Assembly (NCBI RefSeq): GCF_900142095.1
Contig: NZ_FQZP01000003.1
Span: 62,001-126,000 of the forward strand
DNA length: 64,000 bases
Direction: 5' to 3'
Origin: Thermoclostridium caenicola
GTDB lineage: Bacteria > Bacillota > Clostridia > DSM-8532
The notes beneath the pieces are model-generated. The model worked only from the letters and a program-made list of their open reading frames with translations, did no database searches and was not told where the DNA came from. Within the stretch, counting starts at the first letter, position 1. Every line of letters begins with the position of its first letter. A program made the position numbers and the translations under genes. This document shows, in pieces, positions 1 to 64,000 of this stretch.

Positions 1-5
1 TAGAG

Positions 6-1940
6 GTGTTCCGTTTGAACCGGAAAAATCACGCAAACAGCTTATTGAGCACCATTACCGGACCTGAAGATATAAAGAGGCTGAGCATACGGGAATTGAT
101 CGCCTTAAGCGGTGAGATCAGGGAGTTCCTGATCAACACCGTTTCCAATACCGGTGGGCACATCGCCCCCAATCTGGGCGTTGTGGAGCTGACGCTGGCT
201 CTTCATCGTGTCTATGATACGCCAAGGGACAAGATCATCTGGGATGTGGGGCATCAGACCTATGTCCACAAGATCCTGACGGGCAGGAAGGACAGGTTCC
301 ACACCCTCAGACAGATGGACGGCCTTTCGGGGTTCCCCAAGACGGAGGAAAGCGAATACGACGCTTTCAATACCGGGCACAGCTCCACTTCCATATCGGC
401 CGCCCTCGGCATGGCGCGGGCCCGTGATCTGAAGGGGGAGAACTATCATGTGGCGGCTGTCATCGGCGACGGGGCCCTTACGGGCGGCATGGCCTTTGAA
501 GCCCTGAACGACGCGGGCAATGCCAGGACAAATCTGCTCATCGTTCTCAATGATAACGGCATGTCCATCGCGCCCAACGTGGGCGGCATCTCCCGGTACT
601 TAAGCCGCCTGCGTATGAGGCCTTTCTATTATAAAACCAGGGAATCGATACAGTCCCTGCTGGACAGGAAGCTTCCCAAATCCGGAAAGCATGTGCGCAG
701 GATCCTTCATCGCATCAAAAGCACCATGAAAAGCTTTCTCATGCCTTCCATGTTTTTCGAGGATCTGGGGTTCAGGTATTTTGGTCCCATAGACGGGCAT
801 AATATCCGGGAAATGATCAGGGTTCTGGAGCATGCCAGGACCATGAAAGGACCGGTCCTGGTCCATGTGTGCACAGTAAAAGGGAAGGGCTACAGGTACG
901 CTGAAGAAAAGCCCAATGTTTTTCATGGCATTGCGCCTTTCGAGATTGAAACGGGCGAACTTAAAAATAATGGCGGCGAGAGCTATTCGCAAGTCTTTGG
1001 CAGAAAGATCTGCGAGCTGGCCAAGGACGATCCGGACATTGTGGCCATAACTGCCGCCATGCCAGACGGTACCGGCCTCAACCCGTTCAGGGAGTCCTTT
1101 TCCAGGCGCTTTTACGATGTGGGTATTGCCGAACAGCATGCGGTGACCTTTGCCGCCGGGCTGGCCAAGGGAGGCATCAAGCCCGTTGTGGCCATCTACT
1201 CCACCTTCCTGCAGCGCGCGTATGATCAAATGCTCCATGATGTTGCCCTGCAGAATCTCCATGTGGTTTTTGCCATTGACCGGGCCGGTGTGGTGGGGGA
1301 TGATGGTGAGACCCACCAGGGCATATATGACATCGCCTATATCAAGACCATGCCCAACTTCACCCTCATGGCTCCCGCTTCTCCCAGGGAACTGGAGATG
1401 ATGCTGGCATATGCCGTTTCAGTTCACAAGGGTCCGATAGCCATCCGGTATCCCCGCGGGACCGGTTCCGAAATAGAAGCCCTGAAGCAGCCCATCACCT
1501 ATGGAAAGGGGTTGGTTGTCAGGGAGGGGAAGGATGTCACCCTCGTTGCCCCGGGGAACTTCCTGCGCATGGCGCTGAAAACCGCGGCTCTCCTGGAAGA
1601 GGAAGGTATCAGCTGCGAGGTGATCAATCCCCGGTTTATCAAGCCTCTGGATAAACAGCTGCTCAGGACATCCATAGGCAAAACCGGACGGGTTGTTGTG
1701 ATGGAGGATGGTATCGTAAGCGGCGGTTTCGGCAGCAGTGTCCTGGAATTCCTCAATGGGGAGAGGATCCCTGCCCGGTCGCTATTGATGGGATTTCCCG
1801 ATGAACCCATACCCCATGGGGATCGGAACCTGCTCTACAGGAAGTACGGACTGGATCCCCAGGCCATGAGGGATCGGATACGGGATTTCCTGAAGGCTTC
1901 AGGAAAAAAGGAGGACGGGCATGCAAAAGGAACGCCTTGA
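6..1940 (+). CDS. dxs: 1-deoxy-D-xylulose-5-phosphate synthase
   Basis: Condenses pyruvate and glyceraldehyde 3-phosphate to DXP, the first step of the MEP isoprenoid pathway, using thiamine diphosphate in the cytosol. About 644 residues, the usual family length. Visible hallmarks are GGHIAPNLGVVELT near residue 50, the DxxNTGHSS segment near 120, the ThDP motif GDGALTGG near 155, and the transketolase-type middle domain with GIAEQHAV near 375. The GTG at position 6 lies at the window edge and no upstream stop or ribosome binding site can be seen, so the true start could be further upstream or at the TTG at 15. The 3' end overlaps tlyA by 20 bases, indicating translational coupling. The function is secure; the start is not. 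Confidence 0.96.
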   Translation: MFRLNRKNHANSLLSTITGPEDIKRLSIRELIALSGEIREFLINTVSNTGGHIAPNLGVVELTLALHRVYDTPRDKIIWDVGHQTYVHKILTGRKDRFHTLRQMDGLSGFPKTEESEYDAFNTGHSSTSISAALGMARARDLKGENYHVAAVIGDGALTGGMAFEALNDAGNARTNLLIVLNDNGMSIAPNVGGISRYLSRLRMRPFYYKTRESIQSLLDRKLPKSGKHVRRILHRIKSTMKSFLMPSMFFEDLGFRYFGPIDGHNIREMIRVLEHARTMKGPVLVHVCTVKGKGYRYAEEKPNVFHGIAPFEIETGELKNNGGESYSQVFGRKICELAKDDPDIVAITAAMPDGTGLNPFRESFSRRFYDVGIAEQHAVTFAAGLAKGGIKPVVAIYSTFLQRAYDQMLHDVALQNLHVVFAIDRAGVVGDDGETHQGIYDIAYIKTMPNFTLMAPASPRELEMMLAYAVSVHKGPIAIRYPRGTGSEIEALKQPITYGKGLVVREGKDVTLVAPGNFLRMALKTAALLEEEGISCEVINPRFIKPLDKQLLRTSIGKTGRVVVMEDGIVSGGFGSSVLEFLNGERIPARSLLMGFPDEPIPHGDRNLLYRKYGLDPQAMRDRIRDFLKASGKKEDGHAKGTP

Positions 1941-2721
1941 TGTGCTCCTGGTGAACAGGCAGTTTTTTGAGAGCAGGGAAAAGGCCAGACGCGCCATCAT
2001 GGCGGGAAGCGTTTTTGTAGACGGAGAACGCGTGGATAAGGCTGGCTTTCTGTGCAGCCCGGATGCAGAAATCACCGTGAAAAGCGATCCCGTGCCCTAT
2101 GTGAGCCGGGGTGGCCTGAAGCTTGAGAAGGCTCTCAGGGTCTTCAATATCGGGCTGGAGGGCATGACCTGCGTGGATGTGGGCGCCTCCACAGGCGGAT
2201 TCACCGATGTGATGCTCAAGAACGGAGCCGCGAAGGTTTATGCCGTGGATGTGGGCTACGGTCAGCTGGCCTGGTCCCTACGAAACGACCCTAGGGTCGT
2301 TTGCATGGAGAGGACCAATTTTCGCTATGTGAAGCCGGAGGATATCGGTGAGCCGCTGGATTTCGGCGCGGCGGATGTTTCCTTTATTTCCCTGAGGCTG
2401 ATCCTGCCGCCCCTGAAAGCCGTTCTGAAAGAGAACGCCCGTGCGGTCTGCCTGATCAAGCCCCAGTTTGAGGCCGGACGGGAAAAGGTGGGCAAGAAGG
2501 GCGTGGTAAGAGATCCTGCCGTTCATGAGGAGGTCATTACCCAGGTCATCGATGCGGCCAGGAACCAGGGATTTGCGGTTCTGGGCCTGTCATGGTCTCC
2601 TGTCAAGGGGCCTGAGGGCAATATCGAATACCTTTTGCACCTGTTGAACGGGACGGTTCAGGATGAATCTGCGATCGATGTGAAGGAAACCGTTCGCAAT
2701 GCGCATCAGGATTTGGATTGA
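1921..2721 (+). CDS. tlyA: TlyA-type rRNA 2'-O-methyltransferase
   Basis: 266 residues. The N-terminal S4 RNA-binding domain (about residues 4-65, starting RLDVLLVNR) is followed by an FtsJ/RrmJ-like SAM methyltransferase domain with the motif DVGASTGGFTD near residue 85. Family members methylate cytidine 2'-O positions in 16S/23S rRNA. The start ATG lies inside the end of dxs and follows AAAAAAGGAGG. The dxs-tlyA order is common in Clostridia, where nadK, argR and recN usually follow; here the operon ends at a terminator and a dispersed repeat. Family call is firm; the exact rRNA target is not known from sequence. Confidence 0.93.
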   Translation: MQKERLDVLLVNRQFFESREKARRAIMAGSVFVDGERVDKAGFLCSPDAEITVKSDPVPYVSRGGLKLEKALRVFNIGLEGMTCVDVGASTGGFTDVMLKNGAAKVYAVDVGYGQLAWSLRNDPRVVCMERTNFRYVKPEDIGEPLDFGAADVSFISLRLILPPLKAVLKENARAVCLIKPQFEAGREKVGKKGVVRDPAVHEEVITQVIDAARNQGFAVLGLSWSPVKGPEGNIEYLLHLLNGTVQDESAIDVKETVRNAHQDLD

Positions 2722-2722
2722 A

Positions 2723-2763
2723 GAAAGCCTTCCCGCATCTCATGCCGGAAAGGCTTTCCTTTT
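2723..2763 (+). terminator. Intrinsic terminator of dxs-tlyA
   Basis: GAAAGCCTT pairs perfectly with AAGGCTTTC around a loop of about 18 bases, and the stem is followed by CCTTTT. It begins two bases after the tlyA stop codon. Confidence 0.85.
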
Positions 2764-2803
2764 AGGCTCTCTTCCTGCGTTTTTGCTCAAGCTCTACTGT
2801 AAC

Positions 2804-2886
2804 TGTCATTGCAAGGAGCAGAGCGACGAAGCAATCTCAGGCGCGATCCCTTAAAGCCCGGTCGCCGTGCCGCACGGCTGCAAAGC
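2804..2886. repeat. Dispersed repeat, copy 1
   Basis: The segment starts TGTCATTGC and contains GAAGCAATCTC, the same core found at 16631, 18481, 18520, 54844, 54913 and 54987. A second module follows, TAAAGCCCGGTCGCCGTG then CCGCACGGCTGCAAAG, which recurs with a few changes at 18281-18318. It lies between the tlyA terminator and the 3' end of the converging permease gene. No open reading frame or RNA gene was recognised in it. Confidence 0.75.
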
Positions 2887-2897
2887 GTATCATCGCA

Positions 2898-4109
2898 TCA
2901 GCTTCTGAACAGGTATTTTTCATTTCTGAACATGGCGGCGGCTGTAAGCAGCGACAGTACCACATAAACCAGCGAGGTCACCATTGCCAGGATGAGCCCG
3001 GTATAATTGGTCAGTCCGCCCAGGACCAGCTTGAAGGCCGAGATGGTGTTGAGGACGGGAATCAGGTACATGTAGAGCTGGATATCATTGGGCATCACCA
3101 TCATGGTGGCATAGGCCGGGATGATCACCACAAACATCAGCAGCGAAAGATAGGTCTGGCCTTCCTTGAAGGACCTGGCATAGGTGCTGATGGCCAACTG
3201 GATGCCGGAAAAGGTCATCCCCAGGAGAATGGTTACGGCGATGCACAGGATGACCGTGCCCGTATCCAGGTTGAATCCGCCGATTTCCCCCATGCCCATG
3301 GACAGGGCATCAGGATTGATGAAGAAGGCCAGCAGCATGCCGGTCAGGGTGGCAATCACGCTGGCAAAGCTGAACAGGTTGATGGTCAGGTATTTCCCCA
3401 TCAGGATGGACATTCTGCTGGGACGGGTGGCCAGAAGCGGTTCAAAGGTCATGCGCTCCTTCTCGCCGGCCACGAGATCGGTGGCGGCCGGTATGCCTCC
3501 AACGGCCACCAGCATGGCGATCAGCATGGGAAGCACCATCATCAGCAGTATGTTGCCATCGCCGGTTCTGGAAATGTTCTCGGTCTCAACCAGAACCGGG
3601 GTCAGGATCTGGGGATTGATGCCCATCGCTTCAAGGCGCTTTACCGCGATTCCCTCATTCAGCTTATCGATGGCCGACATCAGGCTGCCGACCGCTCCGC
3701 CTGATCGGGACAGGGAACCGTCGTAATAGACCTTCAGGGTGAATGCCTCCAAAGCCTCCAGCTTTTTCTTAAAATCCCTGTCCAGGGATACCACCAGCTT
3801 GGCCTGCTTGCTGTTGATGGCTTCCCAGGGGTCCGCCACCGGCTCAATGATAGTGATATCCTCATCCTGGGTTTCCAGGCTCTCTTTCAGGAACCATTGC
3901 GCAGCCTCGCTGTAGCTGTCTGCCGTAAGCGCGACCGTAATGTCGGTGGTCATCTCCTCGCTCATCTTCTCCGTGCCGCCGCCGATGAGGAGGAACAGGA
4001 GGGGCATCAGGAAGATGGGGAGGATAATGCTGGTAAAAAGCGTCTTGCGGTCCCGTACAATATCCTTCAATTCCTTTTTAAAAACGATCATCACATGCTT
4101 CCAGTTCAT
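2898..4109 (-). CDS. ABC-2 type exporter permease, NatB-like
   Basis: 403 residues. An N-terminal membrane helix at about 24-44 follows a KKELKDIVRDRKT segment typical of the NatB/ABC-2 family. A large extracytoplasmic region of about 130 residues comes next, then five or six helices in the C-terminal half (about 185-395). The conserved PAATDLVAGEKERMTFEPLL segment lies on the cytoplasmic side. It overlaps the ATPase gene by four bases (ATGA), so the two are co-translated and presumably form one transporter. NatAB of Bacillus subtilis exports sodium; other members export drugs or peptides, so the substrate is not assigned. Confidence 0.88.
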   Translation of the reverse strand: MNWKHVMIVFKKELKDIVRDRKTLFTSIILPIFLMPLLFLLIGGGTEKMSEEMTTDITVALTADSYSEAAQWFLKESLETQDEDITIIEPVADPWEAINSKQAKLVVSLDRDFKKKLEALEAFTLKVYYDGSLSRSGGAVGSLMSAIDKLNEGIAVKRLEAMGINPQILTPVLVETENISRTGDGNILLMMVLPMLIAMLVAVGGIPAATDLVAGEKERMTFEPLLATRPSRMSILMGKYLTINLFSFASVIATLTGMLLAFFINPDALSMGMGEIGGFNLDTGTVILCIAVTILLGMTFSGIQLAISTYARSFKEGQTYLSLLMFVVIIPAYATMMVMPNDIQLYMYLIPVLNTISAFKLVLGGLTNYTGLILAMVTSLVYVVLSLLTAAAMFRNEKYLFRS

Positions 4110-4831
4110 TTGCTGCCACCTACCAATCCCATGAACAAGTCTTCCAGCGTTTGGGTACCGTGTTTTTTGAGCAGTTCGTCCGTACTGCCCATGTCCACCA
4201 GGCTGCCCTTGTGAATAACGGCAATCCTGTCGCAGAGCTTTTCCACCTCGCTCATGGTGTGGCTGGAAAAGAGGATGGTCTTGCCTTTTTCTTTCTGGAC
4301 TTTCAGGAAGGCCTGGACTTCCCGCATGGCTCCCACGTCCAGCCCGGAAGTGGGTTCATCAAGCAGCAGCACGTCGGGATTATGGATGATGGCCCGGGCA
4401 AAGGAAGCTTTCTGGCGCATGCCCTTGGACAGCTTACCCGCCCTTTTGTTCAGGAAATCCTTCATATCAAAAATATCCGCAAGTTCCTCGATGCGCTTTT
4501 TGATCTCCCGGGGGTGCATATCGTTCAGTTCACCGAAATACTGGATGTTCTCATATACGGTAAGCCGGTCATACAGGCCACTCTCGCCGCCAAAAAGAAA
4601 ACCTACCCTGCGCCGGACCTCTTCCGGTGACCGGACCACATCAAATCCGGCCAGCCGGGCGGTTCCGGAAGTAGGTTTCAGCATGGTTGCCAGCATGCGA
4701 AGCGTGGTGGTCTTTCCCGCCCCATTTTCGCCCAGAAGGCCGAAGATTTCGCCCTTTTGGACGGTGAAGGTCAGATTGTCAACGGCCGTAACGTTTCCAA
4801 AACGCTTGGTCAGTCCGTTCAGTTCAAGCAT
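4106..4831 (-). CDS. ABC exporter ATP-binding protein, NatA-like
   Basis: The start is set at the ATG of MLELNGLTKRF because AGGAGGACAAGTG directly precedes it, giving about 241 residues; a longer open frame continues 13 codons upstream. Walker A is GENGAGKT, the signature region reads LSKGMRQK, and Walker B is VLLLDEPTSGLD, followed by the switch His in LFSSHTMSE. It is the first gene of the minus-strand pair with the NatB-like permease and provides ATP hydrolysis for export. The C-terminal DELLKKHGTQTLEDLF segment is typical of drug/sodium exporter ATPases. Confidence 0.92.
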   Translation of the reverse strand: MLELNGLTKRFGNVTAVDNLTFTVQKGEIFGLLGENGAGKTTTLRMLATMLKPTSGTARLAGFDVVRSPEEVRRRVGFLFGGESGLYDRLTVYENIQYFGELNDMHPREIKKRIEELADIFDMKDFLNKRAGKLSKGMRQKASFARAIIHNPDVLLLDEPTSGLDVGAMREVQAFLKVQKEKGKTILFSSHTMSEVEKLCDRIAVIHKGSLVDMGSTDELLKKHGTQTLEDLFMGLVGGSK

Positions 4832-5069
4832 CACTTGTCCTCCTGCGATATCTGCTCTGCCAACAATCATACATCAATTCCGGATGGAAAAACACTCCTT
4901 TTCAAAATACATTGCCTGTATTGTCAGATAACGGAAGGCGATCTGCATTGGGAAATAAAAGTCGATATATATGCGACAGGGATGAGAAACGGCGGGAACG
5001 GAGCGGGAAAAGGAGTACACGCATTCCATAGGAAGGCTTTTCGGCAGACATGCAAGATGCGCTGACAAA
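4832..5069. other. Intergenic region upstream of the NatAB-type genes
   Basis: About 240 bases between the ATPase start and the terminator of the transglutaminase-like gene. It must hold the exporter promoter on the minus strand, but no convincing -35/-10 pair was seen. Short open frames here show no ribosome binding site or protein similarity and are not called. Confidence 0.5.
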
Positions 5070-5107
5070 ATAAAAGGGAAGGGACACAAATACGGCCGTT
5101 CCCTTCC
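5070..5107 (-). terminator. Terminator of the transglutaminase-like gene
   Basis: On the minus strand GGAAGGGAA pairs with TTCCCTTCC around a loop of about 14 bases, followed by CTTTTATTTT. It lies about 40 bases beyond the stop codon at 5146. Confidence 0.8.
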
Positions 5108-5145
5108 GCTGTTTACCGCATGACCATCTTTAAAAATCATGTCCG

Positions 5146-5760
5146 TCAGTATTTATCCGGCATGTTTTTTTTCAGGTCCTCTATGTTATCGTATTTTCTC
5201 AGGGTCTTGATGATGGTTTTGCTGGGATTTATGTAGACGACCGGATCGTCATGCTCGCCTGCCTGTGTGTCGACTTCCAGCTCGGAAGCTTCCCTTTCAA
5301 AATCAAAGGAGGGATTGTATTCCTCAATGCTCCTGCTGGCATCGAGGCGGATCCATTTCCCGATTTCCTCGATGTAAACGGCGTTGAAGCCATGAACTAT
5401 CAGGCGCTTGCCATCCGAGTCATCCTGGTCCTTTCTGATCTGGTAGCATAACCCGCATGGAATCCCGGCTGCCCGCATGAGGGCGGCCAGCAGATGGGCC
5501 TGTGCATAGCACGTGCCATGTCCTTTTTCCAGCACTTCCGATGCCTTGATCGTGATGCTGGTTGCGTTGATCTGGAAAGAGTGAAAGATCTGGTCCCTTA
5601 CGAATTCATATATTGCCTGTGCCTTGGAAATATTGTCCTTCAGGCCATCCGTGATTTGTTCAACCGCCTCTTCTATAAGCGGGTCGTCATAGTCGATGAT
5701 ATCGTCGTGTCTTAGGTAATCGTCCAAATCCGGCCTTTCAGGCCACGGGTCGGGCATCAT
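5146..5760 (-). CDS. Transglutaminase-like domain protein
   Basis: About 204 residues from the chosen ATG. AAGGAG lies 6 bases before that codon, which makes it a better start than the upstream TTG at 5793. The transglutaminase-like triad is visible: Cys in GHGTCYAQA, His in VHGFNAVY and Asp in IRLDAS. The N-terminal part has the ISKAQAIYEFVRDQI helix that precedes the core in this superfamily. There is no signal peptide or membrane helix, so a cytosolic protein is likely. Members include peptidases, peptide N-glycanase-like proteins and cross-linking enzymes, so the fold is confident and the substrate unknown. It stands alone and diverges from the signal peptidase gene. Confidence 0.82.
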   Translation of the reverse strand: MMPDPWPERPDLDDYLRHDDIIDYDDPLIEEAVEQITDGLKDNISKAQAIYEFVRDQIFHSFQINATSITIKASEVLEKGHGTCYAQAHLLAALMRAAGIPCGLCYQIRKDQDDSDGKRLIVHGFNAVYIEEIGKWIRLDASRSIEEYNPSFDFEREASELEVDTQAGEHDDPVVYINPSKTIIKTLRKYDNIEDLKKNMPDKY

Positions 5761-5905
5761 TTCCATCTCCTTGGGCTCAGAATAAGGAGGCAAGCCATCT
5801 CAACGGATGCTGACTTGTCCTTCCCTAAATAGTATGCTACCAAACTTCCGGGTATGTTGCAAGCGTTACGGGATATCGGGCTTTCCCATCTGGAAAAATA
5901 AGTGC

Positions 5906-5911
5906 TATAAT
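5906..5911 (+). promoter_or_regulatory. Likely -10 element for the signal peptidase gene
   Basis: TATAAT preceded by TG lies about 70 bases before the lepB start. The matching -35 is poor (TTTCCC at 18 bases), so the TG extended -10 may compensate. Confidence 0.45.
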
Positions 5912-5981
5912 GATTGGTAAATGTGAGGATTAAAGGGTGCGCCGTCGCGCGCATTTGGGATTCCTGCCGGGAAGGGAGCAT

Positions 5982-6593
5982 ATGGCTTTGTCAGGGAGGC
6001 AAAAAGTAATCCGGGAGATCATCGGTTGGCTGATGGTCGTTCTGATACCGCTTGTAATGGTCTTTTTTCTTAATATGAAGGTTTTCGCCATATCGGTGGT
6101 GGACCAGTATTCCATGAACAATACGCTTTACAAAGGAGATCTGGTTTTCTACAACCGTATCAATTACAATATCAACACCATTGAGCGTGGAGATATCATT
6201 CTTTTTCTGGACGGCAAGATTAAGGATGGTTTCATAAGCGAACTGTCCATCAAGATCCAGGACTTGCTGGATAATTTCAGGCCTGAGACACAGCGCGTAA
6301 ACACACGCCTGGTCAAACGGGTCATTGGCCTTCCCGGCGATGTCATTGATATTCGTGACGGTGAAGTCTATATTAATGGTGTGAAGGAAACCGGGGACTA
6401 TGTGCATGGCGTGACACCTCCGTTTTCCGGCGAATACCCCCTTACGGTGCCCCCGGGAAAACTGTTTGTCATGGGCGACAACAGGGAGATCAGCAAAGAT
6501 AGCAGGAGTTATGGTTGCATCGACGCACGATCGGTGGAAGGCAAGGCCGTCTTGATCCTATGGCCGCTGTCGCGTATAGGCAAACCCGACTAA
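5982..6593 (+). CDS. lepB: Signal peptidase I
   Basis: Cleaves signal peptides from secreted proteins at the outer face of the membrane. 203 residues from the ATG preceded by AAGGGAGCAT. One N-terminal membrane helix spans about 12-32. The catalytic Ser44 lies in QYSMNNTLYKGD and the general base Lys102 in LVKRVIGLPGD; VMGDNREISKDSR is the conserved C-terminal box. Two oddities: the Pro usual in SMxPTL is Asn, and about 25 extra residues rich in Lys, Asp and Ile sit between the Ser and Lys boxes. The CPBP protease gene follows after 20 bases, so the two are probably co-transcribed. Confidence 0.92.
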   Translation: MALSGRQKVIREIIGWLMVVLIPLVMVFFLNMKVFAISVVDQYSMNNTLYKGDLVFYNRINYNINTIERGDIILFLDGKIKDGFISELSIKIQDLLDNFRPETQRVNTRLVKRVIGLPGDVIDIRDGEVYINGVKETGDYVHGVTPPFSGEYPLTVPPGKLFVMGDNREISKDSRSYGCIDARSVEGKAVLILWPLSRIGKPD

Positions 6594-6613
6594 AAAACGA
6601 GTGAGGTTGTCAT

Positions 6614-7639
6614 ATGGAGTTGGAAAATTCTAAACCCAGATTGCCCAATCCCGGCGATTCCGGGCTCATGTATTCGCTTGCCGCCATCCTTTTTGTCTTT
6701 GCCGGCGGTCGTCTGGCCCGGCTGGGACTTCCGGCCGACCTTTACATCATCCTGTCCGAGATTCTGCTGATTGCACTGCCGCCTTTTCTTATGGCGCGGG
6801 CGAAAAATTTCCATATCGCTTCCACGTTCCGCCTGAAAAAGCCCAGGGCAGTTGAGGTGCTCCTGACAGTTTTGCTTGGCCCGCTGGTGATCATAGCGGG
6901 GGCCTGCGCAGGGATGATCGCCCTGATTATCATCAGGAACACGTTCGGCTCTATCTCGCTGGATACCGGTATTACAACGGTGATGGAGAAGGGTGTCCTG
7001 TGGTCCCTGTTCCTCATCGCAGTCGTCCCGGCGGTCTGCGAGGAAATCCTTTTCAGGGGGTTGATCCAGAGAGGACTTGAAAAAATGGGAGCAGGTTGGT
7101 CCATTGCCCTCAGCGGCCTTCTCTTTGGGTTGTTCCATTTTGATTTTCAGCGTTTTGCCGCCCAAACGCTCATCGGCGTGGTTGCCGCCTATGTGGTTTA
7201 CCGGACCGGCTCGATCTTTAACGGCATGATCCTTCACTTTATGAACAACGGCCTGCTGACGCTGCTGAGCCTGAACATGCCCGGTGTGCCAAACCCCAAT
7301 CCCATGCCGCAGCCAGTTACCGATCCGTTCAGTACCCCGGAATTTGCGGAACTGGCTGAACTCTACGGCATGTCCCTGGACGAGCTTTTGAATGCTGCAA
7401 TCCTGACCCTGACCGTCGTCTTCCTGTTCACCCTGGTGGTTATCTTTGGCCTCATTCTGGCTCTTCGTGCCGCCACAAGGAACAGGGTGGAAAAACCTGA
7501 GCGGGAGAAGGGAGCCGGTCGGGGATTATGGCTGGGAATTCCCGGGCTGGTTTTGGTCCTGACGGTTTACGCGTCCATCGGGCTGAGGCTGATGAACCAT
7601 CCCGCAGGAACCCAAATCCTCCGCTTTTTGGGGCTGTAA
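6614..7639 (+). CDS. CPBP family intramembrane metalloprotease
   Basis: 341 residues with about eight hydrophobic segments. The CAAX-protease/Abi signature is present: paired glutamates and Arg in EEILFRG (about 143-149) and FGLFHFDFQRF with His near 175, followed by a third motif near NGMILHFMNN. Characterised relatives are prenyl-protein proteases, bacteriocin immunity proteins or anti-sigma-factor site-2-like proteases. A cytoplasmic loop and a final membrane helix extend beyond the usual core. It follows signal peptidase I by 20 bases. Fold and catalytic residues are clear; the substrate is unknown. Confidence 0.88.
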   Translation: MELENSKPRLPNPGDSGLMYSLAAILFVFAGGRLARLGLPADLYIILSEILLIALPPFLMARAKNFHIASTFRLKKPRAVEVLLTVLLGPLVIIAGACAGMIALIIIRNTFGSISLDTGITTVMEKGVLWSLFLIAVVPAVCEEILFRGLIQRGLEKMGAGWSIALSGLLFGLFHFDFQRFAAQTLIGVVAAYVVYRTGSIFNGMILHFMNNGLLTLLSLNMPGVPNPNPMPQPVTDPFSTPEFAELAELYGMSLDELLNAAILTLTVVFLFTLVVIFGLILALRAATRNRVEKPEREKGAGRGLWLGIPGLVLVLTVYASIGLRLMNHPAGTQILRFLGL

Positions 7640-7706
7640 CCCGAAACGGGTTTAATACGTTTCATATGTGGCAATACTAGATGCAATTGATAACGAGGGA
7701 GAAAAC

Positions 7707-8570
7707 ATGCTGGTTGCGGACAAATGGACACAGTACAGGATACTGGATGCAGGTGACGGGGAGAAGGTGGAGTACTGGAACGGCTATATCCTGAGAAGAC
7801 CCGATCCCCAGGTAATTTGGCCCTGGAGCAAACCGGCCAGGGTGCGTGAAGACGTCCATGGCATTTATCACAGGAGCAAAAGCGGCGGCGGTCAGTGGGA
7901 GTTCAGAAAACCCCTGCCCGAAAGCTGGACCATCACCTATGGAAAGCTCAAATTCAGGGTGGAGCCCACGGGATTCAAGCACACGGGCCTGTTCCCCGAG
8001 CAGGCGGTCAACTGGGACTGGATGATCCGCACTATCCAGGGGGCGGGAAGGCCCATCAATGTCCTCAATCTTTTTGCCTATACAGGGGGAGCCACCTGTG
8101 CCTGCCTGTCGGCGGGTGCCTCGGTCTGCCATGTGGACGCTTCAAAGGGCATGGTGAGCTGGGCAAAGGAAAACATCGGCCTCTCGGGATTATCTGAAAG
8201 GCCGGTACGCTACATTGTGGACGACTGCATCAAGTTCGTCCAGCGCGAGATCCGGCGCGGCAGGACCTACGATGCGGTTATCATGGATCCGCCGTCCTAC
8301 GGCCGCGGACCTGGGGGCGAGGTATGGAAACTGGAGGACGCGCTCTATTCCCTGGTGGATCTGCTCACCAACGTGCTGTCGGAGAAACCGCTGTTCTTTC
8401 TTTTGAACTCCTATACTGCCGGTTTTTCCTCGCGGGTGTCGGCCAATATCCTGGAAATGGCGTTAACGGACAAATTCGGCGGAAAAGTGACTCACGGCGA
8501 GGTTGGTCTGCCCATTGCCGACACAAACCTGGTGCTTCCCTGCGGCACATTCGCCAGGTGGGAGGCTTAA
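7707..8570 (+). CDS. Class I SAM-dependent methyltransferase, RlmI/RlmK-like
   Basis: 287 residues. The start is the ATG preceded by GAGGGAGAAAAC; the open frame runs 13 codons further upstream without support. The Rossmann methyltransferase core is visible: INVLNLFAYTGGATCACL as motif I, HVDASKGMVSWAKEN as motif II and AVIMDPPSYGRG as the DPPxY catalytic motif. This combination is typical of the YccW/RlmI-type rRNA cytosine-5 methyltransferase catalytic domain, but the N-terminal PUA domain of RlmI is missing. The target RNA is unassigned. Confidence 0.87.
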   Translation: MLVADKWTQYRILDAGDGEKVEYWNGYILRRPDPQVIWPWSKPARVREDVHGIYHRSKSGGGQWEFRKPLPESWTITYGKLKFRVEPTGFKHTGLFPEQAVNWDWMIRTIQGAGRPINVLNLFAYTGGATCACLSAGASVCHVDASKGMVSWAKENIGLSGLSERPVRYIVDDCIKFVQREIRRGRTYDAVIMDPPSYGRGPGGEVWKLEDALYSLVDLLTNVLSEKPLFFLLNSYTAGFSSRVSANILEMALTDKFGGKVTHGEVGLPIADTNLVLPCGTFARWEA

Positions 8571-8677
8571 GTCGAGGAAGGAATAGAAGCTGCGTGCATT
8601 ATGTGGTATAATATCATGAAAACTTTTTCACAATGTTTTCTGACATATCTTCATCATGGAGGGAAGGAATCGGATTA

Positions 8678-9040
8678 ATGGAAAGCGGCTTGGTTTTTGA
8701 ACAGGTGATTCAGGCATTGCAGGAGAAAAAGGCGCAGAACGTTAAAGCGATTGATATCAGTGAACTGACGACCATCGCGCAGTATTTTGTCATATGCAGC
8801 GGAACGTCGGTGACCCATATCAAGACGCTGGCCGATTTTGTGGAGGAAAAGCTTCTGGAGAGCGGCGTGCACTGCCTGCACCGCGAGGGCTATAACAGCG
8901 CACGATGGATTTTGCTGGATTACGGTGATGTGGTGGTCCACATCTTCCATGAAGAAGACAGGGAATTCTATGGACTTGAGCGTCTCTGGCAGGACGGAAA
9001 ACCTGTTCCCCTGGCCGAGACCCAGGTTGCCAAAGCCTGA
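8678..9040 (+). CDS. rsfS: Ribosomal silencing factor RsfS (iojap family)
   Basis: Binds uL14 of the large ribosomal subunit and blocks subunit joining when nutrients are limiting. 120 residues from the ATG preceded by GAGGGAAGG with 10-base spacing. Family hallmarks are the ITTIAQYFVICSG-like stretch, the GYNSARWILLDYGDVVVHIF segment and FYGLERLW near the C-terminus. A TATAAT at 8607-8612 is a likely -10 element. leuS follows after about 95 bases, as in many Firmicutes (nadD-yqeK-rsfS-leuS order), though nadD and yqeK are not here. Confidence 0.95.
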   Translation: MESGLVFEQVIQALQEKKAQNVKAIDISELTTIAQYFVICSGTSVTHIKTLADFVEEKLLESGVHCLHREGYNSARWILLDYGDVVVHIFHEEDREFYGLERLWQDGKPVPLAETQVAKA

Positions 9041-9134
9041 TAAGTGCTCAAATCCGCTTATCATAAACGGAAATCCGGCAGCTGCAGGATACCCCGGATA
9101 AGAATCGCAAATCTATGCTTGGGAGGCATATAGA

Positions 9135-11576
9135 ATGGCATATTCAACGGAGATAGACAGGAAATGGCAGAAAAAATGGGAAGAAACACAGATCTACAAG
9201 TTTGACAAAAACAACATGGAAAAGAAGCTCTACTGCCTGGAGATGTTTTCCTACCCATCAGGCGCGAAGCTCCATGCAGGCCATTGGTTCAACTTCGGTT
9301 TGACCGATTCCTGGGCCAGGATGAAGCGCATGCAGGGGTATAACGTGTTCCATCCCCAGGGCTTCGACGCATTCGGGCTCCCGGCCGAGAACTATGCCAT
9401 CAAGACCGGCATACACCCCAAGGATTCCACCATGCAGAACATTGCTACCATGGAAGAGCAGCTCAAAAGGATGGGTGCCACCTTCGACTGGGATTACGAG
9501 GTGATCACCTGCCTGCCCGAGTACTATAAGTGGACCCAGTGGATCTTCCTGCAGCTTTACAAGCATGGTCTGGCCTACAGAAAAAACGCGCCCGTGAACT
9601 GGTGCCCGAGCTGCAAGACCGTTCTGGCCAATGAACAGGTCATCGATGGCTGCTGTGAGCGCTGCAATTCGGAAGTGACCAAAAAGAACCTGACCCAGTG
9701 GTTCTTCAAGATCACCCAGTATGCCCAGGAGCTTCTGGACTGTCTGCCGCAGCTGGACTGGCCGGAGAAGACCAAGAAGATACAGACCAACTGGATCGGC
9801 CGCTCCGAGGGCGCCGAGATTGAATTCCAGGTGGCCGGAACCGATTTGACCTTCAGGGTGTTTACCACCCGTGCCGACACGCTTTATGGCGTGACCTATG
9901 TGGTCCTGGCTCCGGAACATGAGCTGGTGGATAAAATCACCACCGACGACTGCCGTCAGGCTGTTGAGGATTACAGGGAGGCCGTAAAGAAGGTTTCCGA
10001 GATTGATCGTATGTCCACCGTGAGGGAAAAGACCGGTGTATTCACCGGGGCTTATGCCATCCATCCGCTGACGGGTGAAAAGGTGCCCATCTGGATTGCC
10101 GATTATGTCCTGGCAGGTTACGGCACAGGCTGCGTTATGGCGGTGCCGGCCCATGACGAGCGCGACTATGAGTTTGCGACCAAGTACAACCTGGAGATCA
10201 GGCGTGTCATCAAGGGTGCCGAAGGCGTTGACGACGCGCTTCCGTTTACCGAGTACGGGATCCTGACGGGAAGCCGGGAATTTGACGGCTATACCTCCGA
10301 GGAAGCCAGGATCGCCATTGTCAGGGAGCTGGAGGGCATGAACAAGGGCGAGCTTAAGGTTACATACCGGCTTCGTGACTGGCTGGTTTCCAGGCAGCGC
10401 TACTGGGGAGCGCCCATTCCCATCATCTATTGCGACAAGTGCGGCACGGTCCCCGTTCCCGAGGATCAGTTGCCGGTGGAACTGCCCTATAATGTGGTAT
10501 TCACTCCCGACGGGGAATCGCCCCTTGCCAAGTGCGAGGAGTTCGTCCATACCACGTGTCCCTGCTGCGGCGGCCCTGCCAAAAGGGATACGGATACGCT
10601 GGACACCTTCGTGTGCTCATCCTGGTATTATCTGCGGTATCCCGACAACAAGAACGACAAGGAACCCTTCAACCGCGAACTGATCAACAGGATGCTGCCG
10701 GTTGACAAGTATGTGGGCGGAGCCGAGCATGCCGCCATGCACCTTCTGTATGCCCGGTTCTTTACCAAGGCCCTCCGCGATATGGGTTACCTGGATTTCG
10801 ATGAACCCTTCCTGTCCCTTGTCCACCAGGGAACCATCCTGGGCGCCGACGGGCAGAAGATGTCCAAGTCCAGGGGCAATACCGTATCACCGGATGAATA
10901 CATTGAAAAGTACGGTTCGGACGTATTCCGCATGTACCTGGCCTTCGGCTTCTCCTATGTGGAAGGCGGTCCCTGGAGCGATGAGGGCATCAAGGCCATG
11001 GATCGCTTCATCGCACGGGTTGAAAGGCTCATTACGAAGTTTGCTTCCGAAAAGGACACAAAGGGAAGTGATCAGTTCGGGCCCAATGAGAAGGAACTGA
11101 ACTATATCAGGCATTATGCCATCAAGAGCGTTACCGAGGATACCGAGGTCTTCCAGTTCAATACGGCCATTGCGCGCCTGATGGAACTGATCAATGCCCT
11201 TTATAAGTATGATGCGCTGGAGAACCGGAACATGACGCTCATGGAAGAGACCATCCGGGATGCCATCCTGCTCATGTCCCCCTTCGCCCCGCATTTCGCC
11301 GAGGAGATGTGGGAACGGATGGGTTATGACTATTCCGTGTTCAACCAGCCCTGGCCTTCCTATGACGAAAAGGCCCTGGTACGGGATGAAATCGAGATGG
11401 CTGTCCAGTTCAACGGCCAGGTCAAATACAAGATCAATGTGCCGCGTGATGCCGACAACCAGCAGATCGAGCAGGCGGCATTGTCCGATGAACGAGCCGC
11501 TGGTTATATTGGCGGAAGAAACATTGTGAAGGTCATCGTGGTAAAAGGGCGGCTGATCAATATCGTGGTCCAATAA
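9135..11576 (+). CDS. leuS: Leucyl-tRNA synthetase
   Basis: Charges tRNA-Leu in the cytosol. 813 residues, full bacterial length. The class I HIGH equivalent is [12 protein letters not shown] (about residues 40-52), the CP1 editing domain includes [10 protein letters not shown] and AVPAHDERD near 250-340, and the KMSKS loop is [11 protein letters not shown] near 575. A zinc-type Cys pair, WCPSC and CCERC, lies near 155-180. The start has GGGAGGCATATAGA upstream. The short leader between rsfS and leuS shows no T-box. Confidence 0.98.
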
Positions 11577-11660
11577 GGCCGGATATCGGCACCTTTCTGT
11601 CAGTCCCGGCATGGCACAGGGCCTGAAATACTGCGATTCGCCGGCAAGGAGGGGGTTTCT

Positions 11661-12044
11661 TTGGATCAGGGCTTCAAATACATGGTGATTGCTGCCTTTA
11701 CTTACCTGATCTTTCTCTGCGTGATCAGGCTGGTGCTGGGCAAGCAGTACAAGGCGAAGTCCTTCCTGATCGATATCATCGGAATACTGGCGGTCTTTGG
11801 GAGTCTTATTGTTGTCAAATACAAAAGCGCTCTCAAACTGCCCGAATTCCTGGTGTATGTGCTGCCCTTCCTGCTGACCGTTTTGCTTCCGCCCCTGGCT
11901 TTGAAGATGAACAGCGACCAGATACTGAAATATCTTGTGCTGAGCGTCTTGGCCGTCCCCGTTATCCACCTGTTCTTTGCTTTCTTTATTGGATGGGGCG
12001 ACCTGTTGCCGTTTATCCGAATACCGTCGTTATGGACGCTGTAA
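11661..12044 (+). CDS. Conserved membrane protein of unknown function
   Basis: 127 residues starting at TTG after a strong AGGAGGGGG. Four hydrophobic segments are visible at about 7-26, 36-55, 62-83 and 90-112, and very little lies outside the membrane. It sits between leuS and mrnC and ends just before a terminator. I do not recognise the family. The strong ribosome binding site, sensible composition and lack of an overlapping gene support a real gene. Confidence 0.72.
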   Translation: MDQGFKYMVIAAFTYLIFLCVIRLVLGKQYKAKSFLIDIIGILAVFGSLIVVKYKSALKLPEFLVYVLPFLLTVLLPPLALKMNSDQILKYLVLSVLAVPVIHLFFAFFIGWGDLLPFIRIPSLWTL

Positions 12045-12050
12045 GGAATC

Positions 12051-12090
12051 CAATCCGCCATGCCTTGACACAGGTAGGGCGGATTTTATA
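12051..12090 (+). terminator. Terminator downstream of the small membrane protein
   Basis: AATCCGCC pairs with GGCGGATT, with an inner CCT/AGG, followed by TTATAT. The mrnC promoter -35 hexamer lies in the loop, so terminator and promoter overlap. Confidence 0.7.
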
Positions 12091-12094
12091 TAAA
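12065..12094 (+). promoter_or_regulatory. Sigma-A promoter for mrnC-rlmB
   Basis: Perfect -35 TTGACA at 12065-12070, then 18 bases and -10 TATAAA at 12089-12094. It is embedded in the preceding terminator hairpin. Confidence 0.7.
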
Positions 12095-12130
12095 TAGCTA
12101 TATATTTCAGAGGAAACGCGTGGTGATCGT

Positions 12131-12550
12131 TTGTTCCAGGAAAACACGGACCAGGTAAGGCTTCTGCAGCCGGCCGTGCTGGCTTTTGTCGGGGATGCCG
12201 TATTTAATCTTTTTATCAGGGAAAGACTAGTGAGGAGAAAACAGGCATCCTCCCATCAGCTCCATATCGATGCGACCAGGTATGTGAAGGCTGCTTCACA
12301 GTCCAGGATAGCCAGGGAGATGCAAAAGGATTTCAATGAAGATGAAGCCTTCGTCTTCAGGAGGGGACGGAACGCCAAATCCACAACCATCCCCAAAAAC
12401 GCCAACGTGCAGGATTACCATTATGCGACGGCTTTTGAGGCTGTTTTGGGTTATCTGTATCTGACCGGTCAGACCGAAAGGCTGGACACTTTCCTGGAAC
12501 AGGCCGCATCCATCATAGAAAATGACGAAACGGAGAATCAGCATGAGTAA
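12131..12550 (+). CDS. mrnC: Mini-ribonuclease 3
   Basis: Double-strand-specific RNase that matures 23S rRNA ends. 139 residues: an RNase III catalytic domain without the dsRNA-binding domain, the normal Mini-III arrangement. The signature AFVGDAVFNLFIRE near residue 20 carries the catalytic Asp, and YHYATAFEAVLGYLYL near 100 carries the second acidic motif (Glu in FEAVLG). The TTG start has only a weak upstream GGTGATCG. The gene overlaps rlmB by 8 bases, the usual mrnC-rlmB order in Firmicutes, but the cysS gene that normally precedes it is absent. Confidence 0.92.
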   Translation: MFQENTDQVRLLQPAVLAFVGDAVFNLFIRERLVRRKQASSHQLHIDATRYVKAASQSRIAREMQKDFNEDEAFVFRRGRNAKSTTIPKNANVQDYHYATAFEAVLGYLYLTGQTERLDTFLEQAASIIENDETENQHE

Positions 12551-13442
12551 ACGGGAAGGAAGAACAGGCAGAAAAAAGGTACAGAAATATGAGCCGTTTT
12601 ATGAAAAAGCCGGAAAAAGAGGGAGAAGGGGCGAAAAGGCAACCTCGAGGAGCGGCGTTGACGATTTCCGGGATGCCTCCTGGGAAACAGAGGATGATGT
12701 TGAGGAACGGGAGGATCGGGTCGAAGGGCGCAGGCCGGTCTTGGAGGTTTTGCGGTCCGACCGCCCGGTCAACAAGATCTTCATCGAGAAGGGGAACCCG
12801 GATCCCACCCTGGCCCGCATTGCGGCTATGGCACGGGAAAAAGGCGTACCCATCCAGTATGTGGACAAAAGAAAGCTGGATATGATGTCTCTTGCCCGAA
12901 TCCATCAGGGCGTTATCCTGGATGCCGCCGTCAAGGAATATGCAGAGGTGGAGGATATCTTAAGGATCGCCGCCGAGCGGGGCGAGGACCCGTTCATTGT
13001 CATCCTGGACGGCATTACCGACACCAATAATTTCGGTTCCATCATCAGAAGCGCCGAATGTGCCGGTGCCCATGGCATCATCATCCCGAAGCGGCGTTCA
13101 GCAACCCTGAATGCCACGGTGGCCAAGGTTGCTGCCGGCGCACAGGAGTTCATCGCCATTGCCCGGGTAGGGAACCTTGCCCATGCTATCCGGGAACTGA
13201 AAGCGAAAGGCATATGGATGGCCGGAGCGGATCCCGAGGGGGACAAGGCTTACTATGAAGCCGATATGAAAGGGCCCATAGGCCTCATCATCGGCAGCGA
13301 GGGAGAAGGAATCAGCCGGGTTATCAGGGATCAGTGCGATTTTCTGGTGAGGATCCCCATGAAGGGGAAGATATCATCCCTGAACGCCGGTGTTGCTGCC
13401 GGTCTGCTCCTGTTTGAGATCGCAAAGAGCAGGAGCGTGTGA
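12543..13442 (+). CDS. rlmB: 23S rRNA (guanosine-2'-O-)-methyltransferase RlmB family
   Basis: SpoU/TrmH-type SPOUT methyltransferase, likely modifying G2251 of 23S rRNA. 299 residues from the ATG with CGGAGA upstream. After an unusual Lys/Arg/Glu-rich tail of about 60 residues comes the substrate-binding domain from VEGRRPVLEVL. The three SPOUT motifs follow: ILDGITDTNNFGSIIRSAE, GLIIGSEGEGIS and IPMKGKISSLNAGVAAGLLLFE. It is translationally coupled to mrnC and ends before a terminator that faces a converging gene. The charged tail is longer than in E. coli RlmB and may be disordered. Confidence 0.93.
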   Translation: MSKREGRTGRKKVQKYEPFYEKAGKRGRRGEKATSRSGVDDFRDASWETEDDVEEREDRVEGRRPVLEVLRSDRPVNKIFIEKGNPDPTLARIAAMAREKGVPIQYVDKRKLDMMSLARIHQGVILDAAVKEYAEVEDILRIAAERGEDPFIVILDGITDTNNFGSIIRSAECAGAHGIIIPKRRSATLNATVAKVAAGAQEFIAIARVGNLAHAIRELKAKGIWMAGADPEGDKAYYEADMKGPIGLIIGSEGEGISRVIRDQCDFLVRIPMKGKISSLNAGVAAGLLLFEIAKSRSV

Positions 13443-13511
13443 CGCAGGCACAGGCTTTGATTGGAATCTGGCCCACGGGCTGATGATGTGCACCTTAACC
13501 GGTGAGAAATG

Positions 13512-13547
13512 AGCGGGCAGCCGGATGGAAACCGGCCGCCCGCTTTT
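13512..13547. terminator. Bidirectional terminator between converging genes
   Basis: AGCGGGC-A-GCCGG pairs with CCGGC-C-GCCCGCT, followed by TTTT on the plus strand. It abuts the stop codon of the minus-strand gene, so it may serve both rlmB and that gene. Confidence 0.8.
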
Positions 13548-14104
13548 CAGTATGTGAAGCGGAAATCCAGGTACCTGACCAGTTCGTCGATCCTGCAGTC
13601 GAAGTTGTAAACGAAGGGTTTGTCAGAACTGTCCAGGATCAACACGAAGGGCGGCTCTTCCTTGGTAAAGATAACATAGATTTTGTCAATGGTGGCATTG
13701 ATGAACTGGTTCCGTACCTTCAGGGCAGGATTGACAGGGATCCTGACAATGTACCCTTTTTCGGGGAACGGCTGGACCTTGGCATAAAGACCCGTAATGC
13801 TGTTGATGATCTGCTCGGCCTGTTTCTGTACCGCGTCCGTGGTCTTCAGCTTTTTGACCACCTTCCCCTTGCTGATGTCAAAGATCTGTATTTCGTCACT
13901 GCTCTCGGTTGCAGGTTTCGTGGTTTCCAGGATCTCGCCGGATACGGCTACCTCCCTGTAGCGCAGCATGTTTACCAGCGCATCGTAGTTTTCGGTATCC
14001 TGTTCCCCGAAGATCTGGAAAATGCCAAGGGAGACCAGGAATACGGCCAATATGGCAGCTGCCAGCCACTTCAGCTTTCTTTTGCTGATGCTGATAATGA
14101 TCAT
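13547..14104 (-). CDS. Membrane-anchored protein of unknown function
   Basis: 185 residues starting at the ATG that follows AAGGGG with 8-base spacing. A short basic N-terminus (SKRKLKW) precedes one membrane helix at about 11-31, leaving some 150 residues outside the cell. The external part contains DEIQIFDISKGKVVKKL and a C-terminal beta-rich stretch ending YLDFRFTY. No family was recognised. It is monocistronic between rlmB and glnN. The DUF-like architecture resembles small Clostridial lipoprotein-like or sporulation membrane proteins, but nothing specific supports a function. Confidence 0.7.
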   Translation of the reverse strand: MIIISISKRKLKWLAAAILAVFLVSLGIFQIFGEQDTENYDALVNMLRYREVAVSGEILETTKPATESSDEIQIFDISKGKVVKKLKTTDAVQKQAEQIINSITGLYAKVQPFPEKGYIVRIPVNPALKVRNQFINATIDKIYVIFTKEEPPFVLILDSSDKPFVYNFDCRIDELVRYLDFRFTY

Positions 14105-14195
14105 ATACACCACCCCTTAATCATATCCGGGAAACGGCTTGTACTATGACAGCTATTTGAACGAAAGGTATGTCCGGGACACCTGCAAATTTTTA

Positions 14196-14224
14196 TTGAC
14201 GCAAAACGATGTAATTGATATAAT
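14196..14224 (+). promoter_or_regulatory. Sigma-A promoter of glnN
   Basis: -35 TTGACG, 17 bases, perfect -10 TATAAT. It predicts a leader of about 135 bases before the GTG start. The leader contains a TGCCGC/GCGGCA hairpin around 14304-14327, but no known riboswitch class was recognised. Confidence 0.8.
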
Positions 14225-14366
14225 GATGCCACTTTATGGGGAACTGTGGATTCAGGGGTGTTTCAACATGGGGTTGGAATACCCTTTTATCTATAGGACT
14301 TCCTGCCGCGTCAGGTGGGCGGCATCAGGCAACTGACCTGTTCACAACCCTGTTGAGAGGAGAGAA

Positions 14367-16451
14367 GTGCCCGTGGAAAGTTTTGGCGTATACGTATTCA
14401 ATGATGCGGTGATGCAGGAGCGCCTTCCCAAGGCGACATATAACCAGCTGAGGAAGACCATCGATCAGGGAACCAGCCTGGATCCCCAGGTGGCCGAGGT
14501 GGTCGCCAGCGTGATGAAGGATTGGGCTGTTGAAAAGGGGGCGACCCACTATACCCATTGGTTCCAGCCCATGACGGGGATTACGGCTGAAAAGCATGAC
14601 GCTTTCATCACCCCCACGGGGAATGGAAAGGCCATCATGGAGTTTTCCTGGAAGGAGCTGGTGAAGGGCGAGCCCGATGCTTCGTCATTCCCGTCGGGCG
14701 GTATCCGCTCAACCTTTGAGGCAAGGGGCTATACAGCCTGGGACTGCACTTCGCCGGCCTTTGTCAAGGATGGCACACTGTACATCCCCACCGCGTTTTG
14801 CTCCTATACAGGTGAAGCCCTTGATCTGAAAACGCCGCTTCTTCGTTCCATGGAGGCTATCTCAAGACAGGCCGTGCGCATTCTGAGACTCTTCGGCGAT
14901 ACCGCCGCAAAAGCCGTGCGCACCACGACAGGGGCCGAGCAGGAATACTTTCTGGTTGACAAAGAACTCTTTTTGAAGAGAATGGACTTGTTCTACACGG
15001 GCCGGACCCTGTTCGGGGCAAAGCCGCCCAAGGGCCAGGAACTGGATGATCACTATTTCGGTGCGCTGAAGAAGCGGGTGGCCGAGTTCATGCATGATCT
15101 CGACGAGGAGCTCTGGAAGCTTGGCATACCGGCCAAGACCAAGCACAATGAAGTTGCACCCGCCCAGCATGAGCTGGCCCTGATCTTCGATACCAGCAAT
15201 ATTGCCACCGATCATAACCAGCTGACCATGGAGATCATGCGCAAAGTGGCAGACAGGCATGGATTGGTGTGTCTGCTCCATGAAAAACCCTTCAAGGGCA
15301 TGAATGGATCGGGCAAACACAACAACTGGTCCCTTTCAGCCAACGGAAGGAACCTGCTGGAGCCGGGCCGCACACCTGGCGAAAACGCCCAGTTCCTGAT
15401 CTTCCTCATGGCCGTTGTGAAGGCCGTGGACGAATACGCCGATCTTCTCCGCCTCTCTGTGGCCAGCGCCGGTAACGATCACCGGCTGGGAGGCTATGAA
15501 GCGCCCCCTTCCATTCTCTCGGTCTACCTGGGGGATGAGCTGACCGAGATTATTGAGCAGATAGAAACCGGGATGGTAAGGGACAACGGCAGGCAGCAGA
15601 TGCTGGATATCGGGGTCCTCACGCTCCCGGTACTGCCCAGGGATGCCACCGACCGGAACAGGACATCGCCCTTTGCCTTTACGGGTAACAAGTTTGAGTT
15701 CCGCATGGTGGGATCCTCCCAGTCCATCGCCATGCCCAATTTTGTCCTGAACACCATTGTTGCGGAAGCCCTGTCGCAGATCGCGGACCGGCTGGAGCAG
15801 GCAAGCGATTTCCAGGCTGAAGTCAATGCGGTAGTGAAGGAAATGATCAAGCAGCATAAGCGCGTCATCTTCAACGGCAACAACTATTCCGAGGAATGGG
15901 TGGCTGAGGCCGAAAGAAGAGGGCTTCCCAATTTTAAGACCACGGTGGATGTCATACCGGCACTGCTCGAGGAGAAAAACATCCGGCTTTTTGAGAAGCA
16001 CCATGTGTTATCCGAGACCGAGGTCCGTTCCCGCTACGAGATTTACCTGGAGAGCTATGTGAAGACCGTCCGCATTGAAGCCCTCACCATGATAGAGATG
16101 GTCATGAAGCAGATCCTGCCTGCGGTCATGAAGCATATGAAACAGGTGGCCGATACAGTGGCATCCCTGACAAAAGCGGGCGCCGACGCAAGTGCGTTCA
16201 AGCGGGATCTGGATACGGTGGTCGGGCTGTCCAACAGCCTGAGGGAGAATACGGGCAGGCTTTCCGCCGAGGTGGAGGCCCTGGATGCCGAAGCCGGGAA
16301 CGGGAACTCGCTGAATCATGCCCGGGCCTATAAGGACAGGATCCTTCCCCTCATGGAAGCGGTGCGGGCTGATGCCGACAGGCTGGAGGAGATTGTGGAT
16401 GGAAGCCTCTGGCCCTTCCCTACATACGGCGAACTGCTGTTCAGGGTGTAA
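14367..16451 (+). CDS. glnN: Glutamine synthetase type III
   Basis: Makes glutamine from glutamate, ammonia and ATP. 694 residues, the typical GSIII size and much longer than GSI. The start is GTG after GAGAGGAGAGAA. GSIII-specific segments are visible: [17 protein letters not shown] at the N-terminus, [16 protein letters not shown] near 110, [11 protein letters not shown] near 195, the ATP-site [11 protein letters not shown] near 265, the [19 protein letters not shown] block near 310, and [16 protein letters not shown] near 430. The C-terminal third is helical, as in the family. A second, type I enzyme (22007-23341) is also in the window. The gene is monocistronic with its own promoter and terminator. 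Confidence 0.97.
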
Positions 16452-16529
16452 GTCCGGCGCCTGAGATGATGGACGTGAGCATCACAAGCACGGACGTAAG
16501 CCTATTTAACCAAAGATACGAGGAAGATG

Positions 16530-16568
16530 GGCGGCTGAACGCGCTTTGCGAAGTCAAGCCGCCTTTTC
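16530..16568 (+). terminator. Terminator of glnN
   Basis: GGCGGCT pairs with AGCCGCC around a 20-base loop and is followed by TTTTCTT. Confidence 0.75.
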
Positions 16569-16630
16569 TTATGCTCATTTTGCCTTATCGCCAATGCGCC
16601 CTTAATCTTTACGGGCTCCCTTCGATCAGG

Positions 16631-16732
16631 TGTCATTGCGAGCGAACAAAGCGAGCGTGGCAATCTCTTCATACCGCGGTTGGCTATGAAAGTGACTGAG
16701 ATTGCTTCGTCACTACGCTCCTCGCAATGACA
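16631..16732. repeat. Dispersed repeat, inverted pair
   Basis: The left arm starts TGTCATTGCGAGCG and ends GGCAATCTC; the right arm starts GAGATTGCTTCGTC and ends CTCGCAATGACA, an inverted copy. The two arms can form a long imperfect hairpin of about 100 bases. The preceding bases (TTTGCCTTATCGC and TACGGGCTCCCTTC) recur near 18400-18452, so the repeat is part of a larger composite. The short open frames across it are best explained as repeat sequence, not genes. Confidence 0.85.
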
Positions 16733-16877
16733 CAATGGTCATAGCCCAGCGGAGCCATATCCTGGATGTCATTAGGTGCGAAGCACAGTGAACCGCGGCA
16801 ATCTTTAAAAACCGGGTGGATTACAGCGGACAGCAGGATAATAGCAAAGCAAAACTGAAAAAACAGGAAATCAAGTA
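16733..16877. other. Non-coding stretch between repeat and serpin promoter
   Basis: About 145 bases with no ribosome binding site or recognisable gene. It may include further decayed repeat sequence. Confidence 0.4.
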
Positions 16878-16908
16878 AACCGAAGGATGCCATTCGCCGT
16901 CTAATCGG
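16878..16908 (+). promoter_or_regulatory. Putative ECF-type promoter of the serpin gene
   Basis: AACC at 16878-16881 is followed by exactly 16 bases and then CGTCTAATCGG (CGTC at 16898-16901). The AAC-type -35 and CGTC-type -10 with 16-17 base spacing are typical of ECF sigma promoters. The same layout with an identical 13-mer GCCGTCTAATCGG stands before the alpha-2-macroglobulin-like gene (54756-54788, minus). The predicted transcript start leaves a normal leader of about 38 bases with GGAGGG in it. Confidence 0.65.
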
Positions 16909-16946
16909 ATAAAATGGAAAGCAAGAAGACCATGGAGGGTTGCGTC

Positions 16947-18215
16947 ATGAATATTTGGGCGCGGGTTTCCCGCAGCAGGAGCATAAAACCGGTTCTGGTT
17001 GCCGGGCTGCTTATAGCATGCCTGCTTACGGGCTGTGCACGTGCTAAGAAGTCAGATTCCGCATTTCAGCCATCCGATGTGACCTCTGTCCCGATGGGCG
17101 ATCCCTTTGTCCAGGATATCAACCGTCTGGGTATTAACGCTCTTAAGCTGGTCAACCAGGACGAAGCAGGCGGCGGGAACCTGATCCTGTCACCAATAAG
17201 CCTTGCCACAGCGCTTTCGGTTCTCAGCAACGGTGCCGCAGGGGCTACCCTGGAGCAGATCAACGGGATCGTCAATAGCCGGGGACTGTCCCAGAATGAG
17301 CATAACAACAGATACAGGGACCTGATCAGCAGTTTTTACAACAGGAAGGACATGGTGATACTTCCGGCCAACTCCCTGTGGATCAAAAGGAATTATCCAT
17401 TTAAGGAGAGCTTTGCTGAGCTGGCCAAAGCCTGGTATGACGCCGATGTATTCTCGCTCAACGATAAGGCTTCCTCAGCCGTCAACGAGGTGAACCGATG
17501 GGTATCGGACAGGACCAAGGGTTTGATCACCGATCCGCTCAGCGAGATCCATCCTCTGACCGTGATGCTCCTGGTCAATACCCTGTACTTCCGGGGAACC
17601 TGGGAGAATCCGTTTGATGACAGCTTTACCAGGAAAGAAGACTTTACGTTGAGTACAGGCGAAACGGTGAAGGTTGATATGATGAACAGCCGGCTGATGG
17701 TGCCCTTCCATGATGCCGGGGATTTGAAGGCGGCAAAGCTGTATTACAGGGGCGGAGTATCCATGCTCTTTTTGCGGCCTGAGGAGAATGTCAACGATCT
17801 TTTGTCGGATCTGACGGCGGAAAAGCTTTTTGAAATCAACAGCCATCTCGCCATCCATACGACCGACCTGAAGGTGCCCAGGCTGGATTTTGGTTATAAG
17901 TCCGAGATGAGCGACTGCCTGAAAGCCTTGGGGATGGTGGATGCCTTTACGGATGGGGTGGCCGACTTCAGCCGGATGGTTGACGGCAAAAAGCCTTCTG
18001 TGAGCCGTGTCCTTCATGAATGCCGGCTCAAACTGGATGAGGAAGGCACTGAGGCGGCTGCCGTCACGGCCATCGCGGTTACGGCTACCAGCGCGATGCC
18101 CGAACCGGAGCAAATCGTGGATTTTTACCTGGATAAGCCCTTTGTGTTCGCCATCGTGGATGAACGGACCGGAGCCGTGCTGTTCCTTGGGAAGGTTGAA
18201 AATCCGCTTGGATAA
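16947..18215 (+). CDS. Serpin, predicted lipoprotein
   Basis: Serine protease inhibitor anchored outside the cell. 422 residues from the ATG with GGAGGG 8 bases upstream. The signal peptide ends in the lipobox LLTGC (Cys30). The serpin fold is clear from NLILSPISLATALSVLSNGA, NTLYFRGTWENPF and the C-terminal FYLDKPFVFAIVDERTGAVLFLGKV. The hinge EEGTEAAAVTA (residues 365-375) is of the inhibitory type; by hinge counting P1-P1' is Thr381-Ser382, suggesting an elastase- or subtilisin-like target. It has no dockerin, unlike some Clostridial serpins. It is monocistronic, flanked by dispersed repeats, with the putative ECF promoter upstream. Confidence 0.95.
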   Translation: MNIWARVSRSRSIKPVLVAGLLIACLLTGCARAKKSDSAFQPSDVTSVPMGDPFVQDINRLGINALKLVNQDEAGGGNLILSPISLATALSVLSNGAAGATLEQINGIVNSRGLSQNEHNNRYRDLISSFYNRKDMVILPANSLWIKRNYPFKESFAELAKAWYDADVFSLNDKASSAVNEVNRWVSDRTKGLITDPLSEIHPLTVMLLVNTLYFRGTWENPFDDSFTRKEDFTLSTGETVKVDMMNSRLMVPFHDAGDLKAAKLYYRGGVSMLFLRPEENVNDLLSDLTAEKLFEINSHLAIHTTDLKVPRLDFGYKSEMSDCLKALGMVDAFTDGVADFSRMVDGKKPSVSRVLHECRLKLDEEGTEAAAVTAIAVTATSAMPEPEQIVDFYLDKPFVFAIVDERTGAVLFLGKVENPLG

Positions 18216-18280
18216 TAGGATCATGCCGTGGTGGTGTTCCCGTAATCGCAGGGAGAGGAATAAGCGGGTATAGAAGGGAG

Positions 18281-18460
18281 CCCGTAAAGCCCGGCCGCTG
18301 TGCTGCACGGCTGCAAAACATCAGGCTGTTCGAATGGGGGTTGGCTGAACTCGCTTCGCTCAAACAGCAGTCGCCCTGTTCCCATTCTCACAGGATGTTT
18401 TGGCGCCTTATCGCAATGTGGTCTTGACCTTTATGGGCTCCCTTCCTGTTGGTAAACCCC
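18281..18460. repeat. Composite dispersed repeat, second copy of the CCCGG module
   Basis: TAAAGCCCGGCCGCTGTG then CTGCACGGCTGCAAAA matches the module at 2852-2886 with a few changes. Farther on, GCCTTATCGCAATG and TTTATGGGCTCCCTTC match the bases before the repeat at 16631. No gene was recognised. Confidence 0.65.
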
Positions 18461-18478
18461 TGGTGTCTTCGCAAGCGA

Positions 18479-18560
18479 ATGAGATTGCTGTCGGCTCCTC
18501 ACCATGACATTCCTGGTACTGTCATTGCGAGCGACGTGTCAGCGAATCGTGCGTATTTCA
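18479..18560. repeat. Dispersed repeat, inverted pair
   Basis: GAGATTGCTGTCGGCTCC to CCATGACA (18481-18509) is the inverted form, and TGTCATTGCGAGCG (from 18520) the direct form, the reverse order of arms compared with 16631-16732. Both arms have diverged from the better-preserved copies. Confidence 0.7.
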
Positions 18561-18566
18561 TAAATT

Positions 18567-18600
18567 GGAAGTTGGAGGCTAGAGGTTGGAGATTGGAATT
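18567..18600. repeat. Short degenerate tandem repeat of TTGGAGR units
   Basis: Successive units read GTTGGAGG, CTAGAGG, TTGGAGA, TTGGAAT, about four seven-base units. It sits between the dispersed repeat and the terminator of the next gene. No function can be assigned. Confidence 0.55.
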
Positions 18601-18643
18601 CTCAGGTAACGCACTAAAACTTTATTGCGGATATAACAAATCA

Positions 18644-18674
18644 AAGCGCGGCTCTTTAATATAAGGCCGCGCTT
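18644..18674 (-). terminator. Terminator of the small membrane protein gene
   Basis: AAGCGCGGC and GCCGCGCTT form a perfect nine-base stem; on the minus strand it is followed by TGATTTG. It abuts the stop codon at 18676. Confidence 0.7.
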
Positions 18675-18675
18675 A

Positions 18676-18927
18676 TTATGTAAAAGGAGCGGTATGGCAT
18701 ATACTCATCCGTTTTTTTTTCGTACTCAGCAGTTCATAGAGCTTGAAGGCGCCAAAAAGCAGGATGGCTCCAACGGCAAGGGCTATTCCCAGCTTAATCA
18801 GCGATTTGAGCAGAAACCCCAACAGGCTGAGAAAGGCGAGGCATCCCACGATAAGAATGGTGTAACCCAATACGGGACCAAATTTCCTTACGGCGGCGTT
18901 CTTGATTTCAAACAGGCGATCCACCAT
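18676..18927 (-). CDS. Small membrane protein of unknown function
   Basis: 83 residues from the ATG that follows AGGAGGTCGTGGTTC, a strong ribosome binding site. Two close hydrophobic segments at about 20-40 and 43-62 form a hairpin-like membrane insertion; the C-terminus is basic (STKKKRM). No family was recognised. The strong start signal, independent terminator and intact frame support a real gene. Confidence 0.68.
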   Translation of the reverse strand: MVDRLFEIKNAAVRKFGPVLGYTILIVGCLAFLSLLGFLLKSLIKLGIALAVGAILLFGAFKLYELLSTKKKRMSICHTAPFT

Positions 18928-19010
18928 GAACCACGACCTCCTTGTCATCTTTATGTGTTCATTATATGTTCCGAGTTTTACAATCCGTTATGAGATTTCT
19001 TATAATCAAA

Positions 19011-19049
19011 TTAAAAAACAGTTAGAATGGGTTTATCCATTCCAACTGT
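19011..19049 (-). terminator. Terminator of dapF-dapL
   Basis: On the minus strand ACAGTTGGAATGG pairs with CCATTCTAACTGT (one mismatch) around a six-base loop, followed by TTTTTTAATTTG. Confidence 0.88.
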
Positions 19050-19084
19050 CTTTGGTTATCATGTCCTTCTTCAGCCAAAGCCCT

Positions 19085-20308
19085 CTAAATCCTGCGGAGT
19101 CTCTCGGCGGCTTCCCTGGTCTTTTCAGGGCTTCCGAATCCGGTAAGCCTGAAATATCCCTCACCCCTGGTGCCGAATCCGCTGCCCGGCGTCCCAACGA
19201 TATGATAGCGGTGGAGGAGCTCATCGAAGAACTGCCAGGAGGTCATGCCTTCGGGAACCTTCAGCCAGACATAGGGTGAGTTGATACCGCCCCATACCTT
19301 GAAACCTTTTTCTTCAAAGACGCTGCGGATGGTCTTTGCATTCTCAAGGTAGAGGTCGATGGTCTTCCGGATCTGTTCACGGCCTTCCGGAGTGTACAGG
19401 GCTGCGGCCGCGCGCTGTACGATGTAGGGAACGCCGTTGAACTTGGTTGTTTGTCGCCTGAGCCACATGGCATGCAGTTTAAGAGGCTTGCTGCTGTCGG
19501 ACATGGTGACCTCCAGCGTCTTTGGCACCACGGTATAAGCGCAGCGGAGGCCGGTAAAACCGGCTGTTTTGGAGAAGCTCCTGAACTCAACGGCCACCTT
19601 TCTTGCCTCCGGGATCTCATAGATGCTGTGGGGGATGCCGTCCTCCCGGATAAAGCTTTCATAGGCTGCATCATAGAGAATCAGGGTTTTATTGGCCAAA
19701 GCGTAGTCCACCCATTTTTTGAGGTCATCCCTGGTCAACGCCACGCCCGAGGGGTTGTTGGGCGAGCACAGATAGACGATGTCCAGGCGTCCATCCGGGA
19801 TCTGCGGTTTAAAGCCGTTCTCCTCAAGGCAGTCCAGGTAGCGGATGTTTTGGTATCCGTCGCCTGCGGGGGAGCCGGCGTGCCCGGCCAGCACATTGCT
19901 GTCCAGATAAACCGGGTAAACGGGATTGGAGATGCCGATGATGTTGCCGTCCCCGAAAAGGTCGGTAAAGTTGGCGGTGTCGCTCTTGGCGCCGTCGCTC
20001 ACAAAGATTTCATCGGGCTCGATATCGCAGCCGCGGGCTTTAAAATCATGCACCGCAATGGCCTCCCGCAGGAAATCATATCCCTGCTCGGGACCATATC
20101 CCCTGAAGGTTTCTGCCCGGGCCATTTCATCCACGGCCTCATGCAAAGCCTGTATGGCAACAGGAGGAAGGGGCTGGGTGACATCCCCGATGCCGAGCCG
20201 GATGATGTCTGCCGTCGGGTTGGCAGCCTTGTAATCATTGACCCTTTTTGCGATTTCAGAGAACAGGTAGGTTTCCTTGATATCGCCGAAATGACTGTTG
20301 ATAAGCAT
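19085..20308 (-). CDS. dapL: LL-diaminopimelate aminotransferase
   Basis: Converts tetrahydrodipicolinate directly to LL-diaminopimelate with glutamate as amino donor, bypassing the succinyl and acetyl routes. 407 residues, family length. Fold-type I PLP enzyme: SFSKTAGFTGLRCAY carries the PLP lysine, LGIGDVTQPLPP and FRGYGPEQGYDFLR are DapL-specific, and SPNNPSGVALT is the substrate-loop region. The gene is 18 bases downstream of dapF in the same operon, so consecutive lysine and peptidoglycan precursor steps are made together. The function is secure. Confidence 0.97.
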   Translation of the reverse strand: MLINSHFGDIKETYLFSEIAKRVNDYKAANPTADIIRLGIGDVTQPLPPVAIQALHEAVDEMARAETFRGYGPEQGYDFLREAIAVHDFKARGCDIEPDEIFVSDGAKSDTANFTDLFGDGNIIGISNPVYPVYLDSNVLAGHAGSPAGDGYQNIRYLDCLEENGFKPQIPDGRLDIVYLCSPNNPSGVALTRDDLKKWVDYALANKTLILYDAAYESFIREDGIPHSIYEIPEARKVAVEFRSFSKTAGFTGLRCAYTVVPKTLEVTMSDSSKPLKLHAMWLRRQTTKFNGVPYIVQRAAAALYTPEGREQIRKTIDLYLENAKTIRSVFEEKGFKVWGGINSPYVWLKVPEGMTSWQFFDELLHRYHIVGTPGSGFGTRGEGYFRLTGFGSPEKTREAAERLRRI

Positions 20309-20326
20309 GTTCTCTAACCTCCATCG

Positions 20327-21160
20327 TCAGATTTCAATCTCGCCGTCAAAGACATGGGTGGCCGGTCCGGTCATGTACAGGCCGTCCTCCTGCCAGTCTA
20401 TCTCCAGGGTTCCTCCCAGAAGATGGACCTCGGCTTTCCGATCGATCAGGCCAAGACGCATCAGGGCAGCCGCAGAAGCGCAGGCGCCCGTTCCGCAGGC
20501 CAGGGTCTCGCCGCTGCCACGCTCGTATACCCGCATTTTGATGGCTGTCCGTGAAACCAGCTGCACGAACTCCACGTTGACCGATTCCGGAAAGATGGGT
20601 TTCTTCTGAATCTCCGGACCATAATCGTCCACCGGGAATCCATCGGTGTTCTCCACCATGGTGACCGCGTGGGGATTGCCCATGGACACGCAGTAAAAAT
20701 CAAAGGATCTGTCGTGGGCTGTGAGGGTGACGGGGAACCGTTTTTCAGGCAAATCGGGAATATCTTCCCGGTCGGAAAAACGCGGGACACCCATCCAGAC
20801 CCGCACCTTTTCTATTTTGTTATCCATGCCGGGATAAAGGACGAGCTTCCGGATGCCTGCCAGGGTCTCCACCGTAACCTCGGTTTTGTTGGTTAACCCC
20901 ATATCGTATACAAATTTGCCCACGCATCGGATGCCATTGCCGCACATCTTTCCTTCGGAACCGTCGGCATTGAACATCCGCATGCGGAAATCCGCAACCT
21001 GGGAAGGCAGAATGAGGATCAGACCGTCGCTGCCAATCCCGAAATGCCTGTCGCTCACCTTGATGGAGGCGGCGGCGGGATCGGTTATGGTTTCGGTGAA
21101 ACCGTTGACATAAACATAATCGTTGCCGATGCCGTGCATCTTGCTGAAGCGTATTTTCAT
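20327..21160 (-). CDS. dapF: Diaminopimelate epimerase
   Basis: Interconverts LL- and meso-diaminopimelate without cofactor, using two cysteines. 277 residues. The start region FSKMHGIGNDYVYV is canonical; the first catalytic Cys is in EGKMCGNGIRCVG and the second in GETLACGTGACASAA. An ATG start follows GGAGGGACACG. It is the first gene of the dapF-dapL operon and is preceded by a sigma-A promoter. Together the two enzymes convert tetrahydrodipicolinate to meso-DAP. Confidence 0.97.
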   Translation of the reverse strand: MKIRFSKMHGIGNDYVYVNGFTETITDPAAASIKVSDRHFGIGSDGLILILPSQVADFRMRMFNADGSEGKMCGNGIRCVGKFVYDMGLTNKTEVTVETLAGIRKLVLYPGMDNKIEKVRVWMGVPRFSDREDIPDLPEKRFPVTLTAHDRSFDFYCVSMGNPHAVTMVENTDGFPVDDYGPEIQKKPIFPESVNVEFVQLVSRTAIKMRVYERGSGETLACGTGACASAAALMRLGLIDRKAEVHLLGGTLEIDWQEDGLYMTGPATHVFDGEIEI

Positions 21161-21254
21161 CGTGTCCCTCCGGTTTGTGGCGTTATGTTGTGCAGTGTAT
21201 GACCGAATATGCCGAATTATGAGTAGTACCTGCTACAACTCTTTTCTGTATATT

Positions 21255-21282
21255 ATTATAGCACAAAGGAACACGATGTAAA
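21255..21282 (-). promoter_or_regulatory. Sigma-A promoter of dapF-dapL
   Basis: On the minus strand TTTACA, 16 bases, perfect TATAAT. The leader of about 85 bases is too short for a lysine riboswitch and none was recognised. Confidence 0.7.
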
Positions 21283-21322
21283 CCCTGAAATGCAAGTTGC
21301 AAAACAGTGTCTTGCAAGTTGT

Positions 21323-21961
21323 TCACTTTTTATGGTCTTTTTCGGGGGAAGGGCCATCTTGGGGAGTTGCTTTGTCCTGTTTGACAGGACCGTATTTTTC
21401 GACGATTTTCTCTGCGATTTCCAGGAGGGGAGTTCCGGTATCCATGCTTGCTTTTTGCATGAATCTCCAGGCCTCAAATTCACTTAAGTGGTGCGCATGC
21501 ATCAGAAGGGTCTTTGCCTTGTCAGCCAGCGAACGCCGCTTCAGATCGTCTTTCAGCTTTTGGGTTTCAGCCCGCATCCGGTTTAACCGATCCCTGTACT
21601 GCATCATCAGCTCGATGGAGGTTAAAAGGGCCTGCGGTGACACAGGCCTCGGCAGGCAGACGATGTCCTCCCCCTGAATGCTCTGCCGCGCATAGGCCAT
21701 CTGTTCCGCAGGCACGATCATCAGGACCGAGCATGAACGTTTTGCCAGAAGATCAGTGGCAAAATGGATGCCTGACATATCCGACAGGTTGAAACCGACC
21801 ACCGCGATATCGATGTCGTGCAGGCCGGCAAGTCTTAAGGCCTGCATGCCGGATGTGCATGAGAATAATACGCGATGCCCGTTTTCAACCAGGATGCCTT
21901 TGATTCTTTCCAATGTCTCCTGTTGGCGGAAAACCAACATGATTCTGCAGACGGTATCCAC
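21323..21961 (-). CDS. ANTAR-domain regulator with degenerate receiver
   Basis: 212 residues. Residues 1-115 have the CheY-like pattern, but the phospho-acceptor Asp is replaced by Gly56 (IDIAVVGFNLSDMSG) and the acidic pair near residue 10 is missing (RIMLVFRQQ). A coiled coil (MRAETQKLKDDLKRR) then leads to an ANTAR RNA-binding domain at about 128-182 (LADKAKTLLMHAHHLSEFEAWRFMQ). ANTAR proteins promote antitermination by binding paired hairpins in leader RNA. It lies 45 bases downstream of glnA, so nitrogen genes are the likely targets. The C-terminus is a Lys/Pro-rich tail. Confidence 0.88.
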   Translation of the reverse strand: MDTVCRIMLVFRQQETLERIKGILVENGHRVLFSCTSGMQALRLAGLHDIDIAVVGFNLSDMSGIHFATDLLAKRSCSVLMIVPAEQMAYARQSIQGEDIVCLPRPVSPQALLTSIELMMQYRDRLNRMRAETQKLKDDLKRRSLADKAKTLLMHAHHLSEFEAWRFMQKASMDTGTPLLEIAEKIVEKYGPVKQDKATPQDGPSPEKDHKK

Positions 21962-22006
21962 AGGTCTCCTTTCTGTCCGGCAAACGGAAAGTGCGATAAA
22001 GATGGT

Positions 22007-23341
22007 TCAGTAGCGAGACAGGTATTTCTGAATCTCCCATGGATGCACCTGTTGCTTGTATTCATCCCATTCCTTCAGCTTTGCCTGGATGAACCGGGAT
22101 GTGGCATGGGGTCCCAGGGTGTCGGTGATAAGCCTGTCGTCCTGCAAAGCCTGCAAGGCTTCATACAGGGTCTCCGGCAGGCTTCCGATCCCTGCCGCCT
22201 GGCGCTCTTCCTTTGATAGCAGGTAGATGTTTTTCTCAACCGGCGCCGGCGGGGTAAGGCCCTGCCTGATGCCATCCAGCCCGGCTGCCAGAATTACCGC
22301 AAAGGTCAGATAGGGGTTGCAGGAAGGATCGGGACTGCGCAGTTCAATCCGGGTTGCTTCGCCCTGGGCGGAGGGAATGCGGATCAGAGGGCTGCGGTTC
22401 CTGGTGGCCCAGGTGATGTATACGGGTGCTTCATATCCCGGAACAAGGCGCTTGTATGAGTTGACGATGGGATTGGCGATGGCGGTGATGGCACGGATAT
22501 GCGCCATGATGCCCGCCATGAAGCTGTAGGCTTCCCGGGACAGACCATATTTGTCCTTGCTGTCATAGAAGACGTTTTCCCCGTCCCTTGACAGGGACAT
22601 ATTGATATGCAGGCCGCTTCCGGGCATCCCGGAAAGGGGTTTGGGCATGAAGGTGGCGTACAGGCCGTGGCGCTTGGCAATGGTCTTGACAATGATTTTG
22701 AAAGTCATCAGGTTGTCGGCAGCCCGCAGGGCTTCGTCATACCTGAAGTCTATCTCATGCTGGCCATTGGCGTCCTCGTGGTGGGAAGCCTCCACATCAA
22801 AGCCCATGGCTGTCAGGGTAAGACAGATATCCCGTCTGGCATCCTCGCCCAGATCCATGGGGCTCAAGTCGAAATAACCGCCCATATCATGGGTTTGTGT
22901 GGTGGGTTTTCCGGTTTCATCGGTATGGAAAAGAAAGAATTCGCATTCAGGCCCCGCATTGAATGTGTATCCCATATCGGCAGCCTGTTTGATGACGCGT
23001 TTCAGGATGTACCTGGGATCCCCCTCGAAGGGTGTTCCGTCCGGGTGATAAATATCGCATATCAAACGGGCTACCCGGCCGTTGCTGGGTGTCCATGGGA
23101 ATATCTGAAAGGTGTCCAGATCCGGATACAGGATCATGTCAGATTCTTCTATCCGGGCAAACCCGTCAATGGAAGAGCCGTCGAACATGTATCGGTTTTC
23201 CAGGGCATTCTGCAGATGATCCACGGTGATGGCCACGTTCTTTGTCATCCCAAAAAGATCGGTAAACTGCAGGCGTATGAATTCCACACCATTGCCCCTG
23301 GCCTGGCTCAGAACATCCTGTACGCTCATCTTCTTTTCCAT
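22007..23341 (-). CDS. glnA: Glutamine synthetase type I
   Basis: 444 residues, the length of the GSI-alpha subgroup of Firmicutes. Metal and substrate motifs are visible: FDGSSIDGF near 55, [12 protein letters not shown] near 127, [10 protein letters not shown] near 190, [17 protein letters not shown] near 240 and [12 protein letters not shown] near 315. It makes glutamine from ammonia, glutamate and ATP as a dodecamer. An ATG start follows AGGGAGTGATGTTGG. It is co-directional with the downstream ANTAR regulator, a pairing known in Clostridia. GSI-alpha enzymes are normally feedback-inhibited and not adenylylated. Confidence 0.97.
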
Positions 23342-23492
23342 CCAACATCACTCCCTGATCAATATAAAAACAGTTTGAATACCATATGCATACAAAAAGA
23401 GCAACGCAGCGGAGTGCTGCATCCGCCGTCAATCCAAGTGATTCATGCCCTGCAGGGCTTAGCCTTACGAATCGCCTCTGGAAATAAGTATA
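23342..23492 (-). promoter_or_regulatory. glnA promoter and structured leader (candidate ANTAR target)
   Basis: On the minus strand a -10 TATACT (23487-23492) precedes a leader of about 140 bases. The leader holds a GCCC/GGGC hairpin around GCCCTGCAGGGC, enclosed by GATTC/GAATC, and a second GCGGA/TCCGC or GCAGC/GCTGC hairpin followed by CTCTTTTTG, resembling a terminator before the coding region. The ANTAR regulator in the same operon makes antitermination plausible. I could not fit the exact paired hexaloop pattern, so this is tentative. Confidence 0.4.
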
Positions 23493-23574
23493 GCATTTTT
23501 GGTTTTAATTGCACATGACGCATGCAAAGACAGAACCCTGATCCGGTTGATCTGGAAGGGCTTGAGCTGTAAAA

Positions 23575-23775
23575 AAACTGACTCATCGTTCCTCGAAAAA
23601 ATGTTAAAAAATAAATAATGTTTGTTAAATAAATAATTATTCAAAATAGCCTGTAAAAGCTGCAGGAATTCGTTTATAATGTTTTTTGTATTTAAAATAC
23701 ATTGTTCAAACACTGTCAAGATATTAACATTTGGGGGCAATACACAAATAAATGACTAAATCTTTTTCGACACCT
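23575..23775. other. AT-rich intergenic block between glnA and rnfC
   Basis: About 200 bases markedly richer in A and T than the rest of the window, with runs such as AAAAAATGTTAAAAAATA and the near-palindrome GTATTTAAAATAC at 23688-23700. No gene or ribosome binding site was seen. It probably holds promoter or regulator sites for the flanking divergent operons. Confidence 0.5.
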
Positions 23776-24009
23776 TCCCGTTTGCAGTGACGTTTCAGCA
23801 GAAAAGCCTCAGGTTGAATCATGCAGCGGTTACATTTATTGCTGTACCTTTTGCGAATGGACTATGTTATGATTTTCTTGAACGGCTGAGGAAGAACCGT
23901 TCCGTTCATATGTCTGTGTTGCATTTTTCATATTGTCCATTCCGCGAGATTTCGTATGGCGTGACGCAAATACCAGGGGAACATAATAGGTTTTATTGGA
24001 GTGATAGAT

Positions 24010-25311
24010 ATGAAACTGTTCAAAGGAGGCGTACATCCTCCTCAGCAAAAAAATACGGCGGAAAAGGCGACTGTCCCGATGGGCGTTCCATCGGTGGTCC
24101 TGATACCCCTGGCCCAGCATTTGGGTGCGCCCTGCCAGCCCAAGGTCAAGAAGGGCGATACGGTCAAGGTCGGTCAGGTCATCGGTGATACGGATGCCTA
24201 TGTTTCAGCTCCCATCCATTCCAGCGTATCGGGAACGGTAACCAGGGTGGAGCCGGTGGTTCTGTCAGGCAGCCGACCTGTCATGTGCGTTGAAATCAAA
24301 CCGGACGGCCTGCAGGAGATCTCCGAAGAAGTCAAGCCTCCGGTGGTTGACAGCAGGGAGAGCTTTCTGGCCGCAATCCGGGCATCCGGCCTTACAGGTC
24401 TTGGAGGTGCGGCTTTTCCGACCCATGTGAAGCTCAATCCTCCCAAGGGGACAAAGGTGGATACCCTGATCATCAACGCGGCAGAATGCGAACCCTACAT
24501 AACCTCCGACTACCGGGAATGCCTGGAGAACACGCAGGGGATTATAGAGGGTATCCTGCATGTGCTGAAATGGACCGGGATTGAAAAAGCCCTGATCGGT
24601 ATTGAACAAAACAAGCCTGAAGCCATAAAGATGCTGAAACAGGCTGTTTCGAATATACCTTCCATAACGGTGCATGCCCTGCCTACCCGATATCCGCAGG
24701 GGGCTGAAAAAACCCTGATTTATACCCTTACAGGAAGGGAAGTCCCGTCAGGGAAACTGCCTGCAGATGTGGGATGCATTGTCATGAACGTTGCCAGCGT
24801 AGCTTTTGTGGCGTCCTATCTGAAGACCGGCATGCCTCTTGTCAAGAAGCGGGTGACAGTGGACGGCTCTGCTGTTCGGAATCCCCAGAACGTTGAAGTG
24901 CCCATCGGGACACTGCTGAAGGAAGTGTTTGACTTCTGCGGCGGTTTCAAATCCGAACCCGGCAAAGTGATCATGGGTGGTCCCATGATGGGCGTTTCCC
25001 AGTATTCGCTGGATTTGCCGGTACTGAAGCATACCAATGCCCTGCTGGCCCTGGATGCAGACGAAGGCAGGATCCCCGAGGAAACGGCCTGCATCCGTTG
25101 TGGCCGCTGTGTGCGCGCCTGCCCGATGAGACTTCTGCCACTGGAACTGGACAGGCTGGTAAAAACCCAGCAATTTGAAGAGGCGCAGAGGTTCCATTTG
25201 ATGGATTGCATTGAATGCGGCTGCTGTGTTTACGCCTGTCCGGCCAAACGGCTGATGGTTCAGTCCATCCGCATCGGCAAGGACTATATCAGAAGGAACG
25301 CAAAGAAGTAA
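24010..25311 (+). CDS. rnfC: Rnf complex subunit C (NADH-binding)
   Basis: 433 residues. Peripheral NADH/flavin-binding subunit of the ion-translocating ferredoxin:NAD+ oxidoreductase. The N-terminal FKGGVHPPQQK segment and the glycine-rich GLTGLGGAAFPTHVK (about 120) and NAAECEPYITSDYR belong to the NuoF-like domain. Two ferredoxin-type clusters follow near 360-410: CIRCGRCVRACP and CIECGCCVYACP. The ATG start has GGAGTGATAGAT upstream. It is the first gene of rnfCDGEAB, the order found in Acetobacterium and Clostridium. Confidence 0.96.
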   Translation: MKLFKGGVHPPQQKNTAEKATVPMGVPSVVLIPLAQHLGAPCQPKVKKGDTVKVGQVIGDTDAYVSAPIHSSVSGTVTRVEPVVLSGSRPVMCVEIKPDGLQEISEEVKPPVVDSRESFLAAIRASGLTGLGGAAFPTHVKLNPPKGTKVDTLIINAAECEPYITSDYRECLENTQGIIEGILHVLKWTGIEKALIGIEQNKPEAIKMLKQAVSNIPSITVHALPTRYPQGAEKTLIYTLTGREVPSGKLPADVGCIVMNVASVAFVASYLKTGMPLVKKRVTVDGSAVRNPQNVEVPIGTLLKEVFDFCGGFKSEPGKVIMGGPMMGVSQYSLDLPVLKHTNALLALDADEGRIPEETACIRCGRCVRACPMRLLPLELDRLVKTQQFEEAQRFHLMDCIECGCCVYACPAKRLMVQSIRIGKDYIRRNAKK

Positions 25312-25326
25312 AGGAGTGGGCATAAA

Positions 25327-26280
25327 TTGGAAAACAAGTTGTTGATGAGTTCATCGCCGCATATCAGAAGCGATGCCTCCACTTCCAAAATCATGCTGGA
25401 TGTCTTGATTGCTCTGGTACCTGCATCGCTGGCGGGAGTGTATTTTTTCGGGCTGGATGCGGCTCTGACCATTATCGTTTGTGTGGTTTCCTGCATAGTG
25501 TTTGAGTTTTTGGCAAGGAAGCTCCTCAAGCGCAGCAATACCGTTTCAGACCTCAGCGCTGCCGTGACCGGGGTCCTTCTTGCACTGAACCTGCCGGCGG
25601 CTATACCCAAATGGATGGCCGTTGTGGGCTCATTCTTTGCCATCGTCGTCATCAAGCAGCTCTTTGGCGGAATCGGACAGAACTTCATCAATCCTGCCCT
25701 CGGTGCCCGCGTTTTCATGCTGGTGGCCTATGGCACGAAGATGACCCAGGTATCTGTTCCCCGAGGAGCTGACGCAACCGATGCCATCTCGGCGGCAACC
25801 CCTCTGGGCGTCCTGAAAGAGGGCGGCGCACTGCCAAGTTATCTTGATATGTTTTTAGGTAAAATCGGCGGTTCCCTGGGGGAAACCTCGGCCCTTGCCC
25901 TGATCCTCGGCGGCCTGTATCTGCTCATCCGAAAGGTCATATCCTGGGAGATCCCTGCGATATACATAGGCACGGTGGCCCTGCTTTCCTGGATATTGGG
26001 ACCTGAAGGCTTTATGACAGGCGATCCGCTGTTCCATGTGCTGGCGGGTGGCTTGCTGATCGGCGCCATCTTCATGGCCACCGATTATACCACCAGCCCC
26101 ATGACAAGGAAAGGTGCCGTTATCTATGCTTTTGGATGCGGTTTCCTGACGGTTGTCTTCAGATTGTATACCAATTTGCCGGAAGGCGTATCCTATGCCA
26201 TTCTGCTGATGAACACAGCGGTTCCGCTTATTGACCGATACACGGCGCCGAAGCCCTTTGGAGGTGGGAAACATGTATAA
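25327..26280 (+). CDS. rnfD: Rnf complex subunit D
   Basis: 317 residues, about nine or ten membrane helices. It is a core membrane subunit that carries covalent FMN; the flavinylation-type motif is DAISAATPLG near residue 150, where Thr would be modified. The N-terminus SSPHIRSDASTSKIMLDVLIAL is typical of NqrB/RnfD. The start is TTG after AAGGAGTGGGCATAAA. It overlaps rnfG by 8 bases, showing translational coupling. Confidence 0.95.
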   Translation: MENKLLMSSSPHIRSDASTSKIMLDVLIALVPASLAGVYFFGLDAALTIIVCVVSCIVFEFLARKLLKRSNTVSDLSAAVTGVLLALNLPAAIPKWMAVVGSFFAIVVIKQLFGGIGQNFINPALGARVFMLVAYGTKMTQVSVPRGADATDAISAATPLGVLKEGGALPSYLDMFLGKIGGSLGETSALALILGGLYLLIRKVISWEIPAIYIGTVALLSWILGPEGFMTGDPLFHVLAGGLLIGAIFMATDYTTSPMTRKGAVIYAFGCGFLTVVFRLYTNLPEGVSYAILLMNTAVPLIDRYTAPKPFGGGKHV

Positions 26281-26866
26281 GGAGATCATCAAACCGGCTA
26301 TCACCTTGTTCCTGGTATGCGTTATCATCACCGGCGCCCTGGCGGTTGTAAACGGAGTAACCAAGCCCATCATTGAAGAACGAGATAAAGCGGCGCTCCA
26401 GAAATCCCTTTCGGTTGTCCTGCCCGGTGCCGGTTCGTTCTCCGATGCCGTGGATCGGGAAACGCTCATCAGCCGGGGTTACCAGCCTGGAGAGACGATT
26501 AAGAACCTTTACGAGGCCGAAGCCGGCGGCGAAACCGTCGGATACGTTGTGGAAGTGACCCCAAGGGGCTATGGCGGGGCAATCCGCATCCTTGTGGGCA
26601 TAGACAGGGACCTTTCGGTTACCGGTGTCAGGATCCTGTCCCACAGCGAGACACCGGGTCTTGGTTCAAAGGCCCAGGACCAGACTTATCTGGAACAATA
26701 CCTTGGAACCATTCCTGAGAATCTGTACCATGTTGTCAAGACTGCGCCTTCCCAGGACGGGGACATCGCTGCCTTAAGCGGCGCCACCGTCACCAGTCGC
26801 GCCGTATCAAACGGGATATCAGAAGCGGCATCGTTGGTCCGCAGTCTTGTGAAGGGGGGAGAGTAA
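26273..26866 (+). CDS. rnfG: Rnf complex subunit G (FMN-binding)
   Basis: 197 residues from the ATG preceded by GAGGTGGGAAAC; the open frame extends 14 codons upstream inside rnfD. One N-terminal membrane helix (about 9-29) anchors an extracytoplasmic FMN-binding domain. The covalent-FMN motif is ALSGATVTSRAV near 175, with Thr as the attachment residue, and GYGGAIRILVGID and HSETPGLGSKA are conserved family segments. It is part of the electron path between RnfB/C and the membrane subunits. Confidence 0.95.
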   Translation: MYKEIIKPAITLFLVCVIITGALAVVNGVTKPIIEERDKAALQKSLSVVLPGAGSFSDAVDRETLISRGYQPGETIKNLYEAEAGGETVGYVVEVTPRGYGGAIRILVGIDRDLSVTGVRILSHSETPGLGSKAQDQTYLEQYLGTIPENLYHVVKTAPSQDGDIAALSGATVTSRAVSNGISEAASLVRSLVKGGE

Positions 26867-27538
26867 ATGGCAGGGAAGCCTAAAGCATTTAGCATATTGA
26901 CCAATGGATTATTGAAGGAAAACCCGACGCTGAGGCTTCTTTTGGGTATGTGCCCGTCTCTGGCGGTTACGACTCTGGCCAAAAACGGCATAGGGATGGG
27001 AATAGCCACCACAGCGGTGCTCATCGGTTCCAACGTGGTGATCTCACTGATCCGAAAAATTGTACCCGACAAGGTGCGTATTCCCATATTCATTACGGTT
27101 ATTGCAGGCTTCGTGACCATCGTCCAGATGCTGATGAAGGCCTACTTCCCCGATTTGAACGAGCAGTTGGGCATATATATCCCGCTCATTGTGGTTAACT
27201 GCATCATCCTGGCCAGGGCCGAAATGTTTGCCAGCAAGAATGGGCCGCTCCTCTCGGCCCTCGACGGCCTGGGGATGGGCCTGGGATTTACCGCGGCGCT
27301 GTTTGCTATCGGGTCTATCCGTGAAATCCTGGGCGCCGGAACCTGGATGGGCATTGCCCTGACCGCAGATCTCTTTGACCCTGCGACCATTATGATCCTT
27401 CCTCCCGGCGGTTTTATGGTCATGGGCTTACTCATCGCCCTGGTCAATAAACTCTCCAACAAGAGCAAGAAGACCAAGACTGCGGAAGAGTCTGAAAAAT
27501 GCGCCATGGGCTGCCCGGGCTGCGAGAAAGCCTCATAA
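26867..27538 (+). CDS. rnfE: Rnf complex subunit E
   Basis: 223 residues with six predicted membrane helices, belonging to the NqrD/RnfE family. Conserved segments are LLKENPTLRLLLGMCPSLAV at the N-terminus and YIPLIVVNCIILARAEMFA in the middle. The start ATG immediately follows the rnfG stop (GGAGAGTAAATG). The C-terminal tail ends in a Cys-rich CAMGCPGCEKAS not required by the family; it could be a metal-binding tail. Confidence 0.95.
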   Translation: MAGKPKAFSILTNGLLKENPTLRLLLGMCPSLAVTTLAKNGIGMGIATTAVLIGSNVVISLIRKIVPDKVRIPIFITVIAGFVTIVQMLMKAYFPDLNEQLGIYIPLIVVNCIILARAEMFASKNGPLLSALDGLGMGLGFTAALFAIGSIREILGAGTWMGIALTADLFDPATIMILPPGGFMVMGLLIALVNKLSNKSKKTKTAEESEKCAMGCPGCEKAS

Positions 27539-27576
27539 ATCAGGAGCCGGGGACATATTGAAAGGAATGGTTGGTT

Positions 27577-28158
27577 ATGAAAGAGCTTTTTGTCATACTC
27601 ATCGGGGCTATGTTCATTGAGAATTTTGTCCTGTCAAAGTTTCTGGGTATCTGCCCATTCCTGGGCGTATCCAAGAAATCCAGCACGGCTTTGGGCATGA
27701 GCGGCGCGGTGGTGTTCGTCAATACCCTGGCCTCAGCGGCCACATGGGCAGTGAACGAGTTCCTGCTGAAGCCCAATGATCTGGAATACTTGCAGACCAT
27801 CGCGTTTATCCTGGTTATCGCTGCATTGGTGCAGTTTGTGGAGATCGTGCTGAAGAAACTGGTCCCGCCGCTTTATAAGGCCCTTGGTATCTATCTTCCG
27901 CTGATCACCACCAACTGTGCGGTTTTGGGTTCGGCCCTCCTCAACGTGGAAAGGAATTACACTTTCCTGCAGGCGGTATTCTTCGGCTTTTCCGCCGGGC
28001 TGGGCTTCACCATGGCCCTCATCCTGTTTTCCGCCATCCGGGAAAGGCTGGAGACCTGCGATATCCCGGAAACTTTCAAGGGCATGCCCATCACCCTGAT
28101 CGCCGCGTCCCTGGTTTCGATCGCCTTTGTGGGATTTGCGGGATTAGTGATCCAGTAA
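27577..28158 (+). CDS. rnfA: Rnf complex subunit A
   Basis: 193 residues with six membrane helices, a paralogue of RnfE with opposite membrane orientation. Family hallmarks are FVLSKFLGICPFLGVSKK near the N-terminus and YLPLITTNCAVLGSAL near 110. RnfA and RnfE together hold an intramembrane 2Fe-2S site in characterised complexes; CPF and NCA cysteines are present. The ATG with AAAGGAATGG upstream is preferred to the TTG two codons before it. Confidence 0.95.
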   Translation: MKELFVILIGAMFIENFVLSKFLGICPFLGVSKKSSTALGMSGAVVFVNTLASAATWAVNEFLLKPNDLEYLQTIAFILVIAALVQFVEIVLKKLVPPLYKALGIYLPLITTNCAVLGSALLNVERNYTFLQAVFFGFSAGLGFTMALILFSAIRERLETCDIPETFKGMPITLIAASLVSIAFVGFAGLVIQ

Positions 28159-28174
28159 GAAGGGGGTAGCAATC

Positions 28175-28984
28175 ATGAGCATTATCATACCCGTCGCCGT
28201 CGTATCGGGCCTTGGCCTGTTTTTTGGCATAGGTCTTGCCTATGCCTCCAAGGTGTTCGCGGTGAAGGTTGACGAGAGAATAGAAAAGGTCAGGGAATTT
28301 CTTCCGGGAGCCAACTGCGGTGCCTGCGGCTTCTCAGGCTGCGATGGGCTTGCCGAGGCCATCGTGAATGAAGGCGTCTCTCCCGGCAAATGCCCTGTAA
28401 ACAGCAAGGAAGGCATTAACGCCATTGCAGAACTGATGGGTATTGACGAAGGAGAGGTATCCCAGATGGTGGCCCGGGTTATCTGCCAGGGTACCTGGAC
28501 CAAAGCGGATATGAAGTATGAATATCAGGGTGTTCAGGACTGCCACGCCGCCAATCAGCTGGGAGGCGGGATGTCTCAGTGCTATTACGGCTGCATCGGG
28601 CTTGGTTCCTGCCAGCGCGCCTGTCCCTTTGATGCCATTGAGCTGAAGAACGGGCTGGCACGAATCATTCCGGAAAAATGCAAGGGCTGCGGCATGTGCG
28701 TGGCTGAATGCCCCAAAGGAATCATCCGGCTTGTTCCGGTGCTGACAGGCTTTACCGTCCTGTGCGCCAATCAGGACAAGGGTGGGGTGGCCAGGAAGAA
28801 CTGCAAGGTGGCCTGCATCGGCTGCATGAAGTGCCAGAAGGTGTGCCCGGCCGGCGCCATTACCGTTGAAAACAACCTGGCCCGCATCGATCATGAAAAA
28901 TGTGAGAACTGCGGCAAATGCGCAGAGGTTTGTCCCCAGTCCACCATCCATGACGCCATGCACGAGCGTTTCCCCATGGACTAG
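28175..28984 (+). CDS. rnfB: Rnf complex subunit B (ferredoxin-interacting)
   Basis: 269 residues. One N-terminal membrane helix (about 4-26) is followed by a 4Fe-4S domain (PGANCGACGFSGCDGLAEA near 45-65). Four ferredoxin-like Cys clusters come next: CYYGCIGLGSCQRACP, CKGCGMCVAECP, CKVACIGCMKCQKVCP and CENCGKCAEVCP. It accepts electrons from reduced ferredoxin. An ATG start follows AGAAGGGGGTAGCAATC. It is the last gene of the operon, with a terminator about 140 bases downstream. Confidence 0.96.
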   Translation: MSIIIPVAVVSGLGLFFGIGLAYASKVFAVKVDERIEKVREFLPGANCGACGFSGCDGLAEAIVNEGVSPGKCPVNSKEGINAIAELMGIDEGEVSQMVARVICQGTWTKADMKYEYQGVQDCHAANQLGGGMSQCYYGCIGLGSCQRACPFDAIELKNGLARIIPEKCKGCGMCVAECPKGIIRLVPVLTGFTVLCANQDKGGVARKNCKVACIGCMKCQKVCPAGAITVENNLARIDHEKCENCGKCAEVCPQSTIHDAMHERFPMD

Positions 28985-29123
28985 TCTTGAAATGCAAGGC
29001 CAATCGTCATGTGCATAAGCCCACCTGTCAACATGAAGAGAGGACGGGCATACGACGAGGTTGCCGGTGCCGGATGCCTGCAGCCTCATTGTGTTTTTGT
29101 CCGGTTTTGTGCGGAACGAAACC

Positions 29124-29152
29124 TGCGGCAGGCGTTACATCTGCCGCTTTTT
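29124..29152 (+). terminator. Terminator of the rnf operon
   Basis: GCGGCAG and CTGCCGC form a perfect seven-base stem followed by TTTTT. A TATAAT (29155-29160) lies three bases further on and is the likely -10 of the next gene. Confidence 0.8.
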
Positions 29153-29154
29153 GG

Positions 29155-29160
29155 TATAAT
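29155..29160 (+). promoter_or_regulatory. Likely -10 element of the ECF sigma/anti-sigma operon
   Basis: A perfect TATAAT directly after the rnf terminator. The -35 region falls in the terminator hairpin and is not close to TTGACA, so the promoter may be weak or need an activator. Confidence 0.45.
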
Positions 29161-29210
29161 GGGAGTAAAACATCAGACAATTGGCCCGGCAGACCGTATT
29201 ATACACGGTT

Positions 29211-29747
29211 ATGGAAAAAGAGATGCAGGATTATGAGGTTGTCAGGCTCTGCCTTGAGGGCAGGACGGAACATTTTGAAACATTGGTTGACCGGTACCAG
29301 AAGCTTGTTTACTCACTGGCCTGGAGCTACCTGAAGGATGCGCAGCTTGCCGAAGACGCCGCCCAGGAAGCTTTTGCAAAGGCCTATAAGCACCTGGCAT
29401 CCTATAATCCCGCATTCAGGTTTTCAACCTGGATTGCCCGCATAACAGCCAATACCTGCACGGATTTTCTGAGAAAAAGAAAGGAATTCTGCCCGATTGA
29501 GGATGCCTTTGAGGTGACCGATCCGGAAGGTACGCCTGAGCAGCATGTGATAGGAAGGGAAACGAAGGACAGGCTAGAAGGCCTTATCAACCGCCTGGAT
29601 CCCAAGTACAGGCAGCCCCTGATGCTTTACCACCTGGCAGGGATGAAATATGAGGAAATCGCCGAATATTTGAAGGTTCCCATGAGCATCGTAAAAAATC
29701 GGATATTCCGCGCAAGGAAAATGCTGAGACAGGCTATGGAGGACTGA
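29211..29747 (+). CDS. ECF RNA polymerase sigma factor
   Basis: About 178 residues. Region 2 covers about 12-80 (LVYSLAWSYLKDAQLAEDAAQEAFAKA with FSTWIARITANTCTDFLRK), and region 4 covers about 115-170 with the HTH KYEEIAEYLKVPMSIVKNRIFRARK. The start is uncertain: ATG at 29211, ATG at 29223, or TTG at 29181; none has a strong ribosome binding site. The downstream gene is a zinc-binding anti-sigma factor, a standard pair. It is separate from the tethered ECF factor at 55098-58544, which has no partner anti-sigma gene. Confidence 0.92.
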   Translation: MEKEMQDYEVVRLCLEGRTEHFETLVDRYQKLVYSLAWSYLKDAQLAEDAAQEAFAKAYKHLASYNPAFRFSTWIARITANTCTDFLRKRKEFCPIEDAFEVTDPEGTPEQHVIGRETKDRLEGLINRLDPKYRQPLMLYHLAGMKYEEIAEYLKVPMSIVKNRIFRARKMLRQAMED

Positions 29748-29751
29748 CGGT

Positions 29752-30300
29752 ATGAAGGATTGCATAGACCAGAAAACATTCAGCCGGTATCTTGAAGATT
29801 CGCTGGAGCCTGAAGTGCTGACAAGACTTGAAGCCCATTGCAGGATTTGTGAGCGTTGCGCCGGTGAACTGGCGGGGTGGAAGGTCCTGAAGGAAAAGCT
29901 TCGGGAAGCGGCCGATGTCGAGGTGCCCGACGGCCTCAAGGAAAAAGTGATGTCCCGCATTGCTGGGGAAAAGATTCTTCCGGCCCGAAGAGAAGGGGGA
30001 GCCAGGCGAGGTCTTGCCGCTGCCATTGTTTTTGCGGCCGCCCTGTACTACCTCTTCCGACCCGTTTTGCGCCCGATCCTGTTCAGCCTGATCTCCGCCG
30101 GTCTTAAGTTCCTGTCGGCTCTGTGGTATAACGCCTTAAGCGCTGTTGGCATGGATCCCGCAATTCTGATCAGGCTCTTTGGGAAAATCATGGCGGGATT
30201 TGGCAGTTTATTGCCTGTGTTCATGGCCGCTACGTTCCTGATGGTCACAGGGCTGGTTGTGCTGATCATAAGGGGAAGGGCGGCGCGGCAGCCGGGCTGA
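29752..30300 (+). CDS. ZAS-type membrane anti-sigma factor
   Basis: 182 residues. The zinc anti-sigma motif HCRICERC (His-x3-Cys-x2-Cys, about 29-36) is intact in the N-terminal cytoplasmic domain. Three hydrophobic segments follow (about 87-105, 107-130 and 150-172) with no large external domain, so a membrane or internal signal is more likely than a secreted ligand. GGAGG near the end of the sigma gene lies 9 bases before the ATG. It would hold the upstream ECF sigma factor inactive until released. Confidence 0.88.
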   Translation: MKDCIDQKTFSRYLEDSLEPEVLTRLEAHCRICERCAGELAGWKVLKEKLREAADVEVPDGLKEKVMSRIAGEKILPARREGGARRGLAAAIVFAAALYYLFRPVLRPILFSLISAGLKFLSALWYNALSAVGMDPAILIRLFGKIMAGFGSLLPVFMAATFLMVTGLVVLIIRGRAARQPG

Positions 30301-30389
30301 GGTCTCCGGTTAGGGCTTTCCTTTTTTATTGTCCTATTATATAATTATAGTGCAGTTTACTTGGGAACAGGCGGGAGGAAGTAATTATT

Positions 30390-30653
30390 ATGGTAGCAAA
30401 AGAAGTCACAATATTGTGCAAAACTGGTCTGGAATCCAAGATGGCAGCCAAGCTGATTCAAAAAGCTTCAGAATATGAGTCCAATATATGGATCCAGAAA
30501 GATGAAAGAAAAGCCAACGCCAAGAGCCTGTTGGGGCTTCTCTCCCTGGGAATCAGTCCCGGAGATACCATCACCATCATCACCGATGGCCGGGATGAGG
30601 AGACAGCTCTCAATGAATTGGAAGCATTTGCAAAGAACGGAATGACGGATTAG
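30390..30653 (+). CDS. HPr-like protein lacking the active-site histidine (Crh-like)
   Basis: 87 residues, HPr length. The usual GLHARPA active site is GLESKMA, so residue 15 is Glu and cannot be phosphorylated by Enzyme I. The regulatory serine is kept: Ser46 in NAKSLLGLLSLG. This is the pattern of Bacillus Crh, which has Gln15 and Ser46 and acts only as a CcpA co-repressor after HPr kinase phosphorylation. The start ATG follows GGGAGGAAGTAATTATT. A separate terminator lies before uvrC. A regulatory role in carbon control is likely but inferred. Confidence 0.88.
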   Translation: MVAKEVTILCKTGLESKMAAKLIQKASEYESNIWIQKDERKANAKSLLGLLSLGISPGDTITIITDGRDEETALNELEAFAKNGMTD

Positions 30654-30662
30654 GAAATAATG

Positions 30663-30688
30663 ACCGTCGGCTTTCAGCCGGCGGTTTT
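30663..30688 (+). terminator. Terminator of the HPr-like gene
   Basis: ACCGTCGGC pairs with GCCGGCGGT (one mismatch) around a short loop, followed by TTTT. Confidence 0.75.
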
Positions 30689-30724
30689 GCTTAAGCGGAA
30701 CATTTGTCAGGATGCGAGGTGGCA

Positions 30725-32566
30725 ATGAAAGCAACCATTGAAGAAACCCTGAAAAGCCTTCCCGATGCGCCGGGTGTCTATATCATGCGCGATCAGGCCA
30801 ACAAGGTGATCTATGTCGGGAAGGCCAAGGTTCTCAAGAACAGGGTGAAGTCCTATTTCCAGAACCGGGAGGACAGGGATGTCAAAACAGCCACACTGGT
30901 AGCCAATGTGGAGTCCCTGGAGTATATCGTCACCCGAACCGAGGAAGAAGCCCTGATCCTTGAGAACACGCTGATAAAAAAGTATAAGCCCAAATACAAT
31001 ATCCTGCTGAAGGATGACAAGACCTATCCCCATATCCGCATCAGCGTCCAGGAGGATTACCCGCGCATCGAGATCGTCCGCAAGATCCAGCAGGATGGCG
31101 CCAGGTATTTTGGAACCTATGTGAGGGTGGGTGCCGTCAGGGAGACCGTGGAACTCATCAGGAGGCTCTTTCCCATCAGGACCTGCAAGCGGAACATCTC
31201 CCCCGACAAAAAGCAAAGACCCTGCCTCTACTACCATATCGGTTTATGTTCCGCCCCGTGCAGCGGGAATATCTCGAAGCAGGAATACGGTCGGATGGTC
31301 CAGAATGCATGCGCCTTTCTTGAGGGCAGGCAGGAGGAAGTCATCAAAAAGCTCGAAGAAGAGATGCAGCGCTATGCCGACGAGCTTAAATTTGAAAAGG
31401 CCGCCGTGATACGTGACCGCCTGAGAAGCGTGAGTGAACTGCTTAAAAAACAGGTAGTCTATTTTACCCGGGATGAGGACAGAGATGTTATCGGCCTGTA
31501 TTTCGACGACTGGCACTGTGCTGCCAGCGTCCTGTCCATCCGATCCGGCCGGCTTGTGGGCAAGCGTTCCTATGTGCTGGAAGGGATGGGGGCATCATCC
31601 CGGGGAGCCGTCATGGACTCGTTTGTCCTCCAGTATTATGATGCCAATCCGGAGGTGCCCAGGGAGATTGCCCTCCAGTATGAACCCGAGTCTGCCGAAG
31701 TGCTGTCGGAGATCCTGTCCAGGAAACGGGGCGGGAAGGTCAGCATCCTGGTACCCAAAAGGGGCGTTAAGGCTGAACTGGTGGAAATGGCCGAGCAAAA
31801 TGCCCGTGAAGAGCTGGAGTTGTACAGGAGGACGGTTCTGATCAGAAACGCCCAGTCCCGGGAAGTCCTGGAAAAACTCCGGTCCCTCCTCAACCTTGAA
31901 AAAGTCCCCCAGGCCATTGAGGCCTATGACATTTCCAATACGGGAGACACGGAGATCGTGGCATCCATGGTGGTGTTCCGGGAGGGGCGCGCCGAACACA
32001 GCCTTTACCGGCGGTTCAAGATGAAAGCAGTCACCATGCAGAATGACTATGCCAGCATGCAGGAGACCCTGCTGAGAAGGTTCGGCCGGTACCTGGACGG
32101 TTCCGAAGACGAGGCCTTCGGGACGCTTCCGGACCTGCTGCTGGTGGATGGGGGCGTTGGCCATGTCAGCGCAGCCAGGGAGGTTCTGGATGACCTGGGC
32201 CTTGAAATTCCCGTGTGGGGAATGGCCAAGGATGACAGACACCGGTCCCATCGGCTGGTGAACGGCGAAGCAAGCATCGATCTGAACCGTGATCAGGAAA
32301 TCCTCCGGTTCATTGCCTCGATCCAGAACGAAGCGCACCGGTACGCGCTCCAGTACAACAGGCATCTTCGGAAAAAGCGCCATCAGCAATCCGAACTGGA
32401 CCTGGTCCCGGGTATCGGAGAGGCCAAAAAACGGGCGCTGCTTCGGGCCTTCGGTTCCGTCAAAAGGATCAGGGAAGCAAGCCTTGAGGAAATCAGCGCC
32501 GTTAAGGGGATCGGCCCAAAGCTTGCCCTCATCATCAAGGAAAGGCTCAAGGGAAACGGTCATTAA
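30725..32566 (+). CDS. uvrC: Excinuclease ABC subunit C
   Basis: Makes the dual incisions of nucleotide excision repair. 613 residues from the ATG preceded by GCGAGGTGGC. Domains in order: GIY-YIG nuclease at about 10-90 (PGVYIMRDQANKVIYVGKA), the UVR UvrB-binding motif near 200-230 (KKLEEEMQRYADELKFEKAA), the RNase H-like second nuclease in the middle (ASMVVFREGR, LLLVDGG), and C-terminal helix-hairpin-helix repeats (LDLVPGIGEAKKRALL and AVKGIGPKLA). All expected parts are present. Confidence 0.97.
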   Translation: MKATIEETLKSLPDAPGVYIMRDQANKVIYVGKAKVLKNRVKSYFQNREDRDVKTATLVANVESLEYIVTRTEEEALILENTLIKKYKPKYNILLKDDKTYPHIRISVQEDYPRIEIVRKIQQDGARYFGTYVRVGAVRETVELIRRLFPIRTCKRNISPDKKQRPCLYYHIGLCSAPCSGNISKQEYGRMVQNACAFLEGRQEEVIKKLEEEMQRYADELKFEKAAVIRDRLRSVSELLKKQVVYFTRDEDRDVIGLYFDDWHCAASVLSIRSGRLVGKRSYVLEGMGASSRGAVMDSFVLQYYDANPEVPREIALQYEPESAEVLSEILSRKRGGKVSILVPKRGVKAELVEMAEQNAREELELYRRTVLIRNAQSREVLEKLRSLLNLEKVPQAIEAYDISNTGDTEIVASMVVFREGRAEHSLYRRFKMKAVTMQNDYASMQETLLRRFGRYLDGSEDEAFGTLPDLLLVDGGVGHVSAAREVLDDLGLEIPVWGMAKDDRHRSHRLVNGEASIDLNRDQEILRFIASIQNEAHRYALQYNRHLRKKRHQQSELDLVPGIGEAKKRALLRAFGSVKRIREASLEEISAVKGIGPKLALIIKERLKGNGH

Positions 32567-32619
32567 ATTTCACCTGATGCCGTATGATAGGATAGAATCT
32601 TTTGGTACGAGCCGGACAC

Positions 32620-33489
32620 ATGAATTTAGGCATGATTCTGCCCCGGGAATCCGGCCGCAGGGAAGAAGGACTGATGAACCGCCTGCTGTCAGTCCTGTCC
32701 ATAGGCCGGCTGCCCGTTGAAACCAAATGGCTTCATTTGGATCCCCATATCCATCTGCTCGTCTGTCATATTCCGGCGATTTATGGTCATGCTATGCATC
32801 GTAAAGGCCCGCTCAAACGGCTGAAGCGCAAACTGGACAGGATGTTCTCAGAGGAAGGGGTCCTCTCTGTCATTGAGCATCCTGCCGCCTGTAACCTGTA
32901 TGGCTCGGAAAAAACCAGGTATGAGCCCTGCCTGATGGATATTGCCGTCGGGCGCTTTACGAAACTTTTGGGTATCGTGCACCGGGGACCGGGCCTGAAC
33001 CGGATGGAAATTACCGTCACCGGGAACCAGCGCCATCTGGAATATGCCATCACGCGGGCTATTTCCCTGGTTAAGACCATCAATGTCCTTATTCCGGAAG
33101 GCAGCCGGGAGCCGGGGCAAGCTGAAGAGGCCTTCGAGGAAACGGGCATCCCCGTTCATATTACCAGCGATCCGGAAGTGCTCAACCGAACCCCCCTCTG
33201 GATTCGGTTTCCCAATGACCATGAAAGCTTCGACTGCCTGCCTGCGGCCTATACGGGCAGGATCATCGACCTGGGGGCGCTTAAGGTTATTGACACCAGG
33301 GCGAAGAGGGTTTATGGTATATGTTTGGAGCTTCCCATGGCCCTCATGAAGGAACTTGGGCCGCTGCCGGATGACCTGAGATATTACAGGCTTCCCGGGT
33401 TCCTTGCGGCAAACTGTGCCAATGCCTGGGGAGAAAGTGCCGCCGAAGCCTCTTTACGGCTGGACATGCGGCTGATTGTTAAACCTTGA
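32620..33489 (+). CDS. Conserved protein of unknown function
   Basis: About 289 residues if read from the ATG at 32620; a start at 32674 (MNRLLS, with GAAGGACTG upstream) is also possible. No signal peptide or membrane helix is seen, so it is probably cytosolic. A basic LKRLKRKLDRMF segment lies near 75, and a possible Rossmann-like alternation (EYAITRAISLVKTINVLIPEG, then RIIDLGALKVIDTRAKRVYG) occupies the second half. It follows uvrC by about 50 bases, and its stop codon overlaps the -35 of the greA promoter. I do not recognise the family and assign no function. Confidence 0.72.
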   Translation: MNLGMILPRESGRREEGLMNRLLSVLSIGRLPVETKWLHLDPHIHLLVCHIPAIYGHAMHRKGPLKRLKRKLDRMFSEEGVLSVIEHPAACNLYGSEKTRYEPCLMDIAVGRFTKLLGIVHRGPGLNRMEITVTGNQRHLEYAITRAISLVKTINVLIPEGSREPGQAEEAFEETGIPVHITSDPEVLNRTPLWIRFPNDHESFDCLPAAYTGRIIDLGALKVIDTRAKRVYGICLELPMALMKELGPLPDDLRYYRLPGFLAANCANAWGESAAEASLRLDMRLIVKP

Positions 33490-33514
33490 CACGGTTTGAG
33501 GTGTCATCTATAAT
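33486..33514 (+). promoter_or_regulatory. Consensus sigma-A promoter of greA
   Basis: TTGACA, 17 bases, TATAAT: a perfect match. The -35 overlaps the stop codon of the preceding gene. Confidence 0.88.
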
Positions 33515-33586
33515 GAATCGTAATGTTAGTCAAGGATATCATTTATCTTTTGGGGGCATGGAATAAAAATAAAGGGGAGAAACGAT

Positions 33587-34063
33587 ATGGAACAGAAAGA
33601 AGTCCTTCTTACCTATGAAGGTCTGAAAAAACTCGAGGAAGAGCTTGAGTATCTGAAGGGGGAAAAGCGCAAGGAGATTGCGGAGCGCATTAAGGCGGCT
33701 CTGACATTTGGCGATATATCCGAAAACTCGGAGTACGATGAGGCAAAGAACGAGCAGGCCCAGAACGAGGCTCGCATTGTACAGCTGGAGACCATGCTGA
33801 AGCGTGCTACCATCATCGATGAGGATGAAGTGGATACCCAGATGGTCAATCTCGGCACCTATGTACGGATCCGGGAGCAGAAGTCGAAGGATGAGTTTGA
33901 ATACCACATCGTGGGTTCAGCAGAAGCCGATCCCGCCTCATTCAAGATTTCCAATGAATCCCCCGTGGGAAGAGCGCTTATGGGGCACAAGAACGGCGAT
34001 GTGGTCGAGGTGGAAGTTCCGGGAGGAAAGCTCAAATACAAGATTATTGACATCCATAAGTAG
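33587..34063 (+). CDS. greA: Transcription elongation factor GreA
   Basis: Reactivates backtracked RNA polymerase by stimulating transcript cleavage. 158 residues. The N-terminal coiled coil (about 8-75) contains [20 protein letters not shown] and the tip motif [18 protein letters not shown] with the acidic residues that reach the active site. The C-terminal FKBP-like domain carries [19 protein letters not shown]. It has AAGGGGAGAAACGAT before the ATG and its own perfect promoter. greA before lysS is common in Clostridia. Confidence 0.97.
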
Positions 34064-34072
34064 GATAGCCTA

Positions 34073-34101
34073 TTGTTTGTCAACTCGTAATCATGTATAA
34101 T
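34073..34101 (+). promoter_or_regulatory. Sigma-A promoter upstream of lysS
   Basis: TTGTTT, 17 bases, perfect TATAAT. It starts 10 bases after the greA stop codon. Confidence 0.65.
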
Positions 34102-34116
34102 ATAGCTCTGATATGA

Positions 34117-34154
34117 AACACAGTTTACATATATTATGTAAGCTGTTTTCTTTT
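34117..34154 (+). terminator. Hairpin with U-run between greA and lysS
   Basis: ACAGTTTACATA pairs with TATGTAAGCTGT (one G-T pair) and is followed by TTTCTTTT. It terminates greA, but it also lies just downstream of the lysS promoter, so it could attenuate lysS transcription. Confidence 0.7.
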
Positions 34155-34236
34155 ATGGCTTTCTTTGATTCGCAGGCGCAAGGCGCATGGGATAAAAGAG
34201 GCAGTATTCAGAAAAAACACACCCGGGAGGAAGAAT

Positions 34237-35733
34237 ATGTCTGAGATCATGGAAAACGCAGCAGAACAGCAGCAGGATATAAATGAAATACTGAAAATCA
34301 GGCGTGAAAAGCTTTTTGAGCTTCAGAAGTCCGGCAACGATCCCTTCCGCATCGTCAAGTACGATGTGACCGACAGAACAGCCGATATCGTATCCAGGTT
34401 TGAGGAGTATGACGGGAAAAGGGTATCGGTTGCCGGCCGGCTGATGAGCAAGCGGGATATGGGCAAATCAGCCTTCTGCGATATTCAGGACCGGGACGGA
34501 AAAATTCAGCTTTATGTCCGCATCAATGATCTGGGAGAGGAAAAGTACGCCAGCTTTAAAAAACTGGACATAGGTGACCTTCTGGGTGTGACCGGAACAG
34601 TTTTCAAAACGCGCATGGGCGAGATTTCCATCAAGATAGATGACTATGTCTTGCTGGCAAAATCCTTAAGACCCCTGCCCGAAAAATTCCACGGTCTTAA
34701 GGATACCGATACCCGGTACAGGCAGCGCTACCTGGATCTGATCATGAATCCCGAGGTGAAGAAGACCTTCATCATCCGGAGCAGGATCATTTCGGCCATC
34801 AGGAAGTACATGGACTCCCATGATTTCCTGGAAGTGGATACGCCCATCCTGAACACCATTCCCGGGGGTGCAGCCGCACGTCCGTTCATCACCCACCATA
34901 ATACGCTGGACATTGACATGTACCTGCGCATCGCGCCGGAACTGTACCTGAAGCGGCTGATCGTGGGAGGACTTGAAAGGGTTTATGAGCTGGGCCGCAT
35001 GTTCAGGAACGAGGGCATGGACGTCAAGCACAACCCGGAATTTACCATGATGGAGATCTATCAGGCCTATACCGACTACCATGGTATGATGGCCCTGGCG
35101 GAGGATCTGATCTCGACCGTGGCCCAGGAAGTTCTGGGTACCATGAAGGTGTCCTATCAGGGACAGGAGATAGACCTGACACCGCCATGGAGAAGGATAA
35201 CCATGCAGGAGGCCGTGCTGGAGTATGCCGGCGTCGATTTTGACAAGATTGCCACCGATGAGGAAGCGCGGGCTGTTGCCAGGGCGAAGGGCCTTGAACT
35301 GGAAGGCAATCCGACCAGGGGCGAGGTTTTGAACCTGCTTTTCGAGGAGTTTGCCGAGCCCAACCTGATCCAGCCTACCTTTGTGCTGGACTATCCCGTT
35401 GAAATTTCCCCGCTGACCAAGAGGAAGCCCGACAAGCCCGAGCTGACCGAAAGGTTTGAACTGTTCATCACAGGAAGGGAGTTTGGAAACGCCTACTCCG
35501 AACTCAACGATCCCCTGGACCAGAGGGAGCGATTCCTGGCCCAGGTCAGGAAACGCGAAGCCGGGGATGAAGAGGCCAACATGATGGACGAGGACTTCCT
35601 CATCGCCCTGGAACATGGCATGCCGCCCACAGGCGGACTCGGAATAGGCATCGACAGGCTTGTCATGCTGCTGACCGATTCCTATTCCATAAGGGATGTG
35701 CTTCTGTTCCCGACCATGAAGCCGAAGGACTGA
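34237..35733 (+). CDS. lysS: Lysyl-tRNA synthetase, class II
   Basis: 498 residues from the ATG preceded by GGGAGGAAGAAT. The N-terminal OB fold (about 60-150; [21 protein letters not shown]) binds the tRNA anticodon. The class II core shows motif 1 near FLEVDTPIL, motif 2 [18 protein letters not shown], and motif 3 [17 protein letters not shown] at the C-terminus. It is the class II enzyme, not the archaeal-type class I LysRS found in some bacteria. A hairpin lies in the leader region. Confidence 0.98.
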
Positions 35734-35766
35734 CGATGATATCATTGACATCGAGGAGGTCTTCAT

Positions 35767-36633
35767 ATGGACAGAAGGAGAGCCCTGGAGATCTTCGGTC
35801 TGCGTGAAGACGCATCAAAAGAGACGATCATTAAACGATACAATGTCCTGTTCAAGAAGATAAGGTACATGGAAGATGCCGGCGATATGGGATTTACCCG
35901 TGATGAGCTGGAAGAGGCCTATAAACTGCTGATGGGTATTGCGTACCACGATCCGGAGGAAGAGCGAAGGAAACTGGCCCGTCAGCAGCATCCGAACCCG
36001 ATTCTGAAAGCTCTTGGCATTGATCAGGACAAGCTGTCCAATTTTATATATTATAATAAATGGAAATTTGTTGTCGGCGCCCTTGTCCTTATATTTGTGA
36101 TTTATGCCATTGTCAGCATCACCAGCCGTGTTGACCCTGATTTCAAGCTCATCATTGCCGGAGAGATCTATGTTGAGGACATCGAAGCCACAGAGCAGGC
36201 GCTCAAGACCCTGGTAGACATCAAGGAGCCACAGGCTCAGCATATTCCTATCAGTGACAGGCTGGATCCTCAATCCCAGTCGGTCTATGAGCAAAAGCTC
36301 AGCGTGGAAATCATGGCCGGAAACAACGATGTTTTCATTGTTGATCTGAACCTGTATAAAAGGCTGGCGCCCTTCGGGATTTTTGTCCCTTTGGATGACA
36401 GGCTGGATGAACTGGGGATTGACAGCTATGATGAGCAGCTCCTTGTGACGCTTCAGACAGAGGATGGTGAGAGCGTTTCTCCTAGGCTTTACGGTGTGGA
36501 CGTAACCGGAAGCCGGTTCCTGGATGAGCAGGGAATTGAGGGAGAAAGGCTGATAGCCGTTATAATGGCAAATGCAGAACATGCCGATGATGCCTTGGAG
36601 TTTATCAAAAAGCTGGCGGAAGCAGTCCAGTAA
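35767..36633 (+). CDS. Membrane protein with degenerate J-domain-like N-terminus
   Basis: 288 residues. Residues 1-60 look like a J-domain (ALEIFGLREDASKETIIKRYNVLFKK, then DELEEAYKLLMG), but the HPD loop is absent (YMEDAGDMGF). One membrane helix at about 100-120 follows the NKWKFVVGA segment. About 165 external residues come next, with the pattern of a small extracytoplasmic domain (FIVDLNLYKRLAPFGIFVPLDDRL, ERLIAVIMANAEHADDALEFIKKL). A strong CGAGGAGG ribosome binding site precedes the ATG. It lies 23 bases before the sigma operon and may be its first gene. The role is unknown. Confidence 0.78.
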   Translation: MDRRRALEIFGLREDASKETIIKRYNVLFKKIRYMEDAGDMGFTRDELEEAYKLLMGIAYHDPEEERRKLARQQHPNPILKALGIDQDKLSNFIYYNKWKFVVGALVLIFVIYAIVSITSRVDPDFKLIIAGEIYVEDIEATEQALKTLVDIKEPQAQHIPISDRLDPQSQSVYEQKLSVEIMAGNNDVFIVDLNLYKRLAPFGIFVPLDDRLDELGIDSYDEQLLVTLQTEDGESVSPRLYGVDVTGSRFLDEQGIEGERLIAVIMANAEHADDALEFIKKLAEAVQ

Positions 36634-36656
36634 AATATCTGTGAGGAGGCGAACCT

Positions 36657-36974
36657 ATGTTTGAGTTGGTTTTGGGCAACAGTGGGGGCAACGAGAAGCT
36701 GGTATTCCTGCGCGGTGAGATAGACATTTATTCGGCGCCTGACTTCAGGGAAAATCTTTTTCAGGCTATAGGGGACTGCAAGGAGGACATCGTTCTGGAT
36801 TGTTCAGAGTTAAGCTACATAGACAGCATGGGACTGGGAATCATGGTGGCGGCCTTAAAACGCGCAAAGCAGAATGACAGCAATGTCAGGATCAGAAATC
36901 CCAAGCCCAACGTCAAAAAGCTGTTCAAGATTACAGGGCTTGACAAAGTCTTCATTATGGAGGATTCAAAATGA
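36657..36974 (+). CDS. STAS-domain anti-anti-sigma factor (RsbV/SpoIIAA family)
   Basis: 105 residues, one STAS domain. The phosphorylatable serine is in LSYIDSMGLG (Ser near 58), and VFLRGEIDIYSAPDFRE and VRIRNPKPNVKKLFKITGLDKVF match RsbV/SpoIIAA. In such systems the dephosphorylated STAS protein captures the anti-sigma kinase and frees sigma. GAGGAGGCGAACCT precedes the ATG. It overlaps the next gene by four bases. The order STAS, anti-sigma, sigma matches both rsbV-rsbW-sigB and spoIIAA-AB-sigF. Confidence 0.92.
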   Translation: MFELVLGNSGGNEKLVFLRGEIDIYSAPDFRENLFQAIGDCKEDIVLDCSELSYIDSMGLGIMVAALKRAKQNDSNVRIRNPKPNVKKLFKITGLDKVFIMEDSK

Positions 36975-37357
36975 AACCATTGGATTCGGTATCCGTCCTT
37001 GTTCCTGCGAAGGCCGAATATGTCAGCGTTGTCCGGCTGACAGCCTCAGGGATAGCCAGCAGACTGGGATTCGATATTGATGATATTGAGGATATCAAGG
37101 TATCCATTTCGGAAGTCATCAGCAGGATGATTGACAAGCGTGTTTCTTCCGGACGTATTGCCATCGATTTCCATCTTTTCAGTGATAGTATCAGAATTGA
37201 TTTCAGGCTTTCAGATAGTTCGCCGAAGGACATTTTTGCCGGCGGAGCAGATGACCTGGCTTTTGAAATCATCCGCTCCCTGATGGACGAGGTGAACCTG
37301 AACACGGATAACCAGGCTTTGCTTTCCATGGTAAAAAAGCTTGAAAGGGCTGTCTGA
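36971..37357 (+). CDS. RsbW-like anti-sigma protein with degenerate ATP site
   Basis: 128 residues with overall RsbW/SpoIIAB shape: an AEYVSVVRLTASGIASRLGF start, a helical N-box region and a final RSLMDEVNL segment. The ATP-binding residues are not conserved. The N-box Asn is replaced (EVISRMIDK, Arg52 where SEAxTN is expected), and the G1 DxGxG and G2 GxGL motifs are missing (LSDSSPKDIF and ADDLAFEII). It is probably unable to bind ATP or phosphorylate the STAS protein. An intact GHKL protein is encoded after the sigma gene. It may still hold sigma by contact alone. Confidence 0.85.
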   Translation: MKPLDSVSVLVPAKAEYVSVVRLTASGIASRLGFDIDDIEDIKVSISEVISRMIDKRVSSGRIAIDFHLFSDSIRIDFRLSDSSPKDIFAGGADDLAFEIIRSLMDEVNLNTDNQALLSMVKKLERAV

Positions 37358-37359
37358 AG

Positions 37360-38118
37360 ATGAGCAAAGAATCAGGATCTCCTGAAACGCAGGAGTGCAC
37401 GGAGAAAGAATTATTTGAAGCCTATCGCAAAAACCGCGATCTGGCTATTCGCAATGAGATTATTTCACGTTATCTGTATCTGGCGGATATCATCACCAAG
37501 AAGTTCACAAACCGGGGTGTCGAAAGGGACGATATATATCAGGTTGCCTGCCTGGCGCTGATCAATGCGGTGGAACGCTTTGATCCCGATGCGGAGGTGA
37601 AGTTTGTCAGCTTTGCCACGCCGACCATTGTTGGCGAGATCAAGCGCTATTTCCGGGACAAGGCCTCGGTGATACGCATTCCGCGGCGTATTTATGAGGT
37701 TTATCAGAAAGTGAACCAGGCCCGGGAATACCTGATGCAGAAGCTGAAGCGATCTCCCAGGATAGATGAAATTGCAGACTATCTCAAGATGAAGGAAGAA
37801 ACCATCCTGGAGATCATAGAGTCCTGGAATGTATATAATATCCAGTCCTTTGACCAAACTGTATTTGAGGAGGACGATCTGGAGCTGCACGAGACGGTCG
37901 GGGAAGATGATGAAACCTTTGAGCGGATTAATAACCGGGATTTCCTGGAAAAAGCCATGGAGAACTTCAACCAGGCCGAGAAGCAGTTCATCAAGCTCAG
38001 ATTTTTTGAGAACAAGACACAAAAGGATATCGCCAAGCATTTCAATGTATCCCAGATGTACATATCGCGTTTGGAGAAGCGGACCCTCGAGAAGTTCCGC
38101 TACATTTTGAAGAAATAA
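37360..38118 (+). CDS. RNA polymerase sigma factor, SigB/SigF/SigG family
   Basis: 252 residues. Region 2 has DDIYQVACLALINAVERFDPDAEVKFVSFATPTIVGEIKRYFRD, region 3 IPRRIYEVYQKVNQ and SPRIDEIADYLKM, and region 4 the HTH KTQKDIAKHFNVSQMYISRLEKR. This is the sporulation/stress branch of group 3 sigma factors. The gene context with two GHKL proteins and no spoIIAB consensus suggests a stress-type SigB rather than SigF, but this is not certain. It starts 3 bases after the anti-sigma stop codon. Confidence 0.92.
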   Translation: MSKESGSPETQECTEKELFEAYRKNRDLAIRNEIISRYLYLADIITKKFTNRGVERDDIYQVACLALINAVERFDPDAEVKFVSFATPTIVGEIKRYFRDKASVIRIPRRIYEVYQKVNQAREYLMQKLKRSPRIDEIADYLKMKEETILEIIESWNVYNIQSFDQTVFEEDDLELHETVGEDDETFERINNRDFLEKAMENFNQAEKQFIKLRFFENKTQKDIAKHFNVSQMYISRLEKRTLEKFRYILKK

Positions 38119-38166
38119 AAAAGTGGGTAAATAAGATACAGGAGGTTCATCCGGGAGGGAATCCTG

Positions 38167-38649
38167 TTGGCCCGACAGACGGAGGATATGTTAAGTATGA
38201 GTGTCAACCAGAAAGAGGGAATAAAAATATACAGTGAAATGATAAACAGCGATGCCTATGAGGTATGCCGTGAGGTCAAGATCATTCTGAATCGTATCGA
38301 GATGATTTCCGGCATTGATGCCGATCAGCAGTTTGACATAAAGGTGATCCTGAGCGAGTTGCTTCAAAACGCCATCCGCCATGGAAACGCCATGGACAGC
38401 AACAAGAAGGTCAGGGTGGACGTATGGATTCAGGACAACCGCGAGCTGTTCATATGCGTGGCCGATCAGGGGCCCGGGTTTGATGTGAAGCATGCTTTTG
38501 GGGGCAGGAAGAAGTCTGCCGACTGCGATGCCCTGTCCATGGACGAGTCCGGAAGAGGTCTCCTCATCGTTCAGAACCTTTGCGACGATATCCAGTTCAA
38601 TTCTGCCGGAAATGCCATAACAGTCAAGAAACGGTTGGATAAACACTGA
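38167..38649 (+). CDS. Intact GHKL serine-kinase-type anti-sigma/ATPase
   Basis: 160 residues from TTG with GGGAGGGAATCCTG upstream. All Bergerat-fold motifs are present: N-box SELLQNAIRHGN, G1 VADQGPGFD and G2 ESGRGLLIV. It resembles RsbW/RsbT or stand-alone HATPase_c regulators. Its position directly after sigma, while the RsbW-position protein is degenerate, suggests that the kinase role has moved to this protein or that the two act as a pair. A strong terminator follows. Confidence 0.88.
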   Translation: MARQTEDMLSMSVNQKEGIKIYSEMINSDAYEVCREVKIILNRIEMISGIDADQQFDIKVILSELLQNAIRHGNAMDSNKKVRVDVWIQDNRELFICVADQGPGFDVKHAFGGRKKSADCDALSMDESGRGLLIVQNLCDDIQFNSAGNAITVKKRLDKH

Positions 38650-38670
38650 TACAAGACAGGTAAAGTTAGG

Positions 38671-38715
38671 GGACGGTTCTCCCAACCGCAGGAAGGCAGG
38701 GGAACCGTTTTTTCT
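38671..38715 (+). terminator. Terminator of the partner-switching sigma operon
   Basis: ACGGTTCTCCC pairs with GGGGAACCGT around a loop of about 15 bases, followed by TTTTTTC. Confidence 0.88.
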
Positions 38716-38819
38716 GTGTTGCCCTTACCCTGTGGGATAAAGGTAAGGGAAGGACAAACCCGGATCTGTTCAGGCCTGTCATTTTGTGATACAATGAAGG
38801 CGAGGAGTTGATTATAAAG

Positions 38820-41165
38820 ATGATGAAATGCTCTATTTGCAAGGAAAATGTCGCCGTGGTCTTTATCACGCGAGTTATAGACGGAAAAACGGAACCTATG
38901 GGGTTGTGCATGTCCTGCGCGCAGAAGCAGGGCCTTGCCCCCCTGCAGCAGATGATGAGCCAGGTCGGGATGACCCAGGAGGATCTGGAGAACCTGAACG
39001 AGCAGATGGCCGAGCTCTTCGGCAACATGAACATAGATGAATTTATCCAGTCCCTGCCTTCGGATTCGGAAGACAGGGATTCCGACGATGAAGGCAGGAA
39101 TGCCATGATCCGGTTCATGAACGCCACTTTTCCCGGTTTCGGCCCGAGGAATCCCAAGGAGCCAGGACCGTCCGGCAGCAAGCACGAGTCATACTCGGAC
39201 AAGGCCACAAGGCCGAACCAGCAGAAGCCGGCCAAGAACCCGAGGAAAAACCTGAACGCTTTTGGAACCAACCTCAACGATAAGGCGCGAACGGGAGGCA
39301 TCGACCGGGTTGTCGGCAGGGAAAAGGAAATTGAGAGGCTCATCCAGATCCTGAACCGCAGGACCAAGAACAACCCGGTGCTCCTTGGCGAGCCCGGCGT
39401 CGGCAAAACGGCCATAGCCGAAGGGCTTGCCCTGAGGATTGTTGAAAACAGGGTGCCCAGGAAGCTTGCCAACAAGGAGATCTATCTGCTGGATCTGGCT
39501 GCCATTGTTGCCGGAACCCAGTTCAGGGGGCAGTTCGAGGCAAGGATGAAGGCCATCCTGGATGAAGCCAAGGCCCAGCAGAATGTGATCCTGGTCATTG
39601 ACGAGATCCATAATATCGTCGGAGCGGGAGAGGCCGAGGGAGGCGCCATGAATGCCGCCAACATCCTGAAGCCTGCCCTGGCGCGCGGCGATATCCAGAT
39701 CATCGGCGCCACCACGCTGGAGGATTACCGCAAGTACATCGAGAAGGACAGTGCCCTGGAAAGGCGGTTCCAGCCCGTCATGGTGGAGGAGCCCTCCATT
39801 GAGGAGTCCATCGAGATCCTCAAGGGGATACGCGGGTATTATGAGGATTTCCACCAGGTCAGGTACAGCGATGAGGTGATTGAGTTCACGGTGAGGATGG
39901 CGGCCCGCTACATCCATGACCGGTTCCTGCCCGACAAGGCCATCGATGTGATAGACGAGGCCGGCTCCAGGGTCAACCTGAAGAATGAAGGCAGCCTCGA
40001 ACTGGATAACCTGAGGGCTCAGCTCAAGGCTATCCAGGAAAAGAAGGAGCAGGCAGCCCTCCATGATGACTATCAGCTGGCAGCCAGCTACAAGGTGGAG
40101 GAATGCCGGATTACCGATCGCATCCGGGAACTGGAAAGCCAGATCGGAACCTTGGATGTGACCATTGACGATATCGCCCAGGTGATTGAGTCCTGGACCA
40201 GTATTCCCGTACAGCGCATCACCGAGGATGAAGCGGCCAAGCTTCTCAAGCTTGAGGAACGCCTGCATCAGCGCGTCATCGGCCAGGATATGGCTGTTAC
40301 CAGCCTTGCCCGGGCCATCCGCAGAACCCGGTCCGATTTCCGAAGGAAAAAGAAACCGGCAAGTTTCATCTTCGTCGGTCCTACCGGTGTGGGTAAGACC
40401 GAACTGGCGAGAGCCCTGGCCAACGAGCTCTTTGGAAGCGATGATGCCATGATCCGGCTTGATATGTCGGAATACATGGAAAAACACACGGTGTCCAAGA
40501 TCATCGGTGCGCCTCCCGGCTATGTGGGTTACGACCAGGGCGGCCAGCTGACCGAAAAGATTCGCAGGAAGCCCTATTCGGTGGTACTGCTGGATGAGAT
40601 AGAAAAAGCCCATCCCGATGTATTTAACATCCTGCTCCAGATCATGGAGGACGGGCGGCTGACCGACAGCACGGGCAGGACGGTGAACTTTGAGAATACC
40701 CTGCTCATCATGACTTCCAATGCGGGAACAAACTATCGGATTGGGAACATCGGCTTCAACAGGGAAGGGTATGATGCGCTCAAAGACCGGGTCAACCAGG
40801 CTATCAAGGAGATCTTCAGGCCCGAGTTCCTCAACCGTGTGGACGAAATCGTGGTGTTCGAACAGCTCACCAGGGATCAGCTGAGCAGGATTGCGGATCT
40901 GATGCTGAAAGAGGTTGAGAACGATGTGCGTGCCAAGGGCATGCATATCACCTTCAGTGAAGAGGTGAAGGCTTTCCTGATTGATAAGGGATTTGATCCC
41001 AAGTATGGTGCCCGGCCGCTCAGAAAGACTATCCAGCGCCATATTGAAGACGAACTGGCCGAGATGTTCCTGGCCGGCAGGATCAGGGAAGGCTGCACCA
41101 TCGAAACCGTGATGGAGGATGGGAAGATCGCCTTCAGGATAACCCATCTGCCCGAAAAGGCATAA
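38820..41165 (+). CDS. ClpE-like AAA+ unfoldase with N-terminal zinc finger
   Basis: About 781 residues. The N-terminus is a four-Cys zinc finger (CSICKENVAV and CMSCAQK, about 4-33) instead of ClpC N-repeats, as in ClpE and related to the McsA finger. D1 has Walker A GEPGVGKTA and B VILVIDEIHNI, a UVR-like middle segment lies near KKEQAALHDDYQLAASYKVEE, and D2 has GPTGVGKTE and VVLLDEIEKAHPD. A ClpP-binding loop was not clearly seen. GAGGAG lies 12 bases before the chosen ATG. A TACAAT near 38795 is a possible -10. No CtsR, McsA or McsB gene is adjacent. Confidence 0.92.
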   Translation: MMKCSICKENVAVVFITRVIDGKTEPMGLCMSCAQKQGLAPLQQMMSQVGMTQEDLENLNEQMAELFGNMNIDEFIQSLPSDSEDRDSDDEGRNAMIRFMNATFPGFGPRNPKEPGPSGSKHESYSDKATRPNQQKPAKNPRKNLNAFGTNLNDKARTGGIDRVVGREKEIERLIQILNRRTKNNPVLLGEPGVGKTAIAEGLALRIVENRVPRKLANKEIYLLDLAAIVAGTQFRGQFEARMKAILDEAKAQQNVILVIDEIHNIVGAGEAEGGAMNAANILKPALARGDIQIIGATTLEDYRKYIEKDSALERRFQPVMVEEPSIEESIEILKGIRGYYEDFHQVRYSDEVIEFTVRMAARYIHDRFLPDKAIDVIDEAGSRVNLKNEGSLELDNLRAQLKAIQEKKEQAALHDDYQLAASYKVEECRITDRIRELESQIGTLDVTIDDIAQVIESWTSIPVQRITEDEAAKLLKLEERLHQRVIGQDMAVTSLARAIRRTRSDFRRKKKPASFIFVGPTGVGKTELARALANELFGSDDAMIRLDMSEYMEKHTVSKIIGAPPGYVGYDQGGQLTEKIRRKPYSVVLLDEIEKAHPDVFNILLQIMEDGRLTDSTGRTVNFENTLLIMTSNAGTNYRIGNIGFNREGYDALKDRVNQAIKEIFRPEFLNRVDEIVVFEQLTRDQLSRIADLMLKEVENDVRAKGMHITFSEEVKAFLIDKGFDPKYGARPLRKTIQRHIEDELAEMFLAGRIREGCTIETVMEDGKIAFRITHLPEKA

Positions 41166-41242
41166 TCCCGTTGCTGAATGCAGGAACAGCGACAGATTGA
41201 ACATCGCTTCCAATTTTTCAAAATACAGGAACGGAATAAAAA

Positions 41243-41294
41243 CCCCGCGCTTTAGGGATGCTAAAAAGGAGATTCCAAGCGCGGGGTGTTTTTT
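41243..41294 (+). terminator. Terminator of the clpE-like gene
   Basis: CCCCGCGCTT pairs perfectly with AAGCGCGGGG across a 24-base loop, followed by TGTTTTTT. The U-run ends directly at an ATG of the next small frame. Confidence 0.85.
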
Positions 41295-41468
41295 ATGGAA
41301 GGAACAGCCAAGAAACCGAAATCATATGTTTTGCTCTTCGTGCTTGCCTTGCTGTTGGTTATCGTACTGGCTGCCGGCATCTTTTTCCTGGTCGGTTCGG
41401 GAACAAGCCGGGAACCCAGCAGGGGCACCTATGTGATGGTCCGTTGTGACGGGGTGAGCCGCTCATGA
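41295..41468 (+). CDS. Small single-helix membrane protein, possible first gene of the spoVA operon
   Basis: 57 residues with one hydrophobic helix at about 11-35 and a short basic N-terminus (KKPKSY). It overlaps spoVAC by four bases (ATGA), as expected for a coupled gene. Against it, the ATG directly follows a terminator U-run and no good ribosome binding site is seen; AAGGAG at 41266-41271 lies in the hairpin loop 23 bases away. It could be a real small spore membrane protein or chance. Confidence 0.45.
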   Translation: MEGTAKKPKSYVLLFVLALLLVIVLAAGIFFLVGSGTSREPSRGTYVMVRCDGVSRS

Positions 41469-41917
41469 GCAAGAAACTCACCAAACACGAATACCAGTAC
41501 CTTGTGGAGAAAACCATGCCAACCTCCAGGGGGCTGCGCAATGTGCTGGCTGCGTTTTTCACCGGTGGTCTGATATGTGCCATCGGCCAGGTCTTCCTGA
41601 TGGGGATGAAAGAGCTGGGGGTGGATGAAGAAACCGCATACATGCTGACCACCGTGATCATGATATTCCTGGGAGCCCTGCTGACCGGGCTGAACATCTA
41701 CGACAAGATTGGCAAGTTCGGTGGCGCGGGAGCCTCCATACCGGTGACCGGATTCTCCAACTCCATCGTCTCTCCTGCCATGGAATATAAGAAAGAGGGC
41801 TATGTGATGGGCGTGGGCGCAAGAATGTTCCTGATAGCCGGCCCGGTGCTGGTCTATGGCATTTTTGCGTCGGTTGTGGCCGGCCTGATCTACTATCTGT
41901 GGGTACAGGCCATGTAA
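41465..41917 (+). CDS. spoVAC: Stage V sporulation protein AC
   Basis: 150 residues with about four membrane helices. SpoVAC is a mechanosensitive channel of the spore inner membrane needed for dipicolinic acid uptake and release. The family patterns EYQYLVEKTMPTSRGLRNVLAAFFTGG and GKFGGAGASIPVTGFSNSI are clear. It is the first assured gene of spoVAC-AD-AE, the minimal Clostridial spoVA set. A sigma-G promoter is expected upstream, but I could not identify it. Confidence 0.95.
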   Translation: MSKKLTKHEYQYLVEKTMPTSRGLRNVLAAFFTGGLICAIGQVFLMGMKELGVDEETAYMLTTVIMIFLGALLTGLNIYDKIGKFGGAGASIPVTGFSNSIVSPAMEYKKEGYVMGVGARMFLIAGPVLVYGIFASVVAGLIYYLWVQAM

Positions 41918-41968
41918 GCGCCTGGAAGGGAGAGCAATATTCGGGTAGTAAAGGACGGATGCGGCAAC

Positions 41969-42985
41969 ATGAGTACGAGAACAGGAAAACAGACCGTTGT
42001 ACTGAGCAATCCTCCAGTCGTGATAGGGGGTGCTGCCATCGTCGGGAAGAAGGAAGGCGATGGCCCGCTGGCCAGGTATTTTGACCAGATTATAGACGAT
42101 GAGTATTTCGGGGAGAAAACCTTTGAAAAAGCCGAAAGCAGGCTTTTACGGGATACGCTGGCCAAAACACTGGAAAAGTGCGGTAAATCTGCTCAGGACA
42201 TTGATTTCATCATTTCGGGGGATCTGCAGAACCAGTGCACGGCAGCCAGCTATGCTTTCCGCGATGTGCAGGTGTCTTTTATCGGCATCTATGGCGCCTG
42301 TTCCACCATGGCTGAATCCCTGGCTTTGGGAGCCATGCTGATTGACGGCGGCGCGGCCGAAATGACGGCGTGCATGACTTCCAGCCATTTCTGTTCGGCG
42401 GAAAGGCAGTTCCGCTATCCGCTGGAATTCGGTTCACAAAGGACCCCCACGTCCCAGTGGACAGTGACGGGAGCGGGCTGCATCCTTCTGGGCAAACAGG
42501 GGAACGGACCCAGGATCACCCATGTGACCTGTGGGGCCATTATAGATATGGGCATCAAGGATGCCAATAATATGGGCGGAGCCATGGCCCCCGCAGCCTG
42601 CGATACCATTCTCAGACACCTGCAGGACACGGGAAGGAGCCTCGACTATTACGATCTGGTGCTCACGGGCGATTTGGGAAGCTTCGGACGATCCATCCTG
42701 ACAAGGCTTCTGAAGGATAACGGGGTTGATCCGGAGGGCCGCTATGAGGACTGTGGTTGCATGATCTTTGATTTGGAAAGGCAGGATGTAGTGTGCGGGG
42801 GAAGCGGCTGTGGCTGCAGCGCCACCGTGCTCTCGGCCTATATTTTGGAGCTGATGAACCAGAAGAAGCTTAACAGGGTTTTGTTAGTGGCCACAGGGGC
42901 TCTTCACAGCCCGACATGGATTCAGCAGGGAGAAAGCATCCCCTGCATTGCCCATGCCGTGAGCCTGGAGAATATCCCAGAATGA
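41969..42985 (+). CDS. spoVAD: Stage V sporulation protein AD
   Basis: 338 residues, a thiolase-like fold without the catalytic cysteine chemistry; characterised SpoVAD binds dipicolinic acid on the spore inner membrane. Visible segments are SNPPVVIGGAAIVGKKEGDGPL, FIGIYGACSTMAESLALGA, TSSHFCSAERQFRYPLE and VCGGSGCGCSATVLSAYIL. The length is normal. It lies between spoVAC and spoVAE, with a short 51-base gap before it. The ribosome binding site is weak (ACGGATGCGGCAAC). Confidence 0.95.
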   Translation: MSTRTGKQTVVLSNPPVVIGGAAIVGKKEGDGPLARYFDQIIDDEYFGEKTFEKAESRLLRDTLAKTLEKCGKSAQDIDFIISGDLQNQCTAASYAFRDVQVSFIGIYGACSTMAESLALGAMLIDGGAAEMTACMTSSHFCSAERQFRYPLEFGSQRTPTSQWTVTGAGCILLGKQGNGPRITHVTCGAIIDMGIKDANNMGGAMAPAACDTILRHLQDTGRSLDYYDLVLTGDLGSFGRSILTRLLKDNGVDPEGRYEDCGCMIFDLERQDVVCGGSGCGCSATVLSAYILELMNQKKLNRVLLVATGALHSPTWIQQGESIPCIAHAVSLENIPE

Positions 42986-43025
42986 TCAAAAATCGTCCCC
43001 TGGCATATTTAAAAGGAGGGCAGAA

Positions 43026-43382
43026 ATGACCGATATAATTAAAGCATTCGTAACCGGCGGCATCATTTGCGTCATCGCGCAGCTTCTGATCGACTATACC
43101 AAGATCACGCCCGCAAGGATCATGGTTATCTTCGTTGTGTCGGGCGTCATCCTGGGTGTGCTGGGCATTTATCCGGCCATCGTCGAGTTTGGTGGCGCGG
43201 GGGCGACCATCCCTTTGACCGGTTTTGGCAATACCCTGGCAAAGGGCGTGATGAAGGCGGTAAACGAGACCGGGCTGGTAGGCGTGCTGACGGGCGGCGT
43301 GAAGGCTGCCGCCGCAGGGATCAGCTCGGCCATCACCTTTGGCTATATCATGGCCATCGTGTCAAAGCCCAAGCTGAAGTAA
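43026..43382 (+). CDS. spoVAE: Stage V sporulation protein AE
   Basis: 118 residues, about three membrane helices, the SpoVAEb type related to SpoVAC. It has FVTGGIICVIAQLLIDYTKITPARIMV and FGGAGATIPLTGFGNTLAKGVMKA, close to the corresponding segment of SpoVAC. AAAGGAGGGCAGAA precedes the ATG. It completes the spoVAC-AD-AE operon for dipicolinate transport during spore formation and germination. Confidence 0.95.
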   Translation: MTDIIKAFVTGGIICVIAQLLIDYTKITPARIMVIFVVSGVILGVLGIYPAIVEFGGAGATIPLTGFGNTLAKGVMKAVNETGLVGVLTGGVKAAAAGISSAITFGYIMAIVSKPKLK

Positions 43383-43406
43383 TGACATGGAACTGGGGGA
43401 GTACCA

Positions 43407-44747
43407 TTGGACAAGAGAAAAACGAGGTCGGACAACCGAAAGAGACAGCAAGCGAACAACCGGCGGATGGTGGTGCTACTGGCCGGTCTGACACTGGCAG
43501 TGGGCATCATCTTCGCCTTTTCCTATTTCTTCGGGAGAAACGGAAACGGGCCGGAGATGCCAACACCCAGTCCGTCCGCACCTATCCCTACCGATACGGG
43601 CACATCCACGCCTGAACCCACTCCGGCCGAAACGCCTACTGAGGAGCCCACTCCCACACCAACACCCGAACCGGGTCCCGATGAAGACCGGAGGAGTACA
43701 CGGAAGAATGATGTGAAGGTCAAGGCGCTGTACTTAAATTCCACAAGCGTCAGAAACAAACTGGACCATTATATCGACCTGGCCAACAGGACTGAGATCA
43801 ATGCCTTCGTTATCGACATCAAGCGGGACGACGGGGTCATCACCTACGATTCCAATATACCCGAAGTAAACGCCGCCAACGGGGATACGCCCGGCTTTGA
43901 TATCCGGGAGGTTACCAAAAAGCTTCATGACAACGGAATAATCGTCATTGCCCGAATGGTGACCTTCAAGGATACCACCATCACCAAATACAAGCCGGAA
44001 CTGGCCATAAAAACCGTTGACGGCGGAATACTGGAGATCAAGGAATCGGGTGGCTTCCGTTCGCGATGGCTGGATCCCACCAACAAGGAAACCTGGGACT
44101 ACATCCTCAGCATTGCCAAAGAAGCGGTGGAATTCGGGTTTGACGAGATCCAGTTCGACTATATCCGCTTTCCTGAAACCAGCCTGTACAAGAACTATGT
44201 GATAAACCTCCAGGAAGGCCAGGAGCGCCACCAGGTCATCGAGGAGTTCATCCGATATATCCGCCATAATCTGCCCCCTGAAACCGTTATCAGCGCCGAT
44301 ATCTTCGGCATGCCCCTCATCAGTGCAAAGGATTACGGCGAGATAGGGCAAACCCTGGAATCCATTGGCTGGAGCCTGGACTATATCTGTCCCATGATTT
44401 ATCCGTCCCATTTTGCCAACAATTCCAATGGCACCATGGGGAACGGGGTCGGCCAGACCATCAACGGCATCAAGTTTACCCACCCCGATCTGAAGCCCTA
44501 TGAGGTGGTCTACAATACGCTCATCGTCGGGAAGAGCAGGATTGAAAAGGTGGAAGGGTACAACCTAAAAATGCGGCCGTATATCCAGGGGTTTACGGCG
44601 TCCTACCTGCCTTCAGGATATTACAAGAATTATGGGGTGGACGAATACCGCGCCCAGATCAAGGCAGTCTATGATGCGGGGTACGATGAATGGATCTTCT
44701 GGAATGCCCGGAATGAATATGTGGAGGCGGCCTTCCTGCCCGAGTAG
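43407..44747 (+). CDS. Membrane-anchored putative glycoside hydrolase (DUF4015-type)
   Basis: 446 residues from TTG after GGGGGAG. A basic N-terminus and one membrane helix (about 22-42) precede a Thr/Pro/Glu-rich linker (about 50-93), then a TIM-barrel-like domain outside the membrane. Conserved segments are VKALYLNSTSVRNKLDHYI, NAFVIDIKRDDGVITYDS, GFDEIQFDYIRFPE and DYICPMIYPSHF, with the acidic pairs typical of GH families. This family is annotated as a putative glycoside hydrolase of unknown substrate. It starts 24 bases after spoVAE, so it may be read with the spore operon and act in cortex or coat remodelling; that part is inference. Confidence 0.85.
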   Translation: MDKRKTRSDNRKRQQANNRRMVVLLAGLTLAVGIIFAFSYFFGRNGNGPEMPTPSPSAPIPTDTGTSTPEPTPAETPTEEPTPTPTPEPGPDEDRRSTRKNDVKVKALYLNSTSVRNKLDHYIDLANRTEINAFVIDIKRDDGVITYDSNIPEVNAANGDTPGFDIREVTKKLHDNGIIVIARMVTFKDTTITKYKPELAIKTVDGGILEIKESGGFRSRWLDPTNKETWDYILSIAKEAVEFGFDEIQFDYIRFPETSLYKNYVINLQEGQERHQVIEEFIRYIRHNLPPETVISADIFGMPLISAKDYGEIGQTLESIGWSLDYICPMIYPSHFANNSNGTMGNGVGQTINGIKFTHPDLKPYEVVYNTLIVGKSRIEKVEGYNLKMRPYIQGFTASYLPSGYYKNYGVDEYRAQIKAVYDAGYDEWIFWNARNEYVEAAFLPE

Positions 44748-44760
44748 GGGGAACGCTGTT

Positions 44761-44782
44761 CCGGCCGGGCGACCCGGCCGGC
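44761..44782. repeat. Perfect GC-rich palindrome
   Basis: CCGGCCGGG and CCCGGCCGG flank a three-base loop. There is no U-run, so it is a hairpin of uncertain role, perhaps an mRNA 3'-end stabiliser. Confidence 0.6.
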
Positions 44783-44837
44783 GGATGCCCCTTGCCGGTT
44801 CATCTGATTGAACAGGCCGTATTCCAGTGATTTAACA

Positions 44838-44881
44838 GGCAGCAGCTGGCCGTTTTATCCGGCCTTGGGCTGCCTTTTTTG
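44838..44881 (+). terminator. Terminator upstream of uppP
   Basis: GGCAGC and GGCTGCC form the outer stem with an inner GGCCG/CGGCC, followed by TTTTTT. It ends the spoVA-hydrolase transcript. Confidence 0.85.
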
Positions 44882-44966
44882 TTCTGGTCTGTCCGCCGCG
44901 GAAAAGGAAAGATAAAGGAAGCAGACCAGGGAAAAACACAATGGGATAAGAGTCCCAAAGCAATAT

Positions 44967-44995
44967 TTGTGATTGGCGCATTCATGCTGTATAAT
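44967..44995 (+). promoter_or_regulatory. Sigma-A promoter of uppP-tsaD
   Basis: TTGTGA, 17 bases, perfect TATAAT. The leader is about 55 bases. Confidence 0.75.
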
Positions 44996-45057
44996 CTTCA
45001 TAGGATTTTTTACAAGGGGGATATCCCCCGAAATATTTTTTTGGAGGATTCTTGCGC

Positions 45058-45867
45058 ATGAATATATTTGAAGCCATTGTACTTGGCATCGTCCAGGGAC
45101 TTACGGAGTTTCTGCCCGTGAGCAGCTCGGGCCATCTCGTTTTGTTTCAGCAGCTTTTCGGGATTGAGGGCGAAATGGTTGTTACTTTCGATGTAGCCCT
45201 CCATGTGGGCACCCTGCTGGCCGTATTTGTGGTCTATTGGAAACGGATCCTGGAAATGATCCGGCATCCTTTTTCAAAGCTGCCCGTATTTTTGGTTTTG
45301 GGTACTATTCCTACTGTCATCATTGCACTTCTGTTCAAGGATGCCATTGAAGGCTATTATGCCAGCGGATCGCTTCTGGGTCCCGGCTTTGTTTTCACCG
45401 GCCTGATCCTGATAGGCGCTGAAAAGATTGGCAATGGCAGAAAGGATCTGGAGAATATGAAGCTTGTCGACTCCCTGCTCATCGGAGCCGGCCAGGGACT
45501 GGCGCTGATGCCGGGGGTATCCCGTTCCGGTATGACCATTACCACCGGCCTTGCCCTGGGACTTGACAGGGGATTCGCCGCGGATTATGCGTTCCTGCTG
45601 AGCATCCCGGCCATCCTGGGCGGCGCTTTACTCGATGTGCTGGATGTGGTGCGGGGTGATACAACCGCCGTGGCCAGCATTGGAATTCTCCCGCTTGTGG
45701 TTGGTGTAGCGGTTGCCGCCGTTACAGGATTTCTGGCCATCAAGGTCATGCTGGCAGCGGTTAAAAAGATGAAACTGAAGTATTTTGCCTGGTATGTCAT
45801 GGCTTTGGGAATACTGATCATTATCGCCCAGCTCTTTTTCAAAGAGCAATTCCCCTGGCTGGGCTGA
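45058..45867 (+). CDS. uppP: Undecaprenyl-diphosphatase
   Basis: Recycles the lipid carrier of cell-wall synthesis by dephosphorylating undecaprenyl diphosphate. 269 residues with about eight helices. The two family signatures are GLTEFLPVSSSGHLVL near residue 15-30 and GVSRSGMTITTGL near 160. The ATG with GGAGG 10 bases upstream is preferred over the TTG two codons before. It also confers bacitracin tolerance in characterised species. tsaD follows three bases after its stop codon. Confidence 0.96.
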   Translation: MNIFEAIVLGIVQGLTEFLPVSSSGHLVLFQQLFGIEGEMVVTFDVALHVGTLLAVFVVYWKRILEMIRHPFSKLPVFLVLGTIPTVIIALLFKDAIEGYYASGSLLGPGFVFTGLILIGAEKIGNGRKDLENMKLVDSLLIGAGQGLALMPGVSRSGMTITTGLALGLDRGFAADYAFLLSIPAILGGALLDVLDVVRGDTTAVASIGILPLVVGVAVAAVTGFLAIKVMLAAVKKMKLKYFAWYVMALGILIIIAQLFFKEQFPWLG

Positions 45868-45870
45868 AGG

Positions 45871-46905
45871 ATGGATGACGCTATGAAGGACACAATCATT
45901 CTTGGTATAGAGACAAGCTGCGATGAAACATCGGCTGCGGTAGTAGTGAACGGGAGACAGGTGCTTTCCAATGTGATCTCTTCCCAGGTGGATCTGCATG
46001 CCGAATATGGGGGGGTGGTTCCGGAGATAGCCTCCCGGAAGCACGTGGAACTGATCCTCCCGGTGATTGACAACGCCCTGAAAGAGGCCGGCGTGTCCCT
46101 TGAGGAGGTGGACGCTGTTGCCGTCACCTATGGTCCGGGGCTTGTGGGAGCCCTCCTGGTGGGCGTTGCTGCGGCAAAAGCCCTTGCTTTTTCACTGAAT
46201 AAGCCCCTGATCCGCGTCAACCATATTGAGGGGCATATCGCGGCCAACTATATCACCCATCCGGACCTGGAGCCGCCTTATGTGTGCCTGGTTGCCTCCG
46301 GGGGGCACAGCCATATCGTGCATATCGCTTCCTATACTGAATTCAGGGTCCTGGGCAGAACCCGTGACGATGCTGCGGGAGAGGCCTTCGACAAGATTGC
46401 AAGGGTGCTGGGCCTGGGTTATCCCGGCGGACCTGCCATTGAGCGGGCGGCCAAAGCCGGAAATCCCGAGGCTTTCCGTTTTCCGAGGGTCAAGTTTGCG
46501 GATGCGCCGTACGATTTCAGTTTCAGCGGCCTCAAAACGGCCGTGATCAACATGGTGCACCAGCTGCAGCAAAAAGGGGAGCCCTTGCCGGTGGAGGATA
46601 TCTGCGCTTCGTTCCAGCAGGCTGTGGCGGATGTGCTTGTGGAGCATACCATCGGTGCCGCCAAAGAATTGAAAACCGACACCATCTGTATTGCCGGCGG
46701 AGTGGCGGCCAATTCCCTGCTGCGGGAGTACATGTCAAAAAAGGCCCGGGAAGAGCATATCCGGGTCCTTTATCCACAGTTGAAGCTCTGTACCGATAAT
46801 GCGGCCATGATCGCCAGTGCGGGCTATTATGCCCTCAAAAACGGGTGTACCGCCGACTGGCGGCTCAACGCGGTTCCGTCCTTGAGAATCGGTGAATCGG
46901 GCTGA
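45871..46905 (+). CDS. tsaD: tRNA N6-adenosine threonylcarbamoyltransferase
   Basis: Transfers the threonylcarbamoyl group to A37 of ANN-decoding tRNAs. 344 residues, or 340 from the alternative ATG at 45883. ASKHA-type fold: [14 protein letters not shown] at the N-terminus, metal-binding HIEGHIAAN near 115, [15 protein letters not shown], and [12 protein letters not shown] near 275. It is translationally close to uppP and preceded by GAAGG. The partners tsaB, tsaE and tsaC are not in the window. A perfect DnaA box lies inside the gene at 46770-46778. Confidence 0.97.
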
Positions 46906-46943
46906 AAAGTGAACATCTTTCAACAGGTTCCGCCTGTGAATTC

Positions 46944-47030
46944 TGTGGAAATAATCATAGAAAAGGCCTGTATTGCCCATCCGGCTTGTGGATAACATTG
47001 TGGATACTGTGGAAAATGGCTTGTGGAGCG
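46944..47030. other. Cluster of DnaA-box-like sites
   Basis: Five TGTGGAnnn sites point the same way: 46944 (TGTGGAAAT), 46987 (TGTGGATAA, perfect reverse of TTATCCACA), 46999 (TGTGGATAC), 47008 (TGTGGAAAA) and 47022 (TGTGGAGCG). A perfect TTATCCACA is at 46770-46778 in the opposite orientation. The cluster fills the gap between tsaD and the lytic transglycosylase gene. No dnaA, dnaN or other origin gene is near, so it is not clearly oriC. Confidence 0.6.
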
Positions 47031-47045
47031 ATTTATAGGAATGCA

Positions 47046-47071
47046 TAAAAAAAGCGCTATTCAAGCGCTTT
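47046..47071 (-). terminator. Terminator overlapping the end of the transglycosylase gene
   Basis: On the minus strand AAAGCGCT and AGCGCTTT form the stem and the stop codon TAG lies in the loop region, followed by TTTTTTAT. The last coding codons are therefore part of the terminator. Confidence 0.8.
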
Positions 47072-47710
47072 GTACATGTCGTAGTATTTCAGTACCATTT
47101 TCACATAATTCCGGGTTTCCTGGTATGGCGGGATGCCGCCGTATTTTCTGACCGCGTTGGGACCGGCATTATAGGCAGCCAGGGCCAGGCTCAGATCGTT
47201 GTCGAAGGCCTCCAGCTGATAGCTCAGATACTGGATGCCGCCGCGGATATTCTCCTCGATATTGTAGGGATCGGAAACGCCCAATCCCTTCGCCGTATCC
47301 GGCATGAGCTGCATCAGGCCCATGGCTCCCGCGGTGGAGAGGGCAAAGGGCTGAAAACCGGATTCCTGCTTGATAACAGCCCGGACAAGAAGGGGATCCA
47401 CATTGAATTTCTCCGAGTAGGCCTCGATGGCGGCATCGATCCTGGGCATCAGTTCCTGTATCTGTGTCTGTGACAGCCGGGGATAGACCGACTCATAGGA
47501 ACCCGAAACCAGAGGATACTTTCTGTTTGTGGATCGGGGACGATCCACCAGTTCCGCGTCGATAACCGGAGCATCGCTTACCATAGAGGCCAGAGAAGCA
47601 TCCATCAGTGATTGGAAAGCGCTCCCGGCCTGATCGGTTCCTTTCATGGGCACAGGCAGTCTGCTCTGTATTTCAGCAATCTTTTGAGCCAGTATGTCCG
47701 AAACCTTCAT
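47057..47710 (-). CDS. Lytic transglycosylase, Slt-type
   Basis: About 217 residues from the ATG of MKVSDILAQKIAEIQSRLP. The upstream frame stays open for 70 more codons, but a TATAAT (47766-47771 region, with TTGGAA 18 bases before) points to transcription starting inside it. The soluble lytic transglycosylase domain occupies the C-terminal 115 residues: catalytic Glu in IKQESGFQPFALS, then GAMGLMQLMPDTA and LALAAYNAGPNAV. No signal peptide is seen from this start, so export may be by another route or the enzyme may act in the forespore. It diverges from spoIIR. Confidence 0.88.
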   Translation of the reverse strand: MKVSDILAQKIAEIQSRLPVPMKGTDQAGSAFQSLMDASLASMVSDAPVIDAELVDRPRSTNRKYPLVSGSYESVYPRLSQTQIQELMPRIDAAIEAYSEKFNVDPLLVRAVIKQESGFQPFALSTAGAMGLMQLMPDTAKGLGVSDPYNIEENIRGGIQYLSYQLEAFDNDLSLALAAYNAGPNAVRKYGGIPPYQETRNYVKMVLKYYDMYKALE

Positions 47711-47955
47711 TTGAATACCCGTTTTGCGCAAATTTTCAGAAGAATGGTCAGCCATTCCCCTGTCTATTATATCGGAAAAAACCTCGCGCTTCCAAACGGT
47801 CAAATCAAAGTTGGCCGATCTTTTGGTTTGATCTTTTTTCGGCAAAGATGCAGGCGCGGCTTGCGGCGCAGCGGAAAACTGCCTGTTGTCCCGGACATGC
47901 GCGGAAAAAACGATTCCCATGGGAAATTCAGCCGCCTGAATTGAAAGGACAATTT

Positions 47956-48693
47956 GTGAGAATAATTAAGAACATAAGAGGAACAGGCGGTGGTACAGTA
48001 ATGCTCGAAAGATATCGAAATGTGAAAAAAGCAAGTCTTTTCAGAAGATTTTTATCCGGAACGATACATGTTACCGTCATGATTCTGGTGCTTTGCATCG
48101 CTTATGGCGGCTTGACCCAGAAACGGATTGCGGATAATATTGTCAGGCTGCATATCATCGCCAACAGTGACCAGGCGGCCGACCAGGAACTGAAGCTGAA
48201 GGTCAGGGATGCCGTCCTGGACCATATGCGCAACGAGCTTCCCGGTGGGGCATCCCGGGAGGAGGCTGTGGCATACATTCAAGCAAACCTCCCGGAGATT
48301 CAGAAGGTGGCTGAGCGCGTATTGAGGGAAAACGGCTCCGATGAAAAAGTGGTGGCCCGCTATGGTGCATACCCGTTCCCGACCCGGAGCTATGGAAACA
48401 TCACGCTGCCGGCCGGGACATATGAGTCGGTACGCATAGAGCTGGGGGAAGCAAAGGGACAAAACTGGTGGTGCGTCATGTTCCCGCCGTTGTGCGTAGC
48501 GGATAACAATACGTTTCAGATACCCCCGGAAGCCCAGGAGCAGTTGCAGGAAACCCTGGGAGTGGAAGGGTACAGGCTGATAACCGATGTGAGCGATGCC
48601 AAAAACACCGAGGTCCAGGTCAAATTCCGGATTGTGGAATGGGTTCAGAATTCCAGGCTTAAGCTTGAGGAATTGTTTTCTAGTCTCTTTTAA
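47956..48693 (+). CDS. spoIIR: Stage II sporulation protein R
   Basis: Signals from forespore to mother cell to trigger SpoIIGA processing of pro-sigma-E. 245 residues from GTG after AAAGGACAATTT, or 230 from the ATG at 48001. One N-terminal hydrophobic segment (TVMILVLCIAYGGL) serves as signal or anchor. Family segments are IVRLHIIANSDQAADQELKLKVRDAVLDHM, YPFPTRSYGNITLPAGTYESVRIELGEAKGQNWWCVMFPPLC near 150-190. A sigma-F promoter is expected; I could not fit one with confidence. A very strong terminator follows. Confidence 0.93.
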   Translation: MRIIKNIRGTGGGTVMLERYRNVKKASLFRRFLSGTIHVTVMILVLCIAYGGLTQKRIADNIVRLHIIANSDQAADQELKLKVRDAVLDHMRNELPGGASREEAVAYIQANLPEIQKVAERVLRENGSDEKVVARYGAYPFPTRSYGNITLPAGTYESVRIELGEAKGQNWWCVMFPPLCVADNNTFQIPPEAQEQLQETLGVEGYRLITDVSDAKNTEVQVKFRIVEWVQNSRLKLEELFSSLF

Positions 48694-48713
48694 AGCCGGT
48701 TGCGAACATATTT

Positions 48714-48757
48714 GATAACAGGCTGTCCCGTGTTTGGGACAGCCTGTTATCCTTTTA
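48714..48757 (+). terminator. Terminator of spoIIR
   Basis: A perfect 16-base stem, GATAACAGGCTGTCCC with GGGACAGCCTGTTATC, six-base loop, then CTTTTAA. Confidence 0.92.
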
Positions 48758-48893
48758 ACGCTGCCTTTCGAACCATGCCGGAGTGCTCCGGCCCCTTTCA
48801 TCCATACGGCAAACATGGTACGCTTTATACAGCGGACTGGATCGATTCCGAAAGAATCCCTGATACAATGTCCTGATGGAGGAAGAAATAAAG

Positions 48894-49571
48894 ATGAACA
48901 TATTGTATGAGGATAACCATTTGCTCGTAGCCGTCAAGCCGCCGGGAATCCCGGTTCAGGCCGACAGCAGCGGCACCGGGGATTTCCTCAGCATGCTTAA
49001 GGCATATGTCAAGGAAAAGTACAACAAGCCCGGAAACGTCTATCTCGGCCTTGTGCACAGGCTGGATCGGAATGCCGGCGGTGTCATAGTCTTTGCCAGG
49101 ACTTCCAAGGCGGCATCCCGGCTGTCGGATCAGATCCGGCAGCGCCTTACCGCTAAAACCTACCTGGCTGTGGTATATGGCTGCCCGAAAGACCGGCGGG
49201 GGCACCTGGTCCATTACCTGCTCAAGGACAAACAGAGCAACCGGGTCTCGGTCGTGGAGGCGGGCACACCGGGTGCAAAGGAAGCCGTGCTGGACTATGA
49301 GGTGCTGGAAAGCAGGGAGGTCCTGAGCCTTATAAAAGTTGAACTGGAAACGGGAAGAGCCCATCAGATCCGCGTCCAGATGGCAAGCCTGGGAACGCCG
49401 CTCTATGGGGATGTGAAGTATCGCGACCTCGGGGAAAGGAACCGGAACGATCTGGCCCTCTGGTCCTGGCGGATGGAGGTGGAGCATCCGGTAAAAAAGG
49501 AGAGGATGGCCTTCACGGCGCCCCCGCCAAACGTTTACCCCTGGAATCTTTTCCGGATCCCGTCCTGTTGA
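48894..49571 (+). CDS. RluA-family pseudouridine synthase
   Basis: 225 residues from the ATG preceded by GGAGGAAGAAATAAAG. Catalytic motif VHRLDRNAGGVIVFA near 55 carries the active Asp; LVAVKPPGIPVQ near 15 and GRAHQIRVQMASLGTPLYGD near 165 are family segments. There is no S4 domain, so it resembles the short RluA/YqcB-like branch. Such enzymes modify uridines in rRNA or tRNA; the target cannot be read from sequence. A TACAAT at 48863 is a possible -10 element. Confidence 0.92.
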   Translation: MNILYEDNHLLVAVKPPGIPVQADSSGTGDFLSMLKAYVKEKYNKPGNVYLGLVHRLDRNAGGVIVFARTSKAASRLSDQIRQRLTAKTYLAVVYGCPKDRRGHLVHYLLKDKQSNRVSVVEAGTPGAKEAVLDYEVLESREVLSLIKVELETGRAHQIRVQMASLGTPLYGDVKYRDLGERNRNDLALWSWRMEVEHPVKKERMAFTAPPPNVYPWNLFRIPSC

Positions 49572-49680
49572 TTTGCATTTCAAACGCTATGTACCAGTAT
49601 CCAAGTGAGACCGTAAAGCCGGATGTTTGCACATCTGCGCGACAGTGACTGCAGAATGGTGACTGCTGTGCTGCGCGGAT

Positions 49681-49710
49681 AAAAAAAGAGCCGGCTTATC
49701 CAGCCGGCTC
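49681..49710 (-). terminator. Terminator of the alpha-2-macroglobulin-like gene
   Basis: On the minus strand GAGCCGGCT pairs perfectly with AGCCGGCTC around a five-base loop, followed by TTTTTTT. Confidence 0.9.
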
Positions 49711-49724
49711 AACTGAAAGAAGTT

Positions 49725-52700
49725 CTAGGGGAGTATTTTTACCATGGTGTCCTTAATAACAGTAAGGCTGGTTTTCACCATGGAACCTTGCGCCGTTGTG
49801 CCTTCCGCGATGAATTCGCCGGGACCGGCAACCCTCGCGTAATAGGTCAAAGGTTTATAATGCTCTATCTTATCTCTCTTTCCAACCACAAAGGTTACCT
49901 TCTGCCCGTCAATGTTCCGGTAATACCATCCATAATCCCGGGTGATACCGTAGGACCAGGGGTTGGAAACAGGTTTAAGCCCGGAGGGCGCATAATCGGT
50001 AATCTCGTAGACATTGTCCATGGCCTCATCCTTGATGGTGTATTCGATCTGAACCTTCACGATGTCATTGGGGCCGAAGGTGGTGGTTTCCTCGCCGGTC
50101 AGCGCGTTAAAGTACTTACGCGTGATGATCACGTTGCCGTCGTTTTCTCCATGCTGTGCCAATGGTACCGTATAGATGGACAGCACGGCGGCCTTGCCGT
50201 TCACCCGGGTTACCCGGAATTCGCCTGCCTTTACCGACGGGATCCGGATGCATTCTGTTTGTCCCATTTCAAGCTTTACCTGGTGGCTCTTGCCATTATA
50301 GGTGTATTCAAATTCCACGGTGTCGCCTTCAGCGGCCTTCAGCCTTTCAGTCAGGTAGATGAGGCGCTCGACGCCCGTATAGACATCCCTGGAGTATCTG
50401 CTGACCACATAGTCATACATCCTGTCGGATTCTTCCATGCCCAGGCTGGCGGCGAAGGCGGCCAGGAGGGCGGTCTGCTCCAGGGAAGCGTCCATATCGC
50501 CATCTTTTACCCTGACGCGGATATAGGGATCCATGCGCTCAAGATGGGGCTGGATACGGGACGTGTAGATCTCACGGGCTGTGCTGGTCTCGCCCAGCAT
50601 CTGGTAAGCCATGCCTACAAGCATGTAGTCGGTCAGCGACAGGTTCTCGGTGTTCCTGGCCAGCTCAAGCTCCGAAAGAACCGGCTCACCCAGGGCCGCA
50701 AGGCCATACAGGGCAGGCGCGTTAATGGTATGGTCGGTCAACAGGGCATTGTAGAAATACATCTTCAGGGATGTTGTATCGGTCACTTCACCGAGCCATG
50801 GGGCCAGCAGGGCCGACATCCTGATATCACTGGAGGCATAGGGCAGGATGCCGTAGCCGCCGTCCTCGTTCCTGTAGCTGGCTGCATCCGGATCGCTCAA
50901 ATCGTAATAGAATTCCTCGCTGCTTACCAGTTCTTTCAGCAGCTTCCGTGCCTGGTAGGCTGTGAGCTTCTGGTCGATCCTGTGCCCATAACCCCATGCC
51001 AGGCTGTGGAGTTCGCGAATGATCCGGCCACGTCCCGTATCGGTGATGATGAGCGTTGTCAGCCCGCTGCCACCGGCATCGATTTTTACCCCCGGAACCA
51101 GTTCCTTATAGGATGCCGTTTCCATGGTGCGGTAGGAATCATAAACCTGGATGGTCCTCCGGATACCGTCGGCCAGTCCGCTTTTGCTCCTTGCATAGAT
51201 CTCCAGGTTGTAGGTGCCTTCCGGCAACCTGGGAAGGGGAATGTTCACCCGCTCGAAGGCTTTTGCCGAGGCAGTTGCCGTGAAATCGCCCAACTCCCTG
51301 CACCGTATCTCAAAGTCAACGGTTTCGCCTTCCTTCAGTTCCTGGCCGTATGCCGTGACACCGATATAGGGTTTGTCGCCCGAAAGGTAGGTCAGGCTCA
51401 TGGCGTCATTGATGAAGAAGGGCATGGAAACACTGGCCTGGGTAACTTCCGAGCCGGCATGCAGGTCAACCGATATGGCGGCGGCTGCCAGCCTGAAAGA
51501 GGTAACACTGTCGGGCAGGGTGAAGGTCAGGGTTCCTCTGCCATTCTCGTCCAACTGGATGGTCCTGAAGCAGGCCGTATCCCGGAAATCCGAGCGGACA
51601 ACCACGCCGTCGGAAATGGACGCGCCTGCGGCCGTTTCGGGTTGGGGAACCGGCGCCGCTTTAAGGGTCATGTTTGCCTTCTCCGCTGCCGAGTCAACCG
51701 CCACTACACCCGCTGCCTGGTTGATGCCTGCCCGCACAGGATACATGGGGCTGTTCAGCCGGCTTGTGCTGTATCGGATGATGCCGCTGCCTATCCAGGT
51801 ATAAAGCCGGCTCAGGGGATCGATGGACTGGTCGGAGAGCTGAAGCAACGCCTCATCAACCAGGGAGATGTTCACCATGGCAGCAACGGGCCTGCCGTCG
51901 GAATCGGTTGCCGTAACGGTTACGGTGCAGGCCTCGCCGGGTCTGTAGCTGTCCCTGTCGGTCTTGACATCCAGCCAGAGCCGCTTCTCCTCATAATCAT
52001 AGGAAACCCAGCATTCTGAGTGAATATAGCTTGTGCCGGTAAACATCACGCCTTCCACGAAATAATTGGGTGAAAGGTCGGCATCAAAGGGCCTGCTGTA
52101 TACCGGCTGGTCCTTTATTTCTGCGCCGATTATGCCGTTCCTGGCTTCCACGAACAGGGTGCGATAGCCGGTTACAGGCTCCTCACCCTTATAGAACTGC
52201 ACATGGACGGGTTCCCCGGAGCGGTAGCCCCCCTTGTCAGCCCTGAGATGATAATAATCGTCGATGGGCGGGTAATAGCGCCAGGAACGGTCATAGAGGC
52301 TAATTTCGTATTTCAGTTCACGGTCTTTCTGGTCCTTCGAGGTTATCACGGCCGTGTAATAACCCTCCTGCACCTTATTCACCGGGAATGCAAAGCGCGC
52401 CTGGCCATTGGCATCGGTGGTAAGCGTCCGGCTCGCAACAGGGGTCTTTCTCTCCCGGTATTCGTACCGCTTGCGGACCACCTTGTTGATGAAGTCGTAA
52501 TCCTCGCCGATCTCCACCTTGTCCCAGGTGATATGGTAAACCTGTACATCGGCTGTATGCCCGGGAATTATCCGGCCCAGGTGGTTGTCGTTGGACGGGT
52601 CTTCATCGTTGAGGGTGTCCAGTTCCACCTGGTGGGCCGTGATGGATACCGATGCGGTTCCATCCTTTATCTCGCCGCCCGTCACCAGTTCCGCATGGTT

Positions 52701-54716
52701 CGCGAACACCCGGAAATCATGGTACTGATAGATCTCCCCGATTTCAGGAAGCTTTGTGGAAGCGCTGATGCCAAAATAGATTCCCCCCTGCATGCCCTGG
52801 GCATATTGGGGAGTGTATTCCACGGTCAGAACACCGTTCCGGTCGGTGATCCCCTCGCCGGACTGACTGGCGCTGTATCCGCTGATGCTGTATCTTATCG
52901 GAACATTGGACACGGGGGTACCGTCAAAGAAGGAAGCCTTGATGGTGAACGTGATCTTCTCCCCGGCAAATACCGCCTTCTTATCGGAGGTAATGGTCAA
53001 CTGATAGGAGGGCTTCACATAGTTTTCCACCCGGATATAGCTGGAGGACAGGATTGTATCCCCGGATTTGACCACCAGGCTGTAGGATCCGGGGTCCAGG
53101 ACGGGAAGCCGGAGTTCGCCGCTGAAGAAACCGTCCTTCACGTCCAGGGTCAGGGTTTCCAGCGGTTTCCCCATGATGAAGGGCAGAAAGCACCGGACAA
53201 AGCTGTCATACATGGGTCGGATATATCCACCCTCGGACAGCTCAATGGTCACCTTGTCGGGGGAGGTGTTATCAACCCGGCTTTTCACGAATCCCCAGAA
53301 CTGGACCAGGTCGTCGGGCTTGTAGAGGGTGCGGTCGGTCTGAAGATAACGCCAGTACAGGCTCGGACTGTCGTCGTTATAGGGCGTATAGAGATAACCG
53401 GCATTGAGGAGGGTTACCAGGCCATTGGCGGTCGTGATCCGATAAAAATCCATCCTTGCCGGATCTTTGCCCGCCGAGGTTCCTTCAAGACGGGCAAGGC
53501 CTTTGCTGTCGGTTTTTGTGGTTCTTCCGGTGGCCAAATCTTCTATGGTCGCCGAAACGGTGGCCTTCCCGGTGACCACGTTGTTCACCCAGAAAAGGCC
53601 GCTGTTCTTGTCCTCTATAAAGAAGGCCGATGTGTCCGATGACTGGATGAAAGCCTGTGCCGACAGATCCCCGCTGGACAGCTCGATGATATAGAAACCA
53701 TGGGGGAGGCTCTCGGGCAGCATCATGTACCAGGTACCCGGGGAATCCGCGCTGAAGCTTTGGGTGAATTCCATTACCTTATCCAGGGAGGAAACATCGG
53801 TCCGGACTTTGCTGTATGAATAATATGCCCAGGAAGGCACCTTCTCCCTTTCCCTGATGGCTTTGATGAGGGCGTTTTCATCACGGAAGCGGTAAACGGC
53901 TGCCTTTACATCGATTTTCTGCTGGTCCCGCATGCCCGGCAGATAGAGGTAGAAAGGAATGACGGGCGATTCCCGGGTTGAAAAGTCGAACCAGATATCG
54001 CCGATTCCCAGGCTGCCGGGGTAGGGATCCGCGGTATGGGTGCTGTCCTGCGCGGTTTCAAAAGAGAAGGTATAGTCTTCCGCGAGGGTTTGCACCCCTT
54101 TGGCGGCCTTGAGACCCTTTTTGACCGTAACCGTGTAAATGGTCCCCGGTTCCAGCTTCTTCGGGACGAAGCTGCGAACATAACCGTGCGACTCAAACCG
54201 GCCTTCCACCCTTGGGGAAATCTCGAAATACTTCTCGATATCCTCCACGTCCTGGTAGGTGAAGTAGAGTTCTATGCCCGTGTCAACAGGCACGCCGGTT
54301 GCCATGTCCTGGGGCAGGCTGCCGACGACAGCCAGTTCCCGCGGGGTCTGGAAGGCAAAACTGACGGTCGATCCGTCGGGCGTCCGGATATCGATCACAT
54401 AAAGGCTGTTTTTCTCCAGTTTTTCGGAGGGCTTTACCAAAAACCTCCCATCGGGCAGCGCGGAGATTTCAGGTGGGGTCTGCCCGCGTATGGTCAGGTT
54501 GTCTTTCAGGTAGTCCAATGTGACAGGAAGCTGGGATGTGAGATAAAAAGCTGTATCCAGAGCGATGCCTGAATCGTCCTGCTTCGATGGCGTGACTGAA
54601 AAGCCACCCCTGAAGGTGTCCGCACTGGCCTCAACTGTTCCCAGTGGATTGCCAATCCATAGGGCTGAAACGCTTAATGCCAGGATAAGGAAAATGGCCA
54701 GCAGCTTGTCCCGCAT
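49725..54716 (-). CDS. Secreted alpha-2-macroglobulin-like protein without thioester
   Basis: 1663 residues with a signal peptide (1-30, ending EASA). Multiple macroglobulin-like beta domains fill residues 35-900; the A2M core follows from about 1065 (VTSFRLAAAAISVD). The helical thioester domain is present from about 1230, but where YGCxEQ is expected it reads WGYGHRIDQK, with His1245 in place of the Cys. Covalent protease trapping by thioester is therefore not possible; a non-covalent trap or structural role remains. It is preceded by AGGAGGTAGAGTGCT and an ECF-type promoter shared with the serpin. The tethered sigma gene lies 381 bases upstream. Confidence 0.92.
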   Translation of the reverse strand: MRDKLLAIFLILALSVSALWIGNPLGTVEASADTFRGGFSVTPSKQDDSGIALDTAFYLTSQLPVTLDYLKDNLTIRGQTPPEISALPDGRFLVKPSEKLEKNSLYVIDIRTPDGSTVSFAFQTPRELAVVGSLPQDMATGVPVDTGIELYFTYQDVEDIEKYFEISPRVEGRFESHGYVRSFVPKKLEPGTIYTVTVKKGLKAAKGVQTLAEDYTFSFETAQDSTHTADPYPGSLGIGDIWFDFSTRESPVIPFYLYLPGMRDQQKIDVKAAVYRFRDENALIKAIREREKVPSWAYYSYSKVRTDVSSLDKVMEFTQSFSADSPGTWYMMLPESLPHGFYIIELSSGDLSAQAFIQSSDTSAFFIEDKNSGLFWVNNVVTGKATVSATIEDLATGRTTKTDSKGLARLEGTSAGKDPARMDFYRITTANGLVTLLNAGYLYTPYNDDSPSLYWRYLQTDRTLYKPDDLVQFWGFVKSRVDNTSPDKVTIELSEGGYIRPMYDSFVRCFLPFIMGKPLETLTLDVKDGFFSGELRLPVLDPGSYSLVVKSGDTILSSSYIRVENYVKPSYQLTITSDKKAVFAGEKITFTIKASFFDGTPVSNVPIRYSISGYSASQSGEGITDRNGVLTVEYTPQYAQGMQGGIYFGISASTKLPEIGEIYQYHDFRVFANHAELVTGGEIKDGTASVSITAHQVELDTLNDEDPSNDNHLGRIIPGHTADVQVYHITWDKVEIGEDYDFINKVVRKRYEYRERKTPVASRTLTTDANGQARFAFPVNKVQEGYYTAVITSKDQKDRELKYEISLYDRSWRYYPPIDDYYHLRADKGGYRSGEPVHVQFYKGEEPVTGYRTLFVEARNGIIGAEIKDQPVYSRPFDADLSPNYFVEGVMFTGTSYIHSECWVSYDYEEKRLWLDVKTDRDSYRPGEACTVTVTATDSDGRPVAAMVNISLVDEALLQLSDQSIDPLSRLYTWIGSGIIRYSTSRLNSPMYPVRAGINQAAGVVAVDSAAEKANMTLKAAPVPQPETAAGASISDGVVVRSDFRDTACFRTIQLDENGRGTLTFTLPDSVTSFRLAAAAISVDLHAGSEVTQASVSMPFFINDAMSLTYLSGDKPYIGVTAYGQELKEGETVDFEIRCRELGDFTATASAKAFERVNIPLPRLPEGTYNLEIYARSKSGLADGIRRTIQVYDSYRTMETASYKELVPGVKIDAGGSGLTTLIITDTGRGRIIRELHSLAWGYGHRIDQKLTAYQARKLLKELVSSEEFYYDLSDPDAASYRNEDGGYGILPYASSDIRMSALLAPWLGEVTDTTSLKMYFYNALLTDHTINAPALYGLAALGEPVLSELELARNTENLSLTDYMLVGMAYQMLGETSTAREIYTSRIQPHLERMDPYIRVRVKDGDMDASLEQTALLAAFAASLGMEESDRMYDYVVSRYSRDVYTGVERLIYLTERLKAAEGDTVEFEYTYNGKSHQVKLEMGQTECIRIPSVKAGEFRVTRVNGKAAVLSIYTVPLAQHGENDGNVIITRKYFNALTGEETTTFGPNDIVKVQIEYTIKDEAMDNVYEITDYAPSGLKPVSNPWSYGITRDYGWYYRNIDGQKVTFVVGKRDKIEHYKPLTYYARVAGPGEFIAEGTTAQGSMVKTSLTVIKDTMVKILP

Positions 54717-54755
54717 AGCACTCTACCTCCTAAAAAATCAAATAGACATATCCCA

Positions 54756-54788
54756 TACCGATTAGACGGCCTAAGGCAGCTTATGGTT
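54756..54788 (-). promoter_or_regulatory. Putative ECF-type promoter of the alpha-2-macroglobulin-like gene
   Basis: On the minus strand GAACC (54785-54789), 16 bases, then CGTCTAATCGG (CGTC at 54768-54765). It matches the serpin promoter (16878-16908) in the -35 AACC, the 16-base spacing and the 13-mer GCCGTCTAATCGG, and lies about the same distance before the start codon (48 versus 45 bases). Confidence 0.65.
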
Positions 54789-54843
54789 CGCCCGATTGCC
54801 CAATATTTTCAGTTCTATACCAACTCAGTCCTTTCAGAGCAGG

Positions 54844-55023
54844 TGTCACTGCGAGTGAAGCATCAGCGGGGCGTGGCAATCTCTTTACTCCCAGTTTGAC
54901 CACGGAAGGGAGTGAGATTGCTTCGTCGGCTATTGCCTCCTCGCAATGACCCAAAAGGCCATGGCCCATGGGATGCATGCCCGACATGTCATTGTGAGCG
55001 CGTGAAACGAGCGTGGCGATCTC
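54844..55023. repeat. Dispersed repeat, three arms
   Basis: Arm 1 (54844-54884) starts TGTCACTGCGAG and ends GGCAATCTC. Arm 2 (54913-54950) is inverted, GAGATTGCTTCGTC to CGCAATGAC. Arm 3 (54987-55023) is direct again, TGTCATTGTGAGCG to GGCGATCTC. This is the largest copy and separates the sigma fusion gene from the macroglobulin-like gene. Confidence 0.85.
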
Positions 55024-55097
55024 CTTCCAATCATTTGTCTCTAACCTCTCCGTTATATAAGAAGGACGATCCCCGAAACGGGAACCGTCCCACTGGT

Positions 55098-58000
55098 TTA
55101 ATCTGATAACCCGTCAAACACATCGGATGCGTGGAGCCCGGTGCCGCCGATATACCGCGAATCGTAGACTTCCAGCCAGCCGAAGCGGCCATCGTTTGTC
55201 TGGAACAGGCACCACCTCTGGTTGTCGCTGCCCACAAAGCGGACCGTTTCATTCCGGTTCAGCACAAAGGATACTTCGTTGCTGCCGGGGGACAGGAGGA
55301 AGGGCAGCGATTCAATCTTCAGCCTTAAGGGGCTGGCGTTCCTGTATCCTATCTTTTCGTAGAAGGCGCTGGGCGACTCCACCAGCTTATGCTGCGTGTT
55401 CAGGCGGTACTCCCGGGTATAGTACCAGGTTTCCAGAATGCTGCTGCGGGCCCTGGCGCGCACGATGCCGTCGCCTTTCACGGCGTCGGTGTTCCCGCAC
55501 AGACCCGGTACTTTGCCCATATTGACCAGCCTTTGGCCGTCATAATAGAAGAATGTGCTTGAATAGTCGCTGCCGGAGCCGTGTTCCTCAATAACAATCT
55601 CATAGAAGGCATCCGACGGGTTGATGTCCACCAGCCTGAACTCGGACTGGATCCCGGAGCCCTGGCCTTCCGCCTTGCTTTGGTTGACGGTCAGGGTGTA
55701 CCGCCTGCCGTCGGTGGTGAAACGGATCCTGTCTTCGTTGCCGTCGCCATTGAGATCCAGGTAGAGGCCCGCGGGTTCGGATGTATCGGCGTTTCCGCCC
55801 GGGCTTTCGCCATAACCTCCGCCGGAGCCACCGCCAGAGCCTCCGGGCAGGTAGATATCCTGCTCCCTTACCCAGCCGGCCGTACCGCTGGGAAGCCTGA
55901 CATGAAGGAACCCGTTCTCGGCTTTGCCGGTCAGGGTGACAAACACATCCGTACCGATGCTGGACATGAAGTTGTTGAAATCGGTTGCAGGTTCGGAACC
56001 GAAGTCCGGCATGCTGTATGCCGTGCTCCCTTTCCTGAGGTATGCCTGGTTGTAATAGGCGCTGCCCAGATCCTGAGTGAAGCTGTCGTTGCTGATCCAG
56101 CCTGTAATGCCAAAATTGGTGTCGATGGTGTCGGGTATGACATAGCTCTTTTGATCTCCCCGGACAATGATGCGTATCAGGTTGCCTTTGCTCAGGGTTA
56201 TCCTGGACAGCTTGACCTTGTCGGCGGTTATCACGCCTACCGGCAGGTTGCTGCGATTATAGGAATAGATGTTTTCAGCCTTAATCCAGAAAGCGTTGCG
56301 GGTATCGTAATAGTTGATCATGCCCGATACCTTCTGGGCCAGGCACCAGCCGTTGACCACACGGCTGTTGTAGATGATGATTTCGTTCTGCCTGATTTCG
56401 CCTATGTCGGTGTAATTGTCCCCGGGACCGTTCTTCACCTTGCAGGTTTTGATCACAAAGGACTCCACGCGGCTGCCGGTAGCCTTTTCGGTCTCATAGA
56501 TTTTGACCGTGGTGTCCTGTGTGCCTGGGGCAGGGGAAGCGTTGTTCGGGGCGGCGGGATCATCGTTGTTCAGGACAGGTTCCCTGTCAACCGAACGGAA
56601 CACCTCGGTGACCGCGCCTGTCAGAACATTGATGGTATAGATGGAAAACTCCCCGGCCTTGGGATCCGTTTCATCAATCATGCGCACATAGGCGATGTTT
56701 TCCTCGTCGACCCAATTGGTCTGATAGGGCTTCAGTTCGCTGTAACCGGGGATGCGGGGAGCGGTCACACTGCTTTCCGAAACAATGAGGAAGGATCCCT
56801 CATTGTCAAACATGACGCGGGCGCCTGAAGCAGTGGTCCGGCACCAGGGCAGCAATTCCTGCCGCAGTTCCCGGCTCGTATTGAAGACGCTGATCTTCCC
56901 TGTTCTCAGGTTCAGGGTTCCGGAATTGCCGTTACGCATTTTGAAGACGAGATAATTGCCTGAAAGGCGGTAATCAGTGATATAGGCATCCTGGCTGCCG
57001 CCGTTTCCGGCTCCGGAATCCGGAACGATGGCGGTATCCTGATCATTGGCTGTCACATGCTTCATGATCACGCCGTTGAGAACATACCAGATAGTGCCGG
57101 AATCGGGGTTGATGTAGAAGGGTTCATGCTGCACCAGTTGGGTTTTCCATGCCGCATCATCAGCCGATGCGAACATGGCCTGATCGCCCGAGAAGACGCC
57201 AATGCCGCCGTTATTGGTGACAAAAAGCTTCGCTGCCGCAACAGCGGATTCAATTTTCATGAGCTGCAGGGCCTGCATGTCCAGCAGGAAAACAGGGCCG
57301 GCGCCGGTACTGCCGGCATAGGCCAGGTAATTGCCAAGCGGTGACCAGGCATATACCACCTGGTCCGGGCCCATTTCAGACAACCGGTAGTAACTGCCGT
57401 CTGACAGGTTGAAAAGATAGGTACCTGCACCGGCTTCTGTTCCCGGAATGCCGACTACCATGAAAGCTCCTGTCGGTGCAACGCTGAACTCCGGTTCACC
57501 CTGGCCGACGGAAAGCCCGATGCTTTCCAGGTCAATCAACTGACGAAATTCATCGTTCCTGCAACTGACTATGATATGGCCGATCCGGATGATGAACTGT
57601 TCCTGATTGGCGTGGAGCACCTCCCAGGAAGTTGCGTCCATACCCGTTTCGTTGAGCCTGGCAACCAGTTCATCGCCCGACAGTAGGCCTGTAACGCTTG
57701 TAAAGGAAATGGGGGTACCGGTGTTTTCAAAGGGTGTATCGGCGAGGGCCGGTCGGTTGTCCTTGTCGAAAATGGTCATGACTGACCCCCAGAAAGGTTT
57801 GGAAACGTCCTGGACGACCAGAAGGGCGAGGAGCAGCACGCCAAGGAAGGCCGGAACCGCTATCGGCCATATTTTTCTCAGCATGACCGGGCTGGTGACG
57901 TATGCAATGAACCCGGGCTTCCGGCCGGCTTCCTTTTCTGCCATGTCCATGATGGCTTCCTCGGGGACCGTTTCACAGGGAACCTTGCGACTGATCCTCC

Positions 58001-58544
58001 CAATGAGCCGTTCCACCGCTTCTGAAAACCGGTCTTCTGAAGTCTGAACATTGCCGGCGAGAAATCCCAGCGCCCGATCCATCCGCATCCTGGCCGAACT
58101 GCCGGAAAGGCCGAACACCCGGCCGATTTCCCGCAGCGTGAGCCCGTGATCATAATGCAGGATGAGCATGGCCCGATCCTCATCATGGAGCGGATCAAGC
58201 AGGACGCCCAGGGATTTTTCTTCTTCGGATTCATCGTCGTGCCTGATCAGGTATTCGGGGATCCTGGGATGACGCATCCGGGGCTGTTTCTGCTTATCTT
58301 TTCTGAACCTGTCATAGGCCATTCTGTAAAACCAGGTGGAAAAAGCCCAACGATCATTGTACCGGTACAGATTCCGGAAGATGTCGACAAAGATGGACTG
58401 AGCCAGATCCCCGGCGCGTGAGTCCGGAACTCCCATTTTGATCAGGAATCCGTAAAGTCCGGGATAATAGGAGGTTATCAGTTCTCCGAAGGCCTGGGTT
58501 TCGCCCCTGAGAACTTTTTCCGCAAGCAGCCTGTCGTTGTTCAT
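55098..58544 (-). CDS. Membrane-tethered ECF sigma factor with large external domain
   Basis: 1148 residues in one uninterrupted frame. Residues 1-165 are a complete ECF sigma factor: region 2 (DLAQSIFVDIFRNL, FSTWFYRMAYDRFRK) and region 4 (LTLREIGRVFGLSGSSARMRM). A linker leads to one membrane helix at about 226-246. The external part has propeller-like repeats (about 340-650), SH3-like segments near 690-760, 835-900 and 1085-1130, a GGSGGGSGGG linker near 901-910, and a calcium-type LDLNGDGNED near 930. Start ATG follows AAGGAGAATGATAGC. No separate anti-sigma gene is adjacent. It probably senses a surface signal and is freed by proteolysis or acts from the membrane; its likely targets are the two ECF-type promoters seen here. 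Confidence 0.9.
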   Translation of the reverse strand: MNNDRLLAEKVLRGETQAFGELITSYYPGLYGFLIKMGVPDSRAGDLAQSIFVDIFRNLYRYNDRWAFSTWFYRMAYDRFRKDKQKQPRMRHPRIPEYLIRHDDESEEEKSLGVLLDPLHDEDRAMLILHYDHGLTLREIGRVFGLSGSSARMRMDRALGFLAGNVQTSEDRFSEAVERLIGRISRKVPCETVPEEAIMDMAEKEAGRKPGFIAYVTSPVMLRKIWPIAVPAFLGVLLLALLVVQDVSKPFWGSVMTIFDKDNRPALADTPFENTGTPISFTSVTGLLSGDELVARLNETGMDATSWEVLHANQEQFIIRIGHIIVSCRNDEFRQLIDLESIGLSVGQGEPEFSVAPTGAFMVVGIPGTEAGAGTYLFNLSDGSYYRLSEMGPDQVVYAWSPLGNYLAYAGSTGAGPVFLLDMQALQLMKIESAVAAAKLFVTNNGGIGVFSGDQAMFASADDAAWKTQLVQHEPFYINPDSGTIWYVLNGVIMKHVTANDQDTAIVPDSGAGNGGSQDAYITDYRLSGNYLVFKMRNGNSGTLNLRTGKISVFNTSRELRQELLPWCRTTASGARVMFDNEGSFLIVSESSVTAPRIPGYSELKPYQTNWVDEENIAYVRMIDETDPKAGEFSIYTINVLTGAVTEVFRSVDREPVLNNDDPAAPNNASPAPGTQDTTVKIYETEKATGSRVESFVIKTCKVKNGPGDNYTDIGEIRQNEIIIYNSRVVNGWCLAQKVSGMINYYDTRNAFWIKAENIYSYNRSNLPVGVITADKVKLSRITLSKGNLIRIIVRGDQKSYVIPDTIDTNFGITGWISNDSFTQDLGSAYYNQAYLRKGSTAYSMPDFGSEPATDFNNFMSSIGTDVFVTLTGKAENGFLHVRLPSGTAGWVREQDIYLPGGSGGGSGGGYGESPGGNADTSEPAGLYLDLNGDGNEDRIRFTTDGRRYTLTVNQSKAEGQGSGIQSEFRLVDINPSDAFYEIVIEEHGSGSDYSSTFFYYDGQRLVNMGKVPGLCGNTDAVKGDGIVRARARSSILETWYYTREYRLNTQHKLVESPSAFYEKIGYRNASPLRLKIESLPFLLSPGSNEVSFVLNRNETVRFVGSDNQRWCLFQTNDGRFGWLEVYDSRYIGGTGLHASDVFDGLSD

Positions 58545-58717
58545 GCTATCATTCTCCTTACCTACGGGAGCGCGGAGCTCCTGTTAACCGGAAAGCAACG
58601 GCGTTATTGGCATATCGCTTTCCATGCAATATGTTCAGGCTATTCCGCCAATGATGTGAAGCAAATGAAATGCCTGGAAGAATTTCGAGCCTCTGTCCGA
58701 TTTGTTGCCATAACTTC

Positions 58718-58747
58718 ATTATAATATTCAGTACGGGTCCCAGACAA
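58718..58747 (-). promoter_or_regulatory. Sigma-A-type promoter of the tethered sigma gene
   Basis: On the minus strand TTGTCT, 18 bases, perfect TATAAT. The leader is about 165 bases. This suggests housekeeping transcription of the sensor. Confidence 0.6.
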
Positions 58748-58801
58748 GTTTGAACAGGGATATGCGGAAATAACGCCCGGTTTTCCCGGGGAGAGCATAC
58801 C

Positions 58802-58830
58802 TTGCCTTTTTCCATGAGATAAGGTATCAT
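58802..58830 (+). promoter_or_regulatory. Sigma-A-type promoter of the radical SAM operon
   Basis: TTGCCT, 17 bases, TATCAT. It diverges from the sigma gene promoter within the same intergenic region of about 355 bases. Confidence 0.55.
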
Positions 58831-58900
58831 AAGAAGTGTTCTGTACAAACATTAATGGAAATTTTTGGAGGTTTGGGATGCGAGAAGCATCCTTTTAAAA

Positions 58901-60778
58901 ATGATGAGAGTCAAACTTGATGATAAACTGCTCCTGCAGATCGAAAAGCCTGCCAAATATACGGGAAACGAATGGAATATGGTCCGGAAGGATCCTGATG
59001 CGGTGCAGGTCCGCTTTGCCTTTGCCTTCCCGGATGATTATGAAATTGGCATGTCCCATCTGGGCATGAAAATTCTTTATCATACCATGAACAAGCGGGA
59101 GGACACCTACTGCGAGCGGGTGTTCGCCCCATGGGTGGACATGGAACGGCTCATGCGGGAAAGGGGCATCCCGCTTTATGCCCTTGAAACCTATACCCCT
59201 CTGTCCGAGTTCGATATCATAGGCTTTACGCTGCAATACGAGATGAGCTATACCAATATCCTCAACATGCTGGATCTGGGAGGCGTTCCGGTGCTGGCAA
59301 AGGACAGGGACGAGAGCCATCCCTTTGTCTGCGCGGGCGGTCCCTGCGCGGTGAATCCGGAGCCCCTTGCCGATTTTATCGACTTCTTTGTCATAGGCGA
59401 AGGCGAGGAAGTGATCCATGAGATCATTGACGCGTACAAGGAATGGAAAAGCTCGGGCGGTAACAGGGCAGCCTTCCTGGAACAGGTTGCCGGCATCGAA
59501 GGGGTTTATGTTCCTTCCCTGTACGAGGTGATCTACTATGATGACGGAACCATTCTGGATATCCTGCCCAAATCCGAAAAGGTTCCGGATGTGGTAAGAC
59601 GCCGTGTTGTCAGGGACCTGGACCAGGTGGATTTTCCGGATGATATCATCGTCCCCTACATCGGGACCGTGCATGACCGGATTATGCTGGAGCTCTTCAG
59701 GGGCTGCATCCGGGGATGCAGGTTCTGCCAGGCCGGTTTCATCTACAGACCTGTGCGCGAACGATCGCCGGAAAAGCTCAATGAACTGGCCCGCAGTTCT
59801 GTCAGGAAAACGGGTTACGAGGAAATATCCCTGGTATCCTTGAGCACCAGCGATTATTCCGCGCTGCCCGCTTTTTGCGACGAACTGCTGGCGTTTACCG
59901 AGAAAGAGCATGTGAACCTGTCCCTGCCGTCCCTCAGGGTGGACAATTTCTCCCTTGGGCTTATGGAACGGGCTTCCAAGATCCGCAAGAGCGGGCTGAC
60001 CTTTGCGCCGGAAGCCGGAACCCAAAGGCTCAGGGATGTCATCAACAAAGGCGTTACCGACGAGGACCTGAAATCGTCGGTGCAGCTGGCCGTTGCCGGC
60101 GGCTGGAACTCGGTCAAACTGTATTTCATGCTGGGGCTTCCCACTGAAACCATGGAGGATGTGGACGGGATTGCCGATATGGGGATCAGCCTTGTCGAGT
60201 CCTGCAGGGGGATCGCTGACAAGAACGGCGGCAGCCTTCAGATTACCCTGAGCACCTCATGTTTTGTGCCCAAGCCCTTTACACCCTTCCAGTGGGAACC
60301 CATGGACGATATCGAAACCCTTACCGAAAAGCAGCACCATCTGAAGGATCGGATCCGAAGAAGGACGCGGAAGATCGTATACCATTACCACAACCCCAGG
60401 ATCAGCCATATGGAGGCTGTCCTGGCCAGGGGAGACAGAAGGCTGGGCAAGGTGATCTACACGGCCTGGAAAATGGGTGCCAGGTTCGACGGCTGGGATG
60501 AACATTTCTCCTTCGAGCGGTGGCAGGAGGCGTTCAGGGCCAATGGCCTCGATTCAGCCTTTTACGCTAACAGGCGGCGGGACTTCTCCGAGGTCCTGCC
60601 CTGGGATCATATCGATATAGGGGTGACCAAGGAGTTCCTGATCCGGGAATGCCGGAAGGCCTATGAAGGCGACCTGACGCGCAACTGCGCCAGCGGCTGT
60701 TCGCATTGCGGCGCCACGGTATACGGGGCAGGCATCTGCTTTAAGCAAAAGAAAAATCAAGATCAGGCAGGAGGTTGA
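58901..60778 (+). CDS. Radical SAM protein, TIGR03960 family
   Basis: About 625 residues from the first of two adjacent ATGs; the frame is open back to a TTG at 58865. A small GGATGC/GCATCC hairpin lies between GGAGG (58868-58872) and the ATG, so the true start and ribosome binding site are unclear. An N-terminal B12-binding-like region precedes the radical SAM core; the cluster motif is RGCIRGCRFCQAG near 285 (Cys-x3-Cys-x2-Cys). TFAPEAGTQRLRDVINKG and MLGLPTETMEDV are further core motifs. It pairs with the TIGR03936 protein in Firmicutes, upstream of RNase G. The reaction is unknown; a tRNA or rRNA modification role is often assumed. Confidence 0.92.
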   Translation: MMRVKLDDKLLLQIEKPAKYTGNEWNMVRKDPDAVQVRFAFAFPDDYEIGMSHLGMKILYHTMNKREDTYCERVFAPWVDMERLMRERGIPLYALETYTPLSEFDIIGFTLQYEMSYTNILNMLDLGGVPVLAKDRDESHPFVCAGGPCAVNPEPLADFIDFFVIGEGEEVIHEIIDAYKEWKSSGGNRAAFLEQVAGIEGVYVPSLYEVIYYDDGTILDILPKSEKVPDVVRRRVVRDLDQVDFPDDIIVPYIGTVHDRIMLELFRGCIRGCRFCQAGFIYRPVRERSPEKLNELARSSVRKTGYEEISLVSLSTSDYSALPAFCDELLAFTEKEHVNLSLPSLRVDNFSLGLMERASKIRKSGLTFAPEAGTQRLRDVINKGVTDEDLKSSVQLAVAGGWNSVKLYFMLGLPTETMEDVDGIADMGISLVESCRGIADKNGGSLQITLSTSCFVPKPFTPFQWEPMDDIETLTEKQHHLKDRIRRRTRKIVYHYHNPRISHMEAVLARGDRRLGKVIYTAWKMGARFDGWDEHFSFERWQEAFRANGLDSAFYANRRRDFSEVLPWDHIDIGVTKEFLIRECRKAYEGDLTRNCASGCSHCGATVYGAGICFKQKKNQDQAGG

Positions 60779-60781
60779 CAG

Positions 60782-61483
60782 ATGGCCAGGGCGCTGAGAT
60801 TCCGGTTCTCAAGAGACGAAAGGCTGAAATATATAGCCCATTTGGATGTACTGAGGCTGTTTGAGCGGGCCATCAAGCGCGCCGGACTGCCTGTTGCCTA
60901 TACACAGGGGTTCAATCCTCGCCAGAAAATTGTTTTTGGCCTGCCCATCGCGGTGGGACTGACCAGCTCCGCCGAATATGCGGATATTGAGTTTGATGAG
61001 GAGATGACGCCTGAATCATTCATATCGCGTATCAACCAGAGCCTGCCCGAAGGCATTGAGGTGATGGAAGCCGTGCCCGTCAGGAACATGGGCAGGATCA
61101 TGAGCCTGATCGCGTCTGCCAGGTATGAAATCGCCTTCACCATCCCGCAGGCCATGGATCAGGATACGCTGAGCGGCATTGTGATCGATTTCCTGGATCA
61201 GGAAGATATCACAGTGATGAAAAAGACCAAGAAGGGCATGCGACCGGTCAACATCAGGCCGCTGATCTATTCCCTTTCGGTCAGAAAACCCGATGGCGAC
61301 GGGTATATCATGGAGGCGTTCCTGAGCGCTGGGGCAGAAAACAACCTCAGGCCGGATCTGCTGATGCAGGCTTTTGCCCAGAAAACGGGGCTTGAACTCA
61401 CGGTGGAATCCATACACCGCAGGGCGATGTTTGCGTCCGACTTCAATGAGTGGAAAAGCCCCCTTGAGGTGGCCGATGACTAA
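60782..61483 (+). CDS. TIGR03936/DUF2344 radical SAM-associated protein
   Basis: 233 residues. LRFRFSRDERLKYIAHLDVLRLFERAIKRAGLPVAYTQGFNPRQKI is the family start, and LPIAVGLTSSAEYADIEF follows. It is the obligate neighbour of TIGR03960 proteins and is fused to them in some species. Three bases separate the genes (AGGAGGTTGACAGATG). It overlaps the RNase G gene by 8 bases. Its role is unknown but must be linked to the radical SAM partner. Confidence 0.92.
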   Translation: MARALRFRFSRDERLKYIAHLDVLRLFERAIKRAGLPVAYTQGFNPRQKIVFGLPIAVGLTSSAEYADIEFDEEMTPESFISRINQSLPEGIEVMEAVPVRNMGRIMSLIASARYEIAFTIPQAMDQDTLSGIVIDFLDQEDITVMKKTKKGMRPVNIRPLIYSLSVRKPDGDGYIMEAFLSAGAENNLRPDLLMQAFAQKTGLELTVESIHRRAMFASDFNEWKSPLEVADD

Positions 61484-62936
61484 GGACGTTCTGATGGATG
61501 CCAGCATGGGCCAGATACGCCTGGCTGTCATGGAGGATGGCGAACTCGTAGAATTCTATGTGGAAGAGCGCGAAAAGGAAAGCATGCTGGGCAACATCTA
61601 CCGGGGAAGGGTTGAACGGGTGGTGCCCGGCATGCAGGCGGCCTTCATCGACATCGGGCTTTCCAGGAATGCATTTCTCTATGTCAGGGATCTCCTGACC
61701 GATGGTGATCAAAACAATCTTTCCGGGGCATTACCCCCCATTGGGCATCTTCTGAAAGCAGGGCAGGAACTGACGGTACAGGTTGTCAAGGAGATGTCGG
61801 GGCAAAAGGGACCCAGGGTCACCACCCGCATCACGCTGCCCGGACGCTTCGCGGTGCTGCTCCCAAACCAGGACACGGCCGGGATATCCAAACGCCTGGA
61901 TGACGGCGAGGAAAGAAAACGTCTGAAGGAACTGGCCCGGGCGTTGAAGCCCGAAGGCGCCGGGCTCATCATCCGGACTGCGGCCAGGCATGTTCCCGTG
62001 GAATGGCTGAAGGATGAGATAGAGAGTCTCATCGGGAAATGGAACAGGATTCTGGAGCAGCAATCAGGCGGACCTGTTCCCCGTTGCCTGTATCAGGAGA
62101 CCGATTTTGTCAGCCACATGATCCGGGAGCATCTGACGCCTGATCTGAATCGCTTCATCGTCAATGACAGGGAGATCTGGGAACAGGTCAACCGGCTCCT
62201 GGATTCCGATTCACCCGGCTTCAGACCGCGGGTGGAGTATTTTGACAGGGACTATGATCTCTTTGACTATTACCAGGTGGAAAGCGCCATCAGCCAGGCC
62301 CTTTCCCGGAAGGTCTATCTGAAGAGCGGCGGTTACCTGGTGTTTGACAGGACGGAAGCCCTGACGGTGATTGATGTCAACAGCGGCAAATATGTGGGCC
62401 GCACCAGTCTTGAGGATACGGCCCTGAAGATCAACACCGAGGCGGTGGAAACCATCGCCAGGCAGGTACGGCTCCGGGATCTCGGCGGCATTATCATCAT
62501 CGACTTCATCGACATGCAGGATAAGTCCCACCGGGAAGAAGTGGTGGCCAGGCTGAAAGAGGCGGTGAAACGGGACAGGACCCAAACCGTGGTGGTAGGG
62601 ATGACCGGGCTGGGGCTTGTGGAAATGACCCGTAAGAAAGTCAGGCAGCCCCTTGCAGATTATCTGACGGTGGATTGCCGCTGTTGCGGCGGTACGGGCC
62701 GGCATCTGTCGCCCATGGTCGTTGCAAAGAGGGTGGAACGGCGAATGGCCCGGTATCTCATGAGCAATCATCCCGATTCCCTGGAGATCCTGGTCCATCC
62801 GGACATCCATAAGGTGCTGGAAGGGCAGGAGAAGGACAGGCTGGTAAAGCTCGGGGAGCAATATGCCTGTCAGATCCGGATCACCCCGTCCACCGATGTG
62901 GCTTATGGCGATATGCGCATGAGGGAAGGGCCGTGA
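61476..62936 (+). CDS. rng: Ribonuclease G/E family
   Basis: 486 residues from the ATG that follows TTGAGGTGGCCG. Single-strand endoribonuclease for rRNA maturation and mRNA decay. The S1 domain lies at about 35-115 (NIYRGRVERVVPGMQAAFIDIGLSRNAFL); the catalytic Mg-binding Asps are in TVIDVNSGKYVG and IIIIDFIDMQ near 330-350; the zinc-link is CRCCGGTGRH near 405. The length fits RNase G without the RNase E tail. In most Clostridia rplU, ysxB and rpmA follow; here a tyrS T-box leader comes next instead. Confidence 0.95.
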   Translation: MTKDVLMDASMGQIRLAVMEDGELVEFYVEEREKESMLGNIYRGRVERVVPGMQAAFIDIGLSRNAFLYVRDLLTDGDQNNLSGALPPIGHLLKAGQELTVQVVKEMSGQKGPRVTTRITLPGRFAVLLPNQDTAGISKRLDDGEERKRLKELARALKPEGAGLIIRTAARHVPVEWLKDEIESLIGKWNRILEQQSGGPVPRCLYQETDFVSHMIREHLTPDLNRFIVNDREIWEQVNRLLDSDSPGFRPRVEYFDRDYDLFDYYQVESAISQALSRKVYLKSGGYLVFDRTEALTVIDVNSGKYVGRTSLEDTALKINTEAVETIARQVRLRDLGGIIIIDFIDMQDKSHREEVVARLKEAVKRDRTQTVVVGMTGLGLVEMTRKKVRQPLADYLTVDCRCCGGTGRHLSPMVVAKRVERRMARYLMSNHPDSLEILVHPDIHKVLEGQEKDRLVKLGEQYACQIRITPSTDVAYGDMRMREGP

Positions 62937-62955
62937 CAGGGCTTCAATAAATTCC

Positions 62956-62984
62956 TTGACAAAATCCATGCTTGCAGGTATAAT
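62956..62984 (+). promoter_or_regulatory. Consensus sigma-A promoter of tyrS
   Basis: TTGACA, 17 bases, TATAAT: perfect on both hexamers and spacing. Confidence 0.92.
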
Positions 62985-62989
62985 CTCTC

Positions 62990-63291
62990 CTAATTACGGA
63001 ATACCATGCATAAAGGCTATGACAAGAAAGAGTAGGATGCTCCGGGCTTCCAACAGAGAGTTCCCGGCTGGTGAGAGGGGCAGGAAACGGGCATCTGAAT
63101 ACATCTTCGAGCCGCGCACCCAACGCCGCTTTAGGCCAGTAGGCTGCGCCGTCGGGGCACACGTTACAGTGCCAGGGTATAAGCCGATATGGCCGTACCT
63201 GAATGAGGTTGATGCCACAGGCATCAACGAATTGGGGTGGTACCACGAAGCATCAGGCTTTCGTCCTCATGGGAGGATGAAGGCTTTTTTT
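62990..63291 (+). ncRNA. T-box riboswitch, tyrosine specifier
   Basis: The T-box sequence AATTGGGGTGGTACCACG is at 63230-63247. Stem I includes a GAGAG motif and a specifier region CTGAATACATC with the codon TAC (63100-63102), which reads tyrosine and fits the downstream gene. The terminator stem (63256-63284) pairs GCTTTCGTCCTC with GGAGGATGAAGGC and ends in a run of T. Uncharged tRNA-Tyr would favour the antiterminator and allow tyrS expression. Confidence 0.95.
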
Positions 63292-63336
63292 ATTGCTTTC
63301 TCTTTCGGAAGCGGCGGCAGGATGGGTGGACTTTAA

Positions 63337-64000
<664 letters not shown>

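Follow-up and report, generated by a model that had tools for sequence, protein, structure and literature searches.

One ECF sigma factor, probably the soluble protein termed here sigma-X, is predicted from promoter sequence to switch on the genes for a macroglobulin, a serpin and an SLH-BsuPI protein in two genera of Clostridia. The first two genes lie in a 64,000-nucleotide stretch of the Thermoclostridium caenicola genome that was analysed as a whole (the window). An earlier note on this DNA had proposed an antiprotease regulon controlled by a tethered sigma factor, the gene of which adjoins the macroglobulin gene. The predicted regulon held up and could be extended to a third inhibitor-family gene and to promoters conserved in two genera. 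The proposed role of the tethered sigma factor as its controller was not supported: the promoter is found without that factor in the sister genus, and it matches the autoregulatory promoter of sigma-X. The features of the window are:

16877..16905, plus strand: ECF-type promoter of the serpin gene, AACC-N16-CGTCTAAT (motif, matrix, conservation in 6 genomes)
16947..18215, plus strand: serpin lipoprotein gene (PF00079, 4e-95; sequence, orthologues)
29181..29747, plus strand: soluble SigW-like ECF sigma factor gene, a candidate controller judged less likely
29752..30300, plus strand: gene for the probable anti-sigma partner of the ECF at 29181 (position; matches below curated cut-offs)
49725..54716, minus strand: macroglobulin-like (A2M family) gene, secreted product of 1663 aa (Pfam)
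54761..54789, minus strand: ECF-type promoter of the A2M gene, GAACC-N16-CGTCTAAT (motif, matrix, conservation in 10/10 genomes)
55098..58544, minus strand: tethered ECF sigma factor gene, 1148 aa (Pfam, split ECF/anti-sigma pairs)
56586..57974, minus strand: anti-sigma-homologous part (post-zinc-finger), tethered sigma residues 191-653 (blastp with the G115 anti-sigma factor, E 4e-25; alignment)
57807..57872, minus strand: probable membrane helix, tethered sigma residues about 225-246 (hydrophobicity conserved in 5 orthologues)
58068..58202, minus strand: Sigma-70 region 4, tethered sigma residues about 115-159 (Pfam)
58302..58481, minus strand: Sigma-70 region 2, tethered sigma residues 22-81 (Pfam, Sigma70_r2)
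58718..58747, minus strand: sigma-A-like promoter of the tethered sigma gene, TTGTCT...TATAAT (in 5/5 orthologues)

Three inhibitor-family genes and their promoter

The tethered sigma gene lies directly upstream of the macroglobulin ORF, on the same strand and 381 bp away, as the earlier note had stated. The serpin gene is found outside the interval 49725-58544 to which that note was assigned. The single ECF-type promoter attributed to both inhibitor genes is indeed present at each as AACC-N16-CGTCTAAT (54761-54788 and 16878-16905 when counted from AACC), and the sigma-A promoter attributed to the sensor gene was recovered in sigma-A-like form. A dispersed repeat, GTCATTGCGAG..., present in both orientations, lies a short way upstream of the serpin promoter (16632-16731) and of the A2M promoter (54845-54998); the window has seven matches to it, where 1.2 would be expected.

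The macroglobulin carries the MG2, A2M_BRD (bait region) and A2M domains, all over the Pfam cut-off, and so has the MG/A2M domains and bait region by which the alpha-2-macroglobulin family is defined; among PDB structures it gave a weak match to one alpha-2-macroglobulin chain. It shares these domains with the bacterial alpha-2-macroglobulins exemplified by the E. coli structure (PMC4498604), but differs from them in having no conserved CxEQ and in sitting behind an ECF promoter. The CxEQ thioester motif was not found in the window protein, which places it outside the thioester-containing class, and it is not otherwise conserved among the orthologues, a single CLEQ being present in G001; any protease trapping would thus proceed without covalent thioester capture. 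The serpin has a lipobox (LLTGC) and, like other bacterial serpins, a full serpin domain and an inhibitory-type hinge (EEGTEAAAVTA), which agrees with the EEGTEAAA-type consensus and predicts an inhibitory serpin; it differs in being a lipoprotein under a shared ECF promoter. The product of the third candidate gene is secreted and combines an SLH domain with a BsuPI domain (E 1.8e-26, above the Pfam cut-off). BsuPI is the family of B. subtilis IPI, an inhibitor of an intracellular subtilisin (PMC3901451). The domain is common to both proteins, but IPI is intracellular whereas the SLH-BsuPI protein, a predicted inhibitor, is exported with an SLH domain. The serpin and BsuPI genes co-occur, and in the sister genus both are present only in G011 and G020.

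When all sites of the T. caenicola genome were left out of the matrix, the A2M and serpin sites still ranked as the best two in the window (23.7 and 25.4 bits), both above the best score from 100 mononucleotide shuffles (21.6 bits). With up to two mismatches allowed, the motif occurs in the window at chance level with no enrichment; its significance therefore rests on position and conservation. The whole genome was searched with the exact pattern only, matrix scoring being confined to the window and to regions upstream of ECF genes. The pattern AACC-N14-17-CGTCTAAT has three exact matches in the 2.89 Mb assembly: before the serpin, the A2M and the SLH-BsuPI genes. An argument from the count itself was rejected, since about 1.4 exact matches are expected by chance (our own estimate, assuming uniform base composition), and it is position and conservation that carry the case. 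That all exact matches should fall just upstream of inhibitor-family genes by chance is very unlikely.

Conservation was followed in two genera, that of the window (G000-G004) and a sister genus (G005, G011, G016, G020 and G022). These genomes are related, so that orthologous sites are not independent, and nearly all genomes used in the analysis are draft assemblies. The A2M promoter, AACC-N15/16-CGTCTAAT, is present in all ten, in most cases some 70-77 bases ahead of the start codon. The BsuPI site is kept in 7/7 genomes and the serpin site in six genomes of the two genera, with GAACT replacing GAACC in two. In most of the other genera sampled, A2M has a related ECF-type site, typically GGAACTTATTG...CGTCAAA, and none of these genera has the tethered sigma. 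The motif in relatives also precedes genes for a DUF4015 hydrolase-like protein, a DUF4349 lipoprotein and an SLH-GH18 protein. The DUF4015 gene near A2M in the window (43407-44747) is without it; those with it are in three sister-genus genomes (L094:10505-11857, L095:2204-3559 and L097:15308-16645). In G003, G004, G016 and G011 (L077, L076, L070 and L093), a response regulator gene of the OmpR/PhoB type also has the same ECF motif, at a distance of 195-365 bp upstream.

A probable sigma factor for the promoter

From 22 inhibitor promoters a matrix was derived, and with it the 300 bp preceding each of about 60 ECF sigma genes of these genomes were scored. Ten sigma-X operons rank first, at 16.9-23.4 bits, and the next best gene scores 8.9 bits. 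The regions upstream of the tethered sigma (-2.8 bits) and of the 29181 ECF (-2.2 bits) have no such site. The sigma-X gene (G000 contig 22, 7304-7816) adjoins gltX and is preceded by TGAACC-N15/16-CGTCAAAT, or CGTCATAT in G016. The gene after it encodes a membrane protein without a recognised Pfam domain, the probable anti-sigma factor. With a membrane anti-sigma gene in its operon and an ECF promoter upstream, sigma-X has the expected features of an autoregulated canonical ECF sigma factor. Canonical ECF sigma factors with a membrane anti-sigma factor are those of the B. subtilis SigW, SigX, SigM and SigV type. Sigma-X resembles these in its two-gene operon with its own ECF-type promoter, but differs in an anti-sigma factor without a recognised Pfam domain and in a predicted output that includes three protease-inhibitor families.

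Nine of these ten genomes have an orthologue of sigma-X, at 61-85% identity. The exception is G004, a MAG with a completeness of about 90%, in which sigma-X was not found but the promoters of A2M, serpin and BsuPI are all kept. A 49% relative in a third genus (G007; L266, G007:C361) also lies beside gltX and has the same upstream site, at 1441. The -10 elements do not agree fully, the autoregulatory sites of sigma-X reading CGTCAAAT and the A2M sites CGTCTAAT; the only inhibitor site that reads CGTCAAAT is that of the G020 serpin. An ECF-type promoter precedes A2M even in genera that lack a clear sigma-X orthologue, which implies that another ECF can serve it there.

This last observation, and the many ECF sigma factors in the genome, would also suit control of the regulon by another ECF or by several that overlap, a reading we consider unlikely. 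One candidate, the sigma-X paralogue on contig 13 of G000 (L148:1121-1663, G000:C13; about 40% identical to sigma-X), has an upstream site containing CGTCTAAT that scores 8.8 bits, but it was found in G000 only. The SigW-like ECF at 29181, the first candidate to be considered, was set aside: none of the sister-genus ECFs examined is orthologous to it, and no site that matches lies upstream of its gene. The widely shared ECF group of contig 5 is preceded by a different motif, CTCAAC...CGTATTA. Somewhat more plausible, though still the lesser possibility, is a general envelope-stress promoter of which the antiproteases form only part of a wider cell-envelope regulon, a reading compatible with control by sigma-X. 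The response regulator, DUF4015, DUF4349 and SLH-GH18 genes that follow the motif in relatives point this way. Against it, all three exact matches in the T. caenicola genome precede inhibitor-family genes and are conserved in the genus, and the joint presence of BsuPI and serpin in the sister genus is confined to the two genomes named above.

The tethered sigma factor

The tethered protein consists of sigma regions 2 and 4, with no region 3, as in ECF (group IV) sigma factors, followed by a hydrophobic stretch and a large external part with an SH3_3 match near the C-terminus. Only the sigma part matches solved structures, and the AlphaFold model is of low confidence (mean pLDDT 37). The full-length protein was found only in the five members of the window's genus, and its non-sigma part has no full-length match beyond the genus among 391 genomes of the class. 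Relatives of the C-terminal part occur as separate genes (L105:6303-7691 in G005, L273, L275 and others), one of them with YARHG and SH3 domains.

In another family of the class, G115 and G347 have split ECF and anti-sigma pairs. The ECF of these pairs matches residues 1-158 of the tethered protein, and the anti-sigma factor covers residues 191-653 (G115) or 274-652 (G347). The G115 anti-sigma factor has a zf-HC2 domain, and in the alignment none of the five fusions retains the zinc-finger stretch that the split anti-sigma factors have. Because the split pairs cover both parts and this stretch is missing, the tethered protein is, as judged by alignment, an ECF/anti-sigma fusion minus the zinc-finger inhibitory domain. 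ECF48, ECF52 and ECF53 are sigma-anti-sigma fusions of Actinobacteria, e.g. SCO4117, and IutY belongs to ECF243; activation by proteolysis was proposed for such fusions and shown for IutY (PMC8999054). The tethered sigma has the same plan, an ECF fused C-terminally to an anti-sigma-derived membrane part and an external domain, and its C-terminal membrane anti-sigma homology places it with fusions of this kind. Lacking the zinc-finger anti-sigma domain that ECF48, ECF52 and ECF53 proper require, it would fall outside those groups. It also differs from these fusions and IutY in its occurrence in Clostridia, in an external part some 900 residues long and in having as relatives separate ECF/anti-sigma pairs of Clostridia.

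The soluble proteins most closely related to it number nine, the two split pairs and seven others from the family, and all have (C)GTTAC-N17/18-GTATAA or GTATTA upstream, which suggests by homology that the specificity of the tethered sigma differs; it probably recognises a promoter other than those of the inhibitors. ECF motifs this similar can overlap, and the relatives' motif can also be read as a sigma-A promoter. A CGTTAC-N17-GTATAA site before a divIC/ftsB-like gene (L222:1501-1529, G000:C6:13071-13099; orthologues L223, L225 and L226) came into question as a target of the tethered sigma, but can be read just as well as a sigma-A promoter, TTACAA-N17-TATAAT.

A model in which damage or protease, sensed by the external domain, releases or activates the tethered sigma, and this factor then reads the promoters of A2M and the serpin itself, appears quite improbable. 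The tethered sigma gene is directly upstream of A2M in 5/5 members of the genus, but the neighbouring genes are also syntenic there, which makes the adjacency weak evidence. The sigma domain of the tethered protein is better conserved among orthologues than the linker (pairwise identity 0.69-0.79 vs about 0.54), and the -10 elements CGTATAA and CGTCTAA are similar enough for recognition to overlap. The tethered sigma may also act on the inhibitor promoters in its own genus. Against sole control by it stand the different motif of its nearest soluble relatives and an upstream region that scores below zero with the inhibitor matrix. Furthermore, the earlier note had named genomes with the promoter but no tethered sigma as the case that would speak against such control, and all five sister-genus genomes (G005, G011, G016, G020 and G022) are of this kind; the A2M -10 element is identical in genomes with and without the tethered sigma. 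A one-protein protease alarm, in which foreign proteases cleave the external part and the freed sigma domain, alone or with sigma-X, induces the three inhibitors, is a speculative variant that we regard as very doubtful.

Proposed course and significance

If sigma-X is the controller, the membrane anti-sigma factor encoded by the next gene would keep it inactive, and free sigma-X would switch on its own operon from TGAACC-N15/16-CGTCAAAT. Envelope stress, perhaps proteolysis, may inactivate the anti-sigma factor and release sigma-X. The sigma-X-RNA polymerase would then read the GAACC-N15/16-CGTCTAAT promoters, and the macroglobulin, serpin and BsuPI protein, exported as putative inhibitors, would protect surface proteins. 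A different ECF, fused to its anti-sigma factor and specific to the genus, makes up the tethered sigma, which probably recognises another promoter. The antiproteases may stand at the centre of a broader envelope response.

A search of the open-access literature returned no paper that combines an ECF sigma factor, an alpha-2-macroglobulin and a serpin, a search on macroglobulin with sigma factor and regulon returned nothing relevant, and little was found on the regulation of bacterial macroglobulins and serpins. Sigma-X, its anti-sigma factor and the promoter set can now be named as testable candidates. The tethered sigma and its split relatives show how an ECF/anti-sigma pair became one protein with loss of the zinc-finger inhibitory domain, a loss that raises the question of how the tethered sigma is kept off. 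That three unrelated inhibitor families share a conserved ECF promoter suggests that anaerobic Clostridia have a response dedicated to countering proteolysis.
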